From positions 4,117,501 to 4,181,500 of the forward strand of contig NZ_JACMTR010000002.1 in assembly GCF_014267175.1 (NCBI RefSeq): a stretch of DNA of 64,000 nucleotides. The letters run 5' to 3'. Source of the DNA: Pseudonocardia sp. C8. Lineage in GTDB: Bacteria > Actinomycetota > Actinomycetes > Mycobacteriales > Pseudonocardiaceae. Every line of letters begins with the position of its first letter. The stretch's first letter is position 1. The notes beneath the pieces are model-generated. The model did no database searches. It was not told where the DNA came from and was given only the letters and a program-made list of their open reading frames with translations. Both the position numbers and the translations under genes were made by a program. Shown in pieces: positions 1 to 64,000 of this stretch.

Positions 1-101
1 GCGACCCGGACCCGCAGCCGCCGGCCGCCGTGCTCCCAGTCCGCGTCGCCGTCGAGGACGCCGGGGTCGGGGATCGAGGACAGTCCGTTCTGCTCAGTCA
101 C
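1..101 (-). CDS. 5' end of a truncated gene, probably the DUF2344 (TIGR03936) radical-SAM partner
   Basis: Only the first 33 codons lie in the window. The gene reads leftward from a GTG at 99-101 and runs off the left edge. Its first codons overlap the stop of the upstream radical-SAM gene by 8 bases, so the two are almost certainly translationally coupled. The visible peptide is an acidic leader followed by a basic stretch (GGRRLRVRV), which resembles the start of the DUF2344 fold. Proteins of the TIGR03960 family are commonly followed by a DUF2344 protein in actinobacteria, and that context is the main basis for the call. The sequence itself is too short to prove it. Confidence 0.45.
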   Translation of the reverse strand, partial: MTEQNGLSSIPDPGVLDGDADWEHGGRRLRVRV

Positions 102-2067
102 CCGCGCCCGGTCCCTGCAGCGATCCTGTGGCGGACGCCGTCGGGTTGACCACCGTCAGGGGCAGCAGCGTGGTGCCGCTGGGACCGACCTCGATGTCGG
201 TGCCGGTGGACGGGCACACCCCGCAGTCGAAGCACGGGGTCCAGCGGCAGTCGTCCTGCTCGCGGCCGTCGAGGGCCTCCTGCCAGTCCTCCCACAGCCA
301 GTCCCGCTCCAGGCCGGAGTCCAGGTGGTCCCACGGCAGGATCTCGTCGCCACCCCGCTCGCGGGTGGTGAACCAGTCGAGGTCGACACCCAGCGGTTCG
401 AGCGCCTCCGCCGCGCAGTCGACCCAGCGCCGGTAGGAGAAGTGCTCGGACCAGCCGTCGAACCGGCCGCCGTCCCGCCAGACCTTCTCGATCACCGCGC
501 CGACCCGGCGGTCGCCGCGGGCGAGCAGTCCCTCGATCAGCGAGGGCTCGCCGTCGTGGTAGCGCATGCCGATGTTGCGGCCGATCTTCCGGTCGGTGTT
601 GACGGCCTCGCGCAGCTTGCGCAGCCGCGAGTCGACGACCTCCGGGTGGCACTGCGCCGCCCACTGGAACGGCGTGTGCGGCTTCGGCACGAACCCGCCG
701 ATCGAGATGGTGCAGCGGACGTCGTTGCGGCCGGACGCCTTCCGCCCCGCCTCGATCACCCGGTAGGCCATCCCGGCGATCTCGAGGACGTCCTCGTCGG
801 TCTCGGTGGGCAGCCCGCACATGAAGTAGAGCTTCACCTGCCGCCAACCCTGCGAGAACGCCTCCGCGCAGGTGCGGATGAGGTCCTCCTCGGACACCAT
901 CTTGTTGATCACCCGGCGGATCCGCTCGGAGCCGCCCTCGGGGGCGAAGGTCAGCCCGGAGCGGCGCCCGTTGCGGGAAATCTCGTTGGCCAGGTCGATG
1001 TTGAACGCGTCGACCCGGGTCGAGGGCAGCGACAGCGAGGTGTTGGTCCCCTCGTAGCGGTCGGCGAGGCCCTTGGTGATGTCGGCGATCTCGGAGTGGT
1101 CGGCCGACGACAGTGACAGCAGGCCGACCTCGTCGAACCCGGAGGCGCGCACGGCCTCGTCCACCATCTCGCCGATCCCGCGCAGCGAGCGCTCCCGCAC
1201 CGGACGGGTGATCATCCCGGCCTGGCAGAACCGGCAGCCGCGGGTGCAGCCGCGGAAGATCTCCACGCTGGCCCGCTCGTGCACCGTCTCGGCCAGCGGG
1301 ACCAGCGGCTTGCGCGGGTAGGGCCAGTCGTCGAGCTCGGTGGTCGTGCGTTTCTGGACCGTGGCCGGGACCCGCTCGTCGGCCGGGGTCACGGACGCGA
1401 TGGCGCCGTCGTCGCCGTAGGTCACGTGGTAGAGCGAGGGCACGTAGCAGCCCGGGGTCGCGGCCAGCCGGAGCAGCAGCTCGCGCCGCCCGCCGGGGCG
1501 GCCCTCGCCCTTCCAGGCCTTGACGACGTCGGTGACGTCACCGACGACCTCCTCGCCGTCACCCAGCGCCGCGACGTCGACGAAGTCGGCGACCGGCTCC
1601 GGGTTGAACGCGGCGTGCCCGCCGGCGACGACCACCGGGTGGCTCTCGTCGCGGTGATGAGCGTGCAGCGGGATGCCGGCCAGGTCGAGGGTGGTGAGCA
1701 GGTTCGTGTAGCCGAGCTCGGTCGCGAAGGACACGCCGAGCACGTCGAACGCGCCGACCGGGCGGTGGGCGTCGACGGTGAAGGCGGGCACGCCGGACTC
1801 GCGCATCAGCGCCTCGAGGTCCGGCCAGACCGCGTAGCAGCGCTCGGCCAGCGCGTCGTCCCGCTCGTTGAGGACCTCGTACAGGATCTGGACGCCCTGG
1901 TTGGGCAGGCCAACCTCGTAGGCGTCCGGGTAGAGCAGTGCCCACCGGACGGCCGCGGACTCCCACGGCTTGACCTGCGAGTTCCCCTCACCGCCGACGT
2001 ACTGCACCGGCTTGGAGACGCGGGGCAGGATCGGCTCCAGGGCGGGGAAGACGGAGGTGGGTGCCAC
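94..2067 (-). CDS. TIGR03960-family B12-binding/radical SAM protein
   Basis: The 657-residue protein starts at a GTG. The N-terminal third resembles a cobalamin-binding Rossmann region (FATELGYTNLLTTLDLAGIP, about residues 110-130). A radical-SAM core follows with the 4Fe-4S motif CTRGCRFC near residue 275, set in FRGCTRGCRFCQAGM. Near the C-terminus is a second cysteine cluster (CFDCGVCPS), which could hold another Fe-S centre or zinc. The family is widespread, often sits next to ribonuclease E/G or ribosomal genes, and has no settled reaction. The call rests on the motif, overall architecture and length. It is coupled by an 8-base overlap to the truncated downstream gene. The substrate is unknown. 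Confidence 0.85.
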   Translation of the reverse strand: MAPTSVFPALEPILPRVSKPVQYVGGEGNSQVKPWESAAVRWALLYPDAYEVGLPNQGVQILYEVLNERDDALAERCYAVWPDLEALMRESGVPAFTVDAHRPVGAFDVLGVSFATELGYTNLLTTLDLAGIPLHAHHRDESHPVVVAGGHAAFNPEPVADFVDVAALGDGEEVVGDVTDVVKAWKGEGRPGGRRELLLRLAATPGCYVPSLYHVTYGDDGAIASVTPADERVPATVQKRTTTELDDWPYPRKPLVPLAETVHERASVEIFRGCTRGCRFCQAGMITRPVRERSLRGIGEMVDEAVRASGFDEVGLLSLSSADHSEIADITKGLADRYEGTNTSLSLPSTRVDAFNIDLANEISRNGRRSGLTFAPEGGSERIRRVINKMVSEEDLIRTCAEAFSQGWRQVKLYFMCGLPTETDEDVLEIAGMAYRVIEAGRKASGRNDVRCTISIGGFVPKPHTPFQWAAQCHPEVVDSRLRKLREAVNTDRKIGRNIGMRYHDGEPSLIEGLLARGDRRVGAVIEKVWRDGGRFDGWSEHFSYRRWVDCAAEALEPLGVDLDWFTTRERGGDEILPWDHLDSGLERDWLWEDWQEALDGREQDDCRWTPCFDCGVCPSTGTDIEVGPSGTTLLPLTVVNPTASATGSLQGPGAGD

Positions 2068-2118
2068 GCTGCACCAGGGTAGCCCCGTCCGATCCGGGCG
2101 TCCGGCCGGGTGGTGCGG

Positions 2119-2928
2119 CTAACCGCGTTCCTGCAGGGCGGCGCGGGTGGCGGCGTCGGCGGGCAGGAACGTCTCCAGCGCCAGCTCGGCCAGGGTGACG
2201 TCGTGCGGGGCGCCGAAGGTCGTCATCGTCGAGTGGAACGCCAGGGGCCCCCGCGGGGTGTCGAGCAGCAGCGGGAGCAGGACGTCCGATCCCGGCGCCG
2301 GGAGGGCCGTCTCCGCGGGGGCCGGGTAGCCGCGGCACTCGGCGAGCAGCGCCCCGAGGCGCCGGTCGGCGGTCATCCGGAGCTGGCGTTCCAGCCGGTG
2401 CAGCAGGTGCTCGCGCCACTGAGCGAGGTTCCGGATCCGCGGGGCGAGGCCGCCGGGGTGCAGGCAGGCACGGTAGATGTTCAGCGGCGGCCCGAGCGCG
2501 GCCGGGTCGAGCCCCTCGACCAACCCCGCGGCCGCCGGGTTCGCGATCCGGACGTCACCCCAGCGGTCCACGACCAGGGCCGGGTACGGGGCGTGCGCGT
2601 CGACCAGGCGTTCCAGGGCCTCCCGGACCGGGGCGAGTTCCGGGTCGTCGAGCTCGCGCTCGGCGTAGGCCGGCGCGAAGCCGGCGGCGAGCAGCAGCGC
2701 GTTGCGTTCCCGGAGCGGGAGGTCCAGCTCCTCGGCGAGCGCGCCGAGCAGCTCGCGGCTGGCCCCGGACCGGCCGGTCTCGACGAAGCTCAGGTGCCGG
2801 GGTGAGACGCCCGCGGCGAGTGCGAGGTCCATCTGGCTGCGCCGCCGCCGGGCCCGCCAGAACCGGAGCAGCTCTCCCGGCCCCGCGTTCCGCGCCGGGC
2901 GGACGTCCGTGCTGGTCACGACGGCCAC
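2119..2928 (-). CDS. XRE-family regulator with MmyB-like ligand-binding domain
   Basis: The 269-residue protein has an N-terminal helix-turn-helix (about residues 20-75, with QMDLALAAGVSPRHLSFVETGR as the recognition region). A longer C-terminal domain contains the typical phrases PALVVDRWGDVRIANPAA and NIYRACLHP. This is the MmyB/MLTR architecture of actinobacterial regulators, whose C-terminal domain resembles PAS and binds fatty-acid-like ligands in structures of relatives. It is divergent from the SnoaL-like gene at 3041, with about 110 bases between them. Such regulators often control the divergent neighbour, usually a small enzyme. That link is inferred; no clear operator could be defined. 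The start is the GTG at 2926-2928. Confidence 0.85.
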   Translation of the reverse strand: MAVVTSTDVRPARNAGPGELLRFWRARRRRSQMDLALAAGVSPRHLSFVETGRSGASRELLGALAEELDLPLRERNALLLAAGFAPAYAERELDDPELAPVREALERLVDAHAPYPALVVDRWGDVRIANPAAAGLVEGLDPAALGPPLNIYRACLHPGGLAPRIRNLAQWREHLLHRLERQLRMTADRRLGALLAECRGYPAPAETALPAPGSDVLLPLLLDTPRGPLAFHSTMTTFGAPHDVTLAELALETFLPADAATRAALQERG

Positions 2929-3040
2929 GGTAGCCCGGGGCGCGCACCGGAACGATTACCTCGCGGGTCGTCGCGTCCGCTCCCGTGACACCGCAGGCTC
3001 GTCGGTGTCCGACGACCGACCCCGACGAGGGAGCACGACG

Positions 3041-3421
3041 ATGACCGACTTCACCATCCTGGCCCGCCGCTACGTCGCGGCCTTCGGCGAGACCGACGCA
3101 GGCGCCCGCAAGGAGCTCGTGGCCGCGCTGTTCGCCCCGGACTGCCGCTACGTGGACCCGATGGCCGACGTGACCGGGCACGACGGCGTCGACGGCTTCC
3201 TCGCCGTGGCCCAGGAGAAGCTGCCCGGCTTCGAGTTCCGGCTGCTCGGTGACGTCGACGCGCACCACGACCGGGCCCGGTTCCGCTGGGGCGCCGCCCC
3301 GCCGGCGGCCTGGGCCGCGGGCGGCGAGCCGCCGGTGATCGGGTTCGACGTCGTCGTGGCCGGCGACGACGGCCGGATCACCCAGGTGCACGGCTTCCTC
3401 GACGCCGTCCCCGCGGCGTGA
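3041..3421 (+). CDS. SnoaL/NTF2-like fold protein
   Basis: The 126-residue protein begins at an ATG preceded by GAGG about ten bases upstream. The pattern YVAAFGETDAGARKELVAALFAPDCRY, then G-H-DGVDGFLA, then the strand-rich end QVHGFLDAVP, is typical of SnoaL-like polyketide cyclase or nuclear-transport-factor-2 folds. These are small cone-shaped proteins that bind a hydrophobic ligand. No catalytic residues can be assigned with confidence, so no reaction is claimed. It is divergent from an MmyB-type regulator, and this pairing is common in actinobacteria, which suggests that regulator controls it. Confidence 0.75.
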   Translation: MTDFTILARRYVAAFGETDAGARKELVAALFAPDCRYVDPMADVTGHDGVDGFLAVAQEKLPGFEFRLLGDVDAHHDRARFRWGAAPPAAWAAGGEPPVIGFDVVVAGDDGRITQVHGFLDAVPAA

Positions 3422-3470
3422 CCGCATGGCCCGCCGGTCCGGCGCGGACCGGCGGGCCACCGGGACGTGC

Positions 3471-4655
3471 TCAGCGCTTGCCGTTCGGCAGGGCCAGCCG
3501 GTTGATCGTGCCCAGCACCTGCAGGTACTGCTTCCACAGCGGCCCGCTCGTGTACTCCAGGCCGTACTCCTCGCACAGCGCCCGCACCTCCGGGGCGATC
3601 TCGGCGTAGCGGTTGCTGGGCAGGTCGGGGAACAGGTGGTGCTCGATCTGGAACGACAGCTGGCCGGTCATCAGGTGGAAGTACCGGCCGCCGTCGAGGT
3701 TGGCCGAGCCGAGCAGCTGGCGGACGTACCACTCGCCGCGGCTCTCGTCGTCCAGCTGCTCCTCGCCGAACTGGACCGCACCGGTCGGGAAGTGCCCGCA
3801 GAAGATCACCGCGTGCGACCAGACGTTGCGCACCACGTTCGCGGTGAGGTTGCCGGCCAGCACGGGCAGGAAGAACGGCCCGGCCAGCGCCGGGAACGCC
3901 ACGTAGTCCTTGAGGATCTGCCGCCCGGCCTTGCGGCCGATCGACTTGATCTGCTGCCAGACCCGCGACCACGGCTTCTCCCCCGCGACGAGCTTCTCGA
4001 CCTCCAGGTCGTGCAGGGCGACGCCGTACTCGAAGAACAGGCTCAGCAGGAAGTTGTAGACCGGGTTGCCCAGGTAGTACGGGTTCCACTTCTGCTCCTC
4101 GGACAGGCGCAGGATCCCGTAGCCCACGTCGCGGTCCTTGCCGACGACGTTGGTGTAGGTGTGGTGCATGTAGTTGTGCGAGTGCTTCCACTCGGCCGAG
4201 GACGAGACGTTGTCCCACTCCCACGTCGATGAGTGGATCTTGGGATCGCGCATCCAGTCCCACTGGCCGTGCATGACGTTGTGCCCGATCTCCATGTTCT
4301 CGAGGATCTTGGCGATCGAGAGCATGGCGGTGCCGGCGATCCAGGCCGGCGGCAGGACACCGGCGAACAGCAGCGCGCGGCCGCCGATCTCCAGCGCCCG
4401 CTGCTTGCGGATGACGTCGCGGATGTAGGCGGCGTCGGAGGCGCCGCGCTCGGCGAGGACGCGGTCCCGGATCGCGTCCAGGCGGCGGCCGAGCTCCTCG
4501 ATCTGCTCGGCGGTCAGGTCGGTCGTGGCGACGACGTCCTCGCGGCGGCTGGACGGGACGAGCTCCAGGACGGGGCGCTGAGGCTGCCGTACGCGACCGG
4601 TCTCCTCCGGGCCGGGCTCGGCGCCGGTGGCGGGGGTGTCGAGCGTGGCGGTCAT
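3471..4655 (-). CDS. Membrane fatty-acid (acyl-CoA) desaturase, DesA3-like
   Basis: The 394-residue protein carries the three histidine boxes of membrane di-iron desaturases: HNVMH, then HSHNYMHH, then QIEHHLFP near the C-terminus, with hydrophobic segments between them. Relatives such as mycobacterial DesA3 insert a delta-9 double bond into stearoyl-CoA in the inner membrane, taking electrons from a dedicated NADPH oxidoreductase. Such an oxidoreductase is encoded immediately upstream (4696-5754, 40-base gap, same strand). The pair therefore probably works as one electron-transfer unit and is co-transcribed. The N-terminal 60 residues are a soluble, charged extension. Exact regiospecificity cannot be read from sequence. 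Confidence 0.9.
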   Translation of the reverse strand: MTATLDTPATGAEPGPEETGRVRQPQRPVLELVPSSRREDVVATTDLTAEQIEELGRRLDAIRDRVLAERGASDAAYIRDVIRKQRALEIGGRALLFAGVLPPAWIAGTAMLSIAKILENMEIGHNVMHGQWDWMRDPKIHSSTWEWDNVSSSAEWKHSHNYMHHTYTNVVGKDRDVGYGILRLSEEQKWNPYYLGNPVYNFLLSLFFEYGVALHDLEVEKLVAGEKPWSRVWQQIKSIGRKAGRQILKDYVAFPALAGPFFLPVLAGNLTANVVRNVWSHAVIFCGHFPTGAVQFGEEQLDDESRGEWYVRQLLGSANLDGGRYFHLMTGQLSFQIEHHLFPDLPSNRYAEIAPEVRALCEEYGLEYTSGPLWKQYLQVLGTINRLALPNGKR

Positions 4656-4695
4656 CGTGGACCTCCTCGGGTCGGTGTGGAGAAGTCGGGAGATG

Positions 4696-5754
4696 TCAGG
4701 GCAGGTCGATGCGGGCGGTCCCGCAGGCGGAGTTCACGCAGGTCTGCACCAGGTCGCCGGGCTCGCCGTGCGCCTCGCCGGTCCGCAGGTCGCGGACCCG
4801 GCCCTCGCGCAGCGGCAGCACGCAGCCGAAGCAGATGCCCATCCGGCAGCCACTGGGCATGATCCGGCCGGCGGCCTCGCCGGCCTCCAGCAGGCTCTGG
4901 CCGGGGGCCACCTCGACCGCGGACCCGCCGAGGTCGACGGTCCCGCCGGTGCCCTCGGCAGCCCGGGCCGGCGGGGTGAACCGCTCGGCCACGACCCCGT
5001 CCCAGGCCTCGGTCAGGGCGTCGAGCAGTCCCGCCGGCCCGCAGGCGTAGATCGCGCGCCCGGCCCGGTCGGGCACGGCCGCGTCCACGCTCGCCGGGTC
5101 GAGCCGCCCGGTGACGGCGCTGTGCCGTGTGACGACCCGCAGCGACGGGTGCCGGGCGGCGAGCCCGGCCAGCTCCGCGCCGAAGATCGTGTCCTCCGGG
5201 GTGCGCGCGCTGTGGACGAGCACCGTGTCCGGCACGGTGCCACGCCGGTCGAGGGTGCGGAGCATGCTCATCACCGGTGTGATGCCGCTGCCCGCGGTCA
5301 CGAACAGCAGCTTCGACGGCAGCGGTTCGGGCAGCGTGAACGTCCCGGACGCCTGCTCCAGCTCGACGATCGTGCCGATCGGGAGGTCACGGACCAGCCG
5401 GGTGGACACGACACCACCCGGGACCTCCTGGACGGTGACGGTCAGGTGCTCGGAGCCCTCCGGCCCGGACAGCGAGTAGCTGCGCCGGTACCGGACACCG
5501 TCGACGTCGACCCCGACGCCGACGTACTGGCCGGCCCGGTGCCCGGCCCAGGCCCGGCCGGGCTCGATCGTCACCGACACCGCCCGGTCGGTCTCGCGGC
5601 GGCGGGCGACGACCCGCCCGCGCAACGAGCTCGTCGACCACAGCGGGTCGACCAGGGTCAGGAAGTCCTCCGGGAGCAGCGGCGTGGTCAGGGCACGCGC
5701 GGCGTCGAGGAGGCGGCGGCGCCCGGACGGCGCCGGCGGAGCGGATCGGAACAT
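4696..5754 (-). CDS. Ferredoxin reductase-type oxidoreductase with C-terminal 2Fe-2S domain
   Basis: The 352-residue protein has an FAD-binding region (RRSYSLSGPE, around residue 105), an NAD(P)-binding region (FVTAGSGITPVMSML) and a plant-type ferredoxin domain at the C-terminus with cysteines in SGCRMGICFGC plus a distal CVNSAC. This is the electron-supply architecture paired with membrane desaturases, alkane hydroxylases or oxygenases. Directly downstream is the desaturase, matching the mycobacterial Rv3230c-desA3 order. A longer reading frame extends upstream, but it would run into the divergent MerR gene, so the ATG at 5752-5754 is preferred. It opens the operon next to the operator region at 5774-5822. 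Confidence 0.88.
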   Translation of the reverse strand: MFRSAPPAPSGRRRLLDAARALTTPLLPEDFLTLVDPLWSTSSLRGRVVARRRETDRAVSVTIEPGRAWAGHRAGQYVGVGVDVDGVRYRRSYSLSGPEGSEHLTVTVQEVPGGVVSTRLVRDLPIGTIVELEQASGTFTLPEPLPSKLLFVTAGSGITPVMSMLRTLDRRGTVPDTVLVHSARTPEDTIFGAELAGLAARHPSLRVVTRHSAVTGRLDPASVDAAVPDRAGRAIYACGPAGLLDALTEAWDGVVAERFTPPARAAEGTGGTVDLGGSAVEVAPGQSLLEAGEAAGRIMPSGCRMGICFGCVLPLREGRVRDLRTGEAHGEPGDLVQTCVNSACGTARIDLP

Positions 5755-5773
5755 GACATCGACTCTGCACAAC

Positions 5774-5822
5774 TTGATGTCACATAGCAAGTCCACCCCC
5801 ACGGTATGTCGTGTCACATCAA
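5774..5822. promoter_or_regulatory. Inverted-repeat operator between the desaturase operon and the MerR gene
   Basis: TTGATGTCACA at 5774-5784 is mirrored by TGTCACATCAA at 5812-5822, matching 10 of 11 positions as an inverted repeat. A third related half-site, TGACATC, overlaps the reductase start at 5754-5760. The sites lie in the 88-base gap between divergent genes, so one regulator could control both. The MerR protein at 5843 is the obvious candidate. Binding is inferred from position and symmetry only. Confidence 0.55.
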
Positions 5823-5842
5823 CTACTGCTAGCGTGCGTGTC

Positions 5843-6649
5843 ATGGTGGACGGGACCGACACCCGCGACGGGCAGACCATCGACGAGCTGGCCAGGGCCA
5901 GCGGCGTGACCGTGCGCAACATCCGGGCCTACCAGTCCCGCGGGCTGATCCCGCCGCCGGAGGTCAGGGCCCGGACCGGCTACTACGGCCCGGAGCACGC
6001 GGCCCGGCTCGAACTGATCAAGGACCTGCAGGACGAGGGCGTCAAGCTCGACACCATCAAGAAGCTGCTCGACACGACCGGGGGCTCCACCGAGCAGGTC
6101 GTGCAGTTCATCCGCACCGTGCGGGAGCTGTTCGCGCCCGAGGACCGGCAGATGGTCCGGCTGGCCGAGCTGGCCGAGCGCTACGAGACGACCGACCCGT
6201 CGCTCGCCAAGCGCGGTGTGAAGATGGGCCTGCTCCGCGAGGTCGGAGAGGACACCTACGAGGAGATCAGCCCGCGGCTGATGAACGCCGCCGCCGAGCT
6301 CACCGGCCTCGGCATCCCGATCAACCGCTCGCTCGACGTCGTCGAGCAGCTCCGCAAGCACGCCGACGCCGTCGCCAAGCTGTACGTCGACCTGTTCCTC
6401 GGCGAGATCTGGCAGCCCTTCGACGCGTCCGGCCGGCCCGACGACCAGTGGCCGCGGGTCTACGAGACGATCGAGCGGATGCGCCGCATCTCCGGCGAGG
6501 TCATGATCGCGGTGCTGGAGCTCGCCGTCGCCGAGCGGGTCGACGTCACGTTCGGGCGCGACATCGTCCGGAACGTGCGGACCAGCAGCGCCGGGCCCAC
6601 CACGACGCCCGCGGACGACGCCGGCTCCGACGGCCCGGCCGAGGCCTAA
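5843..6649 (+). CDS. MerR-family transcriptional regulator
   Basis: The 268-residue protein starts with a MerR winged helix: TIDELARASGVTVRNIRAYQ, then RGLIPPPEVRARTGYYGPEHAARLELIKDLQ about residues 10-60. A long helical C-terminal region follows, without the cysteines of metal sensors. At 268 residues it is longer than metal-responsive MerRs, suggesting an organic or lipid-type effector. It is divergent from the ferredoxin reductase-desaturase operon with shared operators, so it probably senses fatty acid or acyl-CoA status and controls the desaturase; this is inferred. Its stop overlaps the convergent GNAT gene's stop by 3 bases. The ATG at 5843 is preferred to upstream in-frame starts inside the operator region. 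Confidence 0.85.
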   Translation: MVDGTDTRDGQTIDELARASGVTVRNIRAYQSRGLIPPPEVRARTGYYGPEHAARLELIKDLQDEGVKLDTIKKLLDTTGGSTEQVVQFIRTVRELFAPEDRQMVRLAELAERYETTDPSLAKRGVKMGLLREVGEDTYEEISPRLMNAAAELTGLGIPINRSLDVVEQLRKHADAVAKLYVDLFLGEIWQPFDASGRPDDQWPRVYETIERMRRISGEVMIAVLELAVAERVDVTFGRDIVRNVRTSSAGPTTTPADDAGSDGPAEA

Positions 6650-7140
6650 CCGCGCTCCTCGATCAGGTAGGCCATGAGCAGCGTCGAGCGCAGGGAGCCG
6701 TCCCGGCGGCGGTAGTGGTTACGCCGGACCCCTTCGACCTGGAACCCGGCCCGGGCGTACAGGGCGATGGCGCGGGCGTTGTCCGTCCAGACCTCGAGCT
6801 CGACCTTGTGCATCCCGCCGGTGCGCGCGTGCTCGACGATCGCGTCGAGCAGGGCCCGCCCGCCACCGCGGCCGCGCGCCCGTGGGAGCAGCGCCATCCC
6901 CAGGCCGAGGACCCCGGGCACGCCCATCTCCTGCGCCCCGGCCGTGCCGACGACCTCGCCGTCGTCCTCCAGGACCCACAGGCCACCCGCGCCGGCCTTC
7001 GCGAACGCGTCGCGGTACCACTGCGCCCGGGCGTCCACGTCGACCGGGGCCTCCGCCCCGATCGTGCCCTCCTCCGCGACGGCCGCGATCACGCGCGCCA
7101 TCGCGTCGGCGTCGTCCTCGGTCGCGGCGCGGACGATCAC
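6646..7140 (-). CDS. GNAT-family N-acetyltransferase
   Basis: The 164-residue protein is a compact single-domain GNAT. The acetyl-CoA pyrophosphate-binding segment reads LLPRARGRGGGRALLDAIVEHA. The C-terminal motif ALYARAGFQVEGVRRNHYRRRDG is typical of RimI- or PseH-like acetyltransferases acting on amino groups. The start is taken as the GTG at 7138-7140, because upstream residues run into dapA and no better start exists in the short gap. It lies 23 bases downstream of dapA on the same strand and so is probably co-transcribed, but nothing ties its substrate to lysine synthesis. Confidence 0.8.
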   Translation of the reverse strand: MIVRAATEDDADAMARVIAAVAEEGTIGAEAPVDVDARAQWYRDAFAKAGAGGLWVLEDDGEVVGTAGAQEMGVPGVLGLGMALLPRARGRGGGRALLDAIVEHARTGGMHKVELEVWTDNARAIALYARAGFQVEGVRRNHYRRRDGSLRSTLLMAYLIEERG

Positions 7141-7163
7141 CGGGACGGGTTCCCGGGCCGTCG

Positions 7164-8042
7164 TCAGCTCGTCAGCCCGGCGGCCCGCATCGCGGCCCGG
7201 ACGTCCTCGTGGTGCCACTCGTCGAGCGGCACCAGCGGCAGCCGGATCCCGCCGGGCATCAGGCCCAGCTCGGCCAGCGCCCACTTCACCGGGATCGGGT
7301 TCGGCTCGGAGAACAGCGCCGAGTGGAGGCCGGCGAGGTCGGCGTCGAGCGCGGCCGCGGTCTCGGCGTCACCGGCGACGGCCGCCTTGCACATGCGCGC
7401 CATCGGCTCCGGGGCGACGTTCGCGGTCACCGAGATGTCGCCGTGGAAACCGGCCAGCATCGAGGCGCGGGCGGTGCCGTCGTCGCCGGAGTAGAGCGCG
7501 AAGTCGTCCAGGCCGAGCGCGACGAGCTCGCGGACCCGGTCCAGGTCGCCCTTGGCCTCCTTGAGCCCCACGATGTTCGGGATCTCGGCGAGCCGGGCCA
7601 CCGTGGTCGGCAGCAGGTCGCAGGCGGTGCGGCCGGGCACGTTGTAGAGGTACTGCGGGATCGCGACGGTCTCGGCGATCCGCTTGAAGTGCTGGTAGAG
7701 GCCCTCCTGCGGGGGCTTGTTGTAGTACGGGGTGACCAGCAGCGCGCCGTCGGCGCCGGCCGCCCGGGCCGCCCGGGTGAGGTGGATGGCCTCGTCGGTG
7801 GAGTTGGCGCCGGTCCCGGCGATGACCGGCACCCGGCCGTTCGCCACCTCGATGGTGCGGCGCATGACCTCGGTGTGCTCGAGCACCGACAGCGTCGAGG
7901 ACTCACCGGTGGTGCCGACCGAGACGATCGCGGACGTGCCCGCGTCGATCTGGCGTTCGACGAGCTCACCGAGCGCGACGTGGTCGACCTCGCCGTCGTC
8001 GTGCATCGGGGTCACGATCGCGACGATGCTTCCGGTGATCAT
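7164..8042 (-). CDS. dapA: 4-hydroxy-tetrahydrodipicolinate synthase, proteobacterial-type
   Basis: The 292-residue enzyme condenses pyruvate with aspartate semialdehyde, the first committed step to diaminopimelate and lysine. The Schiff-base lysine is K161 (VGLKEA), with T44-T45 (VGTTGE), Y133 and R138 (YNVPGR) at the same numbers as in the E. coli enzyme. Positions linked to lysine feedback in E. coli (S48, H56, N80, E84, Y106) also hold the same residues here. Length, numbering and wording follow the gammaproteobacterial form rather than the usual actinobacterial one. The start is supported by GGGAGGG eight bases upstream. It stands alone, away from dapB or other lysine genes, which suggests a second, possibly acquired, copy. 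Confidence 0.93.
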   Translation of the reverse strand: MITGSIVAIVTPMHDDGEVDHVALGELVERQIDAGTSAIVSVGTTGESSTLSVLEHTEVMRRTIEVANGRVPVIAGTGANSTDEAIHLTRAARAAGADGALLVTPYYNKPPQEGLYQHFKRIAETVAIPQYLYNVPGRTACDLLPTTVARLAEIPNIVGLKEAKGDLDRVRELVALGLDDFALYSGDDGTARASMLAGFHGDISVTANVAPEPMARMCKAAVAGDAETAAALDADLAGLHSALFSEPNPIPVKWALAELGLMPGGIRLPLVPLDEWHHEDVRAAMRAAGLTS

Positions 8043-8118
8043 GCCGGCCCTCCCTCGTACCGCTGCTGCTCCACGACGGTAGCAAGCGGGACACCCGCCC
8101 CCGGCGGGTCGTGACGTC

Positions 8119-8904
8119 TCACCCGAGCGCGAGGCGGACCGGCTCGACCGAGCGGGCGGTCCGGCGCACCGCCTGCAGCCCGACGACGACCGCCGCCACG
8201 ATCACGACGACGGTCACCGCGACCGGCCGGTCGTTCCCCGCGATCCCGGCGAGCCCCCACACGACCGCCGCGGCGAACCCGGCGAAGCCGCACGTCGAGC
8301 CGATCACCGAGAGCGCGCCCGCGGTGAGGACCACCAGGAGCAGGATCGCCCCCGTCTGCGGCACGGCACCGTCGGCCGGCACGCCGACCGCGACCCCGGC
8401 CGTCATCAGGCCCAGGACGAGCGCCACCGCGGACCAGCCCAGATAGATCGCCACCGGCAGCCGGAACGCCAGCCGCTCCACCCAGCCGTCGGCCCGCTCC
8501 CGGGCCAGCCGCCGGTAGGCGACCCCGAGCACCACGACCAGGCCGATCAGCAGCAGCTCGGCGGTGACCACCCACCGCTGGGAGAAGGCCAGGATCCACA
8601 GCGGGTTCAGCACCGCCGACACGGCCAGCCACCAGCCGACCCGGCGGTGGATCGCCCGCCCCTGCTGCCCCGGGAGCAACGCGAACCCGGCCGCCAGCAG
8701 GAACCCCAGGTAGATCAGACCCCACACGGAGAACGTCCATCCGGCCGCCAGCAGCGGGGTGTCGTACGACCGGGCCACCTCCCCGATCCCCGCGCCGCCG
8801 ACCGCGGAGACCAGCACCTGCACGACCGCCAGCACGGCCACGACCACGCCGCGGACGAGGTCCGCGGTGGTCGGGCGTGGGGTGAGCACCGTCATGCCGC
8901 ACAT
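8119..8904 (-). CDS. TspO/MBR-like (tryptophan-rich sensory) membrane protein
   Basis: This protein of about 261 residues has roughly seven hydrophobic segments. Phrases such as FSVWGLIYLGF, RRVGWWLAVSAVLNPLWILAFSQ and PVAIYLGWSAVAL resemble TspO/MBR proteins, but it is longer than classical five-helix TspO (~160 residues). Longer relatives are common in actinobacteria and are annotated as tryptophan-rich sensory proteins of unknown ligand. A run of G residues sits just ahead of the ATG at 8902-8904, which favours that start over the in-frame ATG nine bases later. Its gene is in the same direction as dapA downstream, separated by 76 bases. Function is not known. Confidence 0.65.
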   Translation of the reverse strand: MCGMTVLTPRPTTADLVRGVVVAVLAVVQVLVSAVGGAGIGEVARSYDTPLLAAGWTFSVWGLIYLGFLLAAGFALLPGQQGRAIHRRVGWWLAVSAVLNPLWILAFSQRWVVTAELLLIGLVVVLGVAYRRLARERADGWVERLAFRLPVAIYLGWSAVALVLGLMTAGVAVGVPADGAVPQTGAILLLVVLTAGALSVIGSTCGFAGFAAAVVWGLAGIAGNDRPVAVTVVVIVAAVVVGLQAVRRTARSVEPVRLALG

Positions 8905-8948
8905 CGTGGCCCCCAGCGGCGCGCCCTGCCATCCGGCCGACGGGCGAC

Positions 8949-9100
8949 GCGTTCGGGCCGGGCGGCGAGGCACGTCACACCACCACCCCGCACCGGACCC
9001 AGCTGTCGCGGCGACCCGCTCGGGGCGGGTCGGCGAGGCGCGTCACACCACCGCCCCACACCGGACCCGGCTGCACCGGCGACCCCGCTCGGGGCGGGTC
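8949..9100. repeat. Two tandem copies of a ~69-bp intergenic repeat
   Basis: A segment beginning near 8949 recurs from about 9018, sharing the phrases ggcgaggc(a/g)cgtcacaccac and ccggaccc(a/g)gct. A third, incomplete start follows at about 9087 (gctcggggcgggtcg). The copies fill most of the gap between the TspO-like gene and the GNAT gene. No coding role is evident. Confidence 0.6.
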
Positions 9101-9111
9101 GCGAGCCGGCG

Positions 9112-9636
9112 TCAGAGCCGGCGGACGAACAGGTGGATGTCGCGGGCGTCGTCGGCGGACAGCCGCACCCCGGCCGGGAGCCGGCCGTACTCGGTGAAGC
9201 CCCTGGCGGTGTAGAACGCCGGCAGCGGCGTGCCGCCCCGGGCACCGAGCGTGAGCATCTCCAGCCCCATCTCCCGGCCCTCGGCAACGGCGGCGTCCAG
9301 CAGCGCCGTACCGAGCCCCCTGCCCTGCCGGTCCGGGTGGACCATCAGGCGCTGCACCTCGGCACGGTGGGCGGCGATCCCCGTGCCGGGGGCCACGAAC
9401 ACCGTGCCGTCCGGGTCCGTCACCGAACCCGCGACGATCATGCGCGCGGCCCCGGCCCGGACGGCGTCGACCGTGGCGGCGGCCAGGTCCCGGATCTCGC
9501 CGGGATCCCAGCCCGCCACGAAGTCGACGGCGCCGCCGGCCTCGGTCACCGCGATCCAGAGGTCGCCGAGCGCCGCCGCGGCGCCCGGGTGCGGGTCGAC
9601 GACCCGGCGCAGGGTCGCCGGGGCGCCGGTCGTCAC
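9112..9636 (-). CDS. GNAT-family N-acetyltransferase
   Basis: This 174-residue protein has a GNAT core. The acetyl-CoA loop is in [23 protein letters not shown] (about residues 94-116), and the C-terminal [17 protein letters not shown] is a typical GNAT end. The GTG start overlaps the ndk stop in a GTGA arrangement, so its translation is coupled to ndk. The coupling makes it the last gene of the string that begins with valS. The substrate cannot be deduced; the position next to a housekeeping kinase is probably coincidental. Confidence 0.8.
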
Positions 9637-10043
9637 AGGGTCGGGAACCAGAGCTTGATCTCCCGGTCGGCCGACTCCGGGGAGTCCGAGCCGTGCACCA
9701 GGTTCGACCCGGTCTCCAGGGCGAGGTCACCGCGGATGCTGCCGGGCGCGGCCTTCTCCACCGGGTCGGTGCCCCCGGCCACCTGCCGCCAGGCGGCGAT
9801 GGCGCGCGGGCCCTCGACGACCGCGGCCACGACCGGGCCGGAGGTGATGAAGGAGAGAAGGTCCTCGAAGAAGGGCTTGCCGTCGTGCTCGGCGTAGTGC
9901 TGGGCGGCGAGCTCGCGGTCGACGGTGCGCAGGTCGAGGGCGACGATGTCGAGGCCCTTGCGCTCGATCCGGGAGACGATCTCGCCGACGAGCTTGCGCT
10001 GGACCCCGTCGGGCTTGACGAGGACGAGAGTGCGTTCAGTCAC
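9633..10043 (-). CDS. ndk: Nucleoside diphosphate kinase
   Basis: The 136-residue cytosolic enzyme transfers the gamma phosphate among nucleoside di- and triphosphates. It opens with [20 protein letters not shown], contains the catalytic histidine in [16 protein letters not shown] and ends with LKLWFP-type residues (EIKLWFPTL), all hallmarks of Ndk at the usual length. It begins with GTG at 10041-10043, and that start overlaps the end of the upstream Doc toxin gene by 8 bases (shared GTGACTGA). In related actinobacteria ndk normally follows DUF4233 directly, so the toxin-antitoxin pair now sits in its upstream coupling position. Confidence 0.95.
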
Positions 10044-10452
10044 GGGCGACAGGGTAGCGACGGGGCGTGCCGGGCCCGCACCCGGTGAGGTCCGCGAGTG
10101 CCGCGGCGATCGCCTCGAGGTCGCGCATCGATCCCTCGGACACCGCGACGACGAGCTCGACGACCGCGTCCTGGTCGATCCGCGGCGGGTACCCGTTGAG
10201 GACGAGGAAGACCGCGGTGGTCGCCCACGCGAGGCGCTTGTTCCCGTCCACCAGAGGGTGGTTCGCGCAGATGCTCTGCAGCAGCGCCGCAGCCTTGAGC
10301 GGCACGGTCGGGTAGGCGTCCTGACCGAACAGCGACGTCGCCGGCCGCGCGAGAGCCGACTCCAGCAACCCGAAGTCGCGGACGACCGGCTCCTGTCCGA
10401 GTGCAACCTCGGCGAACCGCAGGACGTCGGTCAGGTCCAGGTACCGGGTCAC
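10036..10452 (-). CDS. doc: Doc/Fic-family toxin of a type II toxin-antitoxin pair
   Basis: The 138-residue protein has the Fic-fold active motif in the Doc form, [12 protein letters not shown] (about residues 64-75): His, then the D-x-N-K-R version of the anion-binding loop. Doc enzymes phosphorylate EF-Tu and so stop translation. The N-terminal phrase [15 protein letters not shown] is also typical. The GTG start overlaps the stop of the antitoxin gene (GTGA), the normal antitoxin-first order. At its far end it overlaps the ndk start by 8 bases. The active residues are intact, so the toxin is probably functional. Its target is inferred from the family. Confidence 0.9.
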
Positions 10453-10655
10453 ATCCGGCCGAGGCGGTCGAGGGCCTCACGGAAGTTCTCCGTCACCCAC
10501 GAGGCCGCGCGGTCGACGGCGTCGTCGTGGTCGTGCCGCTCGACGTACTCCCGGACGGCGGCTCGCACGACTTCCTGCATCGAACGTCCCTCGGACTCCG
10601 CGCGCTCGCGCAGCGCGGCGGTCTCGGCCTCGGTGAGGCGCAGCGTCATGGCCAC
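10449..10655 (-). CDS. Ribbon-helix-helix antitoxin
   Basis: The 68-residue protein begins with the short basic strand TLRLTEAE, followed by the helix-turn-helix-like EAETAALRERAESEGRSMQE. That is the ribbon-helix-helix (MetJ/Arc) fold that dimerises on DNA. The C-terminal half ([19 protein letters not shown]) would wrap the toxin. Antitoxins of this type repress their own operon, and direct repeats immediately upstream (10663-10681) fit an operator. The GTG at 10653-10655 or the ATG at 10647-10649 could start translation; the difference is two residues. Confidence 0.85.
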   Translation of the reverse strand: MAMTLRLTEAETAALRERAESEGRSMQEVVRAAVREYVERHDHDDAVDRAASWVTENFREALDRLGRM

Positions 10656-10662
10656 GGCCCGA

Positions 10663-10681
10663 TGATACCGGCGGTGATACC
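10663..10681. promoter_or_regulatory. Candidate antitoxin operator with paired direct repeats
   Basis: TGATACC occurs at 10663-10669 and again at 10675-10681, exactly 12 bases apart and so close to one helical turn, just 8 bases upstream of the antitoxin start. Ribbon-helix-helix dimers bind such phased short repeats. No sequence elsewhere in the gap looks like a better site. Confidence 0.45.
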
Positions 10682-10686
10682 GCGAT

Positions 10687-11106
10687 TCAGTCGTCGTCGC
10701 GCTGCTGTGACGGCAGCGTCCCGGCCGCCATCCGGCGCGCCACCTCCCGGCGCATCCACACCAGGATCGCCCAGACGATCACGAACGCGGCCGCGACGAT
10801 CGTCAGGGACGGCACGAACACCAGCGACGCGACGACCAGCAGCACCTGCAGCACGAGCGCGGCCGCCAGACCCCACGGCCTGCGCTGCAGACCGGACGCC
10901 AGGATCATGGCTACGGCCAGGCCGGTGATCACGCCGAACCCGAGCCCGGTGGAGCCGCTGCCGAACCGCGGGAGCACCAGCAGCGAGAGCAGCACGACGA
11001 TGGCCTCGAGGATCAGCGTCGCCGCGAACACCCCGCGGGCACCCTTCATCGGGTCGGTCGGCGGCGGCCGGACACCGTCCGGGACGCCGTCGATCCCGCC
11101 GCTCAC
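10687..11106 (-). CDS. DUF4233 membrane protein
   Basis: This 139-residue protein has four predicted membrane segments (for example ILEAIVVLLSLLVLPRF and ALVLQVLLVVASLVFVP) and a charged C-terminal tail ending QQRDDD. It matches the small actinobacterial DUF4233 family, always found just after folC. The GTG start overlaps the folC stop (GTGA), so the two are translationally coupled. Its role is unknown. The constant neighbourhood of valS, folC and ndk suggests a housekeeping rather than accessory role. Confidence 0.85.
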   Translation of the reverse strand: MSGGIDGVPDGVRPPPTDPMKGARGVFAATLILEAIVVLLSLLVLPRFGSGSTGLGFGVITGLAVAMILASGLQRRPWGLAAALVLQVLLVVASLVFVPSLTIVAAAFVIVWAILVWMRREVARRMAAGTLPSQQRDDD

Positions 11107-12740
11107 TCCGGTTCCTTGCCGAACAGGCCGCGGGCCTCGCCCGCGGTGACCACCGACCCGGTGACGACGACGCCGACCCCGGACGCGCCGGCCTCCTCGG
11201 CGAGCTCGACGCCCTGCTCGATTGCGGCCTGCAGCGACGGCTCGACGCTGACCCGCTCGGAGCCGAACACCTCGGCGGCGAGCGCCCCCAGCTCGTCGGG
11301 GTCCATCGCGCGCGGCGACGAGTTGGTGGTCACGACGACCTCGTGCAGCACCGGTTCGAGGGCTTCGAGGATGCCGCGGGCGTCCTTCCCCTGTAGCACG
11401 CCGAGCACCCCGACCAGCCGGGTGAACCGGAACTCGCCGGTCAGCGAGGTCGCGAGGGCCTTCGCACCGGCCGGGTTGTGCGCGGCGTCGAGCAGCACGG
11501 TCGGGGTGTCCGGCCCGCCCTGCACCGGCTCGAGGCGGCCCGGCGAACGCAGCGACGCGAACGCGGCCCGGACGGCGTCCGGGTCGAGCGGCTGCGCGGT
11601 TCCCGCCCCGACCAGCGCCTCGGCCGCGGCGAGCGCGACCGCCGCGTTCGACGCCTGGTGCTCGCCGTGCAACGGGAGGAAGACCTCGTCGTAGCGGCCG
11701 GACAGGCCCTGCAGGTCCAGTCGCTGCCCGCCGACGGCGATCTCCCGCTCCCGGACGCCGAACTCGGCGCCCTCCCGGGCGACCTGGGCGCCGACCTCGG
11801 CGCAGCGCTCGATGAGGACCTCGGCGACCTTCCTGTCCTGGGCGGCGAGCACGGCGACCGAGCCCTCCTTGATGATCCCGGCCTTCTCCCGGGCGATGTC
11901 GAGGATGTCGTCGCCGAGGTACTCGGCGTGGTCGAGGCCGATCGGCAGGACCACGGCCACGTCGGCGTCGGCGACGTTGGTGGCGTCCCACCGCCCGCCG
12001 AGGCCGACCTCGATCACCGCGGCCTCGACCGGGGCGTCGGCGAAGGTCGCGAACGCCATCCCGGTCAGCACCTCGAACTTGCTCAGCGCCGGCCGGTCCC
12101 CCCGGTTCGCGTCGACCAGCTCGACGAGGGGCTCGACCTCGCGGTAGGCCTCGACGTAGCGCTCGGGGGTGATCGGCCGGTTGTCCAGGTTGATCCGCTC
12201 GGTGGCCCGCTGCAGGTGCGGGCTGGTGTAGCGGCCGGTGCGCAGCCCCACCTCGGTGAGCAGCGCGTCGATCATCCGCGACGTCGACGTCTTGCCGTTG
12301 GTGCCGGTCAGGTGCACGACCGGGTAGCCCCGCTGCGGGTCGCCGAGCGCGTCGCAGAGCGCCTGCATCCGGTCCAGGGACGGCTCCATGACCGACTCCG
12401 GCCAGCGCCGGTCCAGCGCCGCGTCCACCGCGAGGAACTCGGCGTACCCGGCCACCGTGGACTGGGCGGGGACGACGTCCGGGTTGTCCCCGCCGCGGAT
12501 CTGGTCCAGGACCGCCGCGATCACGGCCTCCTGGGCGTCCTTCTCCGGCTCGGGGTCCTCGGACCGGGCGGCGGCGTCGGAACGGTCCTCGTCCTCGCCG
12601 TCGCCCTCCTCCGCGGCCGGGGGCTCACCGGGCTCCTCCTCGGAGCCGAACCCGCCCTCGGCCCAGCGGTCGCCGCCGTAGGTCGGCGAGTCCTCCTCGT
12701 CGAACTGATCGTACCCGTCCGGCTGCGATCCGCGTGCCAT
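11103..12740 (-). CDS. folC: Dihydrofolate synthase / folylpolyglutamate synthase
   Basis: The 545-residue enzyme adds glutamate to dihydropteroate and to reduced folates. The ATP-binding P-loop HLTGTNGKTSTSRM is near residue 147, and the C-terminal ligase domain holds LLDAAHNPAGAKAL. About 110 extra residues at the N-terminus are acidic and repetitive (EEDSPTYGGDRW, EEEPGEPPAAEEGDGEDEDRSD), which makes the protein longer than the ~430-450 residues of most FolC. This acidic extension is common in actinobacteria and probably disordered. The start is the ATG at 12738-12740, five bases after valS. It is coupled to DUF4233 by a GTGA overlap. Confidence 0.93.
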   Translation of the reverse strand: MARGSQPDGYDQFDEEDSPTYGGDRWAEGGFGSEEEPGEPPAAEEGDGEDEDRSDAAARSEDPEPEKDAQEAVIAAVLDQIRGGDNPDVVPAQSTVAGYAEFLAVDAALDRRWPESVMEPSLDRMQALCDALGDPQRGYPVVHLTGTNGKTSTSRMIDALLTEVGLRTGRYTSPHLQRATERINLDNRPITPERYVEAYREVEPLVELVDANRGDRPALSKFEVLTGMAFATFADAPVEAAVIEVGLGGRWDATNVADADVAVVLPIGLDHAEYLGDDILDIAREKAGIIKEGSVAVLAAQDRKVAEVLIERCAEVGAQVAREGAEFGVREREIAVGGQRLDLQGLSGRYDEVFLPLHGEHQASNAAVALAAAEALVGAGTAQPLDPDAVRAAFASLRSPGRLEPVQGGPDTPTVLLDAAHNPAGAKALATSLTGEFRFTRLVGVLGVLQGKDARGILEALEPVLHEVVVTTNSSPRAMDPDELGALAAEVFGSERVSVEPSLQAAIEQGVELAEEAGASGVGVVVTGSVVTAGEARGLFGKEPE

Positions 12741-12745
12741 GCGGC

Positions 12746-15382
12746 TCAGGCCTCCGGCAGCGCGGCCAGCCGCGCGCCGATCCGCTCGATGTCGGCCAGC
12801 GCCGTGGCGTGCCGGGAGCGGATCCCGTCGACGATCTCGGCCGGCGCCTTCTCGGTGAACTTGGGGTTGTTCAACTTCTTCTCCGCCTGGTCGCGTTCCT
12901 TCTCGGCGGCGGCGAGATCCTTGCCGAGCCGGGCCCGCTCGGCGGCGACGTCGATCGCGCCCGAGGTGTCCAGCTCGACGGTGACCGGGCCACCGGAGGT
13001 CGCGACCTCGAACGTGGCGGTGGCCGAGAAGTCGGCGCCCGCGTCGTCGAGCCGGGTGAGGAACCGGACCGCACGTTCGTGCGCGGCCAGGCCGGCGTCG
13101 GTGAGCCCGACGAGCCGCGCAGCGACCGACCGGCGGTCGGGCAGCCCCTGCTCGGTGCGGAACCGGCGGACCTCGGTGATCACCTTCTGGATGTCGGTGA
13201 CCCGGGCGGCCGCGGCCGCGTCGACGGCGGCGCCGGTGTCGTCGGCGGTCGGCCAGGCCGCGGTCACGACGGTCTCCCGGCCGGTCAGCGCGGTCCACAG
13301 GGCCTCGGTGACGAACGGGACGATCGGGTGCAGCATCCGCAGCAGCGCGTCGAGGACGTGGCCGAGGACCGCCCGGGTGCCGTCGGCGGTGTCCGGGTGG
13401 TCGAGCTGGGTCTTGCACAGCTCGACGTACCAGTCGGCGAGCTCGTCCCACGCGAAGTGGTAGAGTCCCTCGGTCGCCTTCGCGAACTGGTAGTCGTCGA
13501 GCAGCTCGTCGGTCTCCGCGCGGACCTCGGCGAGCCGGCCCAGGATCCAGCGGTCCGCGTCGGTGCGCACCGATTCGGCGGGCAGCGGCGCGTCGGCCGT
13601 CGCGCCCTTGGACAGCGCGAAGCGGGTGATGTTCCAGAGCTTCGTGGTGAAGTTCCGGGACCCGGCCACCCACTCCTCGGACAGCGACATGTCGGTGCCC
13701 GGGTTCGACCCGCGGGCGATCGTGAACCGCAGCGCGTCGGCGCCGTAGGCGTCCATCAGGTCCAGCGGGTCGATGACGTTGCCCTTGGACTTGGACATCT
13801 TCTTGCCGTGCTCGTCGCGGATGAGCCCGTGCAGGTAGACGTCCCGGAACGGCGCCCGGCCCATCGCGTACGTCCCGAACATCATCATCCGGACGACCCA
13901 GAAGAACAGGATGTCGTAGCCGGTGACCAGCACGGAGTTCGGGTAGTACCGCGCCAGGTCCGGGGTCTCGTCCGGCCAGCCGAGCGTGGAGAACGGCCAC
14001 AGGCCGGAGGAGAACCAGGTGTCCAGGACGTCCGGGTCCTGCCGCCAGCCCTCGCCGGTCGGCGGCTCCTCGTCCGGGCCGACGCAGACGACCTCGCCGG
14101 CCGGGCCGTACCACACCGGGATCCGGTGCCCCCACCACAGCTGGCGGCTGATCGTCCAGTCGTGCATGTTGTCGACCCAGTCGAAGAAGCGCTTCTCCTG
14201 CTCCTTCGGGTGCAGCACGGTCTCCCCGGAGCGGACGGCGTCACCCGCCGCCCGGGCCAGCGGCTCGACCTTGACGAACCACTGCAGGCTCAGCCGTGGC
14301 TCGATCGGGACGCCGGTGCGCGAGCAGTGCCCGACCGAGTGCACGTAGGGCCGCTTCTCGGCGACGATCCGGCCCTGGGCACGCAGCTCCTCGCGGATCG
14401 CGGCGCGTGCCTCGAACCGGTCCATGCCGTCGAACCGGGTACCGGACCCGGCGATCGTGCCGGTCTCGTCCATGATCGTCGGCATCGGCAGGTCGTGCCG
14501 CCTGCCGATCTCGAAGTCGTTCGGGTCGTGCGCCGGGGTGACCTTGACGGCGCCGGTGCCGAACTCCGGGTCGACGTGGTCGTCGGCGACCACCGGGATC
14601 CGGCGCCCGGTGATCGGCATCTCGATCTCGGTGCCGACCAGGTGGGCGTAGCGCTCGTCGTCCGGGTGGACGGCGACCGCGGTGTCCCCCAGCATCGTCT
14701 CGACCCGGGTGGTGGCGACGACGACGGAGCGGTCGCCGTCGCCGTAGCGCATCGAGACGAGCTCACCCTCGACCTCGGCGTGGTCGACCTCGATGTCGGA
14801 GATCGCGCTGTGCAGCGCCGGGGACCAGTTGACCAGGCGCTCGGCCCGGTAGATCAACCCGTCGTCGTACATCTGCTTGAAGACGCAGGTGACTGCGCGG
14901 GACAGGCCCTCGTCGAGGGTGAAGCGCTCGCGGGTCCAGTCGACGCCGTCACCCAGGCGCTCCATCTGGCCCAGGATGGTCCCGCCCGACTCGGCCTTCC
15001 ACTCCCAGACCTTCTCGACGAACGCCTCGCGGCCGATCGCGTGCCGGTCCGGCTCGCCGGCGGCGGCCATCCGGCGCTCGACGACGGACTGGGTCGCGAT
15101 GCCGGCGTGGTCCATCCCGGGCAGCCACAGCGCGTCGTAGCCCTGCATCCGGCGGCGCCGGGTCAGCACGTCGATCAGCGTGTGGTCCATCGCGTGGCCC
15201 AGGTGCAGGCTGCCCGTGACGTTCGGCGGCGGGATGACGATGCAGAAGGCCGGCTTGTCGGACGCCGGGTCGGCCTGGAAGTACCCGCGGTCCACCCAGC
15301 GGCGGTACATCGCAGCCTCTACCTCGCCCGGATTCCACTTGGCGGGCAGGTCGGCAGTACGCGCTGGCAGGGTCTCGGTCAC
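12746..15382 (-). CDS. valS: Valyl-tRNA synthetase
   Basis: The 878-residue class I synthetase charges tRNA-Val in the cytosol. The HIGH signature is in [15 protein letters not shown] (about residues 51-65) and the KMSKS loop is in [19 protein letters not shown] (about 530). Between them lies the editing domain (region around [20 protein letters not shown]). The C-terminus carries the heptad-rich coiled coil typical of ValRS ([20 protein letters not shown]). Length and order are normal. It heads the transcription unit valS-folC-DUF4233-antitoxin-doc-ndk-GNAT, all with gaps of 31 bases or fewer or with overlaps. Confidence 0.97.
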
Positions 15383-15447
15383 ATGTCAAGTCTACGAGCC
15401 GGTACCGACGGCATTCCGGGCCCCCGGGCCCCCTCACACCGGGCGAC

Positions 15448-15963
15448 TCAGCCGGGCACCAGCACGCACCACGCCCGCGGCCACCCCAGCACCGCGACCG
15501 CGCCCCCGCCGGCGAACGTCCGGGGATCGAACCCCCGCACCCGCCCGGACGACGGCTCGTACACCCGCCACCGGCCGTCCGCACCTGCGCCGACGACCAG
15601 CACCCAGTGCCGCGGCAGCCACCGCGACCCGACCAGCAGCGGCACCGGCCGTCCGGCGGACGCCGCGCCGGCCACGTCGGTGCCGACGCCCCGGGTCCAC
15701 GGCCGCACCCGGTAGGGGCCCGCCGCCGGGGCGTGCCGGCGCAGCCAGGCCCGCATCCCCCACGGGGTCGTGCCGAGCGCACGCGGCCAGAGCCGGTTGG
15801 CCTGGCGGTGAGCGAGGCGCTGCGCGGCGGCGAACCGGTCCGCGGCCGGGCCCGGCCATCCCGACCCGGTCAGCGCGGCCGTCACGAGGAGCACCGACGG
15901 CCCGCAGGACACGCCGTCGGCCTGCCGGCCCAGGACGGCCCCGACGGCGTCCGCACGGTGCAT
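15448..15963 (-). CDS. C39-like (papain-fold) cysteine peptidase family protein
   Basis: The 171-residue protein has the layout of a papain-fold peptidase. A nucleophile motif QADGVSCGPSVLLVTAAL has Cys20 at the head of a helix. A His lies in the strand RHWVLVVGAGADG (about residue 118), and YEPSSGRVRGF follows, where an Asp/Asn-containing strand is expected. That resembles peptidase C39-like proteins. There is no signal peptide or transmembrane segment, and no ABC transporter or leader peptide is nearby, so a bacteriocin-processing role is not supported. It is convergent with valS at neither end. Function is unknown, but the catalytic pair looks intact. Confidence 0.6.
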   Translation of the reverse strand: MHRADAVGAVLGRQADGVSCGPSVLLVTAALTGSGWPGPAADRFAAAQRLAHRQANRLWPRALGTTPWGMRAWLRRHAPAAGPYRVRPWTRGVGTDVAGAASAGRPVPLLVGSRWLPRHWVLVVGAGADGRWRVYEPSSGRVRGFDPRTFAGGGAVAVLGWPRAWCVLVPG

Positions 15964-16033
15964 GCCGCGATCCTGCCCGGGCGCGGCGCCGCCGTCACGG
16001 CGGGGCGCCCGATGTCCTGCCTACGCTCGCCCC

Positions 16034-16456
16034 ATGAGCTCCCTGTCACCCGAGGTCGTCGCGTTCCTGCGCCACGGCACCCGCACCGGCATGCTCGGCT
16101 GGACGGCGAAGGACGGCCGCCCGCTGGCCGCGCCGGTCTGGTTCCTGGTCGAGGACGGAACGCTCGTGTTCAACACCGGCGCGGGCACCGCGAAGGGACG
16201 CGCGATCTCCCGCGACCCGCGGGTGGTGCTCACCGCGGACCTGCCGGAGCCGCCGTACGCGTTCGTCCAGGTCCAGGGAATCGCCGAGACCGACGACGAC
16301 CCGGCCGAGCTGCTCCGGACCGCCACCGCGCTGGGCGCGCGCTACATGGGGCCGGACCGGGCGGAGGAGTTCGGCCGGCGCAACGGGGTCCCGGGCGAGC
16401 TCGTCGTCCGGATCCGGCCGACGAAGGTGGTCTCCTCGCTGGACATCACGGCCTGA
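16034..16456 (+). CDS. PPOX-class F420/FMN-dependent oxidoreductase
   Basis: This 140-residue split-barrel protein (FRHGTRTGMLGWTAKDGRPLAAPVW-type start, then VFNTGAGTAKGRAISRDPRV) belongs to the pyridoxamine-phosphate-oxidase-like flavin/deazaflavin family. K-G-R in the AKGR segment contacts the cofactor phosphate in relatives, and the C-terminal LVVRIRPTKVVSSLDI is typical of the F420-dependent TIGR03618 group. Actinobacteria with F420 hold many paralogues, so a specific substrate cannot be named. It reads on the plus strand from an ATG at 16034. The preceding peptidase gene is divergent. Confidence 0.8.
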   Translation: MSSLSPEVVAFLRHGTRTGMLGWTAKDGRPLAAPVWFLVEDGTLVFNTGAGTAKGRAISRDPRVVLTADLPEPPYAFVQVQGIAETDDDPAELLRTATALGARYMGPDRAEEFGRRNGVPGELVVRIRPTKVVSSLDITA

Positions 16457-16553
16457 GCCACGCCCGTCGCCCGGCCGGGTGGAACCCGGCCGCGGCACCG
16501 GCGCGCCCGGCCCGGCCGACGGCCCGGACCCTCCACGGTGGCCCGGTGTTGAC

Positions 16554-16625
16554 GCGCGATCCGCTGGCAATGCTTGCTCTGCTGATGCGCGATCCGCTGG
16601 CGCTACTCGCTGTGCAGCGAACCCG
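16554..16625. repeat. 33-bp repeat, about two copies, at the 5' end of the GH43-like gene
   Basis: One full unit runs 16563-16595 (from GCTGGCAATGC to GATGCGCGATCC). A partial upstream copy ends at 16562 (GCGCGATCC), and a second copy begins at 16596 (GCTGGCGCTACTCGC). The reverse complement of the same unit occurs at 62490-62567. The repeat overlaps the start region of the secreted protein and here encodes LLMRDPLALLAV, which adds to the hydrophobic N-terminus. Confidence 0.7.
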
Positions 16626-17628
16626 CATGCCGGCGCTCGCCGTGCTCGTCTCCGCACTCGCCCTGGTCGCGGGGCTCGCCCCGGCGGCGGCCGACCCGCC
16701 ACTCCCCCGGGCCGCGCCGGAGGCGACGCCGCACTCCCCCGCCCGGCCGGTCGGCGGACGCGCGGTCGACGGGTTCTACGCCGACCCCACCATCGCCGTG
16801 CACGACCGGACGTACTACCTGTATCCGACCACCGACGGTGAGGCCTACAAGGACGCGTCGTTCACGGTCTGGACGTCCACGGACCTGGCCACGTGGCGGA
16901 AGCGCGGTGAGGTGCTGCGGCTCGGCCCGGACGTCGCCTGGGCCGACAAGCTCGCCTGGGCTCCGGAGATCGCCGAGCGCGACGGCCGCTGGTACCTCTA
17001 CTTCACCGGTGACATGAAGATCGGTGTCGCGGTGGCGGACTCCCCGCTCGGCCCGTTCCGCGACAGCGGGCGGCCCCTGGTCTCGGAGAACCCGGGCGGC
17101 CGCGGGCAGGCGATCGACCCGGCCGTGCTCGCCGCCCCGGACGGCACCCGCTGGCTGTACTGGGGCAACGGCCAGGCGCACGTGGTGCCGCTGAACCCGG
17201 ACATGGTCTCGTTCGACCCGAAGAAGGTCACCGTCATCCGGGGCCTGGACGGGTTCGGCGAGGGCCTGCACATGGCCTACCGGGCCGGGACGTACCACCT
17301 GACGTGGTCGATCGGCCACTTCACCTCCGAGGACTACCGGGTCGGCTACGCCACCGCGCCGAGCCCGACCGGCCCGTTCACCAACCACGGTGTGATCCTC
17401 GCGAAGGACCTCGACCAGGGTGTCCGGGGCCCGGGCCACGGGTCGATGCTGCGGATCCCGGGCACCGACGAGTGGTACTACGCCTACCACCGCTTCGCGA
17501 TCCCCGGCGGCGACGGCACTCACCGCGAGGTCACCCTCGACCGGGTCCCGATCACCCCGGAGGGGCGGTTCGGCCGGATCGCGCCGACCCTCGCCGGGCC
17601 GGCACCGCGGCCGGTTCCCTTGACCTGA
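16585..17628 (+). CDS. Secreted glycoside hydrolase family 43-like beta-propeller protein
   Basis: The ~347-residue protein starts with a signal peptide (hydrophobic run MPALAVLVSALALVAGLAPAAA, then ADPP as a likely cleavage zone). The mature part has GH43 features: DGFYADPTIAVHDRTYYLYP with the base Asp, WAPEIAERDGRWYLYFTG, IDPAVLAAPDGTRWLYWG, GLHMAYRAGTYHL and the GPGHGSMLRIP strand. This family hydrolyses arabinan or xylan side chains outside the cell. The start is uncertain: ATG at 16585, ATG at 16627 or GTG at 16546 all fit, and the 33-bp repeat lies across them. Its TGA stop falls within the promoter of the next gene. Confidence 0.75.
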   Translation: MRDPLALLAVQRTRMPALAVLVSALALVAGLAPAAADPPLPRAAPEATPHSPARPVGGRAVDGFYADPTIAVHDRTYYLYPTTDGEAYKDASFTVWTSTDLATWRKRGEVLRLGPDVAWADKLAWAPEIAERDGRWYLYFTGDMKIGVAVADSPLGPFRDSGRPLVSENPGGRGQAIDPAVLAAPDGTRWLYWGNGQAHVVPLNPDMVSFDPKKVTVIRGLDGFGEGLHMAYRAGTYHLTWSIGHFTSEDYRVGYATAPSPTGPFTNHGVILAKDLDQGVRGPGHGSMLRIPGTDEWYYAYHRFAIPGGDGTHREVTLDRVPITPEGRFGRIAPTLAGPAPRPVPLT

Positions 17629-17650
17629 AGCCAGGTCCAGCTCCTAGCGT
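17620..17650 (+). promoter_or_regulatory. MerR-type promoter with 19-bp spacer and internal dyad
   Basis: A -35 TTGACC (17620-17625) and a -10 TAGCGT (17645-17650) are separated by exactly 19 bases, the overlong spacer used by MerR-activated promoters. Inside it is a perfect inverted repeat, GACCTG (17622-17627) and CAGGTC (17632-17637), with a 4-base loop. It drives the MFS gene at about 17730. No MerR gene is adjacent; the one at 5843 is 12 kb away. Confidence 0.65.
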
Positions 17651-17729
17651 CCTCCTCGGACGACCGATGAGTTCGCCGGCTCCGGCCGGTCGGACTCCAT
17701 GACGGACGACGAGTGACGGGGTGAGGGAC

Positions 17730-19214
17730 GTGACCACGACGGCACCGGCGCTGGATCTGCGCCACGGGACGCAACGGGTGTTCGCGCACCTGCTCGCGAG
17801 CACGCTGACGGTCTCGGTCGTCAACTTCACGGTCTGGTTCGCCGTGACGTTCTGGGTGTTCCTCGAGACCCGGTCGATCATGGCGACCGGGATCATCGCC
17901 GGGATCTTCCTGGCCGCGACCAGCCTGACCGGCATCCCGTTCGGCGGGATCGTCGACCACTTCGGCAAGAAGGCGGTCCTGCAGGCGTCCGCGGCGGTGT
18001 CCGCGACGATCTACCTCGGCTGCCTGGGCACCTACCTGCTCGTCCCGGCCGAGGAGTTCCGCGACCCGGGGAGCCCGGTGCTGTGGGCGTTCGTCGTCGC
18101 GCTGATGCTGGGCGTGATCACCGGGAACCTGCGGACGATCGCCCTGCCGACCCTGGTGACGCTGCTCGTGCCGGCCCCGGTGCGGGACCGCGCCAACGGC
18201 CTGGTCGGGACGGCGACCGGGGTGTCGTTCCTGGTCACCTCGGTGCTGTCCGGCCTGCTGGTCGCCTTCGACGGGATGCGGTCGGTGCTGGTGGTGGCCG
18301 TCGTGGCGCTGGGCGCGTCGCTGCTGCACCTGGCCCGGGTCCGGGTCCCGTCCGCGCCGGCGGCGGCCCCGTCGGCGGACGGCGGCGGGCGCGGTATCGA
18401 CCTGCGCGGGACGCTGCAGGTGGTCCGCTCGGTGCCCGGCCTGCCGGCGCTGATCGTGTTCACCTGCGTGAACAACCTGCTCGGCGGGGTGTTCATGGCG
18501 CTGATGGACCCGTACGGCCTGTCGCTGGTGTCGGTCCAGGCGTGGGGCCTGCTGTGGGGCGCCCTGTCCACCCTCGTGATCATCGGCGGGCTGCTGGTCG
18601 CCCGCACCGGGCTCGGCTCGCGACCGGTCCGGACGCTGCTGCTGGTGAACGCGGTGCTGTGGACGTCGACGATGCTGTTCCCGCTGCAGGCCTCCATCGT
18701 CACGCTCACCGTGGGGATGGCCGTGTTCATGCTCCTGATGCCCTACGCCGAGGCGGCCGAGCAGACGGTGCTGCAGCGGGTGGTGCCCTACCACCGGCAG
18801 GGCCGGGTCTTCGGGTTCGCGCAGAGCGTCGAGCAGGCGGCCTCGCCGCTGACCGCGTTCCTGCTCGCTCCGGTGACCGAGCTCGTCGTGGTGCCGTTCA
18901 TGACCGACGGCGCCGGAGCACGCACCGTCGGGCCGTGGTTCGGCACCGGGGCCGACCGCGCGATCGCCCTGGTGTTCGTGGTCGCCGGGCTGCTCGGGCT
19001 GGTCCTGACCCTGGCGGCGCTGGCGAGCGGCCCGTACCGGCGGCTGTCGACGGCCTACCTGACGGCACCCCGGGCCGAGCCCGCACCGCACGCGGAGCAC
19101 GCGCCGGCGCCCGGGCCGCACACGGAGCACGCCCCGGCGCCCGCGCCCGGCCCGCGAACCGGGGACGGACTCACCGGGCCCGCGCCGGACCCGGTTCCCT
19201 GCGCGGCAGCCTGA
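17730..19214 (+). CDS. MFS transporter (EntS/MFS_3-like exporter)
   Basis: The ~494-residue integral membrane protein has about twelve hydrophobic helices. The MFS cytoplasmic loop is in GGIVDHFGKKAVLQ (about residue 75), and a second loop reads RVVPYHRQGRVFGFAQSVEQ. The layout resembles exporters of the EntS/MefA group. The last 50 residues are a Pro/Ala/His tail with two near-repeats (PHAEHAPAPG, PHTEHAPAPA), unusual for an MFS protein. Two GTGs are possible; that at 17730 is preferred because GTGAGGG lies just upstream as a ribosome site. Its promoter is of MerR type, hinting at induction by a drug-like effector. The substrate is unknown. Confidence 0.85.
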   Translation: MTTTAPALDLRHGTQRVFAHLLASTLTVSVVNFTVWFAVTFWVFLETRSIMATGIIAGIFLAATSLTGIPFGGIVDHFGKKAVLQASAAVSATIYLGCLGTYLLVPAEEFRDPGSPVLWAFVVALMLGVITGNLRTIALPTLVTLLVPAPVRDRANGLVGTATGVSFLVTSVLSGLLVAFDGMRSVLVVAVVALGASLLHLARVRVPSAPAAAPSADGGGRGIDLRGTLQVVRSVPGLPALIVFTCVNNLLGGVFMALMDPYGLSLVSVQAWGLLWGALSTLVIIGGLLVARTGLGSRPVRTLLLVNAVLWTSTMLFPLQASIVTLTVGMAVFMLLMPYAEAAEQTVLQRVVPYHRQGRVFGFAQSVEQAASPLTAFLLAPVTELVVVPFMTDGAGARTVGPWFGTGADRAIALVFVVAGLLGLVLTLAALASGPYRRLSTAYLTAPRAEPAPHAEHAPAPGPHTEHAPAPAPGPRTGDGLTGPAPDPVPCAAA

Positions 19215-19236
19215 CCTCCGCCCCGCCGCGCCTGGT

Positions 19237-19283
19237 ACTCATGGAGCTTTGGTCCTGTGGCACGGGACCAAAGCTCCATGAGT
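19237..19283. terminator. Perfect 19-bp stem hairpin between convergent transporters
   Basis: The arm at 19237-19255 (ACTCATGGAGCTTTGGTCC) is exactly complementary to 19265-19283, with a 9-base loop. It lies between the 3' ends of the MFS gene (plus) and the OFA small subunit (minus), the expected place for a bidirectional terminator. It has no T tract. The AT-richer sequence and perfect symmetry contrast with the surrounding GC-rich DNA, so it may be a dispersed palindromic element. Confidence 0.65.
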
Positions 19284-19317
19284 CCCAGTAGGGGCGGGGT
19301 GCCGGGCGGGTGGCGCG

Positions 19318-19461
19318 TCAGCCGAAGAGGGCCGGGATCTTGAGCACGAGCTGGTAGAGCCCGTACGCGAACGGCACGCCGACCCAGAGCCAGGCCAGGG
19401 TGGCCCCGCCCCACTGCACCGGCCCCCACGTCGGGGCCTCGTCCGCCGCATGCTTGCTCAT
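19318..19461 (-). CDS. MFS transporter small subunit (47 aa)
   Basis: This tiny gene encodes a protein with one membrane segment (LAWLWVGVPFAYGLYQLVLKIP) after a short polar start (MSKHAADEAPTWGPVQWG). Such peptides are known as small subunits accompanying oxalate/formate-type MFS antiporters. Its ATG overlaps the stop of the OFA transporter by four bases (ATGA), so it is translated with it. The pairing makes an accessory role in the antiporter likely. No biochemical role can be read from the sequence. Confidence 0.8.
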   Translation of the reverse strand: MSKHAADEAPTWGPVQWGGATLAWLWVGVPFAYGLYQLVLKIPALFG

Positions 19462-20852
19462 TCCTGGCTCCCCTTCACCTCGGTCGTCTCCCGGTCCGCC
19501 GCCTCGGGTCCGGTCAGGTGGTGCTTCGGATCGACCGGCCGGATCAGCTCGTTGCACGCGAACGCGATCACCAGCAACACGATCATGATCATGAATGCGG
19601 TGGTGTAACGGGCCGGCCCCGCGACCCCGGCAGCGATCCGGGCGTCGGCGACCGCGTTGACGATCAGCGGCCCGAGCACGCCCGCGGTCGACCAGGCCGT
19701 CAGCAGCCGGCCGTGGATCGCCCCGACCTGGTAGGTGCCGAACAGGTCCCGCAGGTAGGCCGGGACGGTGGCGAACCCGGCGCCGTAGAACGACAGGATC
19801 AGGATCGAGGCGATCAGGAACAGCGCCCGGCTCTGGTTCGGCACCAGCGTGATCAGCAGGTACAGCAGCGCGCCGACACCCAGGTAGATCCGGTACATGT
19901 TCTTGCGCCCCAGGACGTCCGACAGCGACGACCACGCGATCCGGCCGGCCGAGTTCGCCAGCGACAGGATCGAGACGAAGCCGACCGCGGCCCCGGCGAG
20001 CGCCTGCGGCGGGGTGGAGTCCCGGAAGAAGTCCTGGAAGATCGGGTTCGCCCGTTCCAGGATACCGATCCCCGCGGTGACGTTGAAGGTCAGCACCACC
20101 CACAGCAGCCAGAACTGCGGGGTGCGGAGCGCCTCGTTCGCCGACACGTGGTTGGTCGTGATCATCTTCGAGGTCGTCGCCGTCGCCGGGTCCCACCCGG
20201 GCGGCGACCAGCCCTCGGCCGGAACCCGGATCAGCAGCCAGCCCACCGACATGAAGACCAGGTAGATCAGCCCCATGACCAGGAACGTCGTGCCGATGCC
20301 GGCGACCGACGGGTCGGGACCGGTCGCGTCGAACGCCGACAGCAGCGACGCCGTCAACGGCGACGCGATCAGCGCACCGCCGCCGAACCCCATGATGGCC
20401 AGCCCGGTGGACAGGCCGGGCCGGTCCGGGAACCACTTGATCAGCGTCGAGACCGGCGAGATGTAGCCGACGCCCAGCCCGATCCCCCCGACGAAGCCGT
20501 AGCCGAACACGACCAGCCAGTACCAGCCGATGTAGAGCCCGAGCGCCGAGATCAGGAATCCGGACACGAAGCAGGACGTCGCCACCACCATCGCCCAGCG
20601 GGGCCCGTTCTCGTCCACCTTGGTGCCGAACAGCGCCGACGACAGGCCCAGCATGATGATCGCGAGGGTGAACGGCAGCGCCGTCGCGACCCCGGACAGG
20701 TCCAGCCCGTTGCCCAGGGGGACCTTGAACGCGCTCCAGGCGTAGGCCTGGCCGATCGCCAGGTGGATGGACAGCGCGGCGGGCGGGACCAGCCACCGGC
20801 TCCAGCCCGGTGGCGCGACGATGCGCTCCCTCGCGAGAAAGCCGGCGGCCAT
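19458..20852 (-). CDS. OFA-family MFS antiporter (oxalate/formate-type)
   Basis: The 464-residue membrane protein has twelve hydrophobic helices and the OFA wording: IHLAIGQAYAWSAFKVPL early, LGVGYISPVSTLIKWFPDRPGLSTGLAIMGFGGGALIA in the middle, and GRIAWSSLSDVLGRKNMYRIYL in the second half. OxlT of this family exchanges oxalate for formate, but many actinobacterial members move other small carboxylates. It is followed, with a 4-base overlap, by its small-subunit gene. No oxalate-degrading gene (frc, oxc) is nearby, so oxalate is only one possibility. The start is the ATG at 20850-20852. Confidence 0.85.
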   Translation of the reverse strand: MAAGFLARERIVAPPGWSRWLVPPAALSIHLAIGQAYAWSAFKVPLGNGLDLSGVATALPFTLAIIMLGLSSALFGTKVDENGPRWAMVVATSCFVSGFLISALGLYIGWYWLVVFGYGFVGGIGLGVGYISPVSTLIKWFPDRPGLSTGLAIMGFGGGALIASPLTASLLSAFDATGPDPSVAGIGTTFLVMGLIYLVFMSVGWLLIRVPAEGWSPPGWDPATATTSKMITTNHVSANEALRTPQFWLLWVVLTFNVTAGIGILERANPIFQDFFRDSTPPQALAGAAVGFVSILSLANSAGRIAWSSLSDVLGRKNMYRIYLGVGALLYLLITLVPNQSRALFLIASILILSFYGAGFATVPAYLRDLFGTYQVGAIHGRLLTAWSTAGVLGPLIVNAVADARIAAGVAGPARYTTAFMIMIVLLVIAFACNELIRPVDPKHHLTGPEAADRETTEVKGSQE

Positions 20853-20962
20853 CAGGTGTCTCCTTCGTCACGGCGTCCGCGCCACGCTAAGTAGCGGGCG
20901 GCACCTCGGCAACCCGGGGCACTCGGGCGCCCGGGTACCCGCGGCCGGCGTCGGCGACACCC

Positions 20963-21055
20963 GGTGCCGATGCTCGCTCCGCACGCTCCGCTCGGTGCCG
21001 ACGCTCGCTCCGCACGCTCCGCTCGGTGCCGATGCTCGCTCCGCAAACTCCGCTC
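20963..21055. repeat. Three tandem copies of a 31-bp repeat
   Basis: The unit GGTGCCGATGCTCGCTCCGC plus ACGCTCCGCTC occurs at 20963-20993, 20994-21024 and 21025-21055 with one to three mismatches. The unit length is not a multiple of three and no gene covers it. It lies between the OFA transporter start and the clpX terminator. Confidence 0.8.
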
Positions 21056-21092
21056 GGTCAGTGGCGACGAGCCGGTCGGGCCCGCACACGAC

Positions 21093-21126
21093 GACGCCGG
21101 CCCCACCGTGTGGTGGAGCCGGCGTC
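21093..21126 (-). terminator. clpX terminator hairpin
   Basis: Nine paired bases, GACGCCGGC (21093-21101) and GCCGGCGTC (21118-21126), enclose an inner CCACC/GGTGG pairing with a GTGT loop. It sits 19 bases after the clpX stop. There is no T tract, as is common in actinobacteria. Confidence 0.65.
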
Positions 21127-21144
21127 GGTGTCGGTGTGCGCCAC

Positions 21145-22434
21145 TCAGGCCGTGCGGTCGCGGCGCTCCCGGCGCGGGGGCTGCCGCGGCACGATCGTCG
21201 GGTTGACGTTCTCCTTCACCGTCTGCGCGGTGACCACGACCTTCGCCACGTCGTCGCGGCTCGGGATGTCGTACATGACCGGGAGGAGGACCTCCTCCAT
21301 GATCGCCCGCAGGCCGCGGGCCCCGGTGCCGCGCAGGATCGCCTGGTCGGCGACGGCGTCCAGGGCGTCCTCGGCGAAGTCGAGCTCCACGCCGTCCATC
21401 TCGAACAGCTTGCGGTACTGCTTCACCAGGGCGTTGCGCGGCTCGGTGAGGATCTTGACAAGGGCGTCCTTGTCGAGCGAGGTCACCGAGGCCACGATCG
21501 GCAGCCGGCCGATGAACTCGGGGATCAGGCCGAACTTGATCAGGTCCTCGGGGAGGGTCTCGGCGAAGCTCTCCGCGGGATCGAGCTCCTTCTTCGAGCG
21601 GATGTCGGCGCCGAACCCGATGCCGGACTTGCCGACCCGCTCCCCGATGATCCGCTCCAGCCCGGCGAACGCACCGGCCACGATGAACAGCACGTTCGTC
21701 GTGTCGATCTGGATGAACTCCTGGTGCGGGTGCTTGCGGCCGCCCTGCGGCGGCACGCTCGCCGTCGTCCCCTCCAGGATCTTCAGCAGCGCCTGCTGCA
21801 CGCCCTCGCCGGAGACGTCCCGGGTGATCGACGGGTTCTCCGACTTCCGCGCGATCTTGTCGACCTCGTCGATGTAGATGATGCCGGTCTCGGCGCGCTT
21901 CACGTCGTAGTCGGCGGCCTGGATCAGCTTCAGCAGGATGTTCTCGACATCCTCGCCGACGTACCCGGCCTCGGTCAGCGCGGTCGCGTCCGCGATCGCG
22001 AACGGCACGTTGAGCAGCTTGGCGAGGGTCTGCGCGAGGTAGGTCTTGCCGCACCCGGTGGGACCGAGCATCAGGATGTTCGACTTGGCGATCTCGATGC
22101 CGTCGGTGCCGTCGCCACCGCTGGCGCGGTTCCGCTCGCCGGCCTGGATGCGCTTGTAGTGGTTGTAGACGGCCACCGACAGCGTCCGCTTGGTCGCGGA
22201 CTGCCCGACGACGTACTGGTCGAGGAAGTCGTGGATCTCGGCGGGCTTGGGGAGCTCGTCGAGCTTCACCTCACCGGCCTCGGCCAGCTCCTCCTCGATG
22301 ATCTCGTTGCAGAGATCGATGCACTCGTCGCAGATGTAGACGCCGGGGCCGGCGATGAGCTTCTTGACCTGCTTCTGGCTCTTCCCGCAGAACGAGCACT
22401 TCAGCAGGTCCCCGCCGTCGCCGATGCGTGCCAT
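21145..22434 (-). CDS. clpX: ATP-dependent protease ATPase subunit ClpX
   Basis: The 429-residue unfoldase feeds substrates to ClpP1P2. The N-terminal zinc domain has paired cysteines (CSFCGKSQ and CDECI), followed by Walker A in [13 protein letters not shown], Walker B in [12 protein letters not shown], the pore loop region GYVGED and the ClpP-docking IGF loop in [11 protein letters not shown]. The C-terminal sensor-2 part ends with a basic PRRERRDR tail. Length is standard. The ATG at 22432-22434 is chosen because the zinc domain begins right after it; a longer reading is possible. It is 192 bases after clpP2, in the same direction. Confidence 0.97.
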
Positions 22435-22626
22435 AGGTGTCGATCCCCAGTCCTGGTCCGGCGTTCTCGCGTCGTGCCCGTCGTTCCCCGACCCGTTCAC
22501 GGTATCCAGTGACGACGGTACCTGCCCGGACCCACTGCCGGGACCTCCGAAGAGTCCGTTTCGGCGTCGGGTCGGCGGGCGGTCACCGGGGGCCGGTGGC
22601 CCGGCCCCCGGTGACCCGGGATGTCG

Positions 22627-23319
22627 TTACCTGCCGCCCGTGGCGGACAGCTTGCGGCTCTGCACGATCTCGTCGACCATGCCGTACTCCTTGGCCTCCT
22701 CGGCCGTGAGGATCTTGTCCCGGTCGATGTCGTCGTGCACCTGCTCCGCCGAGCGGTTGGTGTGCCGGGCGATGACCTCCTCCATCCGCCTGCGGATGCG
22801 GGAGATCTCCTTGGCCTGGATCTCCAGGTCCGACGCCTGGCCGTACACACCCTCGGTGGCCGGCTGGTGAATCAGGATCCGGGCGTTCTCGACCGCCATC
22901 CGGCGGCCGGGCGTGCCCGCGGCGAGCAGGACGGCCGCGGCGGACGCCGCCTGCCCGAGGCAGACGGTCTGGATGTCCGGCCGGATGAACTGCATCGTGT
23001 CGTAGATCGCCATCAGCGACGTGAACGACCCGCCCGGCGAGTTGATGTACAGCGAGATCTCGCGGTCCGGGTCCAGCGACTCGAGCACCAGCAGCTGGGC
23101 CATGGTGTCGTTCGCGGAGGTGTCGTTGATCTGCTCGCCGAGGAAGATGATGCGCTCCTCGAAGAGCTTGTTGTACGGGTTCGACTCCTTGACCCCGTAG
23201 CTCGTGCGCTCCACGTAGGACGGCAGCACGTACCGGGCCCTGGCCGGGTCCGGCGCGTACCCGCCGGGACCGCGGAGGTCGGCGACCGACTCGGGGTGGC
23301 GCGGATCGAAGGTGCTCAT
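22627..23319 (-). CDS. clpP2: ATP-dependent Clp protease proteolytic subunit, ClpP2-type
   Basis: The 230-residue peptidase forms the second ring of the mixed ClpP1P2 tetradecamer of actinobacteria. The catalytic Ser is in [15 protein letters not shown], His in ILIHQPA and Asp in [18 protein letters not shown]. The [11 protein letters not shown] wording and the long N-terminal leader (about 40 residues before the core) are typical of ClpP2. Its ATG shares one base with the clpP1 stop (TGATG), so the two subunits are made together. Confidence 0.94.
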
Positions 23320-23963
23320 CAGGCGCTCCCGTTCTGCGACCCGACACCGCCGGCGTGGGTCACGACGTGGTCGACGAAGCCGTACTCCTTGGCCTCCTGC
23401 GCGGAGAACCAGCGGTCACGGTCGGAGTCCCGCTCGATGGTCTCGAGCGACTGCCCGGTGTGCTGGGCGATCAGCTCGGCCATCTCCCGCTTGGTCTTGC
23501 GGAGCTGGTCGGCCAGGATCGTGATGTCGGCCTCGGTCCCGCCGATGCCGCCCGAGGGCTGGTGCATCATGATCCGCGCGTGCGGCAGCGCGAAGCGCTT
23601 GCCGGGGGTTCCCGCGGACAGCAGGAACTGTCCCATCGACGCGGCGAGCCCCATCGCGGTCGTCGACACGTCGCACGGGATCAGGTTCATGGTGTCGAAG
23701 ACGGCCATGCCGTCGTTCACCGAACCGCCCGGCGAGTTGATGTAGAGCTGGATGTCCTTCTCGGGGTCCTCGGCCGCGAGCAGCAGCATCTGCGCCGCGA
23801 TCCGGTTCGAGATCTCCGAGTCCACCTGCTGGCCGAGCACGATGATCCGCTGCTGGAGCAGCCGCTCGTACACCGAGTCGGACAACGACATGCTGTGGTT
23901 CACGGACCGCATCTGCGGTCCGGTACCGCGGCCCGCGAGCGGGCCGATGTCCTGCTGGCTCAC
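23319..23963 (-). CDS. clpP1: ATP-dependent Clp protease proteolytic subunit, ClpP1-type
   Basis: The protein of about 214 residues has Ser in [24 protein letters not shown], His in [11 protein letters not shown] and Asp in [21 protein letters not shown]. The segment [19 protein letters not shown] matches mycobacterial ClpP1. The start is uncertain: the GTG at 23961-23963 has AGGG four bases before it, while ATGs at 23912 and 23891 give lengths closer to the mycobacterial 200 residues. It heads the clpP1-clpP2-clpX series. Upstream is the tig terminator, so it has its own promoter somewhere in 23964-24115; no clear box was recognised. Confidence 0.94.
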
Positions 23964-24115
23964 TTCACCCTGCTTTCCGAAGTCGGGCCCGTGCCGGCAC
24001 GACACGCGCGCCGGTGCGGGTCGGAGAAAGTCTTCCTCTGGATCGCTCTCGGTTCTCCGGTGTCGGGTCTTGCGAACCCGTTCACGGCCCCTCGCCGGGA
24101 CCGGTTCGAGGTCGA

Positions 24116-24145
24116 CCCTACGCGGGCCGGAGGGCCCGCGTAGGG
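24116..24145 (-). terminator. tig terminator hairpin
   Basis: A perfect 13-bp stem, CCCTACGCGGGCC (24116-24128) with GGCCCGCGTAGGG (24133-24145), has a 4-base loop. It lies 73 bases after the tig stop and ahead of clpP1, which suggests tig and clpP1 are separate transcription units. Confidence 0.75.
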
Positions 24146-24218
24146 AACGACGCCCGATGTTCGCCCAGAGCGCACCGCCTGCCGTGCCGGGGTGCGCTCC
24201 GGACGGCGAACGGCCAGG

Positions 24219-25694
24219 TCAGGCCTTGGCGTCCGCGGTCTCGCCGGTGGCGTCCGACCCGGTGCCACCGTCCTCACCGGACGCGGCCTCCTCGGTGCCG
24301 GCCCCGTCGGTGGCCTCGGCGTCGGCCTCGTCGGACCCGGCCGGGGCCTCCTCGACGGTGGTCTCCTCGTCGTCCGGGCCCAGGAGGTCGGACAGGTCGA
24401 CGGCGTCGCCGTTCGGGAGGGTGACCGACGCGGCCCGCACGGCGGTGATCAGCGCCTTGGACCGGCGGACGTCCTGGTAGATCGCCGGGATCTGGCCGGC
24501 CTGCTGGATCTGCTGGACGAACTGCTCCGGCGCCATGCCGTACTGCTGGGCCTGGTACAGGATCCGCTCGGTGAGCTCCTGGTCGTTGACCGAGACCTCC
24601 TCCTTGTCCGCCAGCGCGTCGAGCACCAGGCGGTAACGGACGGCCTTCTCGGCCTCCTCGCGCGACTCGGTGTCGAACTGCTCGCGGGTGCGGTCCTGCG
24701 AGGCGAGGAACTCGGCGAAGCGCTCCTCGTCGTGGTCGAACGCGTGCACCGCGTCGTGCAGCCGGTTGTCGACCTCGGCCTGGACGACGCTCTCCGGCAG
24801 CGGGACCTCGGTGCCCTCGACCAGCTTCTCGAGCAGCCGGTCCCGGGCCTGGGTGGCCTGCTCCATGCGCTTGGACCGGCCGAGGCGCTCCCGGAGGTCG
24901 GCCTTCAGCTCGTCGAGCGTGTCGAACTCGGAGGCGAGCTGGGCGAACTCGTCGTCGGCGTCGGGGAGGTGACGCTCCTTGACCGTGGTCACCTTGACGG
25001 TGATCTCCGCGTCCGCGCCGGCGTGCTCCCCCGCCACCAGCTGCGAGGTGAAGGTCTTCTCCTCGCCGGCCGACATGCCCTCGAGGGCCTCGTCGATGCC
25101 CTCGATCAGGCCGCCCTGGCCGACCTCGTACGAGAAGCCGGTGGTGGTGGCCTCCTCGATCTCCTTGCCGTCGACCGAGGCCGAGAGGTCGATCTGGACG
25201 AAGTCGCCGGTCCGTGCCGGGCGCTCGACGCCGGCCAGGGTGCCGAACCGGGCCCGCAGCTGGTCGAGCTGCTCGGTGACCTCCTCGTCGGTCACCTCGG
25301 TCTCGTCGACCTCGACGGCCAGGCCGTCGAGCTCGGGCAGCTCGATCTCCGGCCGGACGTCGACCTCGGCGGTGAACGCGAGGCGCTCGCCGTCGGCGAT
25401 CTCGGTGACCTCGATGTCGGGCTGGCCGATCGGCTTGACGTCCTCGGAGGAGACGACGGCCTCCTGGTACTTGACCGGGATCGCGTTGTTGACGACCTCG
25501 TCGAGGACCGGGGCGCGGCCGATGCGTGCCTCGAGGATGCGGGCCGGGGCCTTGCCCGGACGGAAGCCGGGGACACGGACCTGCTGGGCGATCTTCTTGT
25601 ACGCGCGGTCGAAGTCGGGCTTGAGCTCGTCGAACGGCACCTCGACGTTGATCCGGACGCGCGTCGGGCTGAGGTGCTCGACGGTGCTCTTCAC
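24219..25694 (-). CDS. tig: Trigger factor, ribosome-associated chaperone and prolyl isomerase
   Basis: The 491-residue protein begins KSTVEHLSPTRVRINVEVPF, and the ribosome-binding signature reads GFRPGKAPARILEARIG (residues ~45-62). The FKBP-like isomerase domain (GDFVQIDLSASVDGKEIEEA...) occupies about 155-245, followed by the helical C-terminal chaperone part. The last ~45 residues are acidic and low in complexity (EEAPAGSDEADAEATDGAG), as in other actinobacteria. The GTG start at 25692-25694 has AAGGAG eight bases upstream. tig ahead of clpP1-clpP2-clpX is a conserved proteostasis order. Confidence 0.96.
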   Translation of the reverse strand: MKSTVEHLSPTRVRINVEVPFDELKPDFDRAYKKIAQQVRVPGFRPGKAPARILEARIGRAPVLDEVVNNAIPVKYQEAVVSSEDVKPIGQPDIEVTEIADGERLAFTAEVDVRPEIELPELDGLAVEVDETEVTDEEVTEQLDQLRARFGTLAGVERPARTGDFVQIDLSASVDGKEIEEATTTGFSYEVGQGGLIEGIDEALEGMSAGEEKTFTSQLVAGEHAGADAEITVKVTTVKERHLPDADDEFAQLASEFDTLDELKADLRERLGRSKRMEQATQARDRLLEKLVEGTEVPLPESVVQAEVDNRLHDAVHAFDHDEERFAEFLASQDRTREQFDTESREEAEKAVRYRLVLDALADKEEVSVNDQELTERILYQAQQYGMAPEQFVQQIQQAGQIPAIYQDVRRSKALITAVRAASVTLPNGDAVDLSDLLGPDDEETTVEEAPAGSDEADAEATDGAGTEEAASGEDGGTGSDATGETADAKA

Positions 25695-25913
25695 GGTGGA
25701 ACTCCTTGCCGGTACGGGCTGGTGTGCTGGCGGGCCGCGGCGAGCGGCCCGATCTGTTCTCCCGCCCCCGCCCGGACGGAACGGGCGGACGACCCCGGGA
25801 TCGCACCGGGCGTCCCCTCCCGGCCCACGGGGCACGCGAACGTGCCGCTGCGGCGGCGGGGGCCCGCGCGAGTCTAGGCGAGGCCGGTCACGGCGGGTCC
25901 GGCCGGGCGTGCG

Positions 25914-26225
25914 TCACGGCGCGGCGCCGCCGCCCGCCGGTTCCCCGGCCGTGCCCACGTCGGCCACGGTGACCTCGACGGCGACGGTGTCGTCGCGCAG
26001 CGCGGCACGGACCAGGGCGGCGATCCCGTCGGCGATCTCGGGAAACGGGACACCCAGCGCGACGACGACGGCGATCTCGACCGGGTCGCCGAGCCGCACC
26101 CCCCACACCCGGCGGCCGGGGAGGTAGGAGGCGATCGACCCGAACGGGCCGCCGTCGAGCCGAAGCACCGACGGGTGCCCCAGGACGGCCGCCGCCACGT
26201 CCTCGGGGCCGGCTTCATCGGTCAC
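25914..26225 (-). CDS. Small Asp23/Gls24-like protein
   Basis: This 103-residue protein has the actinobacterial phrase HPSVLRLDGGPFGSIASYLPGRRVWGVRLGD, followed by VEIAVVVALGVPFPEIADGIAALVRAAL and VEVTVADV. That is a compact form of the Asp23 (alkaline shock) fold. Asp23 proteins sit at the cell envelope and respond to cell-wall or pH stress. The GTG at 26223-26225 is taken as start. It stands apart from the two other Asp23-type genes at 27245 and 27793 but on the same side of the stress module. No partner could be identified directly. Confidence 0.65.
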   Translation of the reverse strand: MTDEAGPEDVAAAVLGHPSVLRLDGGPFGSIASYLPGRRVWGVRLGDPVEIAVVVALGVPFPEIADGIAALVRAALRDDTVAVEVTVADVGTAGEPAGGGAAP

Positions 26226-26268
26226 GCGGTCACCGTAGCGGGGCGCGCCACCGGCCCCGGGCACACGA

Positions 26269-26304
26269 CGGCGGCGGCGCCCCCGCACGGGGACGCCGCC
26301 GCCG
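26269..26304 (-). terminator. csbD terminator hairpin
   Basis: Sixteen bases at 26269-26284 pair with 26289-26304 (CGGCGGCG... with ...CGCCGCCG) with one mismatch and a GCAC loop. It lies 13 bases after the csbD stop and before the next gene on the same strand. Confidence 0.7.
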
Positions 26305-26317
26305 GACGGTGCACGCG

Positions 26318-26500
26318 TCAGCGCTTGAACGCGTCCTTGAGCTTGTCGCCGGCCTGCTTGAGGCTCCCGGTCGCCCGGTCGCCCTTGCCCTCGGCCTCCA
26401 GACGCTCGTCGTCCGTGGCCCGGCCGGCGGCCTCCTTGGCCTTGCCCGACAGCTCCTCGGTCTTGTGCTCGAGCTTGTCCTTCTTGTCGTCGAGGCTCAT
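26318..26500 (-). CDS. CsbD-family stress protein
   Basis: This 60-residue, highly charged protein (DDKKDKLEHKTEELSGKAKE, later LKQAGDKLKDAFKR) is an all-helical CsbD-like protein with lysine/glutamate-rich, hydrophobic-poor composition. CsbD is part of the sigma-B general stress regulon in Bacillus, and its biochemical role is unknown. The ATG at 26498-26500 has AGGTGA about six bases upstream. A SigB/SigF-like promoter can be drawn 76 bases further upstream (26576-26600). It is divergent from the ECF sigma gene at 26655. Confidence 0.9.
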   Translation of the reverse strand: MSLDDKKDKLEHKTEELSGKAKEAAGRATDDERLEAEGKGDRATGSLKQAGDKLKDAFKR

Positions 26501-26575
26501 CGGCTCACCTGCTTCCTCTGCGTGTCCGGCGGGCGACCGCACGTGGCGGTCACTACCGTCGTGTGCGACTCCCGC

Positions 26576-26600
26576 GTACCCCGCCGGCCGGTCCCCACAC
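26576..26600 (-). promoter_or_regulatory. Candidate SigB/SigF-type promoter for csbD
   Basis: On the minus strand GTGT (26600-26597) is followed by 15 bases and GGGTAC (26581-26576), close to the GTTT-N14-16-GGGTAT pattern of actinobacterial stress sigma factors. It would give a leader of about 65-70 bases. One base differs in each box. Confidence 0.45.
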
Positions 26601-26654
26601 ACGACCGGCCCCGGCGGACCCGGAGCCACCCGACCAGCGACGGAGACGACGGAC

Positions 26655-27254
26655 GTGCAGGTCACCGAGCGGAGGGCCCGGGACCGGCCGCCCCCGGCCG
26701 CGCCCGGCTCCCCGGCCGCCCTCGACGAGGCGACCCTGGTCGCCCGCGCCCAGGACGGTGACGTGCACGCCTTCACCGAGCTCGCCCGCCGGCACCAGGA
26801 CGCGCTCTACCGGGTCGCGGTCCGCGTGCTCGGCCAGCGCGCCGACGCCGAGGACGCGCTGCAGGAGGCGCTGCTGGACGCGTGGCGGAGGATCGGGACG
26901 TTCCGTGGCGACGCCGCCTTCTCCACCTGGATGTATCGCATCGTGACGAACCGCTGCACGGCCCTGGCACGGCGGAACCGGCGGACGGCCCCGCTGCCCG
27001 ACGACACCCCGGCCCCGGACCCCGGCGCCCGCTCGCCGGAGCGGGCCGCCGAGGTGGACGCCGAGCTGGCGGCGCTCTCGCAGGCGGTCCGCGAGCTGCC
27101 GCACGACCAGCGCACCTGCTGGGTGCTGCGGGAGCTGGAGGGCCTGGGGTACGCCGAGATCGCCGAGGTCACCGGCGCCGGGGAGGCCGCGGTACGGGGG
27201 CGGATCCACCGGGCACGAGCGGCGCTGGCCGAGAGGATGCGGTCATGGCGGTAG
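26655..27254 (+). CDS. ECF-type sigma-70 factor
   Basis: The 199-residue sigma factor has region 2 in AFTELARRHQDALYRVAVRVLGQRADAEDALQEALLDAWRRIGTFRG, with the -10 recognition helix STWMYRIVTNRCTALARR. Region 4 is LPHDQRTCWVLRELEGLGYAEIAEVTGAGEAAVRGRIHRARAALAERM. There is no region 1 or 3. The start is a GTG at 26655 with GGAG 12 bases upstream. The next gene overlaps it by 10 bases and carries a zinc anti-sigma motif, so the pair is probably sigma and anti-sigma. The low-spacing order with an Asp23 protein suggests a cell-envelope stress response. Confidence 0.9.
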   Translation: MQVTERRARDRPPPAAPGSPAALDEATLVARAQDGDVHAFTELARRHQDALYRVAVRVLGQRADAEDALQEALLDAWRRIGTFRGDAAFSTWMYRIVTNRCTALARRNRRTAPLPDDTPAPDPGARSPERAAEVDAELAALSQAVRELPHDQRTCWVLRELEGLGYAEIAEVTGAGEAAVRGRIHRARAALAERMRSWR

Positions 27255-27796
27255 AGCAGGTGGAGCCACTGGCCTGCGGCCGGGACGCCGCCGACGTGTG
27301 GGAGCACGCCGAGGCAGGGACGCTCGACGAGCACGAGCGGACCTGCCCGCACTGCCGGTCGGCGCGCGCCGACCACGACCGGCTCGGCGTGCTGGTCGGC
27401 CGGCTGGCGGCCGAGCAGCTGCGGCCGCCGCCGTCGGTGCTGGACGAGGTCCGGGGAGCGGTCGTCGCCGACCTGCGCCCGCACCAGCTGCTCGACATCG
27501 GCCCGGACGCCCGGCTGGGCCGGCCGGCCGCCGAGTCGGCGTTGCGGCACGTCGTCGACACCATGGACGGGCTGCGGGCGCTGCGCTGCCGGGTCGAGCA
27601 GTCCGCGCGCACCCCGGACGGGGGCGCCCCGCCGGTCTGGGTCCGGATGACGGTCACGGCCCGGTTCGGCGTCGACCTCGCCTCGGTGACCGCCCGGGTC
27701 CGCCAGATGATCATCTCGGCCGGGGACCGGACGCTCGGCGTGCCGGTCTCCGGGGTCGACATCCACGTGGAGGACCTGTGGGAGGACCCGGCATGA
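27245..27796 (+). CDS. Fusion of a zinc anti-sigma motif to an Asp23-type domain
   Basis: In this 183-residue protein the N-terminus has the HxxxCxxC pattern of ZAS anti-sigma factors (EHERTCPHCRSARADHDRL, about residues 33-51), followed by a short helical stretch. The C-terminal half reads TVTARFGVDLASVTARVRQ, then GVDIHVEDL, which resembles an Asp23/Gls24 domain. There is no transmembrane helix, unlike most ZAS anti-sigmas. It overlaps the sigma gene by 10 bases and the following Asp23-like gene by four (ATGA), so all three are one translational unit. The fusion is the unusual point; a stress-sensing anti-sigma role is inferred. Confidence 0.7.
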   Translation: MAVEQVEPLACGRDAADVWEHAEAGTLDEHERTCPHCRSARADHDRLGVLVGRLAAEQLRPPPSVLDEVRGAVVADLRPHQLLDIGPDARLGRPAAESALRHVVDTMDGLRALRCRVEQSARTPDGGAPPVWVRMTVTARFGVDLASVTARVRQMIISAGDRTLGVPVSGVDIHVEDLWEDPA

Positions 27797-28152
27797 ACGG
27801 CGCGCGCCTGCACGTCTCCGACCTGGCCGTCGCCCGGGTCGCCGCCCGCCGCGCCCGCGCGGTGCCGGGCGTCACGGCGCTGTTCGGGGACGCCCGGCAG
27901 GCTTTGCGGGGGCTCGCGGCCGACCGGCTGCCCCGCGAACCGGTGCCCGACGAGCTGCGCACCCGGGGCGTCGTCGCCACCGTGGACGGCCGGGAGGCGG
28001 AGATCCGGGTGACCGTCGGCGTCCGGCTCGGGACGCCGTGCGCGGAGCTCGCCGCGCGGGTGCGGCGCGAGGTGGCCGAGGAGGTCGCGGCGGTGACCGG
28101 CCTGACCGCGCGGGTGCACGTGACGATCGCCGACATCGCGCTCCCCCGCTGA
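27793..28152 (+). CDS. Asp23/Gls24-family protein
   Basis: In the 119-residue protein the second half (GRTAEIRVTVGVRLGTPCAEL-like run, then AARVRREVAEEVAAVTGLTARVHVTIADIAL) is the standard Asp23 pattern of alternating strand and helix. The N-terminal half (LHVSDLAVARVAARRARAVPGVTALFGD) is also typical. It starts with an ATG overlapping the previous stop (ATGA). With the zinc-Asp23 fusion immediately before it and a sigma factor before that, it probably forms part of a general or envelope stress operon. Confidence 0.75.
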   Translation: MNGARLHVSDLAVARVAARRARAVPGVTALFGDARQALRGLAADRLPREPVPDELRTRGVVATVDGREAEIRVTVGVRLGTPCAELAARVRREVAEEVAAVTGLTARVHVTIADIALPR

Positions 28153-28292
28153 CCGCGCCCGCCCCGCCACGAACCCGTACGTGCCCGGACCACCCCCGCC
28201 GAGGTGCAGTGCAGCGCGAATTGTCGATCCTTGCCGAACCGTGAGCCGCATCTCGGCGGGGAACGGGCCGGGCCCGACGTGGGGGCGGCGGG

Positions 28293-29195
28293 TCAGCGGC
28301 GCGTGGTGAGGACGCAGTCGCCGCAGGTGCCCCCGCCGGGCACCCGCACGTAGAGGCAGCAGGACCGGCGCCGGAACGACCACTCGGTGTCCGGGTCGGC
28401 GTCGTCCAGCCGCAGCAGCCGCCCGGTCGCGCCCTCCGGCAGCGGCCCGCGCAGCGCCGGGTGCCCGGCCAGCGCGCCGAGCAGGGCGAGGAACGCGGGG
28501 CGGTCCGCCCGGCGCATCGCCTCCATCACCCGGGCCGCGCCGGCGATCGCGGAGACCACGTTGCCGCGCAGCACCCGCTCGGACACCGACACCCGGGCGG
28601 TGACGGCGGCGTACAGGGGTTCGAGGTGGGTGCCGGCGAGCTCGCGGGCCAGCAGGTCCGCGGCACCGTCCGGATCCTGGCGCGGATCCGGCGTCCGGAC
28701 GCCCGCCGGCACGCCCACCGCCGGCCCGGGATCGGCCGATCCGGCCGCGGACCGGAACGTCGCGGCCCCGGCGTGCGAGGACCCGGCCGTGGACACCTCG
28801 TCAGCGGCCGGCAGCGCGGGCGCCCACGGGTCGTCCGCCGCCGGGTCCCGGTGGAGCTCGCCCAGCCGCGGGAGCACGCCGTGCAGCGCCACCGCTGCGA
28901 ACGGCATCGACACCAGCCGGGCCGCCATCCCCTGCACCGCGATCGAGGCCGCCACCCGCCGGCCGGTGCCCAGCGACGCCGCGACCTGGGCGATCCGGGC
29001 CGACAGCGGGTCGGCGCCCGCGCCCGGCGGCGTGTACAGCTCGTCCCACCGGCGCCATCCCGCCGGCGGCCGGCCCGGCGGCAGGACACCGACCGCGAAC
29101 CACGGGCCGATCCGGGCGACGTCCGCGAGCTCCCTCCCGACAGGCACCCGTTCGGGTGACGCAGGCATGACGGGACGCGCAGCGGGGACGGACAT
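28293..29195 (-). CDS. FhuF-like (2Fe-2S) iron reductase family protein
   Basis: The ~300-residue protein ends with the FhuF signature CC-x10-C-x2-C (RRSCCLYVRVPGGGTCGDC) that binds the unusual 2Fe-2S cluster of ferric-siderophore reductases. The preceding part has the MARLVSMPFAAVALHG-like helix and GTHLEPLYAAVTARV, also family-typical. A Pro/Ala-rich insert (about residues 125-180) is longer than in FhuF. It could release iron from siderophores in the cytosol, but no siderophore or transport gene lies nearby. The start may be the ATG at 29193-29195 or the GTG three bases before. Confidence 0.75.
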   Translation of the reverse strand: MSVPAARPVMPASPERVPVGRELADVARIGPWFAVGVLPPGRPPAGWRRWDELYTPPGAGADPLSARIAQVAASLGTGRRVAASIAVQGMAARLVSMPFAAVALHGVLPRLGELHRDPAADDPWAPALPAADEVSTAGSSHAGAATFRSAAGSADPGPAVGVPAGVRTPDPRQDPDGAADLLARELAGTHLEPLYAAVTARVSVSERVLRGNVVSAIAGAARVMEAMRRADRPAFLALLGALAGHPALRGPLPEGATGRLLRLDDADPDTEWSFRRRSCCLYVRVPGGGTCGDCVLTTRR

Positions 29196-29683
29196 CACGA
29201 CCCAGTCTCCCCCATCTCCCGGAGACGTAACGGACCGAACACGATCAGCGATAGGCCCTGAGAAAGCCCCTCCTGCCGGACTGTCACGCGTCGCTCACCG
29301 TCCGGACACGAGTGGGCAACATTGCGCTGCTCTACTGGCCAGCGATCCACATCACGGGACGAGGCACCACTCGTCTGTAGCGCACTCGGGTAGCGGCGTG
29401 CGACTCTGTGCACTCGCCAGACCGCACTCGCCGGGGTGTGCGGTCGAACCGTGCCGCAGGGATGGCCGGGTTCTGAAAGCCAGCGCCCGGCCGCTCGTCG
29501 TGCCCGAAGGAGAACTCCGTCGGCCCCGCGCCGGCGGCACGGTGCACCCGAACGGCCTACGTCGCACGTCCCGCTCCGGGGCTCGCTGTACTCTGAAAAC
29601 CCTTTTCGGACCGCAGCAAGCTGCCGGGTCCCGGGTCGTCCGATGCGGGTGGCAGAGGTGCACCGAGACGACAGGAGGAGCAG
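29196..29683. other. 485-base leader region of gltB with no recognised gene
   Basis: This gap separates the divergent FhuF-like gene and gltB. It is less GC-rich than its surroundings in the last 100 bases (ctgtactctgaaaacccttt near 29586-29606), and TACTCT at 29589-29594 could be a -10 box. No convincing -35 box, GlnR-type pair of boxes or riboswitch fold could be established by eye. At the end is a clear Shine-Dalgarno (AGGAGGAG, 29673-29680) for the TTG start. Confidence 0.5.
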
Positions 29684-32600
29684 TTGGCCGCGATCAGTGA
29701 CCAGACGCGTCGCCCCTCGCCCGGTGGTCTGTACGCCGCCGATCACGAGCACGACGCCTGCGGTGTGGCCATGTTGGCCGACGTCACCGGCAAGCGCGAC
29801 CACGCCATCGTGCAGAAGGCCATCGAGGCACTGCTGAGATTGGAACACCGTGGTGCACGCGGCGCCGAGCACAACACCGGTGACGGCGCCGGGATCCTGA
29901 TCCAGGTTCCCGACGAGTTCTACCGCGAGGTCACCGACTTCGAGCTGCCCGCTGAAGGCGCCTACGCGACCGGTATCGCGATGCTGCCGCGGGACGCCGA
30001 GGAGGCCGCCGCGGCCGTGGCCGCGATCGCCGGCCTGGCCGCCGAGGAGAACCTCACGGTGCTGGGGTGGCGCGAGGTGCCCACCGACCCGGACGCCGCC
30101 GAGCTGGGCCCGACCGCACTGGCGGCGATGCCCGCGTTCCGGCAGCTGTTCGTGGGCGGCATCGAGCTGGCCGGCGACGCGCCGGAGAGCGCGCCGACCG
30201 GGATCGAGCTGGAGCGGCGCACGTTCTGCCTGCGCAAGCGGATCGAGCACGCGCACGACACGTACTTCGCCTCGCTGTCGCCGCGCACCATCGTCTACAA
30301 GGGCATGCTCGCCGAGCCGCAGGTCGCCGCGTTCTACCCGGACCTGACCGACGAGCGCGTCACCTCGGCGCTGGCCATCGTGCACTCGCGGTTCTCCACG
30401 AACACGTTCCCCGCCTGGCCGCTGGCCCACCCGTTCCGCTACGTCGCGCACAACGGTGAGATCAACACCCTGCGCGGGAACCGGAACTGGATGGCCGCGC
30501 GCGAGGCCCTGCTGGAGTCCGCGAACCTGCCGGGCGACCTGTCGCGGCTGACCCCGATCGTCACCCCGGACGCGTCGGACTCGGCCACCTTCGACGAGGT
30601 CCTCGAGCTGCTGCACCTGGGCGGCCGCAGCCTGCCGCACGCGGTGCTGATGATGATCCCGGAGGCCTGGGAGCACAACACCGAGATGGACCCCGCCCGG
30701 CGGGCGTTCTACGAGTACCACTCCACCCTGATGGAGCCCTGGGACGGACCGGCGCTGGTCGCGTTCACCGACGGCACCCGGATCGGTGCGGTGCTCGACC
30801 GCAACGGCCTCCGCCCCGCCCGCTACTGGGTCACCGAGGACGGCCTGGTCGTGCTCGCCTCCGAGGTCGGCGTGCTGGACGTCGAGCCGGAGCGGATCGT
30901 CCGCAAGGGCCGGCTCGAGCCGGGCCGCATGTTCCTCATCGACACCGAGCGCGGCAAGATCGTCGACGACGCCGAGATCAAGGGCGAGCTGGCCGCCGAG
31001 CACCCGTACGCCGAGTGGCTGCACGCCGGCCTCATCCGGCTCGAGGAGCTGCCCGACCGCACCCGCGAGGTCCCGTCGCACGACACGCTGACCCGCCGCC
31101 AGCAGGCCCTGGGCTACACCGAGGAGGAGCTCAACGTCATCCTCCGCCCGATGGCCGCGTCGGGGGCCGAGCCGATCGGTTCGATGGGCAACGACGCGCC
31201 GCTCGCCGCGATCTCCGAGCGCCCGCGGCAGCTCTACGACTACTTCAACCAGCTGTTCGCCCAGGTCACGAACCCGCCGCTGGACGCGATCCGCGAGGAG
31301 CTCGTCACCTCGCTGTTCAGCCAGCTCGGGCCGGAGCAGAACCTGCTGGACGCGACGCCGGCGCACTGCCGCACGATCGTCGTCCCGTTCCCGGTGCTGA
31401 CCAACGACGACCTCGCGAAGATCGTCCACATCAACGACGACAACGAGCTGCCCGGGTTCGCCTCGCACGTCGTCTGCGGCACCTTCCTGGCCCGCGACGG
31501 CGGCAAGGGCCTGCTGTCCCGGCTCGCCGAGATCAAGCAGGAGGTGTCCCGCGCGATCGAGCGCGGCGCCCGGCTGATCGTGCTGTCCCAGCGCGGTGTC
31601 GACGCCGAGCGCGCGCCGATCCCGTCGCTGCTGCTGACCGGGGCCGTCCACCAGCACCTGGTGCGGGAGCGCACGCGCACCCGGGTCGGCCTGGTCGTCG
31701 AGTCCGCCGACGCCCGCGAGGTGCACCACATCGCGCTGCTGCTGGGCTACGGCGCGTCCGCGGTGAACCCGTTCCTGGCGATGGCCACCGTCGAGGACCT
31801 CGCCGATCGCGGTGACATCCCCGGCGTCGACGGCCGGACCGCGGCGAAGAACCTGGTCAAGGCGCTCGGCAAGGGTGTCCGCAAGACCATGTCCAAGATG
31901 GGCGTCTCGACCGTGGCGTCCTACACCGGCGCGCAGATCTTCGAGGCCGTCGGCCTGGGGCAGGACGTCATCGACTCCTGCTTCACCGGCACCTCGTCGC
32001 GGCTGGGTGGGGTGGGCTTCGATGTCCTCGCCGAGGAGGTCCTGGCCCACCACCGGCGCGCCTTCCCGGCCGACGACGTCCGCGCGTCGCACCGGGCCCT
32101 CCCGGTCGGCGGCGAGTACCAGTGGCGCCGCGAGGGCGAGCTGCACCTGTTCAACCCGCAGACCGTCTTCAAGCTCCAGCACTCGACGCGCTCCGGGCGC
32201 TACGAGATCTTCAAGGAGTACACGACGGCGGTCGACGAGCAGGCCAAGCGGCTCATGACGCTGCGCGGCCTGTTCCGGTTCAAGGACGGGTTGCGGCCGC
32301 CGGTGCCGATCGACGAGGTCGAACCGATCGAATCGATCATGACCCGGTTCGCGACCGGCGCGATCTCCTACGGCTCCATCTCCCAGGAGATGCACGAGAC
32401 CCTCGCGATCGCGATGAACCGCATCGGCGGCCGGTCGAACACCGGCGAGGGCGGCGAGGACCCCGACCGGTTCACCACCGACCCGAACGGCGACTCCCGC
32501 CGCAGCGCGGTCAAGCAGGCCGCGTCCGGCCGGTTCGGCGTGACCAGCGAGTACCTGGTCAACGCGGACGACATCCAGATCAAGATCGCGCAGGGCGCCA

Positions 32601-34255
32601 AGCCCGGCGAGGGCGGCCAGCTGCCCGGCAGCAAGGTCTACCCGTGGATCGCGACCACCCGGTACTCGACGCCGGGCGTCGGCCTCATCTCGCCGCCGCC
32701 GCACCACGACATCTACTCGATCGAGGACATCAAGCAGCTCATCCACGACCTGAAGAACGCCAACCCGCGGGCCCGCATCCACGTGAAGCTGGTGTCCCAG
32801 GTCGGCGTCGGGACCGTGGCGGCCGGCGTGTCCAAGGCGCACTCCGACGTCGTGCTCATCTCGGGCCACGACGGCGGCACCGGCGCCTCCCCGCTGTCGT
32901 CGATCAAGCACGCCGGCGGGCCGTGGGAGCTCGGCCTGGCCGAGACCCAGCAGACGCTGATGGCCAACAACCTGCGCGACCGGATCACCGTGCAGGCCGA
33001 CGGCCAGCTGAAGACCGGCCGGGACGTGGTCATCGCCGCGCTGCTCGGCGCCGAGGAGTACGGCTTCGCGACCGCCCCGCTGGTGGTCTCCGGCTGCATC
33101 ATGATGCGGGTCTGCCACCTCGACACCTGTCCGGTCGGCGTCGCCACCCAGAACCCGGAGCTGCGCAAGAAGTTCGACGGCAAGGCCGAGTACGTCGTCA
33201 ACTTCATGCGGTTCGTGGCCGAGGAGGTGCGGGAGTACCTGGCGCAGCTGGGCTTCCGCTCGCTCGACGAGGCCATCGGCCGCGCCGACGTCCTCGACGT
33301 CGACGCCGCCGCGCAGCACTGGAAGTCGAAGCACCTGAACCTGGCCCCGATCTTCGAGGTCGGCGATCACGGCGACGAGGTGCCGCGCAAGCGGACCCGC
33401 GAGCAGGACCACGGCCTCGACAGGGCACTGGACAACACCATGATCCAGCTGGCCGAGGGCGCGCTGCGCAACGGCGACCAGGTCACCCTGGACCTGCCGG
33501 TGCGCAACGTGAACCGCACCGTGGGCACCATGCTCGGCTCCGAGCTGACCCGGATCCACGGCGGCAAGGGCCTGCCCGACGACACGATCGACGTCACGCT
33601 GACCGGGTCGGCCGGCCAGAGCTTCGGCGCGTTCGTGCCGAAGGGCATCACCCTGCGGCTGGTCGGCGACACCAACGACTACTTCGGCAAGGGCCTCTCC
33701 GGTGGGCGGCTGACCGTGCGGCCGGACCCGGGGGCGCCGTTCCCCGCGGAGGAGAACGTCATCGCCGGCAACGTGATCGGCTACGGCGCCACCTCCGGGG
33801 AGATGTACATCCGCGGCGTGGTCGGCGAGCGGTTCTGCGTCCGGAACTCGGGCGCGGTGGCCGTCGTCGAGGGCGTGGGCGACCACGGCTGCGAGTACAT
33901 GACCGGCGGCCAGGTGGTCGTCCTCGGCCGGACCGGGCGCAACTTCGCGGCCGGCATGTCCGGCGGGGTGGCGTACGTGCTGGACCTGAACACGGCCCGG
34001 GTCAACAAGGAGATGGTGGACCTGGACCCGCTGACCGACGAGGACCGGTCGATCATCCGGGACCACGTCGAGCGGCACCACGCCGAGACCGGCTCCACCG
34101 TGGCGCACGCGCTACTCACCGACTGGGAACGCGCGGTCGAGCGGTTCGGCAAGGTCATGCCCAAGGACTACAAGCGCGTGCTGCTCGCGACGGAGAACGC
34201 GGAGCGCGAGGGGCGCGACGTCAACGAGGCGATCATGGAGGCTGCTCATGGGTGA
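29684..34255 (+). CDS. gltB: Glutamate synthase, large (alpha) subunit
   Basis: The 1,523-residue enzyme transfers the amide of glutamine to 2-oxoglutarate, giving two glutamates. The N-terminal glutaminase nucleophile is Cys26 in [11 protein letters not shown], which follows a short propeptide. The central FMN/synthase domain includes [29 protein letters not shown], and the 3Fe-4S cluster is in [19 protein letters not shown]. The C-terminal beta-helix has repeated G-x-x-G strands ([11 protein letters not shown]..., [11 protein letters not shown]...). The TTG start at 29684 is supported by AGGAGGAG four bases upstream; no ATG or GTG fits as well. It overlaps gltD by 8 bases. Electrons come from GltD. 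Confidence 0.97.
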
Positions 34256-35699
34256 CCCCAAGGGCTTCATGACCACCCCGCGGGAGACGCCGAAGCGGCG
34301 TCCGGTGGACCTGCGGCTGATGGACTGGCGCGAGGTCTACGAGGACTTCCCGCGGCAGACCCTGGAGAAGCAGGCCGGGCGCTGCATGAACTGCGGCATC
34401 CCGTTCTGCCACCAGGGCTGCCCGCTGGGGAACCTCATCCCCGAGTGGAACGACCTCGTCCACCGCAAGGACTGGCGCGAGGCGATCGAGCGGCTGCACG
34501 CCACCAACAACTTCCCGGAGTTCACCGGGACGCTGTGCCCCGCCCCGTGCGAGGCGGCGTGCGTGCTGGCCATCAACGACGACGCCGTCACGATCAAGCA
34601 GGTCGAGGTCGAGATCATCAACCGGGCCTGGGACGAGGGCTGGGTGACCCCGGAACCGCCGAAGGTGAGGACCGGGAAGAAGGTCGCCGTCGTCGGGTCG
34701 GGGCCGGCCGGGCTGGCCGCCGCCCAGCAGCTCACCCGGGTCGGGCACGACGTCGTCGTGTTCGAGCGGGCCGACCGGATCGGCGGGCTGCTGCGCTACG
34801 GCATCCCCGAGTTCAAGATGGAGAAGTCGCGCCTCGACAAGCGGCTCGAGCAGATGGTCGCCGAGGGCACCCACTTCCGGGCCTCGGTCGACGTCGGCAC
34901 CGACATCACCGTCGAGGAGCTGCGCGCGGGCTACGACGCGATCGTGCTCGCGGGCGGGGCGACGGCGTGGCGGGACCTGCCGGCCGCCGGCCGCGACGCC
35001 GAGGGCGTCTACCAGGCCATGGAGTTCCTGCCGTGGGCCAACCACGTGCAGCAGGGCGACCTGGACGCCCCGCCGGTCTCCGCCGAGGGCAAGGACGTGG
35101 TCATCATCGGCGGCGGGGACACCGGCGCCGACTGCCTGGGTACCTCGCACCGCCAGGGCGCGCGGTCGGTGACCCAGCTGGAGATCATGCCGACCCCGCC
35201 GGAGCACCGCACCGAGAACATGCCGTGGCCGACGTACCCGACGGTGTACCGGGTGTCCTCGGCGCACGAGGAGGGCGGCGAGCGGCTGTTCTCGGTCAAC
35301 ACGACCGAGTTCGTGAAGGACGCCGACGGCAAGCTCGCCGGCATCCGCATCGTCGAGGTCAAGCGCGGCGACTCCGGCTTCGAGCCGATCCCGGGCACCG
35401 AGCAGGAACTGCCGGCCCAGCTGGTGCTGCTGGCGATGGGCTTCGTCGGCCCGGAGAAGGGCCGGCTGCTCAGCGACCTCGAGGTGGAGCTCGACGAGCG
35501 CGGCAACGTCGCCCGCAACGACGACTACATGTCGTCCGCGGACGGCGTGTTCGTGGCCGGTGACATGGGCCGCGGGCAGTCGCTGATCGTGTGGGCCATC
35601 TCCGAGGGCCGCGCCGCGGCCGCCGGGGTGGACGCCTACCTGACCGGCCGGACCGTCCTGCCCCGGCCGATCAACCCCACGGACCGGCAGATCGCCTGA
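34248..35699 (+). CDS. gltD: Glutamate synthase, small (beta) subunit
   Basis: The 483-residue flavoprotein supplies electrons from NADPH to GltB. The N-terminal Fe-S domain holds cysteines in [19 protein letters not shown] and CPAPCEAAC. The FAD site is [13 protein letters not shown], and the NADPH site is [14 protein letters not shown]. It overlaps gltB by 8 bases, which fixes stoichiometric expression. Downstream on the plus strand is only repetitive non-coding DNA. Confidence 0.97.
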
Positions 35700-36270
35700 C
35701 GCCGCCACGGGTGGACTCCGCACGCTCGGAGTCGCCACGGGGCATCCCGACGACCGGGCCCGGCCGCGCACGCCCGCGCGGCCGGGCTCGTGTGCGTGCG
35801 CGGACCGTGTGCGGTCGCGGCCGGGATCGCGTGCGTTCGCAGCCGGGCCCGCGTGCGTTCGCGGCCGGGCCGGCGTGCGTTCGCGGGCGGGCCGGCGTGC
35901 GTTCGCGGCCACGGCCGTATGGGGGTCGGCCGGGCCTGCGCGGTTTCCGTCCGGCGTCGCCCGGCGACCGGAGAGCGCGCCGGTGGGGCTCCGGCCCGCC
36001 GTACGGAACCGATTCACCCCGCCCGGCGCGGGCACGATGCCGCTCACGGTCGGGTCCCCGTTGGCGGGCACTCCGACCACAACCTGGGGCGGTCTCGGGC
36101 GTTGAACCCGTCGACCGGCACCTGCAGAACCGGGAGCCCCTGTCGGTGCCGGGCACCATCGGGACACCGGGTACCGCGGTCACGACCGCGGACCCGGTGT
36201 CCGGTGGGACCTTCATCGTCCGCGAGCGCGTCCTGCGCCGGGTGTCGCGCGAGCCCCTCCGGGCTGCATG
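35700..36270. repeat. Intergenic region with five tandem 22-bp repeats
   Basis: Five copies of a 22-base unit run 35809-35918, each beginning GTGCG(G/T)TCGC with a C/G-rich remainder (starts 35809, 35831, 35853, 35875, 35897). Before them is a weaker partial copy near 35790. The unit is not a multiple of three and no start codon/ribosome site combination in the region supports a gene. The rest of the region up to the 62-bp array shows nothing recognisable. Confidence 0.65.
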
Positions 36271-36863
36271 ATCATCAGCACGGAAACGCCCCACCAAGGG
36301 CGAAAACGCGATCCCGGCGCCCGACCGACACATCGATCAGCACGCTCTCGCCCCGCCGAGGGCGGAAACGTGAGCCTGGCTCCCCGCCCCCAGATCGATC
36401 AGCACCCTCTCGCCCCGCCGAGGGCGAAAACGTGAACCTCGCCCCCGCCCGCCGAGATCGATCAGCACCCTCTCGCCCTGCCGAGGGCGAAAACGTGCAC
36501 CAGGACGCCCACGCACATATCGATCAGCACCCTCCCGCCCGACCAAGGGAGAAATCGCGCAACTCACCCTGACGTCGCATGATCATCAGCACGGAAACGC
36601 CCCATCAAGGGCGAAAACGCGACCCTGGCGCCCGACCGACACATCGATCAGCACGCTCTCGCCCCGCCGAGGGCGGAAACGTGAGCCTGGCTCCCCGCCC
36701 CCAGATCGATCAGCACCCTCTCGCCCCGCCGAGGGCGGAAACGTGAGCCTGACCCCCGCGCTCCCAGATCGATCAGCGCGTTCCTGCCCCGGAGGTGGCG
36801 ACATCGTGCGAGTCACCCCGGCGGAGCGCGTCGCGATCAGCACGTGGCCGAGGGCGAGACGCC
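36271..36863. repeat. Array A of ten ~62-bp palindromic repeats
   Basis: ATCAG occurs at 36274, 36336, 36398, 36461, 36523, 36585, 36647, 36709, 36772 and 36836, giving spacings of 62 to 64. Each unit has ATCGATCAGCAC, then a near-palindrome around CGCCC-N6-GGGCGAAAACG(T/C)G, then 20-22 bases of variable sequence. A 311-base segment containing units 1-3 is repeated as units 6-8. It lies between the convergent ends of gltD and the DedA gene. On the opposite strand the core matches arrays B and C. Confidence 0.85.
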
Positions 36864-36890
36864 CGGCACCGGCGCGGTGATCGCCCGAGA

Positions 36891-37514
36891 TCAGTTGGCT
36901 GCGAGCGCCGGAGCCGGGGCCGGTGCGGGAGCCGGCCGCCGGGCGGCCCGGACCCGCCGGGCGATCGCGAACGCCCCCGCCGTCAGCACCGCCAGCACCG
37001 CGCCGGCCAGGACGCACAGCAGCGGGTTGCCGCCGGTCACCGGGCCCAGTGCGAGGCCGATCCCGAGCATGTAGCACGCCCACAGCGTCGAGCTGACCGC
37101 GGAACCGGCGACGAACGACCCCAGGCCGAGGCCCAGGCGACCGGCCGCGGCGCAGCTGACCAGGCGGCCGCCGGGCAGGAACCGGGCCGCGGCCAGCGCG
37201 GTCACCGGCCGGCGGAACAGGTTCGAGCGGATCCAGCGGGCGACGCCGTGCTCGGCCTGCGCCGACCGCGGGAGCAGCCGGTGCGAGCCGCGGCCGAGCG
37301 CGTGCACCGCCAGGTCCCCGGCCATCGAACCGGCCGCGGAGGCGAAGAACAACCCGGCCAGCATCGGGAGGTTCCGGGCGACACTCGCCGACGCCACCGA
37401 CGACATGAGCAGGGTCTCGCTGGGCAGCATCGGCACCGGGCCGTCCACGGCGATCATCAGGACGAGCGCGGGCAGCAACCACGCGCTCTGCAGGATCGCG
37501 GTGACCAGCTCCAC
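36891..37514 (-). CDS. DedA/SNARE-associated-type membrane protein
   Basis: The 207-residue protein has five to six hydrophobic segments. The DedA pattern is visible in GDLAVHALGRGSHRLLP, the FRRPVTALAAARFLPGGRLVSCAAAGRLGL motif with its conserved Arg residues in the re-entrant region, and FVAGSAVSSTLWACYMLGIGLALG. DedA proteins flip or transport lipids such as undecaprenyl phosphate or PE. The GTG start at 37514 has AGGGAGG eight bases upstream. The C-terminal PAPAPAPAPALAAN tail is disordered. It is divergent from the DoxX gene, with 160 bases between starts. Confidence 0.8.
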   Translation of the reverse strand: MELVTAILQSAWLLPALVLMIAVDGPVPMLPSETLLMSSVASASVARNLPMLAGLFFASAAGSMAGDLAVHALGRGSHRLLPRSAQAEHGVARWIRSNLFRRPVTALAAARFLPGGRLVSCAAAGRLGLGLGSFVAGSAVSSTLWACYMLGIGLALGPVTGGNPLLCVLAGAVLAVLTAGAFAIARRVRAARRPAPAPAPAPALAAN

Positions 37515-37674
37515 CCGAAGACCTCCCTGCCGGTGACTTTCCCCCACCCTGGCAGATCCGGGCCCCGGGGTGAGTGGGGCATCCCCCCGAACTGCGGCGA
37601 CTCTCACAGATGAGTTCGGACCGGTGCGCCGGTCACAGGGGTGACAACCCGTCACGAAGCTCCGGAGGCCCGCC

Positions 37675-38073
37675 ATGTCCGTCCCGCCCGTCACCCACCG
37701 GTCCCTGTCCCCCGCCGCGCACCGCGCCCTGTGGGTGCTGCAGATCCTGCTCGGCCTGTTCTTCGCGCTCGCCTCGGCCGCCCCGAAACTGTGGGGCGAC
37801 CCGTTCGCCGTCGCGATCTTCGACGGGATCGGGGTCGGCCAGTGGCTGCGTTACGTCGTCGGGTTGCTGGAACTTGCCGGTGGGATCGGCTTGCTGACCA
37901 GGCGGTTCTGCGGGCCCGCGGCCGTCGGGCTGGTGCTGCTGATGATCGGTGCCGCGCTCACGCAGGCCTTCGTGCTGCACGGCGGCGCGCTGGTGGTGAC
38001 CCCGATCGTGCTGGGCGTGCTCGCCGCGGTGATCGCCTACGGGCGCCGGGAGACCCTCACCACCACGCGGTGA
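37675..38073 (+). CDS. DoxX-family membrane protein
   Basis: The 132-residue protein has four hydrophobic helices: ALWVLQILLGLFFALASAAPKLWG, LRYVVGLLELAGGIGLL, AAVGLVLLMIGAALTQAFV and VVTPIVLGVLAAVIAYG. The conserved DoxX features K-L-W near the first loop and E-x-x-G-G-I-G-L are present. DoxX-type proteins are often linked with detoxification or membrane redox, and the exact function is unknown. A GGAGG site precedes the ATG by about seven bases. Confidence 0.85.
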   Translation: MSVPPVTHRSLSPAAHRALWVLQILLGLFFALASAAPKLWGDPFAVAIFDGIGVGQWLRYVVGLLELAGGIGLLTRRFCGPAAVGLVLLMIGAALTQAFVLHGGALVVTPIVLGVLAAVIAYGRRETLTTTR

Positions 38074-38078
38074 CCTGC

Positions 38079-38104
38079 GTTTGTCCGGCCGGACCGGCGG
38101 GAAC
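38079..38104 (+). promoter_or_regulatory. Candidate SigB/SigF-type promoter
   Basis: GTTT (38079-38082) is followed by 16 bases and GGGAAC (38099-38104), fitting GTTT-N14-16-GGG(A/T)A(C/T). It lies 64 bases before the DUF2188 gene's start. It overlaps nothing else and reads toward that gene only. Confidence 0.45.
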
Positions 38105-38168
38105 GCGACAGGTGAGACCGGCGCCGGGGACCCGGCGCCGCCCCACCACTCGTGCAGGAGGACATCCG

Positions 38169-38876
38169 ATGGCGGATCGCCACGTGAAGCCCGTCGACGA
38201 CGGCTGGGCCGTCGAGAAGGAGAACGCCCAGCGCCCCAGTGCCAGGGCGACCACCCGGGCGGAGGCGATCAACCGGGCAGTGGAGATCATCGCCAATGAC
38301 GGCGGCGGTAACCTCGTCGTCTACGGCACCGACGGTTCGGTCCGGGAGCGCCGGGCCGTGGAGGCCGGCTCCGACGAGCCGGCCGGCACGGCGGTGAAGG
38401 CCACCACCTCCGCGACCGGCAACGCGGCCAGGGACACCGCGGCCGGCGCCGCCCGCACGGTCGGCGCGGCTGCCGACGAGGTGCGCACGGACACCGCGGA
38501 GACCGCCCGGAAGGTCACCGACGAGGTCACGGCGTCGGCCGAACGCTCGGCGGGCACCGCGCGAAGCGTCGCCGACCGGGGTGCGGACTCCGCGGTGCGC
38601 ACCGCCGACCGGGCCGCCCGGATCGGTGCGCGCGCCGAGGACGACCTCGACGACGCCGGCGCCCGGTTCGCCCGCAGGCTCCGGGAGGACGGCGAGCGCG
38701 CCGCCACCCGGATCGACGAGCTGGCCGCGCGCGTCTCGCGGCCGTTGAACCCGGTCCGGTTCGGCAGCCGGGTCGCCGCCGGCGCGGTCGCGACGGCGTT
38801 CGGCGTGACCGGCGCGGTCACGGCCGGCGCGGGGCGGCTGTTCCGGCGCGGCACCCGCACCACGACCGGCCGCTGA
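38169..38876 (+). CDS. DUF2188-containing stress-type protein with long helical tail
   Basis: The 235-residue protein opens with a DUF2188 domain (HVKPVDDGWAVEKENAQRP and RAEAINRAVEIIANDGGGNLVVYGTDGSVRERR, about residues 4-55). A long Ala/Thr/Asp-rich helical region follows (RDTAAGAARTVGAAADEVRTDTAETARKV...), resembling LEA or apolipoprotein-like repeats. The C-terminus contains a short hydrophobic glycine-rich helix (RVAAGAVATAFGVTGAVTAGAG) that could insert in a membrane. DUF2188 proteins occur in stress regulons. The start has GCAGGAGG upstream, and a stress-sigma-like promoter can be drawn at 38079. Confidence 0.75.
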   Translation: MADRHVKPVDDGWAVEKENAQRPSARATTRAEAINRAVEIIANDGGGNLVVYGTDGSVRERRAVEAGSDEPAGTAVKATTSATGNAARDTAAGAARTVGAAADEVRTDTAETARKVTDEVTASAERSAGTARSVADRGADSAVRTADRAARIGARAEDDLDDAGARFARRLREDGERAATRIDELAARVSRPLNPVRFGSRVAAGAVATAFGVTGAVTAGAGRLFRRGTRTTTGR

Positions 38877-38945
38877 CCGCGGCCGGCGCGCCCTTCAGGC
38901 GGCCACGCCCGGCCCACCGGCAGGTGGGCACGTCCCGGCGCGTTG

Positions 38946-40091
38946 TCACGCGGGCCGGAGCACGTAGTCGCCGGTCTCGTCGCTCCACTCCATGTCGATC
39001 AGCTCCCGGGCCCGGGCCGCCTTCGCGAACGACAGGAAGCTGCCGAAGCCGTAGCGCTTCTCCGAGAAGTCCGGGACCCGCTTGCGCAGCTGGTCCTTCA
39101 GCCCGGAGAGCTGCGGCGGGCCGCCGGCCGCCGTCAGGTCCCGCACCACCTCGACCAGCAGCGCGAACGCGTCGTGGTCGGCGGCCGGGTCCTCCGGGAT
39201 CCCGATCTCCGGGTCGCCCTGCGCGTTGCCCGCGGTCAGTGTGACCTTCCGCTGGCCCTCGAGGTGACGCAGCAGCTCGCCGAACCCGCGGAAGCCGTGG
39301 TCGGCCTCGTCGAACGTGGGGTCCTTGCGCAGGATCGCCCGCTTGAGCCGGGACGCCAGCACCGGGCCGTCGGCGTGCCGGAGCAGGCCGGTCAGCGTGC
39401 TCACCACGAGCCCGTCCACGTCGCGTTCCTCGGCCCCGGTGGTGGCGGTCTCCTCCGCGGTCTCCGCCGCGTCGCGGAACGTCACGTCGAACGGGGCGGG
39501 CGCCTCGACCGGCTCCGGCTCCGGAACGGCGACCGCCGCCACGGGCACCTCGGGGGACGCCGGCGGGCGGGTTCCCCGGCGGCGCCGCGGCGGGGCCGGC
39601 GCCTGGGTCGGCTCGACCCCGGGGAGCCGGTCGTAGAACAGGAACTCGTCGCAGGCCGGCGGCAGCAGCGCCGACGTCGACGACTGCACCCCGATCCCGA
39701 TCACCCGCTTGTCCAGCTCGCGCAGCTTGTGCATGAGCGGGGTGAAGTCCGAGTCGCCGGTGGCGATGGCGAACGTCGTCACGAACCCGCGCTCGTAGGC
39801 GAGCTCGATGGCGTCGACGGCGAGCTTGATGTCGGCGGCGTTCTTGCGCGAGCCGCCGATCCGCTGCGGGATCTCGATCAGCTCCACCTGGGCGCGGGCC
39901 ATCAGGCGCCGGTCCTCGTCGAACGCCGACCAGTCGGCGTACGCGCGGCGGACCACCACCCGGCCCCGCTCGGCGAGGGCGTCGGAGACCGGGCCGAAGT
40001 CGAACGGGACGACCCCGAGCCCGTCCCGGGCCCCGATCGCGAGGTTCTCGTAGTCGAGCAGCAGGGCGATGCGTTCGTCCTCATGGGCCAC
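38946..40091 (-). CDS. NYN-domain protein with two OST-HTH/LOTUS domains
   Basis: The 381-residue protein has an N-terminal NYN (PIN-like) RNase domain, with acidic residues in LLLDYENLAIG, ADIKLAVDAIELA and ATGDSDFTP that match metal-binding positions. Then come a Pro/Ala/Arg-rich linker (about residues 160-220) and two winged-helix OST-HTH/LOTUS domains. The first is in VVSTLTGLLRHADGPVLASRLKRAILRKDP, the second in VRDLTAAGGPPQLSGLKDQLRKRVPDF. Each ends with a GFGSFL- or GFGELL-type motif. The combination suggests an RNA-cleaving enzyme guided by G-rich RNA binding; the RNA substrate is not known. It is convergent with no gene and has no operon partner. Confidence 0.85.
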   Translation of the reverse strand: MAHEDERIALLLDYENLAIGARDGLGVVPFDFGPVSDALAERGRVVVRRAYADWSAFDEDRRLMARAQVELIEIPQRIGGSRKNAADIKLAVDAIELAYERGFVTTFAIATGDSDFTPLMHKLRELDKRVIGIGVQSSTSALLPPACDEFLFYDRLPGVEPTQAPAPPRRRRGTRPPASPEVPVAAVAVPEPEPVEAPAPFDVTFRDAAETAEETATTGAEERDVDGLVVSTLTGLLRHADGPVLASRLKRAILRKDPTFDEADHGFRGFGELLRHLEGQRKVTLTAGNAQGDPEIGIPEDPAADHDAFALLVEVVRDLTAAGGPPQLSGLKDQLRKRVPDFSEKRYGFGSFLSFAKAARARELIDMEWSDETGDYVLRPA

Positions 40092-40190
40092 TGCGGCAGG
40101 GTATGCCCCGCCCGAATGGAGTGCTCACGAGGTCTGTCCGGCGGGCCCGGTCCGGAGGACACTGGGAGATTCCGACGAGGGGAGGACCAC

Positions 40191-41186
40191 ATGACCGCCG
40201 CACCGGAGACCACCGGCCTGCCCCGTACCGAGACGGTCCGCCACGCCGTCGACTCAGCGCTGCTGGCGCCGTCGGTGCACAACTGCCAGCCGTGGCGCTG
40301 GCGGATCAGCACCGACCGGGTGGAGCTGTACGCCGACCCGGACCGCAGGCTGCCCTTCACCGATCCCGACCGGCGCGACCACCTTGTCAGCTGCGGCACC
40401 GCGCTCACCACCCTGCACGTCGCGCTGGCCGCGGCCGGCGTCGGTCACGAGATCATCCGGTTCCCGAGCGACGACACCCACCACCTGGCGACGGTCCGGT
40501 TCACCGGGCAGCCACCGGGCGACACCGACCGGGCCGACGCGATCCTCGCCCCGGCGATCCGCCGCCGGCGCACCGACCGGCGCGCGTTCCCGGACGGTGG
40601 GCTCCCCGAGCGCACCCGCGACGCGCTCGCCGCCCGCGCGGCGCGGTACGGCGTCGCGCTCACGGTCGTCCCCGAGTCCGCCCACGACCACCTCGTCGAG
40701 CTGGAACAGGAGGCGGCCCGGGAGATGCGGCAGCGCCCGGGCTACGCGGCCGAGCAGATGCTGTGGACCCACCGCTACGCGGGTTCCCGCGACGGCGTGC
40801 ACGCCGAGACGGTCCCCGGTTTCGGACCGCGCGAGCCGGAGCTCGGCGTCCGGTTCCCCGCCGGGTCGATGCCGGTGACGGCACTCGAGGCCGACCGGGC
40901 GACCGTCGTCGTCCTCACCACCCCGGCCGACGACGACCCGGCCCACCTGGCCGCCGGGGAGGCGGCCGGTGCGGTGCTGCTCGCCGCGACCCGGGCCGGG
41001 CTCGGGACCTGCCCGCTGTCCCGGATCCTGGAGGCCCCGGTGACCCGGAAGGCGCTGACCGCCCGGCTCCTGCACGTCTCCGACCACCCGCAGCTGCTGA
41101 TCCGGATCGGGCACCCGCCGGACGACCGCGAGCTGCCGGCCACGCCGCGCCGACGGCTCCACGACGTGCTGGTGCACGGGAGCTGA
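40191..41186 (+). CDS. Acg-type nitroreductase-family protein
   Basis: The 331-residue protein carries the signature PSVHNCQPWRWR near residue 28 and a second half with LLAATRAGLGTCPLSRILE and HPQLLIRIGHPP. This is the large, two-repeat nitroreductase family of mycobacterial Acg (Rv2032) and Rv3131, whose genes are controlled by DosR and which sequester flavin rather than clearly reduce nitro groups. The ATG has GAGGGGAGGA upstream. It precedes the DosR-like regulator by 61 bases on the same strand, consistent with dormancy/hypoxia regulation, but no good DosR box was found upstream. Confidence 0.8.
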   Translation: MTAAPETTGLPRTETVRHAVDSALLAPSVHNCQPWRWRISTDRVELYADPDRRLPFTDPDRRDHLVSCGTALTTLHVALAAAGVGHEIIRFPSDDTHHLATVRFTGQPPGDTDRADAILAPAIRRRRTDRRAFPDGGLPERTRDALAARAARYGVALTVVPESAHDHLVELEQEAAREMRQRPGYAAEQMLWTHRYAGSRDGVHAETVPGFGPREPELGVRFPAGSMPVTALEADRATVVVLTTPADDDPAHLAAGEAAGAVLLAATRAGLGTCPLSRILEAPVTRKALTARLLHVSDHPQLLIRIGHPPDDRELPATPRRRLHDVLVHGS

Positions 41187-41246
41187 TCCGGCGGGAGGGC
41201 ACTAGCCTCGGTCGCGGACCAGGACGACCGGCGGCCGGAGGCGATC

Positions 41247-41891
41247 GTGACGATCTCGGTGTTCCTGCTCGACGACCACGAGATCGTGCGCCGCGGGCTG
41301 GCCCAGCTGCTCGAGCTCGAGGACGACATCACCGTGGCCGGTGAGGCCACCACGGCCGCGGAGGCGGCGGCCCGGCTGCCGGCGCTGCGCCCGGACGTGG
41401 CGATCCTCGACGTCCGGCTGCCCGACGGCGACGGCGTGACCGTCTGCCGGGACGTCCGGTCCTCGACCACCCCGCCGCCGGCCTGCCTGATGCTGACCTC
41501 CTACGCCGACGACGAGGCCCTGTTCGGCGCGATCATGGCCGGCGCGTCCGGGTACCTGCTCAAGCAGGTCGCCGGGGTGGACCTCGTGGGCGCGATCCGG
41601 ACGGTCGCCGCCGGCGGTTCGCTGCTCGACCCGAAGGCGACCGCCGCCGTGCGGGAACGGATGCGCCGGCGCGGCCCGGAGCCCGACCCGCGCTACGACT
41701 CCCTGAGCCCGCAGGAGCAGCGGATCCTGGAGCTGGTCGCGGACGGCCTGACCAACCGCCAGATCGGCGCCCAGCTGCACCTGGCCGAGAAGACGGTCAA
41801 GAACTACGTGTCGTCGATGCTGCACAAGCTCGGCTACGCGCGCCGCACCGAGGCCGCGGTGTACGCCGTCGAGCGCCGCCGCCGGGACTGA
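41247..41891 (+). CDS. NarL/LuxR response regulator, DosR-like
   Basis: The 214-residue regulator has an N-terminal receiver with the acidic pair DDHE (residues 9-12), the phosphoacceptor Asp in AILDVRLPDGDG, Thr/Ser in LMLTSYADDE and Lys in LLKQVAG. The C-terminal LuxR helix-turn-helix is in LSPQEQRILELVADGLTNRQIGAQLHLAEKTVKNYVSSMLHKLG. The wording is very close to mycobacterial DosR/DevR. The GTG start at 41247 is used. It ends convergently, 15 bases from a DosS-like kinase gene, and both are bracketed by Acg-type nitroreductase genes, the usual dormancy-regulon neighbours. A role in hypoxia or nitric-oxide response is inferred. Confidence 0.88.
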   Translation: MTISVFLLDDHEIVRRGLAQLLELEDDITVAGEATTAAEAAARLPALRPDVAILDVRLPDGDGVTVCRDVRSSTTPPPACLMLTSYADDEALFGAIMAGASGYLLKQVAGVDLVGAIRTVAAGGSLLDPKATAAVRERMRRRGPEPDPRYDSLSPQEQRILELVADGLTNRQIGAQLHLAEKTVKNYVSSMLHKLGYARRTEAAVYAVERRRRD

Positions 41892-41906
41892 CCGGGCGGC
41901 CGCGGG

Positions 41907-43655
<1,749 letters not shown>

Positions 43656-43698
43656 TCACGCCGGTAACCCGTGCGCAGCCACGGACCACGCCCGCCGC

Positions 43699-43713
43699 GG
43701 GACCTTCGCACCT
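43699..43713 (+). promoter_or_regulatory. Candidate DosR box
   Basis: GGGACCTTCGCACCT differs at three positions from the mycobacterial DosR box core GGGACTTTCGGCCCT. It sits 80 bases before the Acg-type nitroreductase at 43793, a usual target of DosR. It also faces the start of the kinase gene. Only one copy was seen; functional sites are often paired. Confidence 0.4.
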
Positions 43714-43792
43714 GACCGGCCGGGCGCCGCCGGGCGACCATCGTCGCCGTGGCGCGGTGTGCACGCCACGTCAGGCGACGGAGAGGGCCGGC

Positions 43793-44746
43793 ATGGACGC
43801 CACCGGTCGCACGGAGCGGTTCGGCGGCGCGCTCGGCCTCGACGCCCGGGCGACCGCCGGCCTGCTCGTGCTCGCCACGCGGGCGCCGTCGCTGCACAAC
43901 AGCCAGCCGTGGCGGTTCCGGCTGTGCCCGGACCGGATCGAGCTGCGAGCCGACGCCTGCCGGCGGCTACCGGTCGCCGACCCGACCGGCCGGGAGCAGC
44001 GGATCGGCTGCGGTGCCGCGCTGTACACGCTGCGGCTGGCGCTGGTCGGCGCCGGGATCCGGCCGATCGTCACGCGGGTCCCGGACGCCCGCGATCCCGA
44101 CCTGGTCGCCGTCGTCCGGCGCGGTGGCACGGTCCGGGCGAGTGCAGAACAGCAGCGGCTGCTCGACGCGGTACCCCGCCGGCGCACCCACCGGCGGCCG
44201 TTCCGGGAGACCCCGGTGCCCGGTACGGCACGGTCCGCGCTGTGCCGCGCCGCGTTCGAGGAGGGGGCGTGGCTCCAGCTGGTCACCGAACCGGCCGAGC
44301 TGGTGCAGCTCGGCACGCTCGCCCGGGAGGCGCACACCCGGCAGGCTCGCGACCCGGCGTTCGCCGCCGAGGTGGCCGCGTGGACCGGGGACGCCGGGGT
44401 TCGCGACGACGGCGTCCCCGCGTCCGCCGGTGGACCGCGCCCGGCCCCGGTCCGGCCCGGCCGCGCGCCCGGGAACGGCCCGCTGATCGGGGTGCTGAGC
44501 GTGCACGTCGACGGGCCGCGGGAGGACCTGCGCGCCGGGGAGGCCCTGCAACGGGTGCTGCTGACCGCGACCGCCGAGGGGCTGGCCGCATCCTTCCTGT
44601 CCCCCCTGGTCGAGGTCCCCGACGTCCGCGACCGCGTCCGCCGGCTGCTCGGCGGGACCCGGCCGCCGCAGGTGGTGCTCCGGCTGGGCCACGGTGCGGC
44701 GGGGCCGGCGACCCCGCGCCGCGCCCCGGTCGTCGAGCCGGGCTGA
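43793..44746 (+). CDS. Acg-type nitroreductase-family protein
   Basis: The 317-residue protein has PSLHNSQPWRFRL near residue 31 and the matching second-half motifs ATAEGLAASFLSPLVEVPDV and PPQVVLRLGHG. It is a paralogue of the protein at 40191, sharing the H-N-x-Q-P-W motif that binds flavin in the family, though only about a third of residues seem similar by eye. The ATG at 43793 is preferred to upstream in-frame starts. A candidate DosR box lies 80 bases upstream. The gene ends five bases from the convergent modA gene. Confidence 0.8.
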   Translation: MDATGRTERFGGALGLDARATAGLLVLATRAPSLHNSQPWRFRLCPDRIELRADACRRLPVADPTGREQRIGCGAALYTLRLALVGAGIRPIVTRVPDARDPDLVAVVRRGGTVRASAEQQRLLDAVPRRRTHRRPFRETPVPGTARSALCRAAFEEGAWLQLVTEPAELVQLGTLAREAHTRQARDPAFAAEVAAWTGDAGVRDDGVPASAGGPRPAPVRPGRAPGNGPLIGVLSVHVDGPREDLRAGEALQRVLLTATAEGLAASFLSPLVEVPDVRDRVRRLLGGTRPPQVVLRLGHGAAGPATPRRAPVVEPG

Positions 44747-44751
44747 TCGGG

Positions 44752-45525
44752 TCAGGGCGTCCCGAAGCCCGCGGCGGTGAGGACCTGCCGGCCCTCGGCG
44801 CCGGTCACGAAGCCCACCCACTCGCGGGCCAGATCGGGCTCCTCCGCGTTCTTCAGCACGGTGATCGGGTACTGGTTCACCGCCTGCGCCGCCTCCGGGA
44901 CGTCGACGCCCTGGGCCTGCCCGCGCGCGGCGGCCACGTCGGTCCGGTAGACCAGCCCGGCGTCGGCGTTGCCGGTGGTGACCTTCTGCAGCACCGCCTT
45001 GACGTCCTGTTCCTCGGACACCGGCACGATGTCGACGCCGGCGGCCCGCTCGACCGTCGCGGTCGCCGCCCCGCACGGCACCTGCGGGGCGCACACCACG
45101 GTGCGCAGGCCGGGCCGGGTCAGGTCCCGCAGCGACGCGACCGCCTGCGGGTTCCGCGGCGCGACGGCGATCTGCAGCGTGTTCGTCGCGAAGACCTCGG
45201 GCCGGCCCTGCTGGTTGCCGGCGTCGGTCACCTTGGTCATGTTGGTGGCGTCCGCCGAGGCGAAGACGTCCGCCGGGGCGCCCTGGTTGATCTGCTGGGC
45301 CAGCGTCGAGGACCCGGCGAAGTTGAGCGTGACGTCGGTACCCGGGTGGGCCGCCTCGAACCGCCGCTCGAGCTCGCCGAAGGCACCGGTCAGCGAGGCG
45401 GCGGCGAACACCGTCAGCGTCCGGCCCTGCTCCTGGCCGCCGCCCGGTCCGCCGCAGCCGGCCAGGACGGCCACGACGGCCAGCGCGGCCACGGCGGCGG
45501 TGACGGATCGGGTGAGGTTCTGCAC
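44752..45525 (-). CDS. modA: Molybdate-binding lipoprotein
   Basis: In the 257-residue protein the first 24 residues form a lipoprotein signal with lipobox LAGC (VVAVLAGCGG), so it would be anchored to the outer face of the membrane. The rest is ModA: LTVFAAASLTGAFGELERRFEAAHPGTDVTLNFAGSSTLAQQINQGAPADVFASAD is the canonical start of the molybdate-binding fold. It is a stand-alone gene; no modB or modC is found on either side. It could serve a transporter encoded elsewhere. A palindromic operator candidate lies directly upstream (45546-45577). Confidence 0.92.
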   Translation of the reverse strand: MQNLTRSVTAAVAALAVVAVLAGCGGPGGGQEQGRTLTVFAAASLTGAFGELERRFEAAHPGTDVTLNFAGSSTLAQQINQGAPADVFASADATNMTKVTDAGNQQGRPEVFATNTLQIAVAPRNPQAVASLRDLTRPGLRTVVCAPQVPCGAATATVERAAGVDIVPVSEEQDVKAVLQKVTTGNADAGLVYRTDVAAARGQAQGVDVPEAAQAVNQYPITVLKNAEEPDLAREWVGFVTGAEGRQVLTAAGFGTP

Positions 45526-45545
45526 GAGCGCGCTCCTGGTCGTCG

Positions 45546-45577
45546 ATGATCCTGAACTGCGGAACGTTCGGGATCAT
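45546..45577. promoter_or_regulatory. Palindromic operator candidate upstream of modA
   Basis: ATGATCCTGAAC (45546-45557) is mirrored by GTTCGGGATCAT (45566-45577); 11 of 12 bases pair, with an 8-base spacer. It lies 20 bases before the modA start. It does not resemble the ModE box of proteobacteria (TATA-rich), so a different regulator is likely. Confidence 0.55.
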
Positions 45578-45613
45578 ACGTACGCAGAAGCGGATCCGGG
45601 AAGATCGACCGGA

Positions 45614-46783
45614 TCAGGCCCGGGACTCCGTCATCCGGCTCCCGGACAGCTGGGTCACGACGGCCAGCCCGATCATCACCGCGAGCACGACCAACCCGAT
45701 CACGATCGCCGGGATCGCGTGCCCGAGCAGCAGCGCCCCCGCCCCGGCCACGACCAGCACCGCGGCGGCGACGTAGCGGCTCCGGTCGACCGAGCCGGTG
45801 CGGCCCTGCAGGTAGAGCTTGTTGCCGACGACGTAGAGCAGCGGCCCGCCGACCGAGGTCAGCACCAGCGACGGCGTGTTCTCCGGGTGGGTCAGGTGCA
45901 GCTCGATCGCGACCGCGAACAGCACCGCACCCCCGACCATCAGCCCGTGCGCGTAGGCGAACGCCGCCCGGGCCGCGCGGGTGCTGTCGTCGCCCTCGCT
46001 CGCGGCGGTCCCGTGGCCGGCCAGCGCGAAGTACGACCACCACAGCGCGACCAGCCCCACGAAACCGAGCACGGTGATCAGCACCGCGTACGGGGTGATC
46101 GCCGGCATCCCGGACAGCGTGAAGCCCGTGATCAGGATGGACTCACCGAGCGCGATGATGAACACCAGCCGGTTGCGCTCGGCGAGGTGCTCGACGGTCA
46201 CCGGCCAGTCCTCCATCGGGGCCGAGCCGAGTCCGGGGACGCGGAAGTCGAACCGCGGCCCGGCGATGTCGACCGCCACCGCGACCGCCCACATCACCAG
46301 CCGGACCCCCGGCGGGAGGAACGCCCCCACCAGGAACAGCACGCCGGCGGCCGCGCTCCAGACCAGCAGGTTGCGGTAGTTGCGGGCGAGCACGTGCCCC
46401 CGCATCGTGATCCACATGAACAGGGGCCTGCCGATCTGGGCGGCCGCGAAGCAGCCGGCGAACAGCAGGCCACCCCCGGCGAAGGCGGACGGCAGGGCCA
46501 GCGCCATCCCGAGCGAGGCGAGCATGAGGAACGCGTTGAGGACCCGGACCGCGAGCCGGCCCGGGTCGAGGTAGTTCATCGCCCAGGCCGAGTAGTTCCA
46601 CAGCCACCACACGGCCGCGAAGAGCAGCGCCGTCTCCACGGCGCCGAGCGGCGTGAGGTGGTGCAGCAGGGTGTGCGAGACCTGGACGATCGCGAAGACG
46701 TAGACGAGATCGAAGAACAGCTCGATCGGCGCGACCTCGTCGTCGCCCTCGCGGCGCAGCAACTGCGGACGGCTCCCCGGCAT
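45614..46783 (-). CDS. Low-temperature-requirement A (LtrA) family membrane protein
   Basis: The 389-residue protein has about ten to twelve hydrophobic helices and the LtrA signature PIELFFDLVYVFAIVQVSHTLLHH near the N-terminus, then ERNRLVFIIALGESILITG in the middle. LtrA was named in Listeria for growth at low temperature; its molecular function remains unknown. The start is the ATG at 46781-46783. It is divergent from a second LtrA paralogue with only 65-95 bases between starts, so the two probably share control. Confidence 0.85.
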   Translation of the reverse strand: MPGSRPQLLRREGDDEVAPIELFFDLVYVFAIVQVSHTLLHHLTPLGAVETALLFAAVWWLWNYSAWAMNYLDPGRLAVRVLNAFLMLASLGMALALPSAFAGGGLLFAGCFAAAQIGRPLFMWITMRGHVLARNYRNLLVWSAAAGVLFLVGAFLPPGVRLVMWAVAVAVDIAGPRFDFRVPGLGSAPMEDWPVTVEHLAERNRLVFIIALGESILITGFTLSGMPAITPYAVLITVLGFVGLVALWWSYFALAGHGTAASEGDDSTRAARAAFAYAHGLMVGGAVLFAVAIELHLTHPENTPSLVLTSVGGPLLYVVGNKLYLQGRTGSVDRSRYVAAAVLVVAGAGALLLGHAIPAIVIGLVVLAVMIGLAVVTQLSGSRMTESRA

Positions 46784-46847
46784 GATGATCCGCTTCCTTC
46801 CCGTGTCGGCGTCGCCGAACGGTAGTGCGGCGCGCAACCATGTCGCC

Positions 46848-48014
46848 GTGACGACCCCACGGTTCGGCCTGCGCACCATGCACCCCCGCGACCCGGAGGA
46901 GCCGCACCGCACTGCCAGCCCGCTGGAGCTGTTCTTCGACCTGGTGTTCGTCGTCGCCGTCGCGCTGGCGTCGGCGAACCTGCACCACGCCGAGTCCGAG
47001 GGCCACATCGGCGAGGGGCTCGGCGGCTACCTGATGGTGTTCTTCGCGATCTGGTGGGCCTGGATGAACTTCACCTGGTTCGCCAGCGCGTTCGACGTCG
47101 ACGACTGGCTCTACCGGGTCCTCACGCTGCTGCAGATGGCCGGTGCGCTCGTCCTGGCCGCCGGGACGCCCGCCGCGATGACCGACGGGCGGTTCGGCGT
47201 CGTCGTGGTCGGCTACGTGGTGATGCGCCTGGCCATGGTCACCCAGTGGCTGCGGGCGGCACGCTCGCACCCCGAGCTGCGCCGGACCGCGCTGATCTAC
47301 GCCGGCGGCATCACGGTCATGCAGGTCCTCTGGGTGCTGTGGACGCTCTGGTCCCCAAGCGGTGCGCTCGGACCGGTGACGTTCGTGCTGCTCGCGCTCG
47401 GCGAGCTGGCGGTCCCGGCCCTCGCCGAGCGCGCCCGGACCACCCCGTGGCACCCGCACCACATTGCCGAGCGGTACGGCCTGTTCACCCTGATCCTGCT
47501 CGGCGAGTCGATCCTGGCCTCGACCAACGCCGTCGTCGACGCGATCTCCTCGGCCGAGCACCTCGCCCCGCTGCTGGAGCTGTCCGCGTGCGGGCTCGTG
47601 CTGGCCGCCGGCATGTGGTGGGTCTACTTCTGCCGCCAGCACCACCACCACGTCCGGTTCCTGTCCAGCGCGCTGGGCTTCGGCTACGGGCACTACCTGA
47701 TCTTCGCAGCGGCCGGCGCGTTCTCGGCCGGGATCGAGGTCGCGGTGGACGTCGACACCCGCGCGACCGGGCTCGGCGCGGCAGCCGCGGGGGCGACCCT
47801 GACCGTCCCCGTGGCGATCTTCGTGCTGGGCATCTGGGCGCTGGCGCTGCGGGCGACCCTGCCGGCCGGCCGCAGCACGGCCGTCGCCGGGCTGGCGGTG
47901 CTGATCGGGCTGTCGGCGCTGGCACCGTGGACACCGGTGGTCGCAGCGGTGCTCATGGTGGCGCTCGTCGTGACGATCGAGTCGGCACCGGAGCGGAACA
48001 CACCGGCCACCTGA
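46848..48014 (+). CDS. Low-temperature-requirement A (LtrA) family membrane protein
   Basis: This protein of about 388 residues is the second LtrA paralogue, with TASPLELFFDLVFVVAVALASANLHH and, later, ERYGLFTLILLGESILASTNAV, and with a histidine run (RQHHHHVRF) in a loop. It differs enough from the neighbouring paralogue to be an old duplication. The GTG at 46848 or the ATG at 46878 could start it; neither has a clear ribosome-binding site. Four closely spaced histidines might bind metal, which is speculative. It is followed by a GNAT-like gene 15 bases later. Confidence 0.85.
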   Translation: MTTPRFGLRTMHPRDPEEPHRTASPLELFFDLVFVVAVALASANLHHAESEGHIGEGLGGYLMVFFAIWWAWMNFTWFASAFDVDDWLYRVLTLLQMAGALVLAAGTPAAMTDGRFGVVVVGYVVMRLAMVTQWLRAARSHPELRRTALIYAGGITVMQVLWVLWTLWSPSGALGPVTFVLLALGELAVPALAERARTTPWHPHHIAERYGLFTLILLGESILASTNAVVDAISSAEHLAPLLELSACGLVLAAGMWWVYFCRQHHHHVRFLSSALGFGYGHYLIFAAAGAFSAGIEVAVDVDTRATGLGAAAAGATLTVPVAIFVLGIWALALRATLPAGRSTAVAGLAVLIGLSALAPWTPVVAAVLMVALVVTIESAPERNTPAT

Positions 48015-48029
48015 GGGGTTGGAGCGGTC

Positions 48030-48365
48030 ATGTCGGACAACGCGGAGCCGGTCGTCACCCACGACCCGGCGCACGGCCGGTACGAGATCGCCCTCGACGG
48101 CGCCCGGGTCGGGCTCGCGGCCTACGTGGACGCCGCCGACCAGCGGATCTTCTACCACACCGAGATCGACGACGCGTACGGCGGACGGGGCCTCGCCGGC
48201 ACGTTGGTGCGGGCCGCCCTGACCGCCACCCGGGACGAGGGCAGGCGGATCGTCCCGGTGTGCCCCTACGTGAAGAAGTGGGTCGGCTCGCACGACGACG
48301 TCGCCGACGCCGTGGATCCGGTGACGCCCGAGGCGCTCGCCGCCGTCCGGGAGGTCGTGCGATGA
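48030..48365 (+). CDS. Small GNAT-like N-acetyltransferase (YjdJ type)
   Basis: The 111-residue protein is in the short GNAT family of COG2388. It carries YEIALDGARVGLAAYVDAADQRIFYHTEID, then the acetyl-CoA segment GRGLAGTLVRAALTATRDEGRRIVPVCPYVKKWV. The FYHTEI...C-P-Y motif is typical of this group, whose substrates are unknown. TTGGAG precedes the ATG. The last codons overlap the pirin gene start (ATGA). Confidence 0.85.
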   Translation: MSDNAEPVVTHDPAHGRYEIALDGARVGLAAYVDAADQRIFYHTEIDDAYGGRGLAGTLVRAALTATRDEGRRIVPVCPYVKKWVGSHDDVADAVDPVTPEALAAVREVVR

Positions 48366-49330
48366 GCAACGTCGAGGCCGCGCCCGAGGAGGTCGTCTGC
48401 GGCGGTGACGCCCCCGCCGTCGAGCTGGTGGAGCCGCGCGACGTCCCGCTGGGCGGCCCGCGCGCGATGACCGTGCGCCGGACCCTGCCGCGGCGGGCCC
48501 GCTCGCTGATCGGCGCCTGGTGCTTCCTCGACCACTACGGTCCGGACCGGGTCGCCGGCACCGGCGGCATGGCCGTCCCCGGGCACCCGCACACCGGTCT
48601 GCAGACGGTGTCGTGGCTGTTCGAGGGCGAGATCGAGCACCGCGACACGACCGGCGCGCACGCGCTCGTCCGGCCCGGCGAGCTGAACCTCATGACCGCG
48701 GGCCGCGGCATCGCGCACTCCGAGTTCTCCACGCCGGACACCGACGTGCTGCACGGGGCACAGCTGTGGCTGGCGCTGCCGTCGGCGCACCGTCAGACCG
48801 AGCCGGCGTTCGAGCACCACGTGCCGCCGCAGGCGGAGGTCGACGGCAGCACCCTGCGGGTGTTCCTCGGCTCCCTGGCCGGCGAGCGGTCGCCGGTGCC
48901 GACGTACTCGCCGCTGGTGGGTGCCGAGATCGTGCTGCCCGGATCGGGCCGGCTGCCGCTCGCGATCACGGAGGGTTTCGAGCACGGGATCCTCGTCGAC
49001 ACCGGCGCGGTCACCGTGCACGGGACGGTCGCGCACCCCGGCGAGCTCCTGTACCTGCCGCCGGGCCGGTCCGGGCTGGAGCTCCGCGCGGGCGGCGACG
49101 GCGCCCGCGTGCTGCTGCTCGGCGGTGAGCCGCTGGGCGAGCGCATCGTCATGTGGTGGAACTTCATCGGCAGCTCGCACGAGGAGATCGCGGGCTACCG
49201 CGAGCAGTGGCAGGACGAGCGCGCCGGCGGTGGGACGGCCGGGGGCCGGTTCGGGGCGTTCCCCACCGCGTGGGCGTCGACCCTGCCGGCCCCCGAGCTG
49301 CCGCGCGCCCGTCTCACCCCGCGCGAGTAG
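48362..49330 (+). CDS. Pirin-family cupin protein
   Basis: The 322-residue protein has two cupin beta-barrel domains. The metal-binding motif of pirins is visible in CFLDHYGPD, GHPHTGLQTVSWLFEGEIEHRDTTG and AGRGIAHSEFS. The C-terminal region around GSGRLPLAITEGFEHGILVDTG completes the second barrel. Pirin-like proteins bind iron and may oxidise flavonols or act as redox regulators; which applies here is unknown. It overlaps the previous gene by four bases, so the two are co-translated. Confidence 0.85.
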   Translation: MSNVEAAPEEVVCGGDAPAVELVEPRDVPLGGPRAMTVRRTLPRRARSLIGAWCFLDHYGPDRVAGTGGMAVPGHPHTGLQTVSWLFEGEIEHRDTTGAHALVRPGELNLMTAGRGIAHSEFSTPDTDVLHGAQLWLALPSAHRQTEPAFEHHVPPQAEVDGSTLRVFLGSLAGERSPVPTYSPLVGAEIVLPGSGRLPLAITEGFEHGILVDTGAVTVHGTVAHPGELLYLPPGRSGLELRAGGDGARVLLLGGEPLGERIVMWWNFIGSSHEEIAGYREQWQDERAGGGTAGGRFGAFPTAWASTLPAPELPRARLTPRE

Positions 49331-49454
49331 GCGCTTCTCACCGGCCGGACCGGAAGTGGCGGTGGGCACGCTGGGTGATTTATCCTCGTGACACAGGTCA
49401 CAGTGGTTCACCGCCGACGCCGCCGGTGCATCCCACGGAGCAGCCGGAGGTGCC

Positions 49455-49709
49455 ATGTCGAGTGGTGAGCACGCCCCCGTCACGCGGGGTGTTCCCGCAG
49501 CCGATGCCGAGCACCTGCGGTACGCGCTGCGCCACGTCCTCGCCGGGCTGGCACTCCCCGCACAGCGCTGGCAGATCCTGACCCACGCCGCGGACTGGGG
49601 CGCGCCGGCATCGCTGCGGGCCCGCCTCGCGGCCCTGCCCGAGGGCACCTACCGGACCCACGAGGCGATCCTCACGATGCTCACCGGGCGTACCCGGCCC
49701 CCGGCCTGA
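49455..49709 (+). CDS. Small DUF2795-like protein
   Basis: The 84-residue protein has LRYALRHVLAGLALPAQRWQIL, then the helical [23 protein letters not shown], which resembles the four-helix DUF2795 family of unknown function. The start ATG at 49455 has CGGAGGTG just upstream. It ends convergently, 15 bases from paaK. No partner is apparent. Confidence 0.55.
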   Translation: MSSGEHAPVTRGVPAADAEHLRYALRHVLAGLALPAQRWQILTHAADWGAPASLRARLAALPEGTYRTHEAILTMLTGRTRPPA

Positions 49710-49724
49710 CCGGCCCCGGGCGGT

Positions 49725-51053
49725 TCAGCGGGCGCGGCGGTCCACCAGCCGCTGCAGCTTCCCGACCGACCGCTCCAGGGTGTCCGGGTCGACCACCTCG
49801 CAGGACACCGTGACCCCGACCGTCTCCTTCACGGCCCGCACCAGCTCGGCCGCGGCCGGCGCCCGCCGCTCCGCGGGCGTGTCGGGCCGGGCCTCGACCC
49901 GCACCCCGAGCACGTCCATCCGGCCCTCGGTCGCCAGCACCAGCTGGAAGTGCGGGGCGAGCCCGGGGGTGCGCAGCACGATCTCCTCGATCTGGGTCGG
50001 GAAGACGTTCACGCCCCGCAGGATGATCATGTCGTCGGAGCGGCCGGTGATCTTGGCCATCCGCCGCATCTGGGGCCGCGCGGTGCCCGGCCGCAGCGTC
50101 GTCAGGTCCCGGGTGCGGTACCGGATGATCGGCAGCGCCTCCTTGGTCAGGCTGGTGAACAGCAACTCGCCCTCCTCGCCGTCCGGGAGCGGGGTGCCGT
50201 CGACCGGGTCGACGACCTCGGGCAGGAAGTGGTCCTCCCAGATGTGCAGGCCGTCCTTGGTCTCCACGCACTCCTGGGAGACGCCGGGCCCCATCACCTC
50301 GGAGAGGCCGTAGATGTCCACGGCGTGCATGTTCGTGCGTTCCTCGATCTCGGCCCGCATCTGCTCGGTCCACGGCTCGGCGCCGAAGATTCCCACCTGC
50401 AGCGACGTCGCCCGCGGGTCGACGCCCTGGCGCTCGAACTCGTCGAGCAGGGTGAGCATGTAGCTCGGGGTCAGCATGATGACCTCGGGCTCGAAATCGC
50501 CGATCAGCTGGACCTGGCGCGGGGTCATGCCGCCGGAGACCGGGATCGCCGTCGCGCCCAGCTTCTCGACGCCGTAGTGCGCGCCGAGGCCGCCGGTGAA
50601 CAGTCCGTACCCGTAGGCGACGTGCACCCGGTGCCCGGGACGGCCGCCCGCCGCCCGGATCGAGCGCGCCACCAGCGACGCCCACCGGTCGATGTCGCCG
50701 GCCGTGTACCCGACGACGGTGGGCTTCCCGGTCGTGCCGGACGACGCGTGGATCCGCGCGACCCGCTCCCGCGGCACGGCGAACATGCCGAACGGGTAGG
50801 TCTCGCGCAGGTCGGCCTTGGTGGTCGTCGGGAACTTCGCGATGTCGGCCAGCTCGCGGCAGTCGTCCGGGTGCACGCCCTGCGCGTCGAACTTCGCCCG
50901 GTAGTGCGGGACGTTCTCGTAGGCGTGCCGCAGCGTCCACTGCAGACGTTCCAGCTGGAGCGCGCGCAGCTCGTCGACCGACATCCGCTCGGCCGGGTCC
51001 AGGAGCTCGGGCGGGGGCGCCTCCCCCAGCCGGGAGCTCGCCGAGATCGTCAC
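49725..51053 (-). CDS. paaK: Phenylacetate-CoA ligase
   Basis: The 442-residue enzyme activates phenylacetate to phenylacetyl-CoA with ATP, opening the paa pathway. The adenylate-forming motif ASSGTTGKPTVVGYT is near residue 105. Further typical phrases are VHVAYGYGLFTGGLGAHYG and GAEPWTEQMRAEIEE, and the C-terminal part has RSDDMIILRGVNVFPTQIEE. Length and order match PaaK. The start overlaps the paaZ stop by four bases, making a paaZ-paaK operon. Confidence 0.96.
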   Translation of the reverse strand: MTISASSRLGEAPPPELLDPAERMSVDELRALQLERLQWTLRHAYENVPHYRAKFDAQGVHPDDCRELADIAKFPTTTKADLRETYPFGMFAVPRERVARIHASSGTTGKPTVVGYTAGDIDRWASLVARSIRAAGGRPGHRVHVAYGYGLFTGGLGAHYGVEKLGATAIPVSGGMTPRQVQLIGDFEPEVIMLTPSYMLTLLDEFERQGVDPRATSLQVGIFGAEPWTEQMRAEIEERTNMHAVDIYGLSEVMGPGVSQECVETKDGLHIWEDHFLPEVVDPVDGTPLPDGEEGELLFTSLTKEALPIIRYRTRDLTTLRPGTARPQMRRMAKITGRSDDMIILRGVNVFPTQIEEIVLRTPGLAPHFQLVLATEGRMDVLGVRVEARPDTPAERRAPAAAELVRAVKETVGVTVSCEVVDPDTLERSVGKLQRLVDRRAR

Positions 51054-53086
51054 TGCCGGGCCTCCTTCTTCGCGACCAGGGTGAGGACGTCGTAGCGGGC
51101 GACGGACTCGCCGTCCTGCCGCGTGACGTCGGCGTCCCAGCGGACCTCGCCGTAGCCGGCGGACTCGCGCGGGGTGATCTGCTTGCAGGTCAGGGTCACG
51201 GTGAGCTCGTCGTCGAACCGGACCGGGGTGAGGAACCGCAGCCCGTCGACGCCGAAGTTGGCCAGCACCGGCCCCGGGTCCGGGTCGACGAACAGGCCCG
51301 CGGCCAGCGAGACGACCAGGTAGCCGTGGGCGACGCGCTGCCCGAACAGCGGGTTGGCCGCGGCCGCCTCCTCGTCCATGTGCGCGTAGAACGTGTCGCC
51401 GGTGAACTCGGCGAAGTGCTCGACGTCCTCCCGGGTCACCCGGCGCGGGCCGGCGACCAGGCAGTCGCCGGGCCGGAGCTCCTCGAGGTGCTTGCGGAAC
51501 GGGTGCACATCGGACTCACGGCGCCCGGCGCCGGTGACCCACCGGCCGGTGATCGCGGCCAGCGAGTCCGGGTCGCCCTGCACGGCGGTGCGCTGCATGT
51601 GGTGGAACACGCCGCGGACACCGCCCATCTCCTCGCCGCCGCCGGCCCGGCCGGGCCCGCCGTGGACCAGCTGCGGCAGCGGCGAGCCGTGCCCGGTGGA
51701 CTCCTTCGCGTCCCGGGCGTTGAGCACGTGCACCCGGCCGTGGAACGGCGCGACGCCCAGCACCACCTCGCGCACGAACTCCGGGTCCGCGCTCACCACC
51801 GAGCCGACCAGCGAGCCCTGCCCGCGGGCCGCGTGGTCGACCAGCTGCGCGGTGGAGTCGTAGGGCAGCACCGTCGAGACCGGGCCGAACGCCTCGACCT
51901 CGTGCGGCTCTGCCCGGTCCGGGTCGCCGACCAGCAGCAGCGGGGAGACGAACGCGCCCCGGTCGGCGTCGGCACCGGCCACCTCGACGCGGTCGGGGTC
52001 ACCGAACACGATGCGGCCGGCGTCGCGCAGGGCCTTCACGCTGCGCCGGACCTCCTCGCGCTGGTCGAGGCTCGCCAGCGCACCCATCCGGACCCCCTCG
52101 GCGTCCGGGGCGCCGACGACGACCTTCGCCAGGCGCTCGGACACCGCCTCGACGACGGCGTCGACCTGCTGCCGGGGCACGAACGCGCGCCGGACGGCGG
52201 TGCACTTCTGGCCGGCCTTGACCGTCATCTCGGTGGTCAGCGCCTTGACGAACAGGGCGAACTCCTCGGTGCCCGGCGTCGCGTCGGGGCCGAGCGCGGC
52301 CAGGTTCAGCGAGTCGGCCTCGGCGGAGAACCGCACCGCGTTGCGCACGATCGCCGGATGGCTGCGCAGCGTCTGCGCGGTCGCCGCCGACCCGGTGAAC
52401 GACACCAGGTCCTGGCCGGTGAGGTGCTCGAACGTCTCGCCGAGCGAGCCGGCGACGAACTGCACCGCGCCGTCCGGGAGCAGGCCGGAGCCGACGATCA
52501 GCTCGACCAGCTCCGCGGTGAGGAACGCGGTCGGCGACGCCGGCTTGATCAGGCTCGGGACGCCGGCGAGCAGCGCGGGCGCCAGCTTCTCCAGCGGCCC
52601 CCACACCGGGAAGTTGAACGCGTTGACCTGCACCGCGACGCCGTGCAGCGGGGTGAGGAGGTGCTGGCCGACGAACGTGCCGCCCTTGCCCAGCGGTTCG
52701 ACGGCGCCCTCGACGAAGAAGGCTTCGTTGGGCAGCTCGCGCTTGGCCTTCGAGGCGTAGGCGAGCAGCACGCCGATACCGCCGTCGATGTCGAACTTCG
52801 AGTCGGCGAGCGTGGCGCCGGTGCGCTTCGAGACGGCGTAGAGCTGCTCGCGGTGCTCGCGCAGGTGCTGGCCGAGCGCCTTGAGCAGGGCGGCGCGCTG
52901 GTGGAAGGTGAGCTCGCGCAGGGCGGGGCCACCGGTGCGGCGGCCGTACTCGAGCGCGCCGGGGAGGTCGAGACCCTCGGCCGAGATCCGGGCGACCTCC
53001 TCCCCGGTCACCGCGTCGTACAGCGGACGCCCGTCCCCGGTCCCGGTCTGCCAGGAACCCGAGAGGTGGCTGCGGAGCAGGGTCAT
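51050..53086 (-). CDS. paaZ: Bifunctional oxepin-CoA hydrolase / aldehyde dehydrogenase
   Basis: The 678-residue two-domain enzyme opens the oxepin ring and oxidises the aldehyde formed. The aldehyde dehydrogenase domain (residues ~1-515) has the nucleophile in VKAGQKCTAVRRAF and a Glu in RFSAEADSLN. The C-terminal MaoC hydratase domain includes EFTGDTFYAHMDEEAAAANPLFGQRVAHGYLVVS with the catalytic Asp and His pair. Its promoter region (53087-53275) is shared with the divergent paaG-like gene, and two copies of the 19-bp palindrome lie in it. Both active sites appear intact. Confidence 0.95.
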   Translation of the reverse strand: MTLLRSHLSGSWQTGTGDGRPLYDAVTGEEVARISAEGLDLPGALEYGRRTGGPALRELTFHQRAALLKALGQHLREHREQLYAVSKRTGATLADSKFDIDGGIGVLLAYASKAKRELPNEAFFVEGAVEPLGKGGTFVGQHLLTPLHGVAVQVNAFNFPVWGPLEKLAPALLAGVPSLIKPASPTAFLTAELVELIVGSGLLPDGAVQFVAGSLGETFEHLTGQDLVSFTGSAATAQTLRSHPAIVRNAVRFSAEADSLNLAALGPDATPGTEEFALFVKALTTEMTVKAGQKCTAVRRAFVPRQQVDAVVEAVSERLAKVVVGAPDAEGVRMGALASLDQREEVRRSVKALRDAGRIVFGDPDRVEVAGADADRGAFVSPLLLVGDPDRAEPHEVEAFGPVSTVLPYDSTAQLVDHAARGQGSLVGSVVSADPEFVREVVLGVAPFHGRVHVLNARDAKESTGHGSPLPQLVHGGPGRAGGGEEMGGVRGVFHHMQRTAVQGDPDSLAAITGRWVTGAGRRESDVHPFRKHLEELRPGDCLVAGPRRVTREDVEHFAEFTGDTFYAHMDEEAAAANPLFGQRVAHGYLVVSLAAGLFVDPDPGPVLANFGVDGLRFLTPVRFDDELTVTLTCKQITPRESAGYGEVRWDADVTRQDGESVARYDVLTLVAKKEARQ

Positions 53087-53118
53087 CGGCGACGCCTCCG
53101 GAACTTCGTCTCTACGTT

Positions 53119-53137
53119 GAACCGACCGTTCGTTCGG
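53119..53137. promoter_or_regulatory. TetR/PaaR operator, site 1 (paaZ side)
   Basis: GAACCGACCGTTCGTTCGG reads CCGAACGAACGGTCGGTTC on the other strand. It shares the pattern CCGA-M-CGAAC-NN-TCGGT with the sites at 53241 and 57554. It starts 33 bases upstream of the paaZ start codon. Confidence 0.7.
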
Positions 53138-53240
53138 CTGAGCACGCTAGCACCCTCGCGGGGTGTTGGGGACCCCTCCGGCCCGACTCGGTGCACGGTC
53201 GTGACTCGCCCGGCCGTCGTGACTCGTGCGTCGTCGTGCG

Positions 53241-53259
53241 GGACCGATCGTTCGGTCGG
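53241..53259. promoter_or_regulatory. TetR/PaaR operator, site 2 (paaG side)
   Basis: GGACCGATCGTTCGGTCGG reads CCGACCGAACGATCGGTCC on the other strand. It follows the same 19-base pattern as the sites at 53119 and 57554 and ends 16 bases before the ATG of the divergent paaG-like gene. Confidence 0.7.
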
Positions 53260-53275
53260 CCGCTAGGGTGGCCGG

Positions 53276-54085
53276 ATGGCCGACACGTCCGACCCCGCCG
53301 TTCTCGTCACCCACGACGACACCGACCCGGCCGTCGCCGTGGTCACCCTGAACCGTCCGGCGAAGTACAACGCGCTCACCGAGGAGCTCAAGGAGGCGCT
53401 GCTCACCGCCGTCGCCGGGGTGGCGGGCGACGAGAACGTCCGCGCCGTCGTCCTCACCGGTGCCGGGAAGGCGTTCTGCGTCGGGCAGGACCTCGGCGAG
53501 CACGCGGCCGCGCTCGAGAAGGACGCCGTGTCGTCGTTCGACACCGTCCGCGACCACTACAACCCGCTCGTCCTGGCGCTGACCGGCACGCCGAAGCCGG
53601 TGATCGCCGCGATCAACGGGCCGTGCGTCGGCGCCGGGCTGGGTCTCGCCCTCGCGGCCGACCTGCGGGTGGCGGCGGAAGGACTGAAGTTCACGACCGC
53701 ATTCACCGCGATCGGGCTCACCGCCGACACCGGGCTGTCGGCGAGCCTGCCGCACGCCGTCGGCGTCTCGCGGGCGACCGAGCTGCTCCTGCTCGGCGAG
53801 CAGTTCACCGCCGACGACGCCCGCAACTGGGGCATCGTGCGTGACGTCGTCCCGGCCGACCAGGTGCTCGACACCGCGCTGGATCTGGCCCGGCGGCTCG
53901 CCACGGGCCCGACCCGCGCCTACGCCGAGGTGAAGAGCGCGATCCGCTACGGCGCCGTGAACGAGCTCCCCGCCGTCCTCGAGCACGAGGCCGACGCCCA
54001 GGCCCGGCTGGCGACCACGGCCGACCACCAGAACGCGGTGGCCGACTTCCTCGCCAAGCGGACCCCGACGTTCGAGGGACGATGA
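53276..54085 (+). CDS. paaG: Enoyl-CoA hydratase/isomerase, PaaG-like
   Basis: The 269-residue crotonase-fold protein has the CoA-binding oxyanion phrases in FCVGQDLGEH and NGPCVGAGLGLALAADLRVA. The residue placed like the catalytic Asp of PaaG is in GLTADTGLSASLP. The HYNPLVLALTGTPKPVIAAING segment and the FLAKRTPTFEG end match E. coli PaaG (1,2-epoxyphenylacetyl-CoA isomerase) better than PaaF. It is divergent from paaZ with shared operators. A PaaF-type hydratase role cannot be ruled out. Confidence 0.75.
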   Translation: MADTSDPAVLVTHDDTDPAVAVVTLNRPAKYNALTEELKEALLTAVAGVAGDENVRAVVLTGAGKAFCVGQDLGEHAAALEKDAVSSFDTVRDHYNPLVLALTGTPKPVIAAINGPCVGAGLGLALAADLRVAAEGLKFTTAFTAIGLTADTGLSASLPHAVGVSRATELLLLGEQFTADDARNWGIVRDVVPADQVLDTALDLARRLATGPTRAYAEVKSAIRYGAVNELPAVLEHEADAQARLATTADHQNAVADFLAKRTPTFEGR

Positions 54086-54089
54086 TCCC

Positions 54090-54689
54090 GTGAGCCAGGC
54101 ACCGGTGAAGCGCGCCCGCCGGCCCAGCGGCGGGCGCGACCAGCTGCTCGAGATCGCGGTCGGCGAGTTCATCACCCGCGGCTACGACGCGACGTCGATG
54201 GAGGACCTCTCCCGCGCGGCCGGGATCACCAAGTCGTCGTTCTACCACCACTTCGCCGGCAAGGAGGCGCTGCTGCGCGCGGCACTCGAGCGCGCGGTGG
54301 ACGGCCTGTTCGGTGTCCTCGCCCTGCCCGCCGCGCGGGAGGGCAGCCCGGCCGGGCGGATCCGGGTCATCCTCGCCGAGCAGGTCCGGGTGCTCATGGC
54401 CGAGCTGCCGTACGTGACCCTGCTGCTGCGGGTCCGCGGCAACACCGAGACCGAACGGTGGGCGCTCGAGCAGCGGCGCGCCTTCGACGCGGCGATCCGG
54501 GACCTCGTGCGCGAGGCGGTCGACGCCGGCGAGGTCCGCTCCGACGTCGACCCGGCCCTCGCCGCGCGGCTGCTGTCGGGCGTCGTGAACTCGATCGTCG
54601 AGTGGTACCGCCCGGGGCGGCCCGGCACCGAGACCCTGCCCGATGACGTCGTGCGGGCCGCCTTCCACGGGATCGTCCCGGCCACCTGA
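54090..54689 (+). CDS. TetR-family regulator, probable PaaR
   Basis: The 199-residue regulator has an N-terminal helix-turn-helix, SMEDLSRAAGITKSSFYHHFAGKEALL (about residues 37-63), typical of TetR. The C-terminal ligand region is helical. It starts with GTG four bases after the paaG-like stop, so both are co-transcribed. Three copies of a TetR-like palindrome upstream of paaZ, paaG-like and paaA make it the likely phenylacetyl-CoA-responsive repressor (PaaR). That identity is inferred from position and sites, not from a known sequence match. Confidence 0.8.
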   Translation: MSQAPVKRARRPSGGRDQLLEIAVGEFITRGYDATSMEDLSRAAGITKSSFYHHFAGKEALLRAALERAVDGLFGVLALPAAREGSPAGRIRVILAEQVRVLMAELPYVTLLLRVRGNTETERWALEQRRAFDAAIRDLVREAVDAGEVRSDVDPALAARLLSGVVNSIVEWYRPGRPGTETLPDDVVRAAFHGIVPAT

Positions 54690-54795
54690 GCGCGCGCGGC
54701 GTCCCGGGTTCCCGGTCGACCCGCACGTCGCTGCCGTTCGCAGGGCGCCCTCGGACCTCGAGCCTTCCGGGCGCCGACGCGCTGCCCGTGGGACG

Positions 54796-55213
54796 AGCAC
54801 GCACTTGCCCCGGCGCGGGCGAAAGCGCGCAGCCCACCGGCCGACACCTGCTCGACTCGCACGCAATCGCCCTGGCGCGGACGAGGACGCGCAGCTCAGC
54901 GACCGACGCCTCCCCGACTCGCACGAAACCGCCCCGTCGCCGGCGAAAACGCGCAGCTCACCGACCGACGCCTCCCGACTCGCACGCAATCGCCCTCGTG
55001 CGGGCGAAAACGCGCAGCTCACCGACCCGACGGCTCCGCGACTCGCACGAAACCGCCCCGAGACGGGCGAAAACGTGCAGCTCACCTGCCGGCGCCTCCC
55101 CGAGACGCACGAAACCGCCGCGGCAGGGGCCACGGCGCGCAACCCGCCGACAGGTCACGTCTCGACCTGCGCGCAACCGCCCCGACACGGGCATGAACGC
55201 GGGCATGAACGCG
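54796..55213. repeat. Array B of seven ~62-bp palindromic repeats
   Basis: CRCACG-type unit starts recur at spacings of 61 to 63 from 54796 to about 55167 (54856, 54918, 54979, 55042, 55105, 55167). Each carries CGCCC-N6-GGGCGAAAACGCGCAGCTCACCGAC in more or less complete form. The core is the same as in arrays A and C and has the orientation of C. It lies between the TetR stop (54689) and the DUF559 stop (55289). Positions 54690-54795 hold nothing recognisable. Confidence 0.85.
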
Positions 55214-55288
55214 CCACCCAGCGGCGAACTACTCGACCTGCACAGGACGGCGCGCGCCGGCAGCCGGACTTCCGGACCCGCGGACCGC

Positions 55289-56236
55289 TCACGCCGACAG
55301 CGGCGCCATGCCCGCGGCCGCACGTTGGAACAGGAAGCGTTCGACCACCTGCGCGAGGTGCTCCCGACGCCCCAGGACGTGCTCGGCGGGCGGCCGAAGG
55401 ATCTCCCAGCCGTGCCGGGTCAGGAACGCCTGCTTCGCGAGGTCATTGCGGGCGCGCTCGGGGTCCAGGTGCTGGTCACCGTCGTACTCGATGCCGAGCA
55501 ACACGTCCGGATAGGCAAGATCGATCCGATACTTGCCGACCGGATGCTGCAGGACCGGCGGCCGTACGCCGTAGTCGTGCAGCGCCAGACGGATCCTCGT
55601 CTCCATGGGCGACTCCGCGAGGGGGCTGGCCAGCGCCACGAAGTCCGGCAGCCGGATCACGCCGCGCTCGCCGGGATGCCGCGTGGCGAGCTCGAGCACG
55701 TCCCCGGGCGCGAACCTCCCGACCCGGGACAGCGCGTCGAGCGCGATCACCGCCTCGATCCGATCCTCCCGCCGAGCGAGGTCGAACGCGGTCCGCACGG
55801 GGGACGTCGTCGTCACGGTCCGCCCCGGAACGTACCGGTCACGCCATCCCGGAACCGGGATCCGCACCCCAGTCCGGATCTCCCCCGGCAGCGCACGGCC
55901 GTGTCGCATCTGCAGACCCTCCTGCGAGCGCCGGTGACCGCCCGTCACCAGGACCTCGACCGGAACGCCGCGGGGTGCGCACTCCGCGCCGAGGGCCTCG
56001 GCCGCCGCCCAACCGCCGAGCGCGGTCGGCGCCGGTGACGCATCCGCCGCAAGGTCGGCGAGTGCACCCACCGCCAGCGCGCCGGCCTCGCAGCGCAGGA
56101 GGTACGTCTCCTCGACGTCGGCCGCGACGAAGACGCCGCGGAACGGGCTCCGGAACGCCGGGCCCCGGAGCTGCTTGGGAGTGACGAGGCCGGCGGCGAC
56201 CGCCGCCGAGCCGATGAACGGTCGTGTGAGATCCAT
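55289..56236 (-). CDS. DUF559-family (Vsr/PD-(D/E)XK-like) protein with AbiEi-type N-terminus
   Basis: The 315-residue protein ends in a DUF559 fold: the segment LHDYGVRPPVLQHPVGKYRIDLAYPDVLLGIEYDGDQHL has the D...E-x-D pattern of very-short-patch-repair/PD-(D/E)XK nucleases (residues ~215-255), followed by a Trp- and Leu-rich ending (GWEILRPPAEHVLGRREHL). The N-terminal 90 residues (FIGSAAVAAGLVTPKQLRGPAFRSPFRGVFVA) resemble the AbiEi/type-IV antitoxin winged domain. Catalytic acidic residues look present. It is flanked by the 62-bp arrays B and C and divides the paa locus. Such genes are frequent in actinobacteria, but their function is unknown. The ATG at 56234 is used as start. Confidence 0.75.
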   Translation of the reverse strand: MDLTRPFIGSAAVAAGLVTPKQLRGPAFRSPFRGVFVAADVEETYLLRCEAGALAVGALADLAADASPAPTALGGWAAAEALGAECAPRGVPVEVLVTGGHRRSQEGLQMRHGRALPGEIRTGVRIPVPGWRDRYVPGRTVTTTSPVRTAFDLARREDRIEAVIALDALSRVGRFAPGDVLELATRHPGERGVIRLPDFVALASPLAESPMETRIRLALHDYGVRPPVLQHPVGKYRIDLAYPDVLLGIEYDGDQHLDPERARNDLAKQAFLTRHGWEILRPPAEHVLGRREHLAQVVERFLFQRAAAGMAPLSA

Positions 56237-56576
56237 GGGGCTTGGACGACCCCGGGCGCGCACCGGTTCCACCTCGCATCGATCCGGCACCGGCAACCGC
56301 GGTCCGGGTCTGCCCCAGCTCGGCCTGCCCCAACCCGGCCGGGCCCCGCCCTACGGGGTCCGGCCCGGCCATCTCCTGCCCGGTCCGGCCCGGTCCGGCC
56401 ATCCCGAGCCCGGTCCGGCCATCCGAGCCCGGTCCGGCCCCTCCCGGCTCGGCCCGGCCCCTCCCGGCTCGGTCCGGCCCGCGATCAACTTCCCGCCTCG
56501 CGCGAGTCACATCGCGCCGATCGACAGGGAACCCGCCCGGGTAGCGGCGGCACGCCCGGCGCACCGGGCGTCGACT
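56237..56576. other. Non-coding region with low-complexity GGTCCGGCC-type repeats
   Basis: A stretch at about 56340-56480 consists of overlapping short repeats based on CGGTCCGGCC and CCCGAGCC. No gene, ribosome site or clear promoter was found here. It leads into array C at 56577. The upstream part holds the 5' region of the DUF559 gene. Confidence 0.5.
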
Positions 56577-56932
56577 CGCACGTACTGCCCTGTCGGAGAC
56601 ACCAATGCGCTGATCGAGTGCACGCCCACGTTCGATCAGCGCCCTCGTGCCCGACCGAGACACAATCGTGCTGATCATCATCCGACATCCTGGTCCGTGA
56701 CCTGCACTTTTCCGCCCCGCCTCGGGCGGAAACGCGTAGATCGATCGCGCACAAACGGCTCACCCGCACGCTCCCGCCCTCGCCGCGACCAAGACGCGTT
56801 GATCGACCGCACCTCGCGCGCCCACGCGCACGATTCCGCCCCGCCACGGGCGACAACGCGCTGATCGACAACTCGCGCACGAGCCAGCCGCACGATTTGG
56901 CCCCACCACAGACGACATCGTGCTGATCGACA
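56577..56932. repeat. Array C of six ~62-bp palindromic repeats
   Basis: The landmark CTGATCGA (or a close variant) occurs at 56610, 56671, 56737, 56799, 56861 and 56923 (spacing 61, 66, 62, 62, 62). Each is preceded by a CGCACG-NNN-CCGCCC-N6-GGGCGA-type palindrome in better or worse condition, clearest at 56827-56860. It lies upstream of both the DUF559 gene and the paaA operon. Confidence 0.8.
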
Positions 56933-57065
56933 GGCGCCGGACGCCCGGCCGGCTGAACTCGCCTCGCGAAAGGCGGAGACACGGCGGTCGCGGACGGGTC
57001 GGCGACCGCGGTCGTGCCGGCGCCGACGGCGCGGCGCCCGGTACCCGCCCCCAGCACCCAATACC

Positions 57066-57142
57066 CAGCACCCGCCACCCCCGGCACCCCGGCGCTCGCC
57101 TCCCCAGCACCCGCCACCCCGGCACCCCGGCGCTCGCCTCCC
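57066..57142. repeat. Two tandem copies of a 39-bp C-rich repeat
   Basis: CAGCACCCGCCACC... at 57066-57104 recurs at 57105-57142 with one base missing, ending CGGCGCTCGCCTCCC in both. Further degenerate GGCACCC-type units continue to about 57260. No gene is supported. Confidence 0.6.
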
Positions 57143-57553
57143 CGGTACCCGGCACCCCCGGCACTCGCCCTCGGCACCCGGCACCTACCACCACTCGGGA
57201 CCCCGCCGCCCCGGCACCCTGGCACTCACCCCCGGCACGTCGGCACCTCGGCATCTCGACACCCCGGCACCTCGCCACCCGAGAGGACCGGCCCGAGACG
57301 GGCACACCCATGGCGCAACGCAACCGTGTACACGACCCACGCCGCACCCCGCGACGCGGACCCGGCTCCCGACGACCGCCGGCTCGTCACCCACCGAGGG
57401 CGCGCCACCGCGCCCGGCTGCGCGATGGCACCGGGTCGCGCCGCCCACCGGCCGGGTACCGCCGCCCCGCGCCGGCGACCGGAGGAAACCGGCCGCGCCC
57501 GTCACATCCGGGACGGGGTTGCGCACCGGGGGCTCGGTGCGCCACACTCGTAG
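57143..57553. other. Non-coding region before paaA; nothing else recognised
   Basis: Several long open frames cross this region but all are of low complexity, lack ribosome sites and overlap in different frames, as expected of high-GC non-coding DNA. The region ends in the operator at 57554-57572. The distance to paaA suggests room for a long leader or separate promoters. Confidence 0.5.
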
Positions 57554-57572
57554 CCGAACGAACATTCGGTAC
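57554..57572. promoter_or_regulatory. TetR/PaaR operator, site 3 (paaA operon)
   Basis: CCGAACGAACATTCGGTAC fits the same CCGA-M-CGAAC-NN-TCGGT pattern as the two sites between paaZ and paaG. It ends 11 bases before the paaA start and overlaps the ribosome-site region (GGAGGTG at 57574), so binding could block initiation directly. Confidence 0.7.
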
Positions 57573-57583
57573 GGAGGTGTCCA

Positions 57584-58543
57584 GTGACGAGCACCGCGCC
57601 CACCGAGGCGGATCTGGAAGCTCGGTTCGAGTCGACGATCGCGGCGGACCAGCGGATCGAGCCACGGGACTGGATGCCCGAGGCGTACCGGAAGACGCTG
57701 ATCCGCCAGATCGCCCAGCACGCGCACTCCGAGATCATCGGGATGCAGCCGGAGGGCAACTGGCTGCTGCGAGCGCCGTCGTTGCGGCGCAAGGCGATCC
57801 TGCTGGCGAAGGTGCAGGACGAGGCCGGCCACGGCATGTACCTCTACGCGGCAGCCGAGACGCTGGGCGTCGACCGCGAGGAGCTCACCGAGAAGCTGAT
57901 CGACGCCCGGCAGAAGTACTCGTCGATCTTCAACTACCCGACCCTGTCGTGGGCCGACATCGGTGTCATCGGGTGGCTGGTCGACGGCGCGGCGATCTGC
58001 AACCAGGTGCCGCTGTGCCGCTGCTCGTACGGTCCCTACGCCCGGGCGATGATCCGGATCTGCAAGGAGGAGTCGTTCCACCAGCGGCAGGGCTACGAGT
58101 CGCTGCTGGCACTGGTCAACGGCACCGAAGCGCAGCGGGAGATGGTGCAGGAGGCGACGAACCGCTGGTGGTGGCCGTCGCTGATGATGTTCGGGCCGGC
58201 CGACGGGGACTCCCCGAACACCCAGCAGTCGATGGCGTGGGGCATCAAGCGGCACACCAACGACGAGCTGCGGCAGCGGTTCGTGGACATGACCGTCCCG
58301 CAGGCCGAGGCGCTGGGCGTGACGCTGCCGGACCCGGAGCTGCGCTGGAACGCCGAGCGCGGCGCCTACGACTTCGGCGAGCCGGACTGGTCGGAGTTCA
58401 AGGCGGTCATCTCCGGGGCCGGGCCGGCGAACCGGCAGCGGCTCGCCCACCGGCGGCGTGCCCACGAGAACGGTGCCTGGGTTCGCGAAGCGGCCCGGGC
58501 CTACGCGGACAAGCAGGCGGCACGAGCGGGAGCAGGGGCATGA
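57584..58543 (+). CDS. paaA: Phenylacetyl-CoA 1,2-epoxidase, catalytic subunit A
   Basis: This 319-residue di-iron monooxygenase subunit epoxidises the ring of phenylacetyl-CoA. Metal-ligand helices are visible in [17 protein letters not shown] and [17 protein letters not shown] (E...H pairs), after the early [12 protein letters not shown] segment. It starts with GTG at 57584 behind GGAGGTG. It heads the paaABCDE operon; each gene overlaps the next by one to four bases. The length matches PaaA of other bacteria (about 310). Confidence 0.96.
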
Positions 58544-58908
58544 GCGAGCAGAACGTCACCGCGGAGGGCGGGCACGGCGCCGTCCCCACCACGGGCGTGG
58601 AGACCGGCCGGGGCGAGAAGCCGGCCCGCGGGGCCTGGCCGCTGTACGAGGTGTTCGTGCGCGGCAAGCGCGGCCTCAACCACGTGCACGTCGGGTCGCT
58701 GCACGCTGCCGACGACGAGATGGCACTGCACAACGCCCGCGACGTCTACACCCGCCGCAACGAGGGCGTGAGCATCTGGGTGGTGCGCGCGGACGCGATC
58801 GCCGCCTCCAGCCCGGACGAGAAGGACCCGTTCTTCGCCCCGTCCGCGGACAAGGTCTACCGCCACCCCACCTTCTACGCGATCCCGGAGGAGGTGCCGC
58901 ACCTGTGA
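58540..58908 (+). CDS. paaB: Phenylacetyl-CoA epoxidase subunit B
   Basis: The 122-residue subunit has [50 protein letters not shown] as its core, the standard PaaB signature. An N-terminal ~25-residue extension ([21 protein letters not shown]) is disordered-looking. PaaB bridges the PaaAC heterodimers. It overlaps paaA by four bases (ATGA) and paaC by four (GTGA). Confidence 0.95.
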
Positions 58909-59819
58909 ACGGCGACGCCCACGACGAGGACGCCACCAACGCCTACCAGGCCCTCGCCGGGACCATCGACCACGACGACCCGCGCTGGGCGTTCGGCACC
59001 GGCTTCGAGGACATGGAGGCCGACCTCACCGCCCCGGTCCCGGACGGGGCCGCCCCGGCCGACCTGGCCGCGTACTGCCTGATGCTCGGCGACGACGCCC
59101 TGGTCTACAGCCACCGGCTCACCGAGTGGGTCTCCAACGCCCCCGAGCTGGAGGAGGAGGTCGCGCTGGCCAACACCGCGCTGGACCTGCTCGGCCAGGC
59201 CCGGGTGCTGCTGGCCCGCGCCGGGCACGTCGAGGGGGCCGGCCGGGACGAGGACGCGCTGGCCTACTGGCGCGACGTGGCCGAGTTCCGCTGTGTCGGG
59301 CTCGCCGAGCCGTCCGACGATGGCGACTACGCCCGCGCGATCGCGCGCCTGCTGGTGTTCTCGACCTGGCGGCTGGCGCTGCTGAACCGGTTGCAGGACT
59401 CGGCCGACCCGGTCGTCGCCGCGGTCGCCGCGAAGGGCGTCAAGGAGGTCACCTACCACCGCGACCACGCCGCCCGGTGGACGCTGCGCCTCGGCGACGG
59501 CACCGCCGAGTCCCACACCCGGATGCAGGACGCGCTGGAGTGGGTGTGGCCGTTCCTCGGCGAGCTGTTCCGCACCACCGAGCAGGAACGACGGCTGGTC
59601 GCGGCCGGCGTCGCCGTCGACCCCGCCGAGGTCCGCGACGAGGTGGACACCGTCCTCGACCAGGTCCTGACGAGGGCAACGCTGGCCCGGCCGGAGGTGC
59701 CCGAGATGGGCACCATCGGCGGCCGGGGCGGCCGGCACGGCGTGCACACCGAGAAGCTGGAGCACGCGCTGGTCGTCATGCAGAGCCTGGCCCGCAAGCA
59801 CCCGGAGGCATCGTGGTGA
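58905..59819 (+). CDS. paaC: Phenylacetyl-CoA epoxidase subunit C
   Basis: The 304-residue non-catalytic partner of PaaA has AAYCLMLGDDALVYSHRLTEWVSNAPELEEEVALANTALDLLGQAR and the later VKEVTYHRDHAARWTLRLGDGT, which are hallmark phrases of PaaC. The first ~40 residues are acidic. It starts with GTG at 58905, overlapping the paaB stop. Length is slightly above the ~250 of enterobacterial PaaC because of the leader. Confidence 0.95.
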   Translation: MNGDAHDEDATNAYQALAGTIDHDDPRWAFGTGFEDMEADLTAPVPDGAAPADLAAYCLMLGDDALVYSHRLTEWVSNAPELEEEVALANTALDLLGQARVLLARAGHVEGAGRDEDALAYWRDVAEFRCVGLAEPSDDGDYARAIARLLVFSTWRLALLNRLQDSADPVVAAVAAKGVKEVTYHRDHAARWTLRLGDGTAESHTRMQDALEWVWPFLGELFRTTEQERRLVAAGVAVDPAEVRDEVDTVLDQVLTRATLARPEVPEMGTIGGRGGRHGVHTEKLEHALVVMQSLARKHPEASW

Positions 59820-60319
59820 CCACGCTCGACCTGGGCGCGCGGGACGTCGTCGCACGGGTCGTCGACCCCGAGATGCCCATGCTCACCCTGGACGACCTCG
59901 GTGTGATCCGCTCCGTCGACGAGACCGGCGGCGGCGTCACGGTGACGATCACGCCGACCTACTCGGGCTGCCCGGCGATCGAGGAGATGCGCGCCGACAT
60001 CGTCCGCACCCTCACCGAGGCCGGTTACGGGCCGGTCGCCGTCCGCACCGTCCTGTCCCCCGCCTGGAGCACCGACTGGATCAGCGAGGCCGGGCGGCGC
60101 AAGCTCGCCGAGGCCGGCATCGCCCCACCCGGCCGGGCCACGGCGCACGCGCCCGGCCCGATCCCGCTGACGCTCGAGCCGCCGTCGGCCGTGGTCCGGT
60201 GCCCGCAGTGCAGGTCCCCGGCGACCGAGGAGTTCTCCCGCTTCGGGCCCACCGCGTGCACCGCGCTGCGGAGGTGCACCGCCTGCCGCGAGCCGTTCGA
60301 GCACATGAAGGAGATCTGA
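59816..60319 (+). CDS. paaD: Phenylacetyl-CoA epoxidase maturation protein D
   Basis: The 167-residue protein has an N-terminal MIP18/DUF59 domain (VVDPEMPMLTLDDLGVI, then ITPTYSGCPAIEEMRADI) that assists iron-cluster assembly, followed by a C-terminal zinc-binding-like tail with CPQC and CTAC pairs. PaaD is thought to install the diiron or Fe-S centres of the complex. GTG at 59816 overlaps the paaC stop; a GTG three bases upstream would add one residue. Confidence 0.93.
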   Translation: MTTLDLGARDVVARVVDPEMPMLTLDDLGVIRSVDETGGGVTVTITPTYSGCPAIEEMRADIVRTLTEAGYGPVAVRTVLSPAWSTDWISEAGRRKLAEAGIAPPGRATAHAPGPIPLTLEPPSAVVRCPQCRSPATEEFSRFGPTACTALRRCTACREPFEHMKEI

Positions 60320-61518
60320 TGGTGCGCCAGGAACGCAGTGCCGGCCGCCGGGCGGCCGCCTGGCAGGCCCGGGCCGACCGGGCGGCCGGCCGCACCACCC
60401 TCGAGCTCGACGACCGGATCGACGCGCTGCTGGCGGACGCCCCGGAGCCGCAGGCCCTGCCGGCCGGGTTCCACGCCCTCGTCGTGTCCGAGGTCGACCG
60501 GCTCTGCGACGACGCCGTCGCCGTCACCTTCGACGTCCCGGACGACCTGCGCGAGCACTACACGTTCCGGCCCGGCCAGTACCTCACCCTGCGCCGGGAC
60601 ACCCCGGGCGGCGAGGAGCGCCGGTCGTACTCGATCTGCGCGCCGGCCGGCCACGCTCCGCGGGTCGGGGTGCGGCGGGTCGACGGCGGCCTGTTCTCCG
60701 CGTGGCTGGTCGACGAGGTCGCCCCGGGTGACGTCCTCGAGGTCGGTCCCCCGGCCGGGAACTTCACCCCGGAGCTGGCCGCGGGCACCCATCACGGGCT
60801 GGTCGCGGCCGGGTCCGGCATCACGCCGGTGCTGTCGATCGCCGCGTCCCTGCTGGCCGCGCACGACGACACCCGGGTCACCCTGATCTACGGCAACCGG
60901 CGGACCGACACGGTGATGTTCACCGAGGAGATCGCCGACCTGAAGAACCTGCACGGCCCGCGCCTGCACCTGCTGCACGTGCTGTCCCGGGAACCCACCG
61001 AGGCCGAGATCGTCAACGGCCGGCTCGACGCCGACCGGCTCCGGACGCTGCTGTCCGCGCTCGTCGACGTCGACGACGTCGACGAGTGGTGGCTGTGCGG
61101 CCCGCTCGGGATGACCGAGGCGGCCGTCGCGGTGCTCGGCGAGCGGGGTGTCGAGCGGACGCGGGTGCACCGCGAGCTGTTCTACGTCGACGAGCCGCCG
61201 CCGGAGCTGGTGCGCCCCGACGAGCGTCGCGCCCGGGAGGGTGACGCGGAGGTCACCGTCGTGGTGAACGGGCGGACGACCACGGTGCCGGTCCCCCACG
61301 ACGAGACCGTCCTGGACGCGGCCCAGCGGATTCGCGGCGACCTGCCGTTCGCCTGCAAGGGCGGGGTGTGCGGGACCTGCCGGGCGAAGGTCGTCGACGG
61401 CGAGGTCGACATGCGCCGCAACTACGCCCTGGAGGACGACGAGGTGGCCGCCGGCTTCGTGCTCACCTGCCAGACCCGGCCGGTGTCGGACACGGCGACG
61501 GTCGACTACGACGCCTGA
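60319..61518 (+). CDS. paaE: Phenylacetyl-CoA epoxidase reductase subunit E
   Basis: In the 399-residue flavoprotein the FAD site is RSYSICAPAG, the NAD(P) site is LVAAGSGITPVLSIA, and the C-terminal plant-type ferredoxin domain has CKGGVCGTC with the distal Cys in LTCQTRP. It passes electrons from NADPH to PaaA. It is about 45 residues longer than E. coli PaaE at the N-terminus, a region of Arg/Ala-rich sequence. The ATG shares one base with the paaD stop (TGATG). It is the last gene of the operon. Confidence 0.95.
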   Translation: MVRQERSAGRRAAAWQARADRAAGRTTLELDDRIDALLADAPEPQALPAGFHALVVSEVDRLCDDAVAVTFDVPDDLREHYTFRPGQYLTLRRDTPGGEERRSYSICAPAGHAPRVGVRRVDGGLFSAWLVDEVAPGDVLEVGPPAGNFTPELAAGTHHGLVAAGSGITPVLSIAASLLAAHDDTRVTLIYGNRRTDTVMFTEEIADLKNLHGPRLHLLHVLSREPTEAEIVNGRLDADRLRTLLSALVDVDDVDEWWLCGPLGMTEAAVAVLGERGVERTRVHRELFYVDEPPPELVRPDERRAREGDAEVTVVVNGRTTTVPVPHDETVLDAAQRIRGDLPFACKGGVCGTCRAKVVDGEVDMRRNYALEDDEVAAGFVLTCQTRPVSDTATVDYDA

Positions 61519-61541
61519 CCGGCCCACGTAGGGTCGGACCC

Positions 61542-62144
61542 GTGTTCGTGAAGGTGTGCGGCCTGCGGACCGCCGACGACGTCCGGGTGGCCGCCGAGTC
61601 CGGCGCCGACGCGGTCGGGTTCGTGCTCCACCCGGCCAGCCCGCGCTTCGTCGAGCCGTCCCTGGCTCGCGAGCTGGTCGCGCAGGTCCCGGACCGGGTC
61701 CTGTCGGTCGTCGTCGTCGCCGAGCACGCGGCGGCCGACGCCGCGCGGATCACCCGGGAGATCGGCGCGGACGTCCTGCAGCTGCACGGCCGCTACACCG
61801 CCGACGACTTCGCGGCGGCCGCGGCCGAGCCGATCCGGTTGTGGCGCGCGGCGTCGCTGGCGCACGACCCGGACCTGCACGTGGGGTGCTACGGCGAGGA
61901 GGTCCTGCTGCTGGACTCGCCGCGGGCCGGGTCCGGGCGGACCTGGGACGTCGAGGCGCTCGACCGGCCCCCGGACGGGCAGTGGCTGCTCGCCGGCGGG
62001 CTCGACCCGGACAACGTCGGCGCCGCGGTGCGGCGCGTGCGGCCGTGGGGGGTCGACGTCTCCAGCGGCGTCGAGTCGGCGCGCGGGGTGAAGGACCACG
62101 CGCGGATCGCCGCGTTCGTCGCCGCCGCGCGGTCCGCCCGGTGA
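61542..62144 (+). CDS. trpF: Phosphoribosylanthranilate isomerase
   Basis: This 200-residue TIM-barrel enzyme of tryptophan synthesis has the catalytic Cys in VKVCGLRTADDV at the N-terminus, the phosphate-binding and Asp-bearing LLLDSPRAGSGRTWD, and VDVSSGVESARGVKDHARI at the end. The family length is about 200. It is not next to other trp genes; it lies 24 bases downstream of paaE. Actinobacteria generally use the dual HisA/PriA enzyme for this step, so a separate trpF is notable. The GTG at 61542 is the only suitable start. Confidence 0.85.
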   Translation: MFVKVCGLRTADDVRVAAESGADAVGFVLHPASPRFVEPSLARELVAQVPDRVLSVVVVAEHAAADAARITREIGADVLQLHGRYTADDFAAAAAEPIRLWRAASLAHDPDLHVGCYGEEVLLLDSPRAGSGRTWDVEALDRPPDGQWLLAGGLDPDNVGAAVRRVRPWGVDVSSGVESARGVKDHARIAAFVAAARSAR

Positions 62145-62308
62145 CCGGCGCCGGCTGATCCGTCCGGCCCACCGGTGGTGGCCTGTCCGGCCGGTGTGCG
62201 ACCGGGGTCGCTGCCGCTCACAGCGCCGTGACCGCCGGTGACCGCGAAGATCCACCATCGGGGTCAACCGGGCGCCCGCGCCGTCGTACGGTCGGTCTCG
62301 GAACGGTA

Positions 62309-62334
62309 ACGGCATCGATCCCCAGCGATGCCGT
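62309..62334 (+). promoter_or_regulatory. 5'-leader hairpin before the secreted protein gene
   Basis: ACGGCATCG (62309-62317) pairs with CGATGCCGT (62326-62334), an exact 9-bp stem with an 8-base loop. It lies 57 bases upstream of the start codon. Known c-di-AMP riboswitches precede similar cell-wall genes in actinobacteria, but no other riboswitch part was seen, so this is only a hairpin. Confidence 0.35.
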
Positions 62335-62390
62335 GCGTGCCCTCGCTCCCCGCTCCGGGCGCGCCCGCTCCGAACGAGGAAGGACACCCC

Positions 62391-63311
62391 GTGCCGAGGA
62401 ACTCCCCCGGCGGCACGGCACGCGTCCGGCGCTCCCCGAGCCGGCCGCTGCCGTCCCGCCCCGTCGTGACCCGTGACGTCCATGGCGCCGGATCGCGCAT
62501 CAGCACCGCGAGTAGCGCCAGCGGATCGCGCATCAGCACCGCGAGTAGCGCCAGCGGATCGCGCATCGACACAGCTCCGGTCCGCAGGCGGCCCGGTGCC
62601 GTCGGCGTCCTCACGTCCGCGCTGGCCGGCGGCGGCCTGGTCGCCGGCACCGTCGTCACCGACCCCGGCGCGCCCGAGGTCGACCAGCTCGCGCTGCAGT
62701 CGTTCGCCGTGCCGGACACCGCCCCCGCCGACACCGCCCCGGCCGCCGCACCGGCCGTGTCGTCGACGGGCGCGGCGCGGGCGATCGCCGAGCCCCCGCC
62801 GCCGGTCGACGTCGACCAGATCGTCGGCGCGGCGACCGGCGCCGTCGGCGACGCCGCGCGGGCCCGCGAGGAACAGCGCCGGGCCGCCGAGGAGGCCGCG
62901 GCCGCGGCGGCGCGGGCCGAGCCCGCCGGGGAGGAACCCGCACCCGCGGCCGCCCCGGCGGCCGGGCCGAGCTCGTGCGCGGCCGGCACCGAGGGCATGG
63001 ACGGAGTCGCATCGAACGTCGCCGAGGCCGGCGAGAAGCTGCGCTGCATGTTCGGCGTGGACACCGTGCTGGGCATCGGGAGCCGGGGCGGCACCTCCGA
63101 CCACCCCAGCGGCAAGGCGCTCGACTTCATGGTCGACTCCGCGACCGGGGACCGGCTCGCCGAGTACGCGCTGGCCCACGCCGACGAGCTCGACATCAAG
63201 TACGTGATCTGGGAGCAGCGGATCAACACCGGCGACGGCTGGGAGATGCAGGAGGACCGTGGCGGCGCCACCGCCAACCACATGGACCACGTGCACATCT
63301 CCTTCAACTGA
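62391..63311 (+). CDS. Secreted cell-wall-type protein with D,D-peptidase-like C-terminal domain
   Basis: In the 306-residue protein an Arg/Ser-rich start contains the 33-bp repeat (two 11-residue units GSRISTASSAS, residues ~34-55). The hydrophobic LTSALAGGGLVAGTVV may be a signal/anchor (residues ~70-90). Then come an Ala/Glu-rich linker (about 140-200) and a C-terminal domain with S-D-H-P-S-G-K-A-L-D-F and NHMDHVHISF, the zinc-site pattern of ARB_07466/M15-like hydrolases found in actinobacterial cell-wall enzymes. GAGGAAGGA precedes the GTG start. Envelope remodelling is the likely role; the substrate is inferred from the fold. Confidence 0.7.
   Translation: MPRNSPGGTARVRRSPSRPLPSRPVVTRDVHGAGSRISTASSASGSRISTASSASGSRIDTAPVRRRPGAVGVLTSALAGGGLVAGTVVTDPGAPEVDQLALQSFAVPDTAPADTAPAAAPAVSSTGAARAIAEPPPPVDVDQIVGAATGAVGDAARAREEQRRAAEEAAAAAARAEPAGEEPAPAAAPAAGPSSCAAGTEGMDGVASNVAEAGEKLRCMFGVDTVLGIGSRGGTSDHPSGKALDFMVDSATGDRLAEYALAHADELDIKYVIWEQRINTGDGWEMQEDRGGATANHMDHVHISFN
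62490..62567. repeat. 33-bp repeat, 2.3 copies, inside the secreted protein gene
   Basis: Units run 62490-62522 and 62523-62555, with a partial at 62556-62567, each beginning GGATCGCGCATC. The reverse complement is the repeat at 16554-16625. Here the copies stay in frame (33 = 11 codons) and are translated as GSRISTASSAS. Confidence 0.85.
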
Positions 63312-63320
63312 TTCAGCAGA

Positions 63321-64000
63321 TCAGTAGAAGCCCTCCCGGTGCGCCCCGAAGCGGGCGCTCGCCGGGCGCCCCAGTGCCCGGCTCAGCCGCTCGGCCGCGG
63401 CCTGCACGTGCGGCAGCGCCGTCTCGACCAGGCGCTCCGGGCTGATCCGGCCGAGGCTGGTGGCGGTGGCGATCGCGGCGACGACCGCACCGGTGTGGTC
63501 CCGCACGGGGGCCGCCACCGCCGCCAGCTCCGGGTCCAGCTCCCCGACCGACAGCGCCCAGCCGCGGGACTGGACCTCCCGCAGGATGCCGCGCAGCAGC
63601 TTCGGGTCGGTGACGGTGCGGGGGGTGCAGGCGGGCAGCCCGGCACCGAGCACCCGGGAGATCGTGTCCTCCTCGGCCCAGGCCAGCAGCACGCGCCCCA
63701 TCGCGGTCGCGGTCGCCGGCACCCGGGTACCCGGGGAGACGTCGATCTGCATGATCCGGCGGACCGGGACCCGGGCGACGTAGACGGCGTCGGTGCCGTC
63801 GAGCACGGCCAGCGACGCGGACTCTCCGGTCTCCTCGGCCAGCGTCGCCAGGTAGGGCCGGGCGTCCTCGGCGATCGAGTGGGTGGCGGTGAACCGCTGC
63901 CCGACCGACAGCACCCGCGGGGTGAGCCGCCAGCGGTTGCCGACCGGTTCGACGTAGCCGAGGTGCTGCAGGGTCAGCAGGATCCGGCGCACCGCAGGCC
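63321..64000 (-). CDS. IclR-family regulator, N-terminus beyond the window
   Basis: The visible part (about 226 residues) begins within the helix-turn-helix (RRILLTLQHLGYV) and contains the effector domain. Typical phrases are RFTATHSIAEDARPYLATLAEETGESASLAVLDGTDAVYVARVP, MGRVLLAW, and VRDHTGAVVAAIATATSL in the last third. The wording of the LLTLQHLGYVE region is that of PcaR/PobR-type regulators of aromatic catabolism. The first ~20-25 residues are off the right edge, so the start is missing. The stop lies 10 bases from the convergent secreted-protein gene. Targets are not visible here. Confidence 0.85.
   Translation of the reverse strand, partial: PAVRRILLTLQHLGYVEPVGNRWRLTPRVLSVGQRFTATHSIAEDARPYLATLAEETGESASLAVLDGTDAVYVARVPVRRIMQIDVSPGTRVPATATAMGRVLLAWAEEDTISRVLGAGLPACTPRTVTDPKLLRGILREVQSRGWALSVGELDPELAAVAAPVRDHTGAVVAAIATATSLGRISPERLVETALPHVQAAAERLSRALGRPASARFGAHREGFY

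Follow-up and report, generated by a model that had tools for sequence, protein, structure and literature searches.

The DUF559-family nuclease gene in the phenylacetate (paa) locus of a Pseudonocardia genome lies between two arrays of a 44-bp palindrome, and genes of this family often have matching repeats of their own on either side. The best explanation, which we regard as probable, is a two-component REPtron-like element consisting of a nuclease and of the dispersed long dyad that it most likely recognises, for which we infer binding, cutting and mobility. The window (the whole 64-kb stretch of DNA that was analysed) corresponds to C2:4117501-4181500 of a 6.24-Mb genome in 2 contigs, called G000 in comparisons with other genomes of the genus. 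The genus assignment follows from the nearest homologues, of which those with a name belong to Pseudonocardia species. The features of the window were as follows.

36266-36821, no strand: array A, 9 units of the family of arrays B and C, in a convergent gap
49725-51053, minus strand: paaK
51050-53086, minus strand: paaZ
53276-54085, plus strand: enoyl-CoA hydratase gene
54090-54689, plus strand: TetR-family regulator gene, left border of the insertion
54785-55214, no strand: array B, 7 imperfect 44-bp palindromes spaced 61-63 bp, in the convergent gap between the TetR and DUF559 genes
55289-56236, minus strand: DUF559 / REase_MTES_1575 gene, 315 aa
56568-56935, no strand: array C, 4 clear and 2 degenerate units, in the divergent gap between the DUF559 gene and paaA
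57554-57569, no strand: operator-like palindrome CCGAACGAACATTCGG before paaA
57584-58543, plus strand: paaA, right border of the insertion

The order TetR, array B, DUF559, array C, paaA bore out the earlier note, which had placed a DUF559 gene between two arrays of 62-bp period in the paa locus. The clear units of array C span 56699-56928, its two degenerate units having been judged by eye in an alignment, and the protein-family scan at the locus covered six neighbouring proteins. Array A, 18 kb from the array B/DUF559 site, has no adjoining DUF559 gene. The common orientation that had been ascribed to the arrays has no intrinsic meaning, since the units are imperfect palindromes; an intrinsic unit orientation was rejected, the strand call being set by G/T skew and hence by the replichore.

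The paa locus was compared in 22 genomes, our own included. A DUF559 gene lay between TetR and paaA in 9 of them, one (G066) held a remnant, 11 had none and one (G044) was not comparable; G065, added after this comparison, also carries the gene at this place. In the 11 DUF559-free genomes the TetR-paaA gap measured about 100-250 bp, or about 480-490 bp where it contained a short ORF. As the TetR-paaA neighbourhood is otherwise shared, its lack of DUF559 in 11 of 22 genomes indicates that the gene was inserted. The island-free version of the locus that the earlier note had proposed to seek in related genomes therefore exists, and the insertion is supported, with the qualification that the supposed island is one inserted gene; to call the paa genes split was too strong, because nothing but DUF559, joined in some species by another short ORF, stands between them. 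The inserted gene is reversed in G043 and G054, and in G002 it is split over two frames. The dyad of this genome, recognisable by its GCACG motif, flanks the paa DUF559 gene in G000, G002 and G058 and one side of the G066 remnant, and is absent beside it in G043, G054, G059, G042, G001 and G057.

Arrays A, B and C share a unit, an imperfect 44-bp palindrome with the symmetric consensus GATCAGCACGTTTTCGCCC-N6-GGGCGAAAACGTGCTGATC, repeated with a period of 62 bp. A symmetric matrix found 121 matches above 16 bits in 864 kb of this genome (40 stretches of 20 kb plus the 64-kb window) and 0 in one 2-mer shuffle of the same DNA. The 39 stretches that remained after exclusion of the window and of the stretch chosen for its dnaA gene contained 15 sites with 90 units in all; for the whole genome this would amount to about 117 sites and about 700 units. 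Units were spaced by 62 bp in 81 of 103 cases and by 63 bp in 10. Within an array the 44-bp units were on average 75% identical and the 18-bp linkers were also related (63%), so that the near-identical repeats and unique spacers of a CRISPR were not found. Since arrays occur genome-wide and searches of the genome found four DUF559-type genes, arrays as such need no adjoining DUF559 gene, and by extrapolation most of them have no such neighbour.

An initial view that the arrays were independent of DUF559 had arisen from a search for a single palindrome type, and was abandoned once other types were found beside DUF559 genes. The paa gap of G054 contains another 44-bp palindrome, a perfect one (GAGTGTCACGTGAGGGCT...AGCCCTCACGTGACACTC), to which one in G043 is related; that of G001 contains a GGAACGTT-type palindrome with a spacing of 61 bp, and those of G042 and G059 contain weaker palindromes. 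Second DUF559 copies in G042 and G066 likewise have their own matching palindromes on both sides. Thus the link that the earlier note had drawn between nuclease and arrays failed in its original form, arrays without DUF559 being present, and was replaced by a link of another sort, with gene-specific palindromes. It had also asked whether other DUF559 genes of this genome sit between 62-bp arrays, and two of them (L264 and L262) proved to be bracketed by different matching palindromes of their own.

This bracketing was quantified as the best 36-bp match, on either strand, between the left and the right flank of a gene. For 39 DUF559 genes of the genus, a subset of the DUF559 matches listed, the mean score was 28.1, against 23.0 (sd 2.3, n = 234) when flanks of different DUF559 genes were combined, and 14 of the 39 exceeded the 98th percentile of these mixed-flank values. 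Among genes with both flanks of at least 100 bp, a score of at least 28 was reached by 22 of 34 DUF559 genes and by 2 of 161 random genes (Fisher p = 2e-18), although p-values of this kind overstate independence because the genes counted include relatives; at a threshold of 30 the counts were 14 of 34 and 2 of 161. The random genes came from the sample of this genome and four G002 stretches, the two that passed lying in L074 and L041, and the duplicate DUF559 locus L202 was excluded from both this comparison and the set of 39. In a second control of 63 congener genes, 3 passed at 28 and 1 at 30, the latter being itself a DUF559/AbiEi_4 gene. Outside the genus, 25 DUF559 genes of other actinobacteria (Mycobacterium, Tsukamurella, Isoptericola, Microlunatus and others) had a mean of 28.3 against 21.7, and 15 of the 25, several of them close relatives, scored at least 28; 6 of 32 loci had been left out of this set and one more had a flank that was too short. 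Of the control genes from these taxa 4 of 45 scored at least 28, all of them NlpC/P60 genes of Isoptericola, whose matches we take to be probably paired riboswitches. Dyads with at least 14 of 16 pairs occurred in 36 of 96 DUF559 flanks (duplicates included) and in 11 of 91 control gaps, the repeats beside DUF559 genes being often, though not always, good palindromes whose type differs from gene to gene. A universal GCCGAG end of these repeats was rejected, its frequency being 2.6 per kb in DUF559 flanks of the genus, 3.3 in those of other taxa and 2.2 in control gaps.

The exact core pattern of the dyad was found in 17 of the 62 genomes of the genus (reversed-pattern controls, 0-2), with 152 matches in this genome, 38 in G043, 12 in G066, 10 in G042, 9 in G054, 8 in G058, 6 in G061, 5 in G002 and at most 4 in each remaining genome. 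The G043 copies were also arranged as arrays, and the sites inspected in G042 and G002 each held a solo, nearly symmetric element. Four dyad sites coincided between the near relatives G042 and G002, and two G000 arrays occupied the spots of a solo copy in G042 or G054. For 12 of 14 mapped sites of other species (the paa site not counted, and at least 6 other sites remaining unmapped) the exact spot was empty in this genome. Stable site positions between species were therefore rejected, the 2 of 14 coincidences with an array being no better than the 8 sites found in 54 convergent gaps of the sample, and these sequence comparisons indicate that dyad sites turn over quickly between species. The G054-type pattern, with at most 2 mismatches, occurred in 12 of 62 genomes (reversed controls, 0 in all 62), with 22 copies in G057, 17 in G053, 15 in G054, 7 each in G043 and G074, 6 in G065 and 1 in this genome; among the matches listed, copies bracketed a DUF559 gene in each of G054, G057 and G053. 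Two palindrome types are thus dispersed in many copies, and two other types of this genome recurred once or twice in the stretches sampled.

In the DUF559 tree the three genes with GCACG dyads, those of G000, G058 and G002, shared a branch (90/94, not starred), and a G000+G043+G054 grouping was rejected (p = 0.016). The adjoining hydratase, TetR and PaaA sequences rejected G000+G058+G002 (p = 7e-31) and joined G002 to G042 (100/100). For DUF559 itself a G002+G042 grouping was not rejected (p = 0.065), with the G002 gene being the one split over two frames. GTCACG-type DUF559 genes fell on two separate branches. Because the DUF559 tree groups the genes with GCACG dyads against the tree of their neighbours, nuclease and palindromes appear to travel together, partly against the adjoining genes.

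The 315-aa protein comprises an AbiEi-like part (about residues 1-204) and a nuclease part of Vsr/homing-endonuclease type (about 208-307), in which D239, E250, H256, D265, W277 and R281 are invariant and D252 is near-invariant. In a Pfam scan DUF559, a family still labelled there as of unknown function, was above and MTES_1575 slightly below the cut-off. The AbiEi-type N-terminus proposed in the earlier note had no Pfam match in the protein itself, but it was matched in 12 of 54 homologues and the predicted fold agreed with it. The predicted model joins what would be an AbiEi-antitoxin fold to a nuclease of homing-endonuclease/Vsr type, the DUF559 part having the homing-endonuclease catalytic fold in this prediction. 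An AbiEi-like DNA-binding protein, as in AbiE type IV toxin-antitoxin systems, is therefore present, and an adjoining nucleotidyltransferase toxin AbiEii is absent from the locus, the neighbours being TetR and paaA. The notion of a defence element gained no support, PADLOC matching 0 families at E<=0.001.

Whether the palindromes act as DNA or as RNA was judged from several features. Within single genomes the arms did not covary, pairing no better than arms shuffled between sites (7 genomes), and in this genome they paired less than shuffled arms even with G-U pairs allowed. Pooled over genomes the arms formed 114 of 190 pairs, against 90.8 when shuffled, which we read as concerted differences between species. 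No T-run was found at the palindromes and no Rfam match up to E 0.5 in 36000-57600, and RNA structure as the constraint was rejected on these three grounds. In other genomes and for other palindrome types, the 26 spacings below 130 bp among the matches listed clustered near 62, 72, 82 and 120-124 bp, a periodicity equalled by 0 of 5000 random sets and by 3 of 5000 when each value was counted once per genome and type. The spacing is as expected if all sites needed to lie on one face of the helix, which is suggestive only, because neighbouring copies can share a duplication.

The arrays of this genome also follow replication. A 12-unit array lies between dnaA and dnaN, and 26 of 27 sites beyond the window followed the replichore (87 and 81 units for, 18 and 4 against) when called by a strand matrix for which only the window had served as training set, with the origin (5486500) and terminus (2690000) set after the flip was seen; with the origin at dnaA and an antipodal terminus, 54 and 27 units were for and 7 and 14 against. 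Among the matches listed, the far strand flip fell between 2.670 and 2.718 Mb, within about 65 kb of the single dif-like match (2734148, 3 mismatches to what we take to be the dif consensus), which is about 16 kb beyond the flip interval. The leading strand was G/T-rich in the linkers of 27 of 27 arrays (mean 0.26) and in the units of 29 of 30. The corresponding figures were 16 of 26 for flanking gaps and 108 of 178 for gaps without an array. Simple cytosine deamination was rejected as the cause of this skew, transversions being polarised too (C>G 150 v 73, A>T 202 v 34). As part of the explanation that we favour, the 62-bp arrays would have been greatly amplified here and have acquired this strong leading-strand excess of G/T.

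The REPtron-like element would be a single-gene nuclease, an AbiEi-type DNA-reading domain fused to a Vsr/homing-endonuclease-type domain and bracketed by its dyad, further copies of which are scattered over intergenic gaps and over-represented in convergent ones. The AbiEi-antitoxin fold is known to bind paired inverted repeats, and the protein might bind the dyad as a pair of subunits on half-sites of about 22 bp and nick or cut there; repair or template switching could then copy the palindromes, and occasionally the gene, to new sites, where palindromes might multiply into arrays whose units stand about 6, 7, 8 or 12 helical turns apart. A wider reading, against which we would lean, makes the AbiEi-DUF559 nucleases of Actinobacteria as a whole the enzymes of a large class of selfish elements, undescribed so far, that maintain repeats, in which each lineage would read its own dyad of about 44-48 bp and copy it to gene ends in arrays phased by about 6, 7, 8 or 12 turns, new specificities replacing old ones at the same site, and the arrays here, that of the dnaA-dnaN gap included, would in addition be replication-polarised.

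Other readings account for parts of these data. The flanking palindromes might be only autoregulatory operators, the dispersed copies being unrelated repeats or targets of the same regulator; the predicted AbiEi-like fold would suit this, and the excerpted text of PMC7319586 describes autoregulation by AbiEi and Rv2827c through inverted repeats in their own promoters. Operators are nevertheless unlikely, for matching repeats also stand at the 3' side of the gene, the dispersed copies, by extrapolation as many as several hundred, are over-represented in convergent gaps and not in promoters, and an operator has no need of a nuclease domain whose acidic and histidine residues are invariant. We give slightly less credit to ordinary REP-like or bidirectional-terminator palindromes that accumulated in 3' gaps, with DUF559 there by chance. 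Sites in other species were in a convergent gap in 16 of 30 cases, such gaps making up 54 of 387 (14%) of those above 50 bp in the sample of this genome, REPs favour such gaps as well (PMC3733652, in excerpt), and the solo G042 and G002 copies fold at about -31 kcal/mol against -15 to -16 when shuffled; this reading leaves unexplained the occurrence of one gene-specific repeat at either flank of DUF559 genes and the conflict between trees, and it sits badly with the lack of a T-run and of within-genome covariation.

That a Y1/HUH transposase encoded elsewhere moves the palindromes, as in RAYT-type REPs, with DUF559 as a passenger, seems very unlikely: the overall anatomy is that of REPtrons as the excerpt of PMC3733652 presents them, but it is at DUF559 genes that left and right repeats match. 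Fainter still is the chance that the arrays are replication-polarity signals of KOPS type and their DUF559 neighbourhood incidental. The replichore rule at sites outside the window, the G/T-rich linkers and the flips near dnaA-dnaN and the dif-like site would all fit; yet the linkers are skewed as strongly as the dyads, which suggests composition rather than a motif that is read, the solo G042 and G002 copies are nearly symmetric, and the dyad is absent from the 1.5 kb on either side of dnaA in 8 relatives.

RAYT/REP is the nearest described system known to us. According to the excerpted text of PMC3733652, REPtrons are RAYT enzyme genes flanked by palindromes, which come in several families, lie in convergent or unidirectional gaps and form clusters, and the DUF559 system resembles them in all these respects, its enzyme gene being flanked by genome-dispersed palindromes (low-copy for two further types). 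It is not classed as a REPtron, since the defining enzyme differs: the protein between the palindromes is DUF559/MTES_1575 with an AbiEi-like part and a Vsr/homing-type nuclease, not an HUH Y1 tyrosine transposase. The dyads are also longer (about 44 bp here, against 20-40 bp), and the array period is 61-62 bp or exceeds this by about one or two helical turns. Unlike AbiEi and Rv2827c, regulators of type IV toxin-antitoxin systems, the gene has TetR and paaA rather than a nucleotidyltransferase toxin as neighbours, encodes a nuclease fusion and has repeats that stand on both sides and are dispersed. It differs from Vsr and from the homing endonuclease I-Bth0305I, presumably of EDxHD type, in its apparent AbiEi-like recognition part, the lack of an intron and the bracketing palindromes. 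MIRU/VNTR-type repeats are intergenic tandem units of similar period and variable copy number, which the arrays resemble, but for their palindromic unit, the solo forms in relatives and the link to a nuclease family. A search of the open-access literature found, to judge by titles, no related paper on palindromic or tandem repeats in Pseudonocardia, on a 62-bp repeat or on DUF559 with palindromes or in actinobacteria. The matching repeats on both sides of many DUF559 genes point to an enzyme paired with dispersed DNA repeats in a way not yet described. Such genes are found again and again in actinobacterial genomes; if their proteins read and spread the adjoining palindromes, the family would gain a function, intergenic palindromes outside the RAYT world would gain an enzyme, and the natural protein/dyad pairs could serve for learning recognition rules. 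The replication-polarised arrays offer a separate readout of strand-biased sequence change.

The operators that the paa units had been said to share were recovered in part: CCGAACGAACATTCGG is exact only once, before paaA (57554), the other copies being inexact (2 and 3 mismatches) and lying inside or beside the gap between paaZ and the hydratase gene. The same palindrome was also visible before paaA in the gap sequences compared at the paa locus.

Beyond the paa locus, two sites in the genome of Pseudonocardia sp. C8 (G000; C2 is the contig carrying the window) were recorded together with simple repeats inside the window:

G000:C2:5487076-5487862 (locus L078:7077-7862), 12-unit array of the 44-bp dyad in the dnaA-dnaN gap
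G000:C2:2734148-2734560 (locus L262), further DUF559 gene, flanked by palindromes of a type of its own (GAGTGCAGCG), and a dif-like match
window 56374-56481 and 57064-57280, additional simple repeats of the TCCGGCCCGG and CCCCGGCA types in the long DUF559-paaA gap

The dnaA-dnaN gap holding the 12-unit array is likely the oriC region of this genome, and in 8 congeners the sequence up to 1.5 kb from dnaA yielded no copy of the dyad. The DUF559 gene of L262 lies about 100 bp from the sole dif-like match of the genome, which has 3 mismatches to the dif consensus. Across the arrays in the sampled 20-kb stretches, linkers included, the leading strand was strongly G/T-rich, a bias that fell off at the array edge.

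In some congeners a short ORF, which seems GNAT-like as judged by eye only, apparently lies between the TetR gene and the DUF559 gene or paaA (loci L167 and L168 in G042 and G066; L179 and L180 in G055 and G049). Near-identical sequences, perhaps paired riboswitches, flank both sides of NlpC/P60 genes in Isoptericola (loci L222, L226, L228 and L233).
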